25,878 nucleotides of DNA from a virus, in IMG/VR virus record IMGVR_UViG_3300025286_000124, positions 1 through 25,878 of that record; one strand, given 5' to 3'. This document shows positions 1-25,878 of this stretch, one piece after another. Every line of letters begins with the position of its first letter. The stretch's first letter is position 1. A program made the position numbers and the translations under genes. The notes under the pieces are model-generated. The model ran no database searches and had not been told where the DNA came from. It saw only the letters and a list, made by a program, of their open reading frames with translations.

Positions 1-630
1 TTGACCGGCCCTCGTTGCTGCCGCCTTCGACATCCCCTTGCCAATAAACAACCCGGATACAGTGGCAACGAAGTCGAGCGAGGCCTCGCGGGTCACCCGC
101 CACGCAGACATCGGCTGATCCATCAACTTTCTGGCTGCAACATCCCTGATAAACTGGCCGGTGCCAGCGCCAGCAAGGCCACCTGCTGCTAGTCCTGCTG
201 GCCCGAGTGGCGCGCCTGCGACCATGCCGACTGCACCGGCAACAGCCGGGAATGATGGCCCGGTGCCCTTGGCAATTGCGCGGGCGATACCAGGTGCAAC
301 CGCCTGGAGTTGCCCGTCGTTGTCGAGGTAGACGATCTTGCCGCGATGCATACCGAAGCGCGAACGGTCGATCTTCATCTTTTTTGAGTACCAATTCATC
401 CTGGCGTTAGCGTCCTCAGCCAGCGAGGCAATGGCAACGTCTGAGATATCAGCCGCCCCCTCGGTGCCCCGCTTCGCATGCACCGGCACGCCGGTGTAGG
501 TGGTAGGCTGCGGCTCAATCGTCTCAGCAACTTCTTTGGCCCAATCGACACCAGAGCCAGCCTGTGCTGCTGGCTGCACTGCTCGCGGCGTGCGCTTTTC
601 TATTTCTTCAGCCCAGTTGATATCAGACAT
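1..630 (-). CDS. Ejection-type virion protein, N-terminal part (cut by left edge)
   Basis: The reading frame starts with ATG at 630, directly after the TAG of the upstream gene, and stays open for 210 codons to the window edge. The protein begins MSDINWAEEIEKRTPR and soon repeats the pattern as VDWAKEVAETIEP, so two W-A-(E/K)-E type segments sit in the first 40 residues. A middle segment reads IDRSRFGMHRGKIVYLDNDG. From about residue 120 it becomes Ala/Gly-rich and helical (AGAVGMVAGAPLGPAGLAAG), like the membrane-active stretches of podovirus ejection proteins. It is the third consecutive gene of this type, after the nozzle and accessory genes, which fits a protein carried in the capsid and ejected with the DNA. 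Any enzymatic domain, such as a transglycosylase, would lie outside the window. Role inferred from position and composition; homology not tested. Confidence 0.75.
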   Translation of the reverse strand, partial: MSDINWAEEIEKRTPRAVQPAAQAGSGVDWAKEVAETIEPQPTTYTGVPVHAKRGTEGAADISDVAIASLAEDANARMNWYSKKMKIDRSRFGMHRGKIVYLDNDGQLQAVAPGIARAIAKGTGPSFPAVAGAVGMVAGAPLGPAGLAAGGLAGAGTGQFIRDVAARKLMDQPMSAWRVTREASLDFVATVSGLFIGKGMSKAAATRAGQ

Positions 631-1896
631 CTAAACTCCAAACTCTTCGAGCAGCGTTTTCCTAACTTTCGCCTTGGCAGCGTCATCGGAAAGTCCTTGT
701 CCTGTGTATTTAATGAACAGCTCTTCGCCTCGCTTTTGGAATATCTGAGGCATCTCGGCGATGTAATCTCTGTCATCATCAGTCCAATCCAAACCACGAC
801 GCCGCACATAGTTGTATTTACGCAAAGCGTTTCTGGTAAATTCGATCATGTTTTGGCGCTTGGCTTCGACCTGCGAGGGCGAGTCACCATCAAACAATCC
901 AGTGCCAGTGTGCGGGATGAATATCTCAGCTCGTTTATACTCAGTTGGGTTGACCGCAACACCCGATAGGTCTTTCAGGATGGCGGTAAAATTGGCACCG
1001 GTAGTGGCCCGGTATTGAGAGTATTCAAAGAGTGTCTGCATATCTTCACGCGAGGGTTGCCCGAGAAGGCCACCAGCTTTCTCTTGCCAAGCCGTCTTCA
1101 TAGCGCTCCATCTATAACCGAGCTGGTGGAACTTGGGCTGGTACTGAGACTGTGCCCGGCTCAAGAGGTTCAGCGTGTCACTCGTCGATAGTACCTTCTT
1201 CTCGACGACACCTTTCGTTGGCTTGGCAAGCTCGCCCAACGTGGCAGTGCCGGTTGCAAGTGTAAACCCACCCTTACCATCTGACTGCATTTTCAGCCCT
1301 GACGGAAATGGTCGATAGTTCCGGTTACTTATTGCCTCTTGCGCACTCACAATACGCGGGGTTGGGTTTTTTGGATCAGTCCAATCCATGACGGCTTGAG
1401 GTTTCGGCGTCGTGGGTGCCCTCGTCCACTCCCTGAGCTGGGCCTCCATAACCGCCTCTGGAGCTAATTCGCCAATCCGTGCAAGTGTCGCGGCTGGCCC
1501 CCTCGTTCCAAGATCAGTAGTTGTTGGTCCTCCGTATCCGCCATAAAGTTCCCGTAATCCTTCTCGCTGCCTTCGCACGCGCTCTGCTTCTTCTGCTGCT
1601 CTGTCTCTTGTTGCAATCCCCTGCTTCAACGCCTGCGTCTGTAACGGGGCAAGCGCTGCCGCCCGTTCACCTGCGGCCACCTGCTGCTCATACAGCCGCC
1701 TCTGCATCTCGGTCGCCCCAGCCGCTTGCATTGCACCCGGAAGGCCCGCCATAGTTCGCGCCATTATGCTTGGGCGTTGGCCGACTGGGCCAGGTTGACC
1801 CGCAGCGAGCAGACCGGCACCAGCATGTCCAAGACCCCCCAAAAACGCGGGTTGTCGATACCAGGGAGTCGCTGTTCCTTTTGTGTTATATGCCAT
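631..1896 (-). CDS. Internal virion / ejection-type protein
   Basis: A 421-aa protein. The ATG at 1896 is preferred over the TTG one codon upstream because a GAGGG ribosome binding site lies about 7 bases before it. The N-terminus (residues 1-60) is Gly/Ala-rich (FLGGLGHAGAGLLAAGQPGPVG). Residues about 60-130 form a charged helix with many Ala, Glu, Arg and Gln. The C-terminal half is a mixed globular region (PKFHQLGYRWSAMKTAWQEK ... EMPQIFQKRGEELFIKYTGQGLSDDAAKAKVRKTLLEEFGV). No catalytic motif is visible. Its place between two other long Ala/Gly-rich proteins downstream of the nozzle gene suggests an ejection protein, like P22 gp7/gp16/gp20 in position rather than in sequence. The stop codon abuts the next start. 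Confidence 0.7.
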   Translation of the reverse strand: MAYNTKGTATPWYRQPAFLGGLGHAGAGLLAAGQPGPVGQRPSIMARTMAGLPGAMQAAGATEMQRRLYEQQVAAGERAAALAPLQTQALKQGIATRDRAAEEAERVRRQREGLRELYGGYGGPTTTDLGTRGPAATLARIGELAPEAVMEAQLREWTRAPTTPKPQAVMDWTDPKNPTPRIVSAQEAISNRNYRPFPSGLKMQSDGKGGFTLATGTATLGELAKPTKGVVEKKVLSTSDTLNLLSRAQSQYQPKFHQLGYRWSAMKTAWQEKAGGLLGQPSREDMQTLFEYSQYRATTGANFTAILKDLSGVAVNPTEYKRAEIFIPHTGTGLFDGDSPSQVEAKRQNMIEFTRNALRKYNYVRRRGLDWTDDDRDYIAEMPQIFQKRGEELFIKYTGQGLSDDAAKAKVRKTLLEEFGV

Positions 1897-1906
1897 CAAT
1901 TTGCCC

Positions 1907-2770
1907 TCATACCAATGTGCTCAGAGCGCCAAGCGCTGCACCGCCGCCAACAAACGGCAAAGTCGGTGAGATCGATCCACCGACTGCCGCACCGCCGAGC
2001 AATCCCAGAAGCGGGTTCGCGGCCTGCTGCGGCTGGAGTGATGTTTGTTGACTGCCAAGGCCACCGCCGCCAACCGCTGCGAGATACTGACCGATACGCT
2101 GGGTAGGCTCTGCCTGCTGATATCCGAAGCGCGCCGCTTGTTCAGCTGCCTGCGCCGCCAGAAGGCTCTCGCGTGTCGCACCCACGCCGCCCAGAGTGGC
2201 GATGTCGCTGTAATCCGCTTGAGCGAGTTGTGGTGCCATGCCAGCAAATTGATCCTGGGTTGCGCGTTCCTGCGCATAGGTCGGATAGGCCAGCTGCGCC
2301 GAAACGTCGCCAACCGAACTCAGGTAGTCCTCGGCGACATTGCCCAATGCCGTCGCACTGGCGATGTTGGAGCCGCCTCGGCCAGCTGCCGAAAACGCCC
2401 CGCGAACACCCGGTAGAGCAACATCTTCAAACTGCCGCGTCAGTGGCCGTACAGCACGGTCGACCATAGCTTGGTAAGCAGGGTTTTCCAGACCGGTAAA
2501 GCCGCCCCCGATGACGTCCTGCGCATGGGCCAGACCTGCCTGCTGGAGCGGCGAGCCTGCCAACGCTCGGGTCGTCGCCAGGTTCAGTGAGGTTGCCGTT
2601 TCTGGACTGAATGGCGCTACAGTCGTGCCAGGGAAAAACTGTGTCGGCCGATCCAGAATGTCTCTTTGCGCCGCCTCGAACCCCCGTTGCAAGAAGGGTT
2701 GCTGAAACGCGGGCGGTCCTGAGATAGTTCTGGTCTCGATGGGAGTGTTTCGTCCGCTACCAGTGCTCAT
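1907..2770 (-). CDS. Internal virion / ejection-type protein
   Basis: A 287-aa protein whose ATG overlaps the stop of the GNAT-like gene (ATGA). The early segment GFEAAQRDILDRPTQFFPGTTVAPFSPET resembles proteins that sit at this position in many podoviruses. The middle (GRGGSNIASATALGNVAEDYL) is Gly/Ser/Ala-rich. The C-terminal 45 residues are strongly hydrophobic and Gly-rich (NPLLGLLGGAAVGGSISPTL), which would suit membrane insertion. There are no cysteines and no enzyme motif. Together with its two downstream neighbours it probably forms the set ejected into the host envelope with the DNA. Function is inferred from context and composition. Confidence 0.7.
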   Translation of the reverse strand: MSTGSGRNTPIETRTISGPPAFQQPFLQRGFEAAQRDILDRPTQFFPGTTVAPFSPETATSLNLATTRALAGSPLQQAGLAHAQDVIGGGFTGLENPAYQAMVDRAVRPLTRQFEDVALPGVRGAFSAAGRGGSNIASATALGNVAEDYLSSVGDVSAQLAYPTYAQERATQDQFAGMAPQLAQADYSDIATLGGVGATRESLLAAQAAEQAARFGYQQAEPTQRIGQYLAAVGGGGLGSQQTSLQPQQAANPLLGLLGGAAVGGSISPTLPFVGGGAALGALSTLV

Positions 2771-3189
2771 AAATCTTTCTCCAAAAGGATATGGGTCTTC
2801 GTCCAGTCAGGAAGCACACGCTCCCATCCCGGCCTTCCCCATGCCTCGATTGTCTGACAGTCGCGCTCGCGACCAAAGGCTTCGATATGCGCGAGGTGGT
2901 GCAACCAGTCTTCGCGCCTCTGGCCGACTAAAATGACTAAGCTGATCGTTTTCTTGGCCGGATAGGTGATGATCTCGACTATGCATACTGCCGTCGCCTC
3001 GCCATCCTGATATGCGACGAAGGCCACCATGTTTTTTTGAGAAATAGCATCGTAGATGTCAGCAACTCCGTAGCGCCTAGAGCCGCGCTCCAGAGCCGGG
3101 ATGACCCAGGATACCATATGCGGCCAGTGCAATCCCAAGTTCGCGTCACCGACAACAACCAGCTCGCTATCCGAGGACGACGTAGCCAT
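2767..3189 (-). CDS. GNAT-fold-like phage protein
   Basis: A 140-aa protein. The segments HMVSWVIPALERG, YGVADIYDAISQKNMVAFVAYQDGEATAVCIVEIITYP and HLAHIEAFGRERDCQTIEAWGRPGWERVLPDW match the layout of small GNAT-like proteins often found between the tail hub and ejection genes of podoviruses. The usual acetyl-CoA loop (R/Q-x-x-G-x-G/A) is not clear, so enzymatic activity is uncertain and a structural role is possible. The chosen ATG overlaps the 3' end of the previous gene by 23 bases, and the stop overlaps the next start (ATGA). Family assignment is from motif memory. Confidence 0.7.
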   Translation of the reverse strand: MATSSSDSELVVVGDANLGLHWPHMVSWVIPALERGSRRYGVADIYDAISQKNMVAFVAYQDGEATAVCIVEIITYPAKKTISLVILVGQRREDWLHHLAHIEAFGRERDCQTIEAWGRPGWERVLPDWTKTHILLEKDL

Positions 3190-3523
3190 AGGTCCGGTCA
3201 GTCGTTGAAGTGCTGGTGTGAGTCAATGTGGCGGTCTGATCGCCGCGTGCCGAGACATAGAGGTTAGCCATTGCTGCTGCCGCATTTGCCGTGGTCGGCA
3301 TGAACACGATTATGCTGGCCGCACCAATGCGGAAATCGTTCAAGGTCGTCGTGGCCGAACTGGCCGAAAGGGTCACCGACCCCTTGGCATTGATTTTCCC
3401 GTTTAACAGATTGTTGACAATCGTCGCCAGCTCCAGGCGGTGTTCTTCCTCGTTTGTATGAACCAGTGGCGCACGCCTGTAGGCCTCGACAAGCGCTTCA
3501 GCGCGTGGTGATGTGAGTGCCAT
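3167..3523 (-). CDS. Small beta-rich virion protein
   Basis: A 118-aa protein. A helical N-terminus (SPRAEALVEAYRRAPLVHTNEEEHRLELATIVNNLLNGK) is followed by a beta-rich domain rich in Thr, Ser and Ala: NAKGSVTLSASSATTTLNDFRI, then MPTTANAAAAMANLYVSARGDQ and a closing DRTYGYVVLG. Proteins with this pattern are common beside the nozzle/stabilisation gene of short-tailed phages and are thought to be minor tail or neck components. The family has no firm function known to me. The start lies just after the stop of a 22-codon ORF. No signal peptide or membrane segment is seen. Confidence 0.75.
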   Translation of the reverse strand: MALTSPRAEALVEAYRRAPLVHTNEEEHRLELATIVNNLLNGKINAKGSVTLSASSATTTLNDFRIGAASIIVFMPTTANAAAAMANLYVSARGDQTATLTHTSTSTTDRTYGYVVLG

Positions 3524-3524
3524 G

Positions 3525-3593
3525 TCAGTCTACAAGAACCTTGGCGCGGTCTAGCAACGACGGCGGACGCGGCAGGAATGATGCGTTAACCAT
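3525..3593 (-). CDS. Possible 22-aa ORF with the NASFLPR motif
   Basis: The ORF ATG(3593)...TGA(3525) encodes MVNASFLPRPPSLLDRAKVLVD. Its ATG overlaps a TGATG at the end of a partial copy of the nozzle gene's last codons, so it could be translated by coupling. The segment NASFLPRxxSLL(D/E) reappears near the N-terminus of the 818-aa virion protein (12126-14582). That makes random origin less likely, but no ribosome binding site is visible. It may be a leftover of a longer gene, or a short leader for the 118-aa gene that follows one base later. Confidence 0.35.
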   Translation of the reverse strand: MVNASFLPRPPSLLDRAKVLVD

Positions 3594-3610
3594 CAGGTAA
3601 CGCTAGTGCC
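3591..3610. repeat. Direct repeat, left copy
   Basis: CATCAGGTAACGCTAGTGCC. It matches 4080-4099 at 19 of 20 bases in the same orientation, 489 bases apart. On the minus strand it encodes VGTSVT-stop, mirroring the VGTGVT-stop end of the nozzle protein. The nuclease-like gene lies between the two copies. Confidence 0.85.
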
Positions 3611-3630
3611 AACAGACGTGTATGATTTTT

Positions 3631-4059
3631 TCATGCCTTCAGCTTTTCTCTGTTGGCAAGGTGAGCTTCCCTGATTTCATCTTTAGATTGCCCCTCGTAG
3701 GCCACCGCATGATGGGCTTTAATCATTTTAGCATTCACGCTTTCAGCGTCATCGCCAACGTACAACAGGCCCAGGATTCTCCCAAACTTTCCACGCCCAA
3801 AAGATTGCAGATAGATTTCCTTGTTTTTTTGAGAATCGACAAGTGGGCCATGCTCTGTATCCATCAGCCGGATTAAATGCTGTTTAGCCCTGTTCCCGAA
3901 TCTCTTCTCCTCTTTGTCTCTGGTTCTGCTTTCTGGAGCATCAATTCCATGCAGGCGAACGCGCTGGCTGCGAAGCCACACGTCAAAACCGAGATCGATA
4001 TCAACGTCGGCCGTGTCTCCGTCCACGATCTTGATGAGTTCTACCTGATAGTGATACAC
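3631..4059 (-). CDS. Staphylococcal-nuclease-like (thermonuclease) protein
   Basis: About 142 aa, of SNase (PF00565) type. Visible motifs are VELIKIVDGDTADVDIDLGF (first strands with the DGDT loop), VRLHGIDAPESR (the Arg, Asp and Glu expected at the calcium/catalytic site) and GKFGRILGLLYV (the position of the second catalytic Arg). The C-terminus ends in a charged helix. The family cleaves DNA and RNA with calcium. The longest frame begins at 4128 inside the nozzle gene, but the GTG at 4059 has a GGAG nine bases upstream and starts just before the family fold, so it is preferred; a GTG at 4065 is an alternative. There is no signal peptide, so it would act in the cytoplasm or be packaged. The flanking direct repeats suggest it is an inserted accessory gene. 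Confidence 0.85.
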   Translation of the reverse strand: MYHYQVELIKIVDGDTADVDIDLGFDVWLRSQRVRLHGIDAPESRTRDKEEKRFGNRAKQHLIRLMDTEHGPLVDSQKNKEIYLQSFGRGKFGRILGLLYVGDDAESVNAKMIKAHHAVAYEGQSKDEIREAHLANREKLKA

Positions 4060-4079
4060 GCTCACACGCTCCGCATTGG

Positions 4080-4099
4080 CATCAGGTAACGCCAGTGCC
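4080..4099. repeat. Direct repeat, right copy (3' end of nozzle gene)
   Basis: CATCAGGTAACGCCAGTGCC. This copy contains the real stop codon and last codons of the nozzle gene. It pairs with 3591-3610 on the other side of the nuclease gene. Confidence 0.85.
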
Positions 4100-5632
4100 G
4101 ACCGCCGTGATCTCAACTCCCTGTGCATGCGTCCATGTGCCGCCAGCGGCGACCGAGCAACGCACCCTGTGGTGCCTGCCTTCAGACAGCAGCGTGCAAA
4201 GGCCAGAGGCGTTCAGTGAAGCCGCACTGCCGAAACTGGCACTGTCCTGCACCCGAATGCGACTAGCAACTGCTGCTGTGATAGTGCCGCCATCGATATA
4301 GGGGCGTATCCCAGTGACCTCGGAACGCTGCCCTCTGAACGGCTGGAACTCTCCGGTGTCGAGGGTCGCAGCAAGGTTCGCGCCTTCAAACGTGCAATAG
4401 ACATTGGACCCATTAAATGCCGCCAGCACCTTATCTCCGCCCTGGTAGGCACGACTGCCCAACGGGAAGGGTAGGCCGCTCAAAGTTGATGAAATGGTGT
4501 CCAGTTCAGACAGCGTCAGACCGGCGTCAACGCCGGTGAAGACTAATTGAGTCGTGACCTCGCCCTCGGACCATTTGTTCTCGGCCCAATTGTAGAACCA
4601 GATGCGGTTTGGCTCGCCCGCTATGCTGGTTCCTTCGCCGGGATGGCTCCAGCAAACTGTCTTGTTCACTGGGTCGATTGCTGAAAACATGCGGCTCTGG
4701 TTTGACAGATCGAAGTTATCCCAGAAGAACCGGTCCACCATGCCGTGGCCGATAGGCGTGGAAGATGTGCCGTCCGTGAAATAAAACCCTTCTTCACTGA
4801 CGTAGAAAACAAGCCGTCCATGTCCGATGACACTGCCGCTGATCGGCGTCCCGTGGCGTCGATTAATTGTATCTAACTGATAGGTGAGCGGAGCGCCCAC
4901 AAACGACATGCGCACGATTTGGTGCTCAAGAAATATCAGCCCGTATTCGGCACCGCCAACGACCCGCATGACTCGCCCTGCCTCACCACCAGCAACATTC
5001 TGGAAGTCGGAGAGTGTTGAAGCAGCTGGCGTGAAATTCTTTGAATCATTCAGGCCAGACCACCAGACTCTTGACGGCTGATCTCCATCAGTTTCGTCGG
5101 TAGTGTCGCCCAACACGACCTGATCCCGAATGACGGCAATATGGCGTGCCTGCGGCTTGTCGCTTGAGGTGATGTGGTCAGAGAAGTTGCCGCTGCCAAT
5201 CGCTGCCCCCTGAAGCGGAGTAGCTATATGCGTGGCGAGAATGGTGTTGCCGAAATGCGCATATTCGATCTGGGCGTCAGATGCAGCTTCCTCATAATCG
5301 CCCGTAACATCAGTCAAAGATTCCGACACGTCGATACGATACAACTTGGTTGCATCAGCCGCATAGATGTAGACCTCGCCGCCTGTTGCCTGCACTGCAA
5401 CCGCACCCTGACATCTGGCAGTCAACGCCGAGGCCTGGGTTTTGAGATTGGGCAGTGGGCGGAAGCCGTCTGTCGTCGGGATTACGTTGATCGCATTGAT
5501 GCTGCCAGACGACCCGAGGGGTGCGCGGTCAGGTGCCCAACCGGAAAAGCCTACAATCGGCTGCGGTGCGACATCGATGTTATTGGCTACACCGATCTGA
5601 AACTGTTGCAGCCGCTGCGTCAGCGTCATCAT
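4082..5632 (-). CDS. Nozzle / tail hub protein (packaged-DNA stabilisation, P22 gp10-like)
   Basis: A 516-aa protein. After a short helical start it shows the family opening VGFSGWAPDRAPLGSSGSINAINVIPTTDGFRPLPNL. A series of beta blades follows, consistent with the beta-propeller of short-tail hub/nozzle proteins (P22 gp10, SU10 nozzle). Examples are GEVYIYAADATKLYRIDV, RVWWSGLNDSKNFTP, GLIFLEHQIVRMSFVG and GRLVFYVSEEGFYFTDG. The last part has small beta repeats. It probably assembles below the adaptor ring and closes the tail channel. It starts four bases before the adaptor stop (ATGATGA), so the two are coupled. Its last codons are duplicated beyond the nuclease gene. Confidence 0.85.
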   Translation of the reverse strand: MMTLTQRLQQFQIGVANNIDVAPQPIVGFSGWAPDRAPLGSSGSINAINVIPTTDGFRPLPNLKTQASALTARCQGAVAVQATGGEVYIYAADATKLYRIDVSESLTDVTGDYEEAASDAQIEYAHFGNTILATHIATPLQGAAIGSGNFSDHITSSDKPQARHIAVIRDQVVLGDTTDETDGDQPSRVWWSGLNDSKNFTPAASTLSDFQNVAGGEAGRVMRVVGGAEYGLIFLEHQIVRMSFVGAPLTYQLDTINRRHGTPISGSVIGHGRLVFYVSEEGFYFTDGTSSTPIGHGMVDRFFWDNFDLSNQSRMFSAIDPVNKTVCWSHPGEGTSIAGEPNRIWFYNWAENKWSEGEVTTQLVFTGVDAGLTLSELDTISSTLSGLPFPLGSRAYQGGDKVLAAFNGSNVYCTFEGANLAATLDTGEFQPFRGQRSEVTGIRPYIDGGTITAAVASRIRVQDSASFGSAASLNASGLCTLLSEGRHHRVRCSVAAGGTWTHAQGVEITAVGTGVT

Positions 5633-6534
5633 GCCTTGGTCACATTCGTTCGCATGATGAGCGGGGAGCCGCTGTGACGGTCGCCCCTGTTGGCTATTGA
5701 AATTCGATCTCTGGTTTCCTCATATAACGCCGTGTAGCGAAGCACTGCCGTGTTGTCCTTAATGAAGTTAGCGGCTTCGATCAGCGACCCATAGAGATAA
5801 AGCCCGGTCTTGTTCAACAATACGTTGTTGTCGTCACCATCCGAGGAAAACGCAGCCAGCCGGCGATAGTAGAGCATCTGCGCCGAATAGGCCGAATCAC
5901 TGGCCCCGCCAAAAACGATGTATTCACCTTCAATGGTGTAGGTCTTCGGCTTCGAGGTTTCTGATCCGGCATAAGTCGAATGAAAACTGTAAGGCTCGAA
6001 GTGCTCCAGCGTGCGTCTTGGATCACCGTCAATGTAGACACGTCGCATGCGGACATAGCGCGATGGCAAAGGCACACCGCCAGGTGGCGTCAGCCGCCAC
6101 TGGGTGCCATCGAAATAGAAGTAAGCATCATGCCCGGTAACCAAATCTGCGGCCTCCAAAGCATCGCCACCATCGCCTTTGCGGATATTGGTGTTGCCAA
6201 GACCGCTGACGTTGAGCGTTGCAGCCCCAGTATTGTTAGCCGCGATTTCACCCTTGATGGTGTCGCCCAGAGTCAATGAGGTAAATGCAGTAGAGGGAGT
6301 CAGAGTGAGAGCGTTCGCCGTGCCACCGGCTGTACCCCCGTCAACCGTCGCTTCGAGAACCAGATCGGCCTGCGCTTCCATCTCACGCAGACGCAAATCA
6401 GGGTCGTTGGCAATCCGGTCTTCAGCCAGCTTGATAAACTCATTGGTGCGGTCGTCGGTGACAATGGTGTCGCTGGCACGATCAAGCCAGTTCTGCACCG
6501 CAGTTCTGAGAGTGGCATAGGTCGTGATTGCCAT
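5629..6534 (-). CDS. Phage adaptor protein (SU10/DUF6682-like) with inserted beta domain
   Basis: A 301-aa protein. The N-terminus (TYATLRTAVQNWLDRASDTIVTDDRTNEFIKLAEDRIANDPDLRLREME) and the C-terminal half (PSRYVRMRRVYIDGDPRRTLEHFEPYSFHSTYAG, TIEGEYIVFGG, YYRRLAAFSSDGDDNNVLLNKTGLYLYGSLIEAANFIKD) are typical of the adaptor that joins portal to nozzle in short-tailed phages. Between them, residues about 62-150 carry a segment usually seen in tail-fibre proteins: GGTAGGTANALTLTPSTAFT, then NNTGAATLNVSGLGNTNIRK, then YFYFDGTQWRL. This looks like a domain inserted in the adaptor. The start is one base after the stop of the previous gene. Confidence 0.85.
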   Translation of the reverse strand: MAITTYATLRTAVQNWLDRASDTIVTDDRTNEFIKLAEDRIANDPDLRLREMEAQADLVLEATVDGGTAGGTANALTLTPSTAFTSLTLGDTIKGEIAANNTGAATLNVSGLGNTNIRKGDGGDALEAADLVTGHDAYFYFDGTQWRLTPPGGVPLPSRYVRMRRVYIDGDPRRTLEHFEPYSFHSTYAGSETSKPKTYTIEGEYIVFGGASDSAYSAQMLYYRRLAAFSSDGDDNNVLLNKTGLYLYGSLIEAANFIKDNTAVLRYTALYEETRDRISIANRGDRHSGSPLIMRTNVTKA

Positions 6535-6864
6535 CTACATGCGCCCTTCGCTGGTGCGCCACGCACGGTTATCGATGTCGTTGAGCTTGCGGCGCAAATA
6601 GATCGACTTCTCATGCCGGGGCAGCGTCATGAAGTTGACGCCGTCTTCCTTAATCCACTGTTCGACCACCACCAGCGGGATAGAGGCCACATGCCGCATA
6701 TCCCCGCTTGGCGTGTATCCCTTGCCCTGTGACCTCAAGTCTTTGTTGTTCTCAATAATCGGCTCAACGTCCTGAACCAGTTTGACTGTGGTCAAGTCGC
6801 TTGAGTGGTCGTAGTGGAACTCACTGATGACAGCGCCATCAGCGTCCAGAAGCCGCTTTGTCAC
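6535..6864 (-). CDS. Neck-region structural/accessory protein
   Basis: A 109-aa protein. It belongs to a recognisable phage family with the order FHYDHSSDLTTVKLVQDVEPIIENNKDLRSQG, then GDMRHVASIPLVVVEQWIKEDGVNF, then YLRRKLNDIDNRAWRTSEGRM. Members sit between capsid and adaptor genes in many short-tailed phages, but I know of no established biochemical function. It is hydrophilic and has no signal peptide or cysteine. ATGA overlap with the upstream gene and immediate adjacency to the adaptor place it within the coupled head-neck operon. Confidence 0.8.
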   Translation of the reverse strand: MTKRLLDADGAVISEFHYDHSSDLTTVKLVQDVEPIIENNKDLRSQGKGYTPSGDMRHVASIPLVVVEQWIKEDGVNFMTLPRHEKSIYLRRKLNDIDNRAWRTSEGRM

Positions 6865-7217
6865 GGTGTCATCTCGGTAATATGTATGCTGCCCGAAGCG
6901 CCAAGGAAAACGACATATTTCTGGCCCTTGGTCTTGGTGTAATAGATTGTCTCGGTCGGGATATAGACCGTAGCGGTGGCCGAGGTATCAACACCAAAGG
7001 TGCCCTCAAAATTGGTCGCTGACAGCGCCACCCAACAATCAACCTCACAGCCGATTCGCAGATAGCTGCCGAAGTTTCCAACGACGCCAGATGTAACCTG
7101 ATTGTCGCCGTTCATTACGTAGTTTGTCGCCCCGCTGGCAAATAGGTCGGTTTCGTTAATCGCCCAGGCAGGTGTTGCAAGAAAAACAAGACCCAACAGG
7201 GCCAGCCAAATTCTCAT
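6861..7217 (-). CDS. Small decoration-type protein with a signal peptide
   Basis: A 118-aa protein. Residues 1-19 (MRIWLALLGLVFLATPAWA) form a textbook Sec signal peptide ending in the AWA cleavage motif. The mature part is beta-rich and resembles small head-decoration-like proteins found after the capsid gene in other phages: FGSYLRIGCEVDCWVALSAT, then ATATVYIPTETIYYTKTKGQKYVVFLGASGSIHITEMT. Two cysteines five residues apart (CEVDC) would be suited to oxidation in the periplasm. Such an export signal is unexpected on a capsid-type protein. The start overlaps the stop of the O-antigen ligase-like gene (ATGA), and the stop overlaps the next start in the same way. It may be a virion protein with an unprocessed N-terminus, or a secreted relative of one. 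Confidence 0.75.
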   Translation of the reverse strand: MRIWLALLGLVFLATPAWAINETDLFASGATNYVMNGDNQVTSGVVGNFGSYLRIGCEVDCWVALSATNFEGTFGVDTSATATVYIPTETIYYTKTKGQKYVVFLGASGSIHITEMTP

Positions 7218-8977
7218 AATGGAGTCTCCGTTTCGATTCTCAGATAACCGGCCAGCAACTCAAATCCTGGTCGGTGTGTAGAGTTTGTTGGTAACGCCAT
7301 GCCGGTATTGATCGCCGTAATCAACCGAGGCACGTCACCAATCCTCAGCGCATATGCGCCATCCGCCAGCCATACGCCTGGCTGTAACGAAGCATGCACA
7401 GTCAACCAGCCAAGCAGCTCGTCGACCTCATCGCCTTGTATTTTCCAAAGGTCGTTATTCAGCAAATATTCAAGTCGGCTCATCTTGATCGCAGGCATAT
7501 AAGGCGCTGCTGTTCTGGCGATCCTATACGCCTGGTCAGCAGCTTCCTTTGTGATCGTAACGTCGCCATGCGCCGCTTTAAGGAGCGCCCCCACCGTTAA
7601 CATCAACTGGTGGCGATAACGCCTCTCGAACGGGTAACGCTGATAGGCATCGAGGTTGGCCTGCAACGCTGCCGGATGCGCGACCTTGATGTTGGCCTTG
7701 GTAGCTGAAAACGTCCGCTCGGCCAGAAAATAGGCGGAACTGGATGCAACCAGACCGGCCCCGATTAGTAGAAACGCCACACCCAACACCCGAGAGGTCA
7801 GAACTGGAAAATTGATAGTTACCCGAGGTTGCTCGCCCTGCATCAACGCCGCCGCTGCGAATATGACGACCGTCACTGTCGCCGGGTTCTGTAGCGGAAA
7901 ACTGATCTGGCTGAGAGCTGCCACAATCAGCAGCGCCATAGCCGCGCCGATGTCAAGGGCGTCCTTTTTCTTATTGTAAAACCGATGCACAGCAAGACCA
8001 ATAAGAGCGAGCGCGATCAGCACCCCAATCAGACCGGCATCAGCACCGAGCTGGAGCAATTCGTTGTGCGCTGCCCCGGCAAATACGCTGGCCGGATGCA
8101 ACACGGTGTCCATCTCGGGGAACCATTGCAGGTGTGCTTCCTGCACCCTGCCATACTCAAAATTGAAACTGCCAAGACCATGCCCGAAGAACGGCTTTTC
8201 AGCCCACAACAACGCGCTGTTAAACCCTATTTCCAAGCGGTGTGTGATTGCCTTCACGACGACCGAACTGGTGGCCCAACCTGACCAAAACGCAATATTG
8301 AGCGGGATCAGAAATCCGAAGCCTGCTACATAGTAGCGTTTCTGCCTGATAAGCCAGAGCATCAACGCGGCACCGACCGCACATGCGGCCACCCATTTAG
8401 AGTCACTTAAATTTTCAAACAAAATGAAGTAGAGCGCCACCAGCGTCACAGGCAGCGCAAACGGTCTGATCCACCAGACTGGAGTTTTGATGGCACACCA
8501 CGCCGCTACCACGAGCGACAATAGCACCAACAGCAGTTCAGCCTGGTAGTTCTCGTTTCCCATGCCGCCAAATATGGGCTTGTGGGCAAATCCAAAGATA
8601 ATCGCACCGGCCAGAGCAACGGTCGCACCGACATAGATAGCCGCACCCAGTGTCGCTCTGGGACACCGCTGTAACGCCACATAGAGCAGCCAGAGCACGC
8701 TGATAGCCTCTAGCGTCAGTAACCCGTCACGCGGGTCTGACGACCACGTCAGGGTCAATGCCAGATAACTGATGAACCCTGCCGCCAGCAGTTCACTGGT
8801 CGAGAATGTGACAAACCGGTTGCGATTTATCGAGACGGCGAAAAAACCAAGCGCGAGTGCTGCACCTGAATAGATGACCAGCCACCGAGGGATAATCGGT
8901 GAGCCGGTCCCAAGACCGTAGGTCAGGGCGGCGAGAACAAACAGCCCCGCCGCCCCAAACCCCAGTGTCCTAGTCAC
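7214..8977 (-). CDS. O-antigen ligase / Wzy-like polytopic membrane glycosyltransferase
   Basis: A 587-aa integral membrane protein with about ten to twelve hydrophobic segments, mainly residues 1-330 and 345-425. Visible Wzy_C/WaaL landmarks are GGMGNENYQAELLL (about 138-150, the GNxN loop), GHGLGSFNFEYGR (265-277) and HNELLQLGADAGLIG (304-318) in the large periplasmic loop. The C-terminal 160 residues are soluble and helical, like the TPR-type tails of Wzy_C ligases and of PglL/TfpO protein glycosyltransferases. Known members transfer lipid-linked glycans onto lipid A core, growing O-antigen or pilins, at the periplasmic face of the inner membrane. The start is a GTG immediately after the TAG of the upstream exported protein, without a clear ribosome binding site, so translation is probably coupled. 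Substrate is unknown; a lysogenic-conversion role is inferred. Confidence 0.85.
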   Translation of the reverse strand: MTRTLGFGAAGLFVLAALTYGLGTGSPIIPRWLVIYSGAALALGFFAVSINRNRFVTFSTSELLAAGFISYLALTLTWSSDPRDGLLTLEAISVLWLLYVALQRCPRATLGAAIYVGATVALAGAIIFGFAHKPIFGGMGNENYQAELLLVLLSLVVAAWCAIKTPVWWIRPFALPVTLVALYFILFENLSDSKWVAACAVGAALMLWLIRQKRYYVAGFGFLIPLNIAFWSGWATSSVVVKAITHRLEIGFNSALLWAEKPFFGHGLGSFNFEYGRVQEAHLQWFPEMDTVLHPASVFAGAAHNELLQLGADAGLIGVLIALALIGLAVHRFYNKKKDALDIGAAMALLIVAALSQISFPLQNPATVTVVIFAAAALMQGEQPRVTINFPVLTSRVLGVAFLLIGAGLVASSSAYFLAERTFSATKANIKVAHPAALQANLDAYQRYPFERRYRHQLMLTVGALLKAAHGDVTITKEAADQAYRIARTAAPYMPAIKMSRLEYLLNNDLWKIQGDEVDELLGWLTVHASLQPGVWLADGAYALRIGDVPRLITAINTGMALPTNSTHRPGFELLAGYLRIETETPL

Positions 8978-9574
8978 CTACAGGAACGAGGCCGAACTCT
9001 GGTCGCGGTCGTAGTAGATGATAATTGTCGCATCAACATCACCGGTGCTTGCTCCGTCAGTACCGATGGCAATCGTTCCGCCAGCCGCGACTGTAGGTGC
9101 CCCAGTGAGTTGCTGATTCTTACTAGCATGGTCGGTTGATTTTCCGGCCATGCTTCCTGTGGTGTCTCGATCACCAGCGCCCCCAAGCAAATACGCACCG
9201 GAAGAGTCGATAACCGCCGACGCAAGGGTGAGTGTGTTATTGGTGGTGATTTTGGTGAAATCGACACCAGGAGAAGCCTCCGACATGATCGAGACGGTCA
9301 ACACCGCGCTTGCAGCGGTGAGATCGCCATGAACAACCGAGTCAACCTGAGCAATGGAACCAGCAAACGGTACGGAAATATATGTCGTGCTGGCACTGCT
9401 CACGTTTTCCAAATTGACCGTCAAGTATGTCCGAGCAACCGGATAGGTTTCGCCATCGAAGTTTATCCACGATGTCGTGCCATCTGCGTTCTGCCGGATG
9501 TTCCACCCGGCATAAGCACCAATGGCCAACGTCATCACAAGCATGACAGCGACTGCGTTTAACAACTTTTTCAT
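8978..9574 (-). CDS. Decoration-like protein with a signal peptide
   Basis: A 198-aa protein. Residues 1-22 (MKKLLNAVAVMLVMTLAIGAYA) form a clear Sec signal peptide with an AYA cleavage motif. The next segment, GWNIRQNADGTTSWINFDG, is followed by a Thr/Ser/Val-rich beta domain (VNLENVSSASTTYISVPFAGSIAQVDSVVHGDLTAASAVLTVSI ... DVDATIIIYYDRD). That pattern resembles phage head decoration or fibre domains. The start has an AAGGAGA ribosome binding site and lies right after a terminator that follows the capsid gene. No cysteines are seen. It could coat the capsid, or sit in or outside the periplasm. Position directly after the major capsid gene favours a virion role; the signal peptide argues otherwise. 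Confidence 0.75.
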   Translation of the reverse strand: MKKLLNAVAVMLVMTLAIGAYAGWNIRQNADGTTSWINFDGETYPVARTYLTVNLENVSSASTTYISVPFAGSIAQVDSVVHGDLTAASAVLTVSIMSEASPGVDFTKITTNNTLTLASAVIDSSGAYLLGGAGDRDTTGSMAGKSTDHASKNQQLTGAPTVAAGGTIAIGTDGASTGDVDATIIIYYDRDQSSASFL

Positions 9575-9584
9575 TGCAATCTCC

Positions 9585-9620
9585 TTATGAAAAAAGGGGA
9601 GCCGGTTAGCCCCCCCTCAT
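9585..9620 (-). terminator. Rho-independent terminator after the capsid gene
   Basis: On the minus strand a G-rich arm (run of seven G) and a CCCC arm flank a short loop, and a T-tract follows. The T-tract runs almost directly into the AAGGAG ribosome binding site of the next gene. The stem has one mismatch. Partial read-through would lower expression of downstream genes relative to the capsid gene. Edges are approximate. Confidence 0.7.
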
Positions 9621-9631
9621 TCGTCAGCCTG

Positions 9632-10573
9632 TTATGATGTGGTCAGATCGGCAACCATGCCGGAACCGGCCTCGTTTCGGGACTCAAGGGCATACTCCGC
9701 GAGCAACAGACGCCGCTCACTGTCACCCGTTTTCGACAACTCCATCATCGTCACTGGACGTAGATACGCCGTTGCCCAAAGGTCTTTCTGGAGCACGAGT
9801 GCATCCCGCGCCCGAGAGAAACGATTGGGAATTATTTCGACGTCGCCAAAGTCTGACGAATATATGTCAATTGCCGCCACAAGTTGTTTGTCAGCCGCTC
9901 CTTTGAAGCGAGTGGCATTGCCCGTGAAGCCTGACATAGCCTGCTTGTTGAAGCTGCCAACCATGACACAGTCTGGATCGCCACCTGCATCCCAACACGA
10001 TGCAAGCACCGATTTTAGCAACGCCTCGGTGATGACACGTTGAGTTCCGTCGGTACGAGCGGTATTTCCAGCCGCACCCGAAGCGCCACCTGTGCCGAAA
10101 ACATCGTTGGTAGCTATCCAGGCACCAATCCCACCCGTCTCGCGGGCGGTCGTGGTGTTACCTGTGACCTCGGCGTTGTTGGCGAGCAGGATGCTCTCCA
10201 TGTCGCGCCGAAGTTCCTTCGCCACCTTGACGATCTGGTAGGCCAATTCGTCTTTGCGGCCAGCGGTGTTAACCGCCATTTGAGTGCCTGACACACGCGG
10301 CAATTTGTCGGAAATATTGCATGTGTTGGAAAGTCTAGTAGTGGCTACTGTTGCCACCGTTGAACTTTCATCACCTTCAAGTACAAAATTTGAACTCGAA
10401 GCTGCCGCCAAGGTATCTGTTTGCCACTCGTGCAGAACCGCCTTGGCGTCGGTACGCGGAATGCCCGTAATGAACGGTGTATCCGTTGGTGCCACGTTGT
10501 AGATGATGTCCGACAAATCTTCACGATTGCCGATAGCATCAAAAGTGGTAAAGGCATCTGTTGCTAAGGTCAT
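9632..10573 (-). CDS. Major capsid protein (SU10 / DUF5309-like HK97 fold)
   Basis: A 313-aa protein. The N-terminal signature TTFDAIGNREDLSDIIYNVAPTDTPFITGIPRTDAKAVLHEWQTDTLA is characteristic of the SU10 major capsid family (PF17236). Further matches are RRDMESILLANNAEVTGN (spine helix region), DCVMVGSFNKQAMSGF, VEIIPNRFS and a closing RRLLLAEYALESRNEAGSGMVADL. Length fits the family, which uses an HK97 fold. It has a GGAGAAAT ribosome binding site, follows the scaffold gene after 12 bases and is followed by a terminator, as expected for the most abundant virion protein. No protease domain is visible, so maturation by cleavage is not indicated. Confidence 0.92.
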   Translation of the reverse strand: MTLATDAFTTFDAIGNREDLSDIIYNVAPTDTPFITGIPRTDAKAVLHEWQTDTLAAASSSNFVLEGDESSTVATVATTRLSNTCNISDKLPRVSGTQMAVNTAGRKDELAYQIVKVAKELRRDMESILLANNAEVTGNTTTARETGGIGAWIATNDVFGTGGASGAAGNTARTDGTQRVITEALLKSVLASCWDAGGDPDCVMVGSFNKQAMSGFTGNATRFKGAADKQLVAAIDIYSSDFGDVEIIPNRFSRARDALVLQKDLWATAYLRPVTMMELSKTGDSERRLLLAEYALESRNEAGSGMVADLTTS

Positions 10574-10585
10574 TGGATATTTCTC

Positions 10586-11734
10586 CTATCCATCCAGAAG
10601 GCGTCGAACCAGGCCGACCGCATCGTCTGTGGTCGCACCGCTCCGACTGACACGTTGCCTCGCCTCAGCTACATCATCGCCAGCCTGCGCCCGTCGCCGC
10701 GTCGGGGAAGTTCCCGGTCGCTGCACCTTCGGCAGACCTTTGAGCTTTTTGGTGATCGTCTTGCGCTTGTCCTGCATGCCCCGATACCGCATGGCATCCC
10801 GAATCAGTAGAACCTGCCTGTGGTCAAACGCACCAATGACGAACCCCGTTATCTCGTCTTGAGTGAAACCAACCTCGCCCAGGTATGTCGCCATACCAGT
10901 CTCGAAACCTTCGAGTTTTTCAGGGTCGGTCAGCTCCGGTACTTTCTCGACGAGCATCTGCTGCTGTGACTCACGAAATTGCGCCACTTCGGCTTGCTGC
11001 TCGTGTCCTTGTCGTTGGCGTTCAACTTCCTGCGCTTGGCGCTGACCTACTAAGGCTTCCCGCTGCGCATCCTGTTGTGCCTTGATTCGGACATACTCAG
11101 CCGGGTCTTCCGACGCGAGACGTTGCATGTCTTCTGCCGGATACTCGACATCGAGCTGTTGGCTCAGTGTTGCAATCCGCTCATCAGCAGCCTGAAGTCG
11201 CTGCTGCAAAAGCTGTGAAGCCTGCCGCTTTTCGCCGTCAAATTGACGCCGTTCGTCGGCAAGCGCTGTCGTCTTCTGGCGATAGTCCGCGTCCATCTGT
11301 TGGCCGTTCGCCGCATCGGCAAGGCTGACCATCTGAGTCTCGCCATTGATCCTGATCGGCATCTTGAGGTGAGAAGCCAACTCGGCCTCATCAATCCCAA
11401 TCGCCTCAGCAAGACCTGAGAGAGTGTCAGGCAGTTCCTCACCGTCTTCGGTCGTTAGCTCAGTTGTCGCGTCATCATCAGTAGACGGTTCAACCGCTGG
11501 CTCATCGCCCTCGGTTGACCGTACCGGCTCCGCTTCCTGGTTGGCCGGTTCGGCTGGCGGTGTCTGCTCGGTTTTACTAGTTGGCCCTAGCTCAAGCTGG
11601 GGCTCCAAGCGAGCGGCAACCGCCTGTACTGCTTCTTCCTCGGTAGTCTCTACTCTTCCCTCAGCTCCCATACGCGGGTTGGCCTCGGTCGTCTCGGCTC
11701 CCTCTTCAGGGTTGGCCGCTGTTTCGTCTGACAT
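10586..11734 (-). CDS. Scaffolding protein
   Basis: A 382-aa, very acidic protein. Residues 1-100 are rich in Glu, Asp, Thr and Pro and likely disordered. Residues about 150-270 form a long Gln/Arg/Glu coiled coil (DADYRQKTTALADERRQFDGE ... QREALVGQRQAQEVERQRQ). The C-terminal 70 residues are basic (KRKTITKKLKGLPKVQRPGTSPTRRRAQ). Acidic disordered head, central coiled coil and basic C-terminal helices immediately upstream of the capsid gene are the classical layout of scaffolds such as P22 gp8, whose basic end contacts capsid subunits. Ribosome binding site GGAGAAACC precedes the ATG, directly after a terminator. Confidence 0.85.
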   Translation of the reverse strand: MSDETAANPEEGAETTEANPRMGAEGRVETTEEEAVQAVAARLEPQLELGPTSKTEQTPPAEPANQEAEPVRSTEGDEPAVEPSTDDDATTELTTEDGEELPDTLSGLAEAIGIDEAELASHLKMPIRINGETQMVSLADAANGQQMDADYRQKTTALADERRQFDGEKRQASQLLQQRLQAADERIATLSQQLDVEYPAEDMQRLASEDPAEYVRIKAQQDAQREALVGQRQAQEVERQRQGHEQQAEVAQFRESQQQMLVEKVPELTDPEKLEGFETGMATYLGEVGFTQDEITGFVIGAFDHRQVLLIRDAMRYRGMQDKRKTITKKLKGLPKVQRPGTSPTRRRAQAGDDVAEARQRVSRSGATTDDAVGLVRRLLDG

Positions 11735-11748
11735 GGTTTCTCCATAGA

Positions 11749-11780
11749 AAAAAGCCCCTCTGGCTAAAGAGCGGCTTTTG
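11749..11780 (-). terminator. Terminator just before the scaffold gene
   Basis: On the minus strand AAAAGCC-G-CTCT, a six-base loop, then AGAG-G-GGC followed by TTTTTT. The stem has a single G/G mismatch. The T-tract lies about four bases from the GGAG of the scaffold gene. The plus strand ends in TTTT, so weak action in the other direction is possible. Confidence 0.75.
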
Positions 11781-11986
11781 TGGGTGCGTCACTCAGACGC
11801 GCTAAAATTCTAGGTACAAACACTCATGGACATACGCAGGAGGGCACTCAGTGCCGCTCTACGGGGGTCGATTCTCACTGAACTACTGGATTCGGACGTA
11901 AATTATGTTATATGTAGGTTTCGGCATTTGAACTTCAGCTTGTGCGCCGTGGCATCCCGCCTAAAGCACTAAAGAGGAGAAATCAC
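11781..11986. other. Non-coding junction with short palindromes
   Basis: About 200 bases between the scaffold terminator and a plus-strand gene. It holds the hairpin GCGTC-ACTCA-GACGC (11786-11800) and the palindrome GGCACT-C-AGTGCC (11843-11855), with further CACTCA/CACTGA copies nearby. An AT-rich stretch (11900-11920, TTATGTTATATG) could contain the promoter for the plus-strand gene, although no good -35 is visible. No ORF fits the region. Confidence 0.5.
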
Positions 11987-12190
11987 ATGACTAAAAAAGT
12001 TAAGCATACCGAGGAGAACGTCCTCGGAGTTTATTGGGATAAAGCCAGTGGTAAAATCGTGCCCTTTTGGGAAGACAACGAACCGTGGCATGTGCAGCAG
12101 TGGACGGAAAACTGGGGCAAGAACGTCACGAGCCTGACGATGGCTGGCGCTCCTCGCCCTGTTGTGCCGCCGAAATCCCAAGAAGGATAA
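11987..12190 (+). CDS. 67-aa hypothetical protein, plus-strand accessory gene
   Basis: The sequence begins MTKKVKHTEENVLGVYWDKASGK and continues VPFWEDNEPWHVQQWTENWG. The ATG at 11987 has a strong AAAGAGGAGAAA ribosome binding site, so an in-frame ATG at 11942 is not needed. It is Trp-rich (five Trp in 67 residues) and charged, with no cysteine or membrane segment. I do not recognise a family. It runs opposite to the structural operon, and its last 22 codons overlap the 3' end of the 818-aa gene tail to tail. Position and orientation suggest an independently expressed accessory gene. Confidence 0.7.
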   Translation: MTKKVKHTEENVLGVYWDKASGKIVPFWEDNEPWHVQQWTENWGKNVTSLTMAGAPRPVVPPKSQEG

Positions 12191-14582
12191 ACCCGGTCGC
12201 AGGGAGAACACCCTTCGACATATCTTTCATCAATCTATCAACCCAGCCGGGGCCAGAGGCGACGATGCGTCTGAATAGCTCCAAGTCTTTGCGCCCCGGC
12301 CCAAATATCTTTGCCAAGTCTTTATCGCGCTCGATATAGTTCAGAGCAATATCTCCAAGATATGGGTTCCTGTTCATCGCCGACCTGATTTCCGGCGTGG
12401 CGTTAATTGCATCTGTGACTATTTTTGTTACAGCACCCGAACCTTCGCCCTTCTCCCACGCATCAGACAGAAACACGGCGACTGAATCAACACTCGCGCG
12501 TTTGACGGTTTCCACATCTGGGCGGACAGCTTTCAAGTCGCTCAACAAACTTGCCATCTCTTTTGTCGATGGCGTGTGTGCCTCGCCGCCAAAGTTGGTC
12601 AGCGTTGCACCGTCACCCGTATCGGCAACATCGTCGTAGCCGTATTTCTGGGCGACATTTCTGAAATCAACTGCCTGTTGTGGCGTTAACTTCGAAAGCA
12701 AACTGACCCGAACAGCGTTCCTATCACTGATACGACCGCTTTCGGTCACAATATGTGCCGACGAAATATCCTGACCGCTCAGTCCACCTCTCAACGCCTC
12801 GACCGCTTCGACGATCTTGCGATCTGCCGGGGCGATAGTTTTTGGTAAAGCACCACTGGTTTGCAAACCCACCAAAGGTCGAGCCACCTCACCAGGGTTC
12901 AGCTCAAGCTGCTTCAGGGTATTCTCATAGACACCTTGCATCGGGATCGTTGGCTGCACACGCATGGCAATGCCCGTTGGCCCACTCGGTCCTTCATAGG
13001 TCAAACCGGCATAAGGAGCATCCCGTCCTCCCGGTGCCGTCGCAAACGACCCACGAGGATCGGTGCCAATAACATCCCGCTGCGCCTGTGTTGCCGTAGC
13101 CATCTGCGGCAAATGCCCAGTGCTGGTTCCCGGTATTGTTTCATGGGTGGCGTACAACGTATGTTTCGGGAAATAATCACCAATGGTTCTGTTAGCTTCA
13201 TCGAACGCCAGCTTACGAGCAGCCGTTTCGATGGCCTCGGCACTGAAATCATTTCGCCCCTCGGCTGTCATTTGCGTGATGGCATTTTTGACATATCGCT
13301 TCTTGCTTATTTCAAAGAGGGCATCAGCTTTCTGGGCAACCCAGCCCGCTGCCTGGATTTCCTGACCTGTCCAATTCGACCGACCACCAAGATTTCTCGC
13401 GTTGGCACGCTCCACAGCCAGCGCCGTCTCATAATCAATAAATGTATGTTGAGCCTTGGTTAAGGTGCCACGAAACGGTGAGCCATCTGCTTCCCTATAA
13501 CCCATCTCATTAGCCCAGCGGAAATCATTGACGCCGGTTGCAAGTAAGCGGCTTTGGTATGGGTAAATCTTTTCCGCATATTCACCGGTCTTTTCCCCCA
13601 ACTGAAGAGCGGATGTATCACTCAAAGCGGCTGCGTCGAGCAGCGCTTGATGCTGTGCCTGTCGTGCAGCCTTCGTCGGCATACCGGCAAGGATGCCACT
13701 CGTTTCCTTCAATGCAAAACCAAGTTCAGAGCCGGGGTCTACTCCCGCAGAGAATTGTGCCTGAGTGTCAGCCATCCACCTGGCAGGCGTCACCGCACCG
13801 CCAGTTACACGGCGAACATCAGACCGATATCGTTTGTACCAATCGCCGCCTTCCAAACCGGCATCGATATTGGCGTCCAGCTCTTTACGCATTTTTGTTA
13901 ACGCCTGCCAACTTTTGATGTTAGCCGGTCCACCAATAAACTTGCCCGGCGACTGCTTCCCTGCCCGGATGAGATGCGGCTGTGAGCTGGCTTGGGTCAG
14001 TGCCTTGTTGAGCGGCATTTTTCTGATGTCTGGCACTTCAGACATATTCTTGAAACTGAGCGTAAACCCACGGTTTTTCAACGCAGCTTTACCAAGAAGT
14101 TTACCGGCTCCTGTGAGGGAGCCAGGTACGCCAGCGACTGCCAACGTACCCATTAGATTTGTGCCCATCCACTCGCCGAGCGGTACAGATTCTTCAGTGC
14201 CCCTAATCGCGTTAACGTGTTGCGCGATAGCTCGATAGACAGCTTCCGCACCAGTATCCCTACCGATACGTCGCAAGTTCTGCTCGGCGTATTTATCAAG
14301 GCCCAGCCGATCCAAAAGTCTAGAAGGCAGGGTTTGGTCAGGACCGGCTCTCAATGATCCAAACCCTGCCGCAGCCGCATCAGGACCGGCTCTCAACGAT
14401 TGCGGCTGCGGAAGATTCCTCAGCCACTGCGTTGCTGCTCGCTCTTTCTCTTCCTTCAATTGCGCCGCCGCACGCCGTTGAAACAGCTGACCTCGTGTTG
14501 GCTCCAGCAACGATGACCGCCGCGGCAAAAATGACGCGTTACGCCCAGTTCTTTGATAGTATGCACCTAAAGGATCAGGCAT
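12126..14582 (-). CDS. Large virion-type protein, 818 aa
   Basis: Starts MPDPLGAYYQRTGRNASFLPRRSSLLEP, with a GGGGA element upstream. Residues 45-90 hold two copies of SLRAGPD separated by AAAAGFG, over the tandem hairpins at 14326-14411. A hydrophobic Gly/Ala segment (MGTNLMGTLAVAGVPGSLTGAGKLLGKAAL, about 137-166) is followed by long alpha-helical, Gln/Ala-rich sequence. The C-terminus has a hydrophobic patch (GVLPATGFILLGISAAQQ). No Walker, protease or lysozyme motif is visible. It sits between a small head gene and the scaffold. Size and helical composition suggest an internal virion protein. Its last 65 bases overlap the convergent gene at 11987-12190. Confidence 0.75.
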   Translation of the reverse strand: MPDPLGAYYQRTGRNASFLPRRSSLLEPTRGQLFQRRAAAQLKEEKERAATQWLRNLPQPQSLRAGPDAAAAGFGSLRAGPDQTLPSRLLDRLGLDKYAEQNLRRIGRDTGAEAVYRAIAQHVNAIRGTEESVPLGEWMGTNLMGTLAVAGVPGSLTGAGKLLGKAALKNRGFTLSFKNMSEVPDIRKMPLNKALTQASSQPHLIRAGKQSPGKFIGGPANIKSWQALTKMRKELDANIDAGLEGGDWYKRYRSDVRRVTGGAVTPARWMADTQAQFSAGVDPGSELGFALKETSGILAGMPTKAARQAQHQALLDAAALSDTSALQLGEKTGEYAEKIYPYQSRLLATGVNDFRWANEMGYREADGSPFRGTLTKAQHTFIDYETALAVERANARNLGGRSNWTGQEIQAAGWVAQKADALFEISKKRYVKNAITQMTAEGRNDFSAEAIETAARKLAFDEANRTIGDYFPKHTLYATHETIPGTSTGHLPQMATATQAQRDVIGTDPRGSFATAPGGRDAPYAGLTYEGPSGPTGIAMRVQPTIPMQGVYENTLKQLELNPGEVARPLVGLQTSGALPKTIAPADRKIVEAVEALRGGLSGQDISSAHIVTESGRISDRNAVRVSLLSKLTPQQAVDFRNVAQKYGYDDVADTGDGATLTNFGGEAHTPSTKEMASLLSDLKAVRPDVETVKRASVDSVAVFLSDAWEKGEGSGAVTKIVTDAINATPEIRSAMNRNPYLGDIALNYIERDKDLAKIFGPGRKDLELFRRIVASGPGWVDRLMKDMSKGVLPATGFILLGISAAQQGEERQPSSGS
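14326..14411. repeat. Tandem hairpins with the same loop and different stems
   Basis: Hairpin 1 has arms GGCAGGGTTTGG (14326-14337) and CCAAACCCTGCC (14359-14370), a perfect 12-bp stem. Hairpin 2 has arms CCGCAGCCGCA (14369-14379) and TGCGGCTGCGG (14401-14411), a perfect 11-bp stem. The two 21-base loops (14338-14358 and 14380-14400) share the core GGACCGGCTCTCAA and differ at one base. The hairpins overlap by two bases, and each loop encodes SLRAGPD on the minus strand. Confidence 0.9.
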
Positions 14583-14602
14583 TCTCTATTCCCCAGGCAG
14601 AC

Positions 14603-14917
14603 CTATGCACTGCGTCTGAGCAGCCGCAGGCGTTTGCGCCTTTCCTCAATGTCGCTGATCTGCTTCAGGGCCAGCTTGCCAGTTTCAACATGCGTGGCGA
14701 ATATCTTCTCGAAGCGATTGACGACGCCGATCATGATGCGAAGGTTTTCACGTCCCTTCACATCATCAATCGGTGACGATTCCCACTGCTCATGACACCA
14801 ATCCCTAATCTCGGAAATGGCGTCAGTGAACAGATCATCCTCAAGCATCCGGGCAGCACGATGCGCCCGATCACTCTCGACCCTAAGCTGCGGTTCATGG
14901 TCTTCGGCTGCACTCAA
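14603..14917 (-). CDS. Small head-region protein
   Basis: A 104-aa helical protein with segments ESDRAHRAARMLEDDLFTDAISEIRDWCHEQWESSPIDDVKGRENL, then VVNRFEKIFATHVETGKLAL and a basic end RRKRLRLLRR. A similar small gene lies between portal and scaffold in many short-tailed phages; its role is not known to me. Translation appears to start at TTG (14917), one base after the previous stop. This keeps the conserved SDRAHRA segment, which the first downstream ATG would lose. No membrane segment. Confidence 0.75.
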   Translation of the reverse strand: MSAAEDHEPQLRVESDRAHRAARMLEDDLFTDAISEIRDWCHEQWESSPIDDVKGRENLRIMIGVVNRFEKIFATHVETGKLALKQISDIEERRKRLRLLRRSA

Positions 14918-15085
14918 CTAGTATGCCCCCGCCATCCCCGGCTCCTTCTTACCACCGGATTTCTTACCGGGGTTTGCCTTACCATTGTTGAGCCGTGACT
15001 CTTCCACATTGGCGGTGCCGTCCTTCCCCCAGCTTACTTCTTTGATCTCCGTAACACTTGTTGAAGGCTTCGTATTTATTGCCAT
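14918..15085 (-). CDS. 55-aa hypothetical protein
   Basis: The ATG at 15085 has AAGGAG seven bases upstream, and the TAG at 14918 touches the next start codon. The protein begins MAINTKPSTSVTEIKEVSWG, continues KDGTANVEESRLNNGK and ends in a Gly/Lys-rich tail (NPGKKSGGKKEPGMAGAY). It is basic and probably disordered at the C-terminus. I do not recognise a family. The good ribosome binding site, tight packing and sensible composition support a real gene in the head operon. Confidence 0.65.
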   Translation of the reverse strand: MAINTKPSTSVTEIKEVSWGKDGTANVEESRLNNGKANPGKKSGGKKEPGMAGAY

Positions 15086-15123
15086 CCATCGTCTCCTTAA
15101 TGCGGCAAAGATGAACGCCTCAT

Positions 15124-15210
15124 CTACCGCTGCAATGCCGCCTCTTCGACGGCTTCTCCACCAGAAAAGTCCAGTGGCACAACCTCACTAATTGTCGATA
15201 TCGATTTCAA
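15124..15210 (-). CDS. Possible 28-aa ORF between portal and 55-aa gene
   Basis: A frame from TTG 15210 to TAG 15124 overlaps the portal stop and encodes TISEVVPLDFSGGEAVEEA and a few more residues. The amino-acid content is protein-like, but the start is weak and no ribosome binding site is clear. It may be a remnant. Confidence 0.25.
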   Translation of the reverse strand: MKSISTISEVVPLDFSGGEAVEEAALQR

Positions 15211-17329
15211 CCGTTACTGGCTCACCGCCATTACCGGCCGCTGGCCCACTGACTCCAGATGCGGCAAGACGCGCCTGCGCCTCGGCATCCTTGATCTGCA
15301 CCGTCGCCTCGACTTCCTGGCGCTTGAGTTCGAGCTGCTGCATCTTGTACTCATGATTCATACGCATCTCTTCAATCTTCAGCGTATGCTCCTGCTGCAA
15401 CTTGGCCTGCTCGATCTGCATCTCCTGTGACAGCTCAGCCTGCTTGTTCTGCTGCTTGCCCTGCAACTCAGCTTGCGCGATCTGCATCTTGCCCTGGGCC
15501 TCGATCATTGCCGGATCAGGCTGCTGCTGTTGCTGCTGCTGTTGCTGTTGCTGTTGCGGGTCTGCCGGGTCGAGCCAGTAGGCATCGGGGTCTTTCAGAC
15601 CAGCCGAGATTGTCCATTTTTTTAGCGCGTTGTGCACCTTGGCGGCATCTACAATCGGACCCTGAACACCGCCTTGCAACGTGATGGCCTGAACCTGCAT
15701 CTCGATCATGCGCTGCGCCAGCATGACCTGCTGTTCCTTGGTGCCGTGGCCGAGGCCGACCGTCACCGTCATATCCATCTCGGCGTTCCACGACCGTGGG
15801 TCCATCGGCACCCACTGGTTGCGCAGGCGGATGACATCTGGCTCAGTCTGATGATTGATGAGTAAACGCAGGATTTTCTTGAAAGCCTTCTTGAAGCCAG
15901 TCTCGGCCATCAGCCGGGCGATCAGCAGCTGGCGTGCCTGCGCCTGCCCCATGATCTGGTTGATGCCGGTCGCCGTCTTGTTCAGAGAACTGGCGTCTAG
16001 ACCCTGATTGTATCGCGTGATGCCGGTGCGGGTTTCCCTGACCGTATCCAGATATTCAAGAACCGGAAATGCGTAAGACCCGAGCGACTGCGTCGTCAAC
16101 GGCATCACAGCGCTGCTCGGGTCCAATCCCCCCTCGACGCGAACCAGACCACCAGGCCTGTTCGTCAGCATATCATCGAGGTTAACCCTTTCATTGACGA
16201 CATACCGGTTGGAATTGACCCCATACATGTTAGTCAAAAGTTGGCGCAAAACCGTCGAACGGATCAACTGGATGTCCATTACCAGGTCGGCGAGAGAGCG
16301 ACCGAAATGCTTATGCGGCATTCTGATCGGCGTCATATCGATGAACGGATGATCGTCAACCAGCTCGTTCTCAAGAATCTTGTAACCCGGCCCCGCCGTG
16401 GTCACAGCCCGCATCTCTCCAAGACCATCGCCATCGTAGTCGACCTTCAGATAGCATTCGTATAACCAGATTTCGCGCATCGACGGGTCACGCACTTCAT
16501 CATGCTGATCCGGCCATTCCTCGTCCTGGGCATAACGTGCGACGCGCTCCTCGTTGTAGTTCTGCTCATCATGGCTCGGTAGCCCTTCGACCACCTTCTT
16601 CGAATAACCCATCTCAAGCAGCTCAGTGACCGTCTTCTTGACCTTGTGACAGGTGAAAGTCGCTTCATCGAGCGAGGTCGCCCGCCGCGAAATCAGGAAC
16701 TCTTCAGGCGGAATGCAGACGATGCGGCAACGCCCCTTCGTCTCGGTATGCTTGATGGTGATGTCAAACAACAAGCCGTCCGGTGCAAACTCAAGCAGTT
16801 CAGGCGGCACCTCAACCGCTTCCTGCTCGATGATCTCGATCTGCTTGTCTTCCTCGAACTCGATCAGCTTCGCCAGGTTGACGTTGGTCAGTGTCTCGCG
16901 GCGCGTGTGTTCGTGATCTTCCCACCAGATTTTTAGGTAAGACTGCTTCTGAAGCAGAGCATCTTTGATAAAATCGTATGTGGTGCCAAAGCCATCGTTG
17001 TAGGATGCCTTGAACCAGATATGGTTTATGTACTGGGTTGCCTGCTTGGCGGCGTCCTCATCTTCCAGGCCGACCGGCTCGAACCTGACCGCCTCTTCAC
17101 CCGAACCGAATATTTCCATCAGCGATGGCATGGCGCTCTCGATGACGTCCTGCACGTCGGTCATAACAGCCGAGGACTCATCTTCATTTTCATTGCCGAA
17201 CGGCTCGCCGAGGTAATACTCCATCGACTTGCGGCGCTGCTGGCTGATCTCGCCACCGACAAATGTGGCGCTTGCCTGGACTTCTCCCTTGATAATGCCG
17301 ATGAGGTCGGCTTCGGTCATCTTAGCCAT
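15188..17329 (-). CDS. Portal protein (P22-type)
   Basis: A 713-aa protein, close to P22 gp1 (725 aa). Landmarks are RRKSMEYYLGEPFGNE and SSAVMTDVQDVIESAMPSLMEIF (the wing N-terminus), DFIKDALLQKQSYLKIWWED, CRIVCIPPEEFLISRRATSLDEA, DMTPIRMPHKHFGRSLADLVMDIQLIRSTVLRQLL (stem/clip region) and KTATGINQIMGQAQARQLLIARL. After an uninterrupted run of 12 Gln at about residues 592-603 comes a long Gln/Glu/Lys helix (MQIAQAELQGKQQNKQAELS ...), like the coiled-coil barrel of P22 portals. The dodecameric ring docks the terminase and carries the adaptor. Ribosome binding site GAGG lies eight bases before the ATG, directly after a terminator. Confidence 0.9.
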   Translation of the reverse strand: MAKMTEADLIGIIKGEVQASATFVGGEISQQRRKSMEYYLGEPFGNENEDESSAVMTDVQDVIESAMPSLMEIFGSGEEAVRFEPVGLEDEDAAKQATQYINHIWFKASYNDGFGTTYDFIKDALLQKQSYLKIWWEDHEHTRRETLTNVNLAKLIEFEEDKQIEIIEQEAVEVPPELLEFAPDGLLFDITIKHTETKGRCRIVCIPPEEFLISRRATSLDEATFTCHKVKKTVTELLEMGYSKKVVEGLPSHDEQNYNEERVARYAQDEEWPDQHDEVRDPSMREIWLYECYLKVDYDGDGLGEMRAVTTAGPGYKILENELVDDHPFIDMTPIRMPHKHFGRSLADLVMDIQLIRSTVLRQLLTNMYGVNSNRYVVNERVNLDDMLTNRPGGLVRVEGGLDPSSAVMPLTTQSLGSYAFPVLEYLDTVRETRTGITRYNQGLDASSLNKTATGINQIMGQAQARQLLIARLMAETGFKKAFKKILRLLINHQTEPDVIRLRNQWVPMDPRSWNAEMDMTVTVGLGHGTKEQQVMLAQRMIEMQVQAITLQGGVQGPIVDAAKVHNALKKWTISAGLKDPDAYWLDPADPQQQQQQQQQQQQPDPAMIEAQGKMQIAQAELQGKQQNKQAELSQEMQIEQAKLQQEHTLKIEEMRMNHEYKMQQLELKRQEVEATVQIKDAEAQARLAASGVSGPAAGNGGEPVTVEIDIDN
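15521..15556. repeat. CTG/TTG triplet run encoding polyglutamine
   Basis: Twelve consecutive CTG or TTG triplets on the plus strand read as CAG/CAA Gln codons in the portal gene. Mixed codons mean it is not a pure microsatellite. It joins the portal core to the C-terminal coiled coil. Confidence 0.9.
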
Positions 17330-17341
17330 CAGCTGATCCTC

Positions 17342-17367
17342 AAAAAAATGACGGGCCGAAGCCCGCC
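17342..17367 (-). terminator. Terminator just before the portal gene
   Basis: On the minus strand GGCGGGC-TTCG-GCCCGTC, a seven-pair stem with one G-T pair and a stable UUCG tetraloop, followed within one base by seven T. The T-tract runs straight into the GAGG ribosome binding site of the portal gene. Confidence 0.85.
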
Positions 17368-17390
17368 AAGTTCAGGGAGGTAAACTTGAT

Positions 17391-17558
17391 TCATTGGTCA
17401 CCTTCATCATGGCATCGAGCACACCGCTGTCCGACCATGCCTGTCATCGCCGTGACGCAAAACGCGACCGGGCAAATTCCGAAATTGCCCTCGATGCCAC
17501 CTTCAATCTCGATGTAAAACGGTTCATCGTAGACCGAGTACGTCGGTTCATACAGCAT
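17391..17558 (-). CDS. 55-aa hypothetical protein with clustered cysteines
   Basis: Likely start ATG 17558, inside the last codons of the preceding gene (11-base overlap). It begins MLYEPTYSVYDEPFYIEIEG and ends with a region holding CPVAFC and CARCHD. Four Cys and a His could bind a metal. No family recognised. It fills the space before the portal terminator, with no ribosome binding site of its own, so it probably relies on coupling. Confidence 0.5.
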   Translation of the reverse strand: MLYEPTYSVYDEPFYIEIEGGIEGNFGICPVAFCVTAMTGMVGQRCARCHDEGDQ

Positions 17559-17802
17559 GTTCAGTGATGAAGGCTTGCGCATCGACCTTCTTCATCCAGT
17601 GACCGTTCAGCCGCGCACCAGTCTCGTTGACTACGTCCCAGCGACCAAACCCCACATGCTTAATTCTCAGCGGGCCAACATGCTCGTTGCCGGTCGCATG
17701 GGTCTCAACGTGAGCCTCGGGCACATCACCCTTCACGCGGCTTTCAAGTGCATCCATCCGCTCTTCCAGACGCTGAATCTGGATCGCCATTTTCATGCTC
17801 AT
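17548..17802 (-). CDS. 84-aa hypothetical protein, coiled coil plus small domain
   Basis: Residues 1-25 (MSMKMAIQIQRLEERMDALESRVKG) form a short coiled coil with Leu/Met heptads. A compact C-terminal domain follows (PLRIKHVGFGRWDVVNETGAR, then GHWMKKVDAQAFITEH), which looks like a small beta-alpha unit. Several short phage proteins share this arrangement; I know of no function. Its first base is shared with the last base of the upstream stop codon. Confidence 0.65.
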   Translation of the reverse strand: MSMKMAIQIQRLEERMDALESRVKGDVPEAHVETHATGNEHVGPLRIKHVGFGRWDVVNETGARLNGHWMKKVDAQAFITEHAV

Positions 17803-18551
17803 CAGTAGCCACCTGGGTCGCCATAGCCACCAAAGCCTTGGTCAAACTCATTGCGGGGGTCATAACCGCCGCCGTTTTGTCCGCCAGCCTGTGCAGCGTC
17901 AAAAGCCTGCCCACCAAATTCCGCCGGATGCGGTTCGTAGACACTCGACAAACTAGGCGGCGGATCGGGAACACGAGGCACACCGGGGCTGAACTCGGGC
18001 ACAAAATCACTCACAGCACCCGGCCCGTATGATTGGGTTAGTCCCTGATTTCTTATCAGTGCATCGCGGTGCGCCACCTCGTCGAGCCTGGCATGTTCAA
18101 ATGGACTGAAACCCGAAAGAAGGCTTCTTGTCTTACCCTCTGGCAAAAACTTATCCACCAGAAATCCCACCGGGAATGCAAAAGGCAGTGCTTTTTGAGC
18201 AAATTGCGCCCCCTTCAAACCTCTCCATAATGTTTCTTTATCCAGCCTGTCGGCAAGCAGGTCTGCCCGATATTTTTCCCTTGCGGCATGATCTGCTCTG
18301 AACTCACGTTCCCGATCAGGCGCACCCATGCCCGGCGGCTCATACCCCGGTAACAACCAAGGCGGAATCGTTTGTGGATACGCCTGTGGCGCCTGCCCTG
18401 GCTGCTGCTGATACGCAACCTGTGCCGGTGCGACAGGTGGCGCAGGCGCGCCAAATTGCGGGTTCGCCACCTGCTGCTGAAAGGCAAGATAGGCTGGAGA
18501 TACAGCCTCTAGCCTGGGGTCGGGTAAGACGGGATCAAGCAGAGACACCAT
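17802..18551 (-). CDS. Pro/Gly/Gln-rich protein of unknown function
   Basis: A 249-aa protein with low-complexity ends and a globular-looking middle. Residues 1-85 are rich in Pro, Gln and Ala (QQQPGQAPQAYPQTIPPWLLPGYEPPG). Residues about 85-170 are charged and helical (REREFRADHAAREKYRADLLADRLDKETLWRG ... FPVGFLVDKFLPEG). The last 40 residues are Gly/Gln/Tyr/Asp-rich (GGQNGGGYDPRNEFDQGFGG). No motif recognised. Position between terminase and portal suggests a head-assembly or packaging accessory. The ATG overlaps the stop of the 66-aa gene (TAATG). Confidence 0.65.
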   Translation of the reverse strand: MVSLLDPVLPDPRLEAVSPAYLAFQQQVANPQFGAPAPPVAPAQVAYQQQPGQAPQAYPQTIPPWLLPGYEPPGMGAPDREREFRADHAAREKYRADLLADRLDKETLWRGLKGAQFAQKALPFAFPVGFLVDKFLPEGKTRSLLSGFSPFEHARLDEVAHRDALIRNQGLTQSYGPGAVSDFVPEFSPGVPRVPDPPPSLSSVYEPHPAEFGGQAFDAAQAGGQNGGGYDPRNEFDQGFGGYGDPGGY

Positions 18552-18751
18552 TACTTTTTGCCCTTGCTCTTCGCTGGCTTTTTCTTCTTCTCGTCGAAGT
18601 GCAGCCGCGCACAGCCGGGTTCAGTCTCCAGCTCAACCTTGCCGGTGTAAATCTCGCCGCCAATGCAAATCTCCAGACGGGCAGACTTCGGCAAGGCCAC
18701 CAGTTCATGCGTCAGGCCACCAAGGTCACCGACATCAATGTTCTGTTTCAT
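18551..18751 (-). CDS. 66-aa hypothetical protein with Lys-rich tail
   Basis: Begins MKQNIDVGDLGGLTHELVALPKSA, continues LEICIGGEIYTGKVELETEPGCARLHF and ends DEKKKKPAKSKGKK. The first 50 residues look like a small beta unit; the tail is strongly basic, as in nucleic-acid-binding proteins. I do not recognise a family. A TCTGGAGAT ribosome binding site precedes the ATG. This is the first minus-strand gene after the 18752-18997 divergent region, so it probably marks the start of a transcript. Confidence 0.65.
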   Translation of the reverse strand: MKQNIDVGDLGGLTHELVALPKSARLEICIGGEIYTGKVELETEPGCARLHFDEKKKKPAKSKGKK

Positions 18752-18827
18752 TCTGTAATCTCCAGAGAAGTTGCAAATTGTACTGTTATGGGATTAAGCT
18801 GTCCTTTAATCGAAGAAAAACCATTGG

Positions 18828-18973
18828 TGTTCTTATCGGAGAGCTAGCCTTCGCGACCAAATAATGAAGGCACCGATTCGAAAGTGACATACTTGAACGG
18901 AGGCTGTGCGCACAGCGCCGGAATGGTTTCGGGGAAAGTTGGGGTGGTCTCCCGCTGCTTTCCGATAAGAACA
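18828..18973. promoter_or_regulatory. Divergent control region with 13-bp inverted repeat and 14-bp palindrome
   Basis: TGTTCTTATCGGA (18828-18840) and TCCGATAAGAACA (18961-18973) are a perfect 13-bp inverted repeat. Each copy reads TCCGATAAGAACA towards the gene it precedes: minus-strand 66-aa gene and plus-strand 18998 gene. Between them lies the perfect palindrome GCTGTGCGCACAGC (18903-18916). The minus copy has TTGGTC 17 bases before GATAAG, so a -35/-10 pair is possible. The plus copy is followed by TATAAA (18980-18985). Confidence 0.55.
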
Positions 18974-18997
18974 TCACGATATAAAAAGAGACACACC

Positions 18998-19366
18998 ATG
19001 CCACTTGATCAAACAACTCAACTCAAAGACGACGCCGCGCTGACAGTCTTGCGCGATGCTGACGCCATGCTCGCAGAACCATGCGACTGGGTGCAGAACG
19101 ATTACGTCACCAATCGAGGTCAGTGCCTTATGGGTGCCCTCAACTGGTATCAACCATTCCCTTTGGGCGACAGTCATCCGATCTATATCGCCGCAATCCA
19201 TCTCGCAAATGCGCTGCCGTCAGACTTCGACGACCTTCATAACCGCGACGGTGAAATCGATCTGTACGCGACAATCGCCCAGTTCAACGACCACGAACGC
19301 ACCACCTTTGCGGTCGTAAAGGGTGTAATCAAACGCGCTATCAAAACGAGGCTTGCTGAACTCTAA
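18998..19366 (+). CDS. DUF6197-like protein
   Basis: A 122-aa protein starting at ATG 18998 (MPLDQTTQLKDDAAL). Landmarks match the DUF6197 pattern: DWVQNDYVTNRGQCLMGALNW (W-x-Q ... C-L-x-G-A-L), a helical middle, then IAQFNDHERTTFAVVKGVIKRAI (F/W-N-D ... R-T ... V ... A-I). DUF6197 proteins occur in phages and actinobacteria and have no known function. The gene faces the terminase gene; the two stop codons overlap by two bases. An upstream in-frame ATG at 18884 would cover the control palindrome, so the later start is preferred. Ribosome binding site is weak (AAAGAGA). Confidence 0.7.
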   Translation: MPLDQTTQLKDDAALTVLRDADAMLAEPCDWVQNDYVTNRGQCLMGALNWYQPFPLGDSHPIYIAAIHLANALPSDFDDLHNRDGEIDLYATIAQFNDHERTTFAVVKGVIKRAIKTRLAEL

Positions 19367-20685
19367 ACAAACGCCCGCTTGGGATACTCGATCGGGTCTG
19401 CCCAGCGGGCCGATCTCGGGGTAACAATAGCGCCATACCTGAGTGCATCCGCCGCATGTGACGTCCAGTCATGCCTCGGACGGTTCTTATATATCTTGCG
19501 CGTCTCGTCCCACTGTTTACGATACTGCTTCAGCGCCCTGATGCCCTGATCGCACTTTTCTTCATCAAACCAGCAGCGCGGCAGCAGATTGCGCACCTGC
19601 TCGATGCCGTCCGCCCGCTTGAGATTAGGGGCGATGTCAGGCACCACACCCAGCTCTTCCAAAACCTCAAGCCGTGACTTGCCGGTGCCGATCTCATGCA
19701 CCTTCACGTCGTGCGGAAAAATATGCCGGGAATAGGTATAGCCGCGTCCGCCGTTCTCCTTGCTCCGCGCATACTCTTCCAACAACGAAACGTAATGCGG
19801 CAACCCCTCGCCCGAGTTCTCATAGTACGAAATCAGATGCACCGCGCCGCCAACACGCTGCGCAAACCAGACGCTGGTGGCGTCCGCAAAGCCGAGATCG
19901 AAGAAAGTCTCCACCTTCGAGTTCGGATCAAACGGCACCCTGCCGATGCGACCTTCCAGCTCAGCCTCTTCCATCTGTGAGCCATAATAGGCGTCTTCAA
20001 GCGCCGCATCGAAGGAGCATTCATACTCCTGCGAAAATTGCGGCTTCGACATCTGCTTGGCCGCATCCGCCAACTCATACTCGTCAACCACGCCAGTCTC
20101 GGACGCCTTGTGAATACACCAGTGCCAGTCCTCGTTCCCAGCCCGCACTTCGGTCTTGGCCTCTTCAAACTTGTCGTAAAACAGGTTCTGGCCGCGCGGC
20201 GTGCCAATCCAGACCGCCGACCCCTTGCGGTCAGACAGGGCCGGTCGCACGACCTCGGGGAACAGCCTCGGGTTCATGTCGGCATACTCGTCAAGCACGA
20301 CATGGTCGAGATAAATGCCACGCAAGGTGTCAGGATTATCGGCACCCAACAGCATCAGACGCACAAAATCCTTCTGCCCGTTCTGCAACACGCGCGGCAT
20401 GTCAATGCGCAGCTCCGACTCATGAAAGCGCACACCGCCAAAACCGGCACACATCTCCTTCGCATACTCCCAGGCGGCGCGCTTGGCCTGCCCATAAGTC
20501 GGCGCAATATAGGCCACCTGTGGGCGATGAAGCGGCGTCCACAATCCGGTCTGCACCGCATCGGCAACCGCCATCACAGTCTTGCCGAACCGGCGATGGC
20601 AGACCGCAACGGTGAAGCGCTTCCGCGCCTGGTGGAACTCGGCTTGAAGAGGACGCGGCTCGTAAGGTAAGCTTACATTCGCAAT
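19363..20685 (-). CDS. terL: Terminase large subunit
   Basis: About 440 aa. N-terminus LPYEPRPLQAEFHQARKRF, then Walker A region VAVCHRRFGKT at about residues 26-36 and Walker B HVVLDE near residues 128-133. The motif-III region (GSAVWIGTPRG) and C-terminal nuclease segments (VETFFDLGFADATSVWF ... NRPRHDWTSHAADALRYG) follow. It is the ATP-driven motor and endonuclease that packages DNA through the portal. Start is uncertain: between the TAG at 20698-20700 and the Walker A region there is no ATG, GTG or TTG in frame. The ATT at 20685, nine bases after TAGGAG, is the best candidate; the GTG at 20577 lies inside the Walker A region and is rejected. Confidence 0.85.
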   Translation of the reverse strand: MANVSLPYEPRPLQAEFHQARKRFTVAVCHRRFGKTVMAVADAVQTGLWTPLHRPQVAYIAPTYGQAKRAAWEYAKEMCAGFGGVRFHESELRIDMPRVLQNGQKDFVRLMLLGADNPDTLRGIYLDHVVLDEYADMNPRLFPEVVRPALSDRKGSAVWIGTPRGQNLFYDKFEEAKTEVRAGNEDWHWCIHKASETGVVDEYELADAAKQMSKPQFSQEYECSFDAALEDAYYGSQMEEAELEGRIGRVPFDPNSKVETFFDLGFADATSVWFAQRVGGAVHLISYYENSGEGLPHYVSLLEEYARSKENGGRGYTYSRHIFPHDVKVHEIGTGKSRLEVLEELGVVPDIAPNLKRADGIEQVRNLLPRCWFDEEKCDQGIRALKQYRKQWDETRKIYKNRPRHDWTSHAADALRYGAIVTPRSARWADPIEYPKRAFV

Positions 20686-20699
20686 CGAAAGGAACTCCT

Positions 20700-20873
20700 A
20701 TGAATGCCATGAAAATTGGGGGAGGTATGAGTAAACGTAGCGATTCAGTGCAATACGCAGAGCAGCTAGAGGCTCACATCGACGCAGGTGGCTCCTATAC
20801 CACCGCCAACGTCCGCGACTTGATCGAGATGATCAAATCACACGACAGTCTGCCGGAGAAAGTCGAGGGCTAA
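20700..20873 (+). CDS. 57-aa hypothetical protein
   Basis: ATG 20700 has AAAGGA six bases upstream. A later ATG at 20727 is preceded by GGGGGAGG but only one base away, too close. The protein continues MSKRSDSVQYAEQLEAHIDA and TTANVRDLIEMIKSHDSLPEKVEG, mainly helical and acidic. No family recognised. Its start faces the presumed start of the large terminase, so the two ribosome binding regions overlap in opposite directions. Confidence 0.6.
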   Translation: MNAMKIGGGMSKRSDSVQYAEQLEAHIDAGGSYTTANVRDLIEMIKSHDSLPEKVEG

Positions 20874-21067
20874 CGCAATGATGATAACCAAAACAAGAGA
20901 TATGACCCTGATCAGACAAAGCCCACTCACGATCCTGGCGTGGCGCGACGACTACCTGCGCCGCGGCGGGGTAAACTTCGCCGTGAACAAACACATCTTA
21001 ACAATCCATGAACCACTGTGGTTCGCTCGCCTGCGTTTCAATATGCCATATAATTTGCTGCGAATGC

Positions 21068-21140
21068 GAACGTGGCTAAATCCGTTTCCGGTGTTTTTCG
21101 TGGTCGCCAGCACAGACTGCGACCACGTTCACACCACGAA
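21068..21140. promoter_or_regulatory. Array of CGTGG half-sites, probable operators
   Basis: Two copies read forward (GAACGTGGC near 21068, TTCGTGGTCGC at 21097-21107) and two read backward (GCGACCACGTTC at 21119-21130, ACCACGAA at 21133-21140). The inner pair forms a perfect 9-bp inverted repeat CGTGGTCGC / GCGACCACG with an 11-base spacer. Location just before the repressor promoter fits autoregulation. Confidence 0.6.
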
Positions 21141-21147
21141 TGAACGC

Positions 21148-21176
21148 TTGTCAAGCACCAACGATAACGCTATACC
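21148..21176 (+). promoter_or_regulatory. Repressor promoter
   Basis: TTGTCA (21148-21153), 17-base spacer, TATACC (21171-21176). It lies 35 bases before the repressor ATG and adjoins the CGTGG array. Confidence 0.6.
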
Positions 21177-21211
21177 GAACCTGCGTATTGCAGCGAAAAT
21201 CGGGAGGAACG

Positions 21212-21535
21212 ATGCCAACGCCACTCGGGGAACGAATTCGGGAACGGCGTTTGAAGACGGGGCTTACACTCGAACAGCTTGCCGACGCGATCGGGTCCAG
21301 CAAGAGTTACATGTGGGAATTGGAGAACAAGGATGTGGCCCGCCCGTCCGCTGAAAAGTTGCAAGCCATAGCTCAGGCGCTTGATACCACGATGGATTAT
21401 TTATTAACTGCGGAGGACGTCACCGAGGCGGACGCCTCCGACAGGGAGTTTTTTCGCAAATACAAAGGAATGCCCGACAAGACCAAAAAGAAACTTCAGG
21501 GCATGCTTAAACTGCTGGATGAAGACGACGAATGA
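21212..21535 (+). CDS. XRE-family (Cro/CI-type) repressor
   Basis: A 107-aa protein. Helix-turn-helix at residues about 6-60: LGERIRERRLKTGLTLEQLA, DAIGSSKSYMWELENKDVARPSAEKLQAIAQAL, then DTTMDYLL. The C-terminal part is charged (FFRKYKGMPDKTKKKLQGML ... DEDDE). The ATG at 21212 has GGGAGG five bases upstream; an ATG at 21140 is in frame but lies ahead of the promoter. Its stop overlaps the ATG of the metalloprotease gene (ATGA). Pairs of this kind control ICEBs1 and related elements: the repressor (ImmR) holds lysogeny and the protease (ImmA) removes it. It probably binds the CGTGG array. Confidence 0.9.
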   Translation: MPTPLGERIRERRLKTGLTLEQLADAIGSSKSYMWELENKDVARPSAEKLQAIAQALDTTMDYLLTAEDVTEADASDREFFRKYKGMPDKTKKKLQGMLKLLDEDDE

Positions 21536-22134
21536 CGGAGACCGACCGGAAATCCCCGAAGAAAGCCGCCAACGATTTGTCCGTTGTGCTCCGTGCCGCG
21601 TTAGGGGAGGACCGGTTCCCGGTTGACGTCGAGGCGCTGGCCTTCGAAATGTCGAAAAACTTCGACGATCCGATCACCAAGATCAAGGGCGTCGAAATCG
21701 ATGGTTTCGAAGGGATGCTGCGCGCGAACCGGAAAAAGCCAAGCTGGCAGATTCTCTACAACACGGCGACGGATTACCCGGGTCGAGAGCGATTCACCCT
21801 CGCGCACGAGTTCGGGCATTACGTCCTTCACCGGCACCCGCTCCAGGCCGCCGACTGCGCGGGCGAGGTCTTGGCTGACGGCTTCGATTTCGCATGCCTT
21901 CCCCTTCAGGCCAACGAATGGAAGGACGTGGAAAAGGAGCGCGAGGAGGAGGCCGATACCTTCGCCTCCTATCTGTTGATGCCGATCGACGATTATCGCG
22001 AGCAGGTCGCCGGCGAGGACATGACGCTCGATCTTCTGAGCCATGTCAGAAAACGCTACGGCGTTTCCTTGTTAGCTGCGGTGCGCAACATGCAGAGCCA
22101 GCAGCGGTCGCGCGTTCCTGCAAATGCAAGATGA
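21532..22134 (+). CDS. ImmA/IrrE-family metallo-endopeptidase
   Basis: A 200-aa protein. The zinc motif HEFGHYVLH (HExxH) at about residues 90-98 follows RERFTLA. A second conserved segment, KEREEEADTFASYLLMP, provides the downstream Glu ligand and the family's E-A-D-x-F-A-x-x-L-L-M-P pattern. N-terminus VDVEALAFEMSKNFDDPITKIKGVEIDGFEGML is also typical. The family cleaves cognate XRE repressors at induction (ImmA of ICEBs1) or DdrO (IrrE). Four-base overlap with the repressor gene shows they are a functional pair. A phage switch independent of RecA self-cleavage is inferred. Confidence 0.9.
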   Translation: MTETDRKSPKKAANDLSVVLRAALGEDRFPVDVEALAFEMSKNFDDPITKIKGVEIDGFEGMLRANRKKPSWQILYNTATDYPGRERFTLAHEFGHYVLHRHPLQAADCAGEVLADGFDFACLPLQANEWKDVEKEREEEADTFASYLLMPIDDYREQVAGEDMTLDLLSHVRKRYGVSLLAAVRNMQSQQRSRVPANAR

Positions 22135-22270
22135 TATATATCAAAGTGCCGAGGGGCCGACCCATATCTCGGTCTGCACCAAAGACGAATACGAGATGTT
22201 CGAACCAACCTGGCGTGACTACAATCTGGAAGCCTTCGAAAACGGACACCCGTATTCACCGCGCCGCTAA
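22124..22270 (+). CDS. 48-aa acidic hypothetical protein
   Basis: ATG 22124 lies 11 bases inside the end of the protease gene. The protein reads MQDDIYQSAEGPTHISVCTK, then DEYEMFEPTWRDYNLEAF and ENGHPYSPRR. It is acidic with many aromatics. There is no clear ribosome binding site, so it would be translated by coupling with the protease gene. No family recognised. It could act with the repressor/protease pair; that is speculation from linkage. Confidence 0.5.
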   Translation: MQDDIYQSAEGPTHISVCTKDEYEMFEPTWRDYNLEAFENGHPYSPRR

Positions 22271-22332
22271 GCGCTCCCGCACCAGCACGCAAATTCATTC
22301 CGCGCCGTGATGTTTGCCGTTGTGCAAGGTTT

Positions 22333-22608
22333 TCAAATATGCGATTTCGCGCTCAGAATTGTCCAAACGCACCAAAATCGTAGCGAGCTCCCGATTAGCA
22401 TCCCAGAAATTATTTCCAGCGACTGATGCGCTGTGCTAACGCGGACCTCCCCTTTATCGACGCGAATATCTACCGTTCTGAGGCGCTTTTCCACATCCTG
22501 GAGTTGCTCCACCACAGTCAAAAGTTTTTGTCTGACGATAATAAACGCGCTCACGACGCTCACCAACATCCCCGCGATTGTCAACAGCATCCTGAGGTCG
22601 AGTTCCAC
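22333..22608 (-). CDS. Small membrane/coiled-coil protein (DUF2730-like), probably frameshifted
   Basis: Residues about 7-26 (MLLTIAGMLVSVVSAFIIV) form one membrane helix. Residues 27-65 form a coiled coil (VVEQLQDVEKRLRTVDIRVDKGEVRV). The layout resembles DUF2730 or holin-like small phage proteins. Start is GTG 22608 or ATG 22590. The final 20 residues (GSSLRFWCVWTILSAKSHI) do not continue the coil, but another frame does: DANRELATILVRLDNSEREI, then AYLKTLHNGKHHGAE, ending at TGA 22295. A frameshift within about 22380-22440 would restore a longer coiled coil of about 100 residues. It lies between the terminase genes. Anchoring in the inner membrane is inferred. Confidence 0.6.
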   Translation of the reverse strand: MELDLRMLLTIAGMLVSVVSAFIIVRQKLLTVVEQLQDVEKRLRTVDIRVDKGEVRVSTAHQSLEIISGMLIGSSLRFWCVWTILSAKSHI

Positions 22609-22878
22609 TTAACAAAATTCCCAACTATAAACAGGAGCTGCTTCACCAAGTTTTCGCTGGAGACAAACAAGGGGTGTCTTAATGCCATCACAACAGGCGA
22701 ACCCGATCGGGACGACGCGGCCGCCCCCGGCCTCGACCTGACCGACGACCGCCCAGGTCAAAAGCATGCTTTTTCGACCAAATCTGTCACACTTTCGTCA
22801 CACTCGACCGATCGAGCGACCGCAAACCCGCAGCCTGCCTCGTTTTTGAGGTCGAGGAACACTTGATGTCAAATCAAG
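22609..22878. promoter_or_regulatory. Intergenic region with palindromes between terS and membrane gene
   Basis: 270 bases without a convincing gene. Contains the perfect palindrome AAAAGCATGCTTTT (22760-22773) and the hairpin ACTTGAT-GTCAA-ATCAAGT (22861-22879), which begins at the terS stop codon. The hairpin lacks a U-run, so it may be a processing or binding site rather than a terminator. Confidence 0.45.
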
Positions 22879-23337
22879 TCACCCTTTCGCTTTGGGCATG
22901 ATCGGCACCAAGGTCGCAGTCAGCTCACCAGTGACGTGAGCCTCGATGCGGTCGCCGTACCGTTTCGGGGATAGCCTTGCAGCTGACCATTTGAGGCCAT
23001 CCATAGCCACCCTGGCGCGGTTAGGGTCGAGATCGGGAGTTTCCAACACCTTTTCAGACAATTCGGCGACTCTTTCGCCAAATCTTTGGCCTCTTAGGTC
23101 CATAGCGCGCGCGTACTGTTCAAGTACGCCATCGTCTGCCTTTGACAACCAAGTGCAGATTGTGGTTGTGCTCGGCATGTGATTGTCATCGCAGATTGAC
23201 CGCATGCTCTCGCCGTCTGCCGTGCGTCTAATAAACTCGAACATCTGAGCATCAGCAGTTTCCGGCTCAATGTGTTGCCCAGGCCGTCGTGCTGGCTGCA
23301 CAACAACAGCCGTGTCAGTGGCACCATTCGCAGCCAT
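22879..23337 (-). CDS. terS: Terminase small subunit
   Basis: A 152-aa protein. A helix-turn-helix-like region (FEFIRRTADGESMRSICDDNHMPSTTTICTWLSK, about residues 33-66) is followed by an oligomerisation helix (YARAMDLRGQRFGERVAELSEKVLE) and the family ending ARVAMDGLKWSAARLSPKRYGDR. This pattern is typical of small terminases that recognise pac/cos DNA. The frame is open to 23427, but ATG 23337 has GAGG six bases upstream and gives a normal N-terminus. A C-terminal extension ends KAKG. It is separated from the large subunit gene by 2.2 kb. Confidence 0.85.
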   Translation of the reverse strand: MAANGATDTAVVVQPARRPGQHIEPETADAQMFEFIRRTADGESMRSICDDNHMPSTTTICTWLSKADDGVLEQYARAMDLRGQRFGERVAELSEKVLETPDLDPNRARVAMDGLKWSAARLSPKRYGDRIEAHVTGELTATLVPIMPKAKG

Positions 23338-23423
23338 CATCAACCTCGGAAAATTTGGGGAAGGGATTGTGGGCGCGTTCGCCCACGATGACTGAAAGTG
23401 TGTGAACGAGTGACACTCGAAAG
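23338..23423. promoter_or_regulatory. Palindromes upstream of terS
   Basis: Hairpin GTGGGCG-CGTT-CGCCCAC (23369-23386, seven-pair stem) and palindrome CGAGTG-A-CACTCG (23407-23419) between the 66-aa gene and terS. Either could be a binding site for a regulator or for the small terminase. Confidence 0.4.
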
Positions 23424-23624
23424 TCAAGACTGCTGATCATCCAGCACCATTCGATCGAGTGGCAATCGGCTGACCAGATGCTTGGCCCGCTTCCGATAAA
23501 TGGCTTTACGCCATTCTGGCGCATGCAGCCAAAGCGGTCGGTGAATACCGTCCGTTGGCGGCACGAAATCATATTCCGCTTCCGCCAGCAACTCTTCGAT
23601 CCAGGCCCGATCCCGTTTTTTCAT
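23424..23624 (-). CDS. 66-aa hypothetical protein
   Basis: The ATG at 23624 is one base after the stop of the preceding gene. The protein begins MKKRDRAWIEELLAEAEYDF, then VPPTDGIHRPLWLHAPEWRK, then AIYRKRAKHLVSRLPLDR. It is charged and helical, without cysteines or membrane segments. A longer frame from 23696 only adds sequence that overlaps the upstream gene in another frame and is unlikely. No family recognised; position suggests a replication or regulation accessory. Confidence 0.6.
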   Translation of the reverse strand: MKKRDRAWIEELLAEAEYDFVPPTDGIHRPLWLHAPEWRKAIYRKRAKHLVSRLPLDRMVLDDQQS

Positions 23625-23625
23625 C

Positions 23626-24111
23626 TCAGACCCCGTAGTGATCCGCCAGCGCATCGAGCGCCATCCGCAGCACCGTGATGCCAGATCGCTTGTCATGATC
23701 GTGCATCACGGCCCACTCACTTGCCGCTAAGTCCAGGCCCGCCACATGCACCACTATCGCCGCCAACGGTCCAACTGCGTCGAGTGCTTTTTTGACACTG
23801 CGCCTGGCGCGGACAACATGCTGCTCAACTTCCCGCGACGACGAGGGAATCCGAACATCGTAGTTCGCCGCGACAGCAACACCACGGCACCCGATAAACC
23901 AAGCAGCCTGAAATCTTTCACCGGCGTCGTACTGGCGATAGCTAATTTCTTCTCGATTGTAGTATCGGTCGAGCTGGGTTTGGGTTGTGATGCGTGCCCG
24001 GTTAACGCCCGCCACCATCGTTTCTTCAAGCTGGATTTCGTCATGTTGGCCTCGCTCTCTGGTTCCAAAATCCGATGGCTGCAATTGCTTGTTCTTTCGT
24101 TTCTTCGCCAA
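23626..24111 (-). CDS. DUF6456-like protein
   Basis: About 161 aa. TTG 24111 is preferred as start: a GGAGG lies six bases upstream and it gives MAKKRKNKQLQPSDFGTRER, a natural beginning. The TTG at 24132 is an alternative. The segment YYNREEISYRQYDAGERFQAAWFIG, followed by a helical middle and AAIVVHVAGLDLAASEWAVMH ... TVLRMALDALADHYG, resembles DUF6456, which is common in alphaproteobacteria and their phages. DUF6456 proteins have no established function in phages; some look like regulators of the sigma or HTH type. Confidence 0.65.
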   Translation of the reverse strand: MAKKRKNKQLQPSDFGTRERGQHDEIQLEETMVAGVNRARITTQTQLDRYYNREEISYRQYDAGERFQAAWFIGCRGVAVAANYDVRIPSSSREVEQHVVRARRSVKKALDAVGPLAAIVVHVAGLDLAASEWAVMHDHDKRSGITVLRMALDALADHYGV

Positions 24112-24128
24112 CGCAATCCTCCGGTTTT

Positions 24129-24635
24129 TCAAAACGGGATGTCATCGCCCTCTTCCCAATCCATCGGCTCTTTGCCGTTTCCTTTGGGCCACTGACGTTT
24201 TTCAACCCGCACCTCTTCGAGCTGGTTGATGATGAGATCGACGATTTGGTCAGCGGTCCAGACCTCGACGCCTGGCTGTTTCGGCACCAGCGCCAGGTCA
24301 GCCACTTCTCGGATAATGGTGATGACCTCACCGGTCGGCGCGGTGAGCTGCCAGGCTGACCACGGCAGTGGCTTCTCCCCGGTTTCGACCGCAGCGTCAT
24401 CCAGCACATGCCATGCCCTGAGCATGCCGTGGCTCTGCGCAACGATAGCCGGTTCGTCTTCCGCCATCAGCGCCTCATGATACAACCGCTGCTGTTTGAG
24501 GAACCGTGCTCTGAGATCGGCACTGACAATCATCGGCAGTCTGCCGCTGCCCCACTGTTCGTCCATTGCCTTTGCCAGCATTGTCACACATGCCTGCGCC
24601 AGGTGAGCCAGACTGGTTTGCGGTTTTTTCATCAT
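24129..24635 (-). CDS. Protein with SSB-like acidic C-terminal tip
   Basis: A 168-aa protein. N-terminal helices (LAHLAQACVTMLAKAMDEQW ... ARFLKQQRLYHEALMAEDEP) and a central beta segment (APTGEVITIIREVADLALV) end in a flexible tail finishing PMDWEEGDDIPF. That ending is the hallmark tip by which bacterial SSB recruits DNA replication and repair proteins. I do not see an obvious OB fold or SSB core. Its location beside the replication ATPase supports a role at the replication fork. The ATG overlaps the stop of the preceding 48-aa gene. Confidence 0.65.
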   Translation of the reverse strand: MMKKPQTSLAHLAQACVTMLAKAMDEQWGSGRLPMIVSADLRARFLKQQRLYHEALMAEDEPAIVAQSHGMLRAWHVLDDAAVETGEKPLPWSAWQLTAPTGEVITIIREVADLALVPKQPGVEVWTADQIVDLIINQLEEVRVEKRQWPKGNGKEPMDWEEGDDIPF

Positions 24636-24778
24636 GTCCCTTTGCGTCGGCTCGTGTGCTCAGATTGCCGCCGCCGCTTGAGGCGGCAACTGTGGCACAC
24701 AGAGCCAGGGGGTATGGGGGGGCTGTGTGCCGCAAATTCCGCACAAAGCGATTTGTGGTTTTTCAATATCTTACGCAT
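24632..24778 (-). CDS. 48-aa basic hypothetical protein
   Basis: ATG 24778 to TGA 24632, overlapping the next start as ATGATGA. Sequence: MRKILKNHKSLCAEFAAHSP, PIPPGSVCHSCRLKRRRQSE, then HTSRRKGT. A CHSC pair in a basic tail could be half of a zinc site, but only one further Cys is present. No strong ribosome binding site. The 3' end covers part of the GCTGTGTG repeat region. Confidence 0.4.
   Translation of the reverse strand: MRKILKNHKSLCAEFAAHSPPIPPGSVCHSCRLKRRRQSEHTSRRKGT
24665..24689. repeat. GC-rich hairpin
   Basis: TTGCCGCC (24665-24672) and GGCGGCAA (24682-24689), eight pairs with a nine-base loop. No T-tract follows on either strand, so it is not a typical terminator. Confidence 0.5.
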
Positions 24779-24861
24779 GCCTGTTTCTCGCTGTGATCAG
24801 CTGTGTGGGAAGCTGTGTGCTATATGCATCAATCACTTACGCCCCCCTGTTTTGCTGTGTG
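24695..24861. repeat. GCTGTGTG iteron-like repeats
   Basis: Four direct copies of GCTGTGTG (24722, 24800, 24812 and 24854), one inverted CTGTGTGC copy (24695-24702) and a degenerate GCTGTGAT (24790) within about 165 bases. They overlap the 3' end of the replication ATPase gene and the following spacer. Confidence 0.6.
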
Positions 24862-25878
24862 CGGAGTCCTTTTGCCTTGCTGCGGCTGTCGATCTGGTCC
24901 TCGATGAGGGTGCCATCGTTGAGCCATCGTCGGGTCAGCTGCTTGCTGATGCTGCGTGGCACGCTGTGCTCGGACATCAGATATTTGACCACGTAGCGGT
25001 CACGCCCCTGACTGTGGCCGCTAAATGGCTGGCCTGCATCCCAGGCCTTTTGGATGCCATCGAGCATGGGCCTGGTCACGGTGTAGCCGTAATCGTCCAG
25101 CGCACTTTCTGGCGGCTCCCAGGGCACCAGCACGCCGATGTCTTCGCCGAGGCCGTAGGGCATTGTCTGCGCTGTGCGTTCGAGCCAGCTGGCACCTTCC
25201 GGTGGCCTGAACTTGCCCTTGGCGTCGTCGTGCCGCAGATAGAGGTTGCGGTCGTCTTCATGGATGCCCCACTCGCTGGCTTCGGTCTTATTCATGTCGG
25301 TCATGGTGAAGAAGAAGTGTGCCTCTGATGCCATTGATCCGGCACCGCGAACGATGTCCATGTTGCCTGCGGTGTTGGTGCCGCCGGGCGGTGCCTTGCG
25401 TGTGTGGTGGATAAGGTGCAGTGCTGCATCGCCTGCCATCTCACGCAGCAGAACCATGACCTGGCTGATCTGCTCGTTGGAGTTTTCCGAGACGAAGTGG
25501 GACTGCACGAACGGGTCGATGATCAGCAGGTCGATCCCGAGATCGGCGATCAGCTGTTTGAGTGTTATCAGGTCCGGCGTTTCCACAACTTGATCACGCA
25601 CTGTCCTGGCAACTCTGAATTTGCCGCCATCGACGCCCGAATGGATGAAGATGTTGGTTAGCACGGTGCCGTCGAGCGGCACGCCGAAGAACGTGCAGGT
25701 CGCCTCGATTCGGCGTTCGACCTCGTCTCTCGTTTCTTCGTTGTTCAGAATATAGACCTTGGCTGGCTCTGGCTTAACACCGAGCTTCATGAAGTCGAGG
25801 CCGGTTGCCACGCTGACCGCTTCCTGAATGCCGAAGGTCGATTTGCCGACGCCCGGCGCAGCGGCCGTCATCGAGATG
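24837..25878 (-). CDS. RepA-like replicative helicase/ATPase (5' end outside window)
   Basis: 347 codons are visible and the frame continues past the right edge, since only a few residues precede the Walker A motif APGVGKST. Further landmarks are VYILNNEETRDEVERRI, the Walker B strand LLIIDP (about 115-120 of the visible part), HLIHHTRKAP (153-160) and VRGAGSM. This is the RecA-type fold of RepA-family hexameric helicases (AAA_25) of plasmids and phages. The C-terminal part (PVPW-type linker, then RDRYVVKYLMSEHSVPRSISKQLTRRWLNDGTLIEDQID) looks like a winged-helix. It probably unwinds the phage origin; the GCTGTGTG repeats at its 3' end may be related. A primase domain upstream cannot be excluded. 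Confidence 0.85.
   Translation of the reverse strand, partial: ISMTAAAPGVGKSTFGIQEAVSVATGLDFMKLGVKPEPAKVYILNNEETRDEVERRIEATCTFFGVPLDGTVLTNIFIHSGVDGGKFRVARTVRDQVVETPDLITLKQLIADLGIDLLIIDPFVQSHFVSENSNEQISQVMVLLREMAGDAALHLIHHTRKAPPGGTNTAGNMDIVRGAGSMASEAHFFFTMTDMNKTEASEWGIHEDDRNLYLRHDDAKGKFRPPEGASWLERTAQTMPYGLGEDIGVLVPWEPPESALDDYGYTVTRPMLDGIQKAWDAGQPFSGHSQGRDRYVVKYLMSEHSVPRSISKQLTRRWLNDGTLIEDQIDSRSKAKGLRTQQNRGA

Follow-up and report, generated by a model that had tools for sequence, protein, structure and literature searches.

A Wzy_C-type membrane enzyme encoded with signal-peptide-bearing virion-type proteins in an SU10-like phage: a possible export-and-modification module

Assembly of tailed phages is taken to be wholly cytoplasmic. 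The locus described here raises the question of why two proteins encoded beside the major capsid gene (MCP) of such a phage, here named dec1 and dec2, carry signal peptides (SPs), unlike the decoration and cement proteins that tailed phages make in the cytoplasm, and why a membrane glycan enzyme is encoded between them. The window analysed is a stretch of 25,878 nucleotides (positions 1 to 25,878 of IMG/VR record IMGVR_UViG_3300025286_000124). The phage is a tailed dsDNA phage encoding an endolysin; it also encodes a tyrosine integrase, and lysogeny is therefore possible.

Organization of the locus and homology of its proteins

The trio of dec1, Wzy_C and dec2 sits between an SU10-type capsid gene and adaptor genes, all on the minus strand, and the coordinates and strand of the three open reading frames agree with those given in the first-pass annotation. 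Following the MCP gene (SU10_MCP, 9632..10573, E 2e-91), the dec1-Wzy cassette opens with dec1 (8978..9574), a cement-type beta (jelly-roll) protein of 198 aa, predicted to be exported. Its SP comprises residues 1-22 (9509..9574) with cleavage predicted between AYA and G, the N-terminus reading MKKLLNAVAVMLVMTLAIGAYA up to the cleavage point and GWNI after it. The gene of the Wzy_C membrane glycan ligase/transferase (7214..8977; 587 aa, about 13 predicted transmembrane helices) begins with a GTG start at the base directly after the dec1 stop and is overlapped by 4 bp (ATGA) by dec2 (6861..7217). The latter encodes a jelly-roll-like, putatively exported protein of 118 aa with the cysteine pair C57-x3-C61. 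The dec2 SP (residues 1-19; 7161..7217) has its predicted cleavage site between AWA and I, with MRIWLALLGLVFLATPAWA before the cleavage point and INE after it. Downstream of the cassette lie a conserved gene for a phrog_3982 protein (6535..6864, E 9e-25) and the SU10 adaptor gene (5629..6534, E 1e-18). The Pelagibacter phage HTVC106P has the same order in gp62-gp57, namely MCP, the dec1 homologue gp61, the dec2 homologue gp60, the phrog_3982-type gp58 and the adaptor gp57, but Wzy_C is absent and neither gp61, gp60 nor the fibre carries an SP.

In related phages without Wzy_C the homologues of dec1 and dec2 are likewise encoded beside MCP and are non-exported. Homology between exported and non-exported forms was established with leave-group-out HMMs (E 3e-24 for dec1 and 6e-13 for dec2) and with hhalign (99.7% and 99.0%, respectively). 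The label "decoration-type", originally a guess from the letters of the sequence, gains substance from this homology to capsid-adjacent proteins and, in the case of dec1, from predicted structure, though by a narrow margin. The best fold matches of the dec1 model, which is of medium confidence, were the trimeric cement proteins of Helicobacter phages KHP40 and KHP30 (Z 8.5 and 8.3 over 117-119 residues), barely above the background of 8.0 reached by other viral jelly rolls. Likeness to these cement proteins consists in this match and in the position of dec1 next to MCP, whereas the cleavable-type SP sets dec1 apart. The dec2 model, also of medium confidence, matched a generic jelly roll/cupin. 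Sequence searches of the PDB gave insignificant matches only for the dec1 and dec2 profiles and no match for the Wzy profile. The annotated virion protein phiM5 gp13 was rejected as a dec2 homologue (hhalign only 16%).

Signal peptides and their association with Wzy_C

SPs were called by a rule combining charge, hydrophobic core and an AxA-type site. Because this rule flagged just 5 of 1136 ORFs of at least 80 aa in relatives lacking the enzyme (Wzy-), and because the SPs of dec1 and dec2 are kept in relatives carrying it (Wzy+) down to about 30% identity, these SPs are, as far as sequence can tell, not a product of chance. The cleavage-type sites are conserved in the exported proteins. Leaderless isoforms arising by internal initiation were considered and rejected, no suitable start codon lying near the cleavage site of dec1, dec2 or the tail fibre.

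Among classified loci, every one of the 14 distinct Wzy+ dec1 sequences whose N-terminus is intact has an SP, as against none of the 71 Wzy- sequences. The tail fibre, encoded outside the window, has an SP in all five Wzy+ phages in which it was seen and in none of 43 Wzy- homologues. Relative to their homologues the exported forms have gained the SP, and the mature N-terminus of the exported fibre aligns with the initiator methionine of the non-exported fibres. SPs are therefore found in three different protein families (dec1, dec2 and tail fibre) and, among SU10-like phages, in Wzy+ phages only, a group with no cultured member. In every Wzy+ SU10-like locus where the arrangement is visible, an SP-bearing dec1, the putative acceptor, adjoins Wzy_C. 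The dec2 SP is also restricted to Wzy+ phages, where it occurs in 9 of 13 lineages; dec2 is absent from L068 and L103, and L175 combines Wzy_C and an SP-bearing dec1 with a dec2 that has no SP. Obligatory membership of dec2 in the module was rejected, since L068, L103/L164 and L175 are without an exported dec2.

The proposal that export and Wzy_C belong together is strongly supported by their joint presence and joint absence, and on the sequence evidence both the export and its coupling to the enzyme are well supported; the same pattern leaves the opposing suggestion, that the neighbours are coincidental to the enzyme, unsupported. The first-pass annotation had held that a shared role would be called into question by related phages in which the membrane gene is missing and the proteins beside it have no SPs. 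Such relatives do exist, but their pattern favours the coupling and not its refutation. The Wzy+ phages fall together in a single group of the MCP tree (support 47), and the perfect correlation of SP and Wzy_C therefore counts as one event there; independent origins on the capsid tree were rejected, as a single change suffices.

Phages also exchange dec1 and Wzy together as an exact block of two genes, at 95.5% and 86.1% identity against 47.5% for the portal and 26% for the scaffold, with the shift in identity falling where dec1 starts and where Wzy ends. Judging from dN/dS values of 0.04 and 0.08 (Wzy_C 0.08 between relatives), the cassette is under purifying selection.

Cysteine content differs between the exported and non-exported forms. 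C-x3-C occurs in 8 of 9 exported and 0 of 68 non-exported dec2 proteins, as would be expected for periplasmic proteins. Exported dec1 is devoid of cysteine in 14 of 15 cases, the remaining one having a cysteine pair, while 33 of 71 non-exported dec1 proteins contain cysteine. Among the exported fibres one has an odd cysteine, and for the fibre a general rule of cysteine parity is unsupported.

Related arrangements occur in other phage types. A Head-tail_con phage (L074) has the same pairing as the dec1/Wzy_C module, and in the BPP-1-like phages L173/L177 Wzy_C is accompanied by an SP-bearing fibre and by other proteins with SPs. In L041 three fibre-like proteins bear SPs, whereas its 44-kb contig yielded no Wzy_C; export is thus possible in the absence of the enzyme. 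In a search for relatives among isolate phages, none of 50,697 phage records was matched by tblastn with Wzy, dec1, dec2, the SP-bearing fibre and the proteins of L074 and L173. A pattern search of bacterial genome contigs gave no relative of Wzy or MCP, and hence no host. The open-access literature yielded no account of decoration proteins that are exported, or of such a module.

The Wzy_C enzyme

The Wzy_C-like identity first suggested for the membrane gene was confirmed by a match to PF04932 (E 1.4e-9; 38.4 bits, above the 31.7 required), a family matched by 8 of 8 phage members. R247, E249 and H304 are invariant in 8 divergent members, and we take residues of this type to have a catalytic role in the Wzy_C superfamily. 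R247 and H304 fall within the large loop of residues 236-311 (8045..8272, minus strand), predicted by charge bias to lie outside and hence to be a periplasmic catalytic loop. The soluble C-terminal domain (residues 411-587; 7217..7747, minus strand), also predicted periplasmic, is a separate overlapping frame in lineages L018, L021 and L103/L164. Protein O-glycosylation ligases were the only NCBIfam families matched by more than one member, all far below cut-off (best equivalog scores 33.9 of 188.1 bits for PEP_O_lig_1 and 18.8 of 600 for TfpM), and the Wzy_C of the window itself matches none of these ligase families. Polymerase, LPS ligase and protein ligase are each possible subfamily assignments.

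Bacterial O-oligosaccharyltransferases (PglL/TfpO/TfpM; PEP_O_lig_1) are similarly multispanning Wzy_C-type proteins with an invariant Arg and His in a predicted periplasmic loop, and exported proteins, here putative partners, are encoded alongside. Differing from these, the present enzyme scores far below the equivalog cut-offs, is phage-borne, has an extra soluble C-terminal domain and is accompanied by virion-type beta proteins instead of pilins.

Export of virion parts and competing explanations

The explanation that we consider best, and to which we would give roughly an even chance, is that these late genes of a temperate SU10-like podovirus form an export-and-modification module. Surface-exposed virion parts, that is cement-type dec1, jelly-roll dec2 and the tail fibre, would enter the periplasm via Sec and fold there, dec2 with a disulphide, while capsid and tail would be assembled in the cytoplasm. 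The co-transcribed Wzy_C would most likely glycosylate the exported parts in the periplasm, with a lipid-linked glycan of the host serving as donor, as it does for the bacterial O-oligosaccharyltransferases. Lysis would then mix both compartments and the processed parts would attach to the released particles. Glycan transfer to dec1, dec2 and the fibre, and their return to the virion, are steps that we infer. Put in its most specific form, that a phage oligosaccharyltransferase loads host glycan and that lysis alone completes the particle, with a coat of host sugar, the proposal is tentative and falls slightly short of even. As a reading of the exported set, virion parts fit better than the dedicated surface masks that the first-pass annotation envisaged, displayed on the lysogen to hide receptors or exclude other phages, because the set has a fibre that is the only recognisable one of the contig and has kept its N-terminal domain, together with proteins homologous to capsid-adjacent ones. 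If true, some tailed phages would acquire their outer surface at a late stage, from parts produced in another compartment. By this route virions could come to have disulphide bonds and a coat of host glycan, which would bear on receptor binding, on the stability of the particle and on the interplay between phage and the surface defences of the host.

Wzy_C might instead modify the O-antigen or some other surface glycan of the host, in the manner of seroconverting phages, with the exported fibre and beta proteins acting at the envelope, e.g. by receptor blocking, late in infection or during lysogeny. Such envelope remodelling or superinfection exclusion would suit a temperate phage with an integrase and an enzyme family, PF04932, that includes O-antigen ligases, and the export without Wzy_C in L041 agrees with it. 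Furthermore, phiV10 shares the head type of the BPP-1-like carriers, as does epsilon15, which is known for O-antigen conversion. We nevertheless consider it unlikely, since the exported proteins are homologous to capsid-adjacent and fibre proteins, the fibre retains its N-terminal domain and the 38.75-kb contig showed no recognisable second fibre of the non-exported kind; moreover, the genes lie within the late capsid operon and dec1 and Wzy are transferred as an exact pair. This exchange unit also weighs against export for oxidative folding or timing, in which passage through the periplasm would provide disulphides or separation from immature heads and Wzy_C would have a separate substrate. 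The confinement of C-x3-C to exported dec2 and the SP-bearing fibre-like proteins of L041 speak for this explanation, but most exported dec1 proteins are cysteine-free and yet keep both SP and adjacent Wzy_C, and it seems to us rather improbable. That the SPs are membrane anchors or functionless, and dec1 and dec2 ordinary cytoplasmic decoration proteins beside an unrelated moron gene, accords with the ordinary capsid-adjacent homologues in Wzy-less phages. The restriction of SPs in three protein families to Wzy+ phages among the SU10-like ones, the cysteine pattern and the conserved cleavage-type sites make it very improbable.

Seroconverting phage polymerases (epsilon15, D3 Wzy-beta) may be likened to the present enzyme as phage-encoded Wzy-type membrane proteins. 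Those systems are not known to have an exported virion-type partner, whereas in the present module enzyme and partner gene go together inseparably. Filamentous phage coat proteins are virion proteins with SPs that are assembled at the membrane by extrusion; the proteins described here resemble them in being virion-type and SP-bearing, but the phage to which they belong is tailed, has dsDNA and encodes an endolysin.

Layout of the trio and identity of its small proteins

On its minus strand the 25,878-bp virus contig encodes a set of podovirus morphogenesis genes: SU10 portal, scaffold and SU10 major capsid protein (MCP), then the trio, then phrog_3982 protein and SU10 adaptor. The three-gene unit described in the first-pass annotation was recovered among the open reading frames of the window, coordinates and junctions included: dec1 (8978-9574, minus strand) is followed by the gene for the membrane enzyme Wzy_C (7214-8977, minus strand), whose GTG start begins on the base right after the dec1 stop, and by dec2 (6861-7217, minus strand), which overlaps the Wzy_C gene by ATGA. 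The N-termini of dec1 and dec2 each have a basic beginning, a hydrophobic core and an AxA site, the kind of features on which signal peptides (SP) were called. Elsewhere in the window an SNase-type nuclease gene (3631-4128; PF00565, 8.8e-13) overlaps the end of the tail gene at 4082-5632.

Homologues of dec1 and dec2, gp61 and gp60, lie directly after the MCP gene in Pelagibacter phage HTVC106P, where, in contrast to the window, both lack SP and no Wzy_C gene separates them; in both phages phrog_3982-type and then adaptor genes follow the dec2 homologue. Profiles built only from exported (SP-bearing) forms match the non-exported forms with E-values down to 3e-24 (dec1) and 6e-13 (dec2), the reverse search also matches, and hhalign of exported versus non-exported forms gave 99.7% and 99.0%, respectively. 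AlphaFold2 predicted all-beta structures for both proteins, with medium confidence. The best matches of the dec1 model were trimeric cement proteins from two Helicobacter phages, KHP40 (Z 8.5) and KHP30 (8.3), barely above other viral jelly rolls; the dec2 model shows a jelly roll of generic type. In exported dec1 the SP is immediately followed by a hairpin motif, (G/A)WNIxQxxDGTxxW (residues 23-45; window 9440-9508), which is kept in nearly all exported dec1 lineages; none was seen in HTVC106P-type dec1.

Association of signal peptides with Wzy_C

Scanning viral contigs with Wzy_C, the MCP and profiles recovered SU10-like loci with about 13 Wzy_C lineages, at Wzy_C identities down to 27-30%. 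In every lineage where that stretch is visible, MCP and Wzy_C are separated by a dec1 with SP, and dec2 with SP is found downstream in nine; since other lineages have no exported dec2 (dec2 is absent from L068 and L103/L164 and lacks SP in L175), the core unit is SP-bearing dec1 with Wzy_C, dec2 being a frequent third member. In two Wzy_C-bearing relatives the MCP gene is split, at different codons, by group I introns (Rfam RF00028; E 9e-16 and 1.5e-20; L005:6264-6532, also in L004, L006 and L007; L175:5501-5731). The close MCP relative L017 (70%) lacks the cassette and encodes a 79-aa SP-less protein (L017:2872-3111) starting near the motif MGWNLKQ, which in most exported dec1 proteins comes after the SP.

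Among classified SU10-like loci, dec1 carries SP in 14/14 distinct sequences with intact N-terminus from loci with Wzy_C versus 0/71 from loci without it, and exported dec2 occurs only alongside Wzy_C; in Wzy_C-less loci the SP rule flagged 5/1136 ORFs. On the MCP tree the Wzy_C-bearing phages are explained by one change (support 47), so this correlation counts as a single event and is weaker than its P-value suggests.

Stronger evidence than the raw correlation comes from cysteines, cassette exchange, the tail fibre and other phage types. A C-x3-C motif is present in 8/9 distinct exported dec2 sequences versus 0/68 non-exported ones, and dec1 is cysteine-free in 14/15 exported sequences, with one pair in the remaining one, at least one cysteine occurring in 33/71 non-exported forms, a distribution to be expected for proteins folding in an oxidising compartment. 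The phages L005 and L008 are divergent (identity 47.5% in portal, 26% in scaffold, 38% in adaptor and only 57% in dec2), whereas identity is 95.5% in dec1 (dN/dS 0.04) and 86.1% in Wzy_C (dN/dS 0.08). At the nucleotide level, identity climbs at the dec1 start (61 to 87%) and drops at the Wzy_C stop (73 to 52%), so dec1 and Wzy_C are exchanged and selected as a pair.

Exported tail fibres and other phage types

A 38,754-bp contig (L002/L010), with trio and capsid proteins identical to those of the window, encodes a fibre-type protein of 445 aa with the N-terminus MKRLLLPSLIVLALAAGWSFA|AEIK, the bar marking the mature start. With the fibre-family HMM, SP were found in 5/5 Wzy_C-bearing phages with the fibre in view and in 0/43 homologues from Wzy_C-less phages. 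A match to the start of non-exported fibres (E 4e-7) is obtained with just the first 48 residues of the mature protein, whose N-terminus falls at the initiator Met of those fibres, so the N-terminal domain, which presumably anchors the fibre in the virion, is retained behind an added SP. This contig showed no other recognisable fibre. In L182 a further SP-bearing protein of 140 aa and no known family (8008-8430) lies directly downstream of the SP-bearing tail fibre.

Related pairings occur in other phage types. In L074, which has an unrelated Head-tail_con portal, the gene of an SP-bearing protein combining a fibre-like N-terminal part with a dec1 domain overlaps the Wzy_C gene. The BPP-1-like phages L173 and L177 (GP7 MCP, Bbp16) have SP-bearing proteins, a fibre included, and one such gene overlaps that of Wzy_C by one base; several SP-bearing late proteins surround Wzy_C in L173/L176 and L177.

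Wzy_C and the proposed fate of the exported proteins

Sequence data support export and its coupling to Wzy_C. Most likely, surface-exposed virion parts would be sent to the periplasm, modified there by Wzy_C with host glycan, and would come together at lysis with the particle from the cytoplasm. That Wzy_C glycosylates the exported proteins is inferred from the class of the enzyme, its predicted topology and the linkage; homology, the kept fibre domain and the lack of another recognisable fibre point to their return to the virion. Genes for an M15 endolysin and a tyrosine integrase (PF00589, 1.7e-27) on the 38,754-bp contig indicate that the phage is temperate and lyses the host cell; searching bacterial genomes for relatives identified no host.

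The window enzyme matches PF04932 with 38.4 bits (cut-off 31.7); 8/8 divergent Wzy_C proteins match this family, and R247, E249 and H304 are invariant in those compared. Hydropathy and charge predict about 13 TM helices, with the loop 236-311 and the C-terminal domain 411-587 outside. NCBIfam gave weak matches only, most of them to ligases of protein O-glycosylation (PEP_O_lig_1 33.9 bits versus 188.1; TfpM 18.8 versus 600; RfaL E 0.12); the enzyme is placed by superfamily only, and such scores do not separate a protein from an LPS substrate. Seroconversion or exclusion, instead of virion modification, may be what the system serves. Export may also have other uses, since the SU10-like phage L041 has three SP-bearing fibre-like late proteins (11239-13374) and no Wzy_C was found in its 44-kb contig; L019:9229-10656 seems to be an SP-less relative of the first. 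For virion modification by Wzy_C a host glycan donor is assumed, since no glycan-synthesis gene was recognised when the proteins predicted in the window and in the examined part of the 38,754-bp contig were reviewed.

No comparable tailed-phage system was found in the phage records or open-access papers searched; the parts belong to known superfamilies and, as far as can be told, their arrangement is new. In three lineages the C-terminal soluble domain of Wzy_C is a separate overlapping frame with its own TM helix at the start (L018:10258-10980; L021:10563-11138; downstream of Wzy_C in L103/L164).
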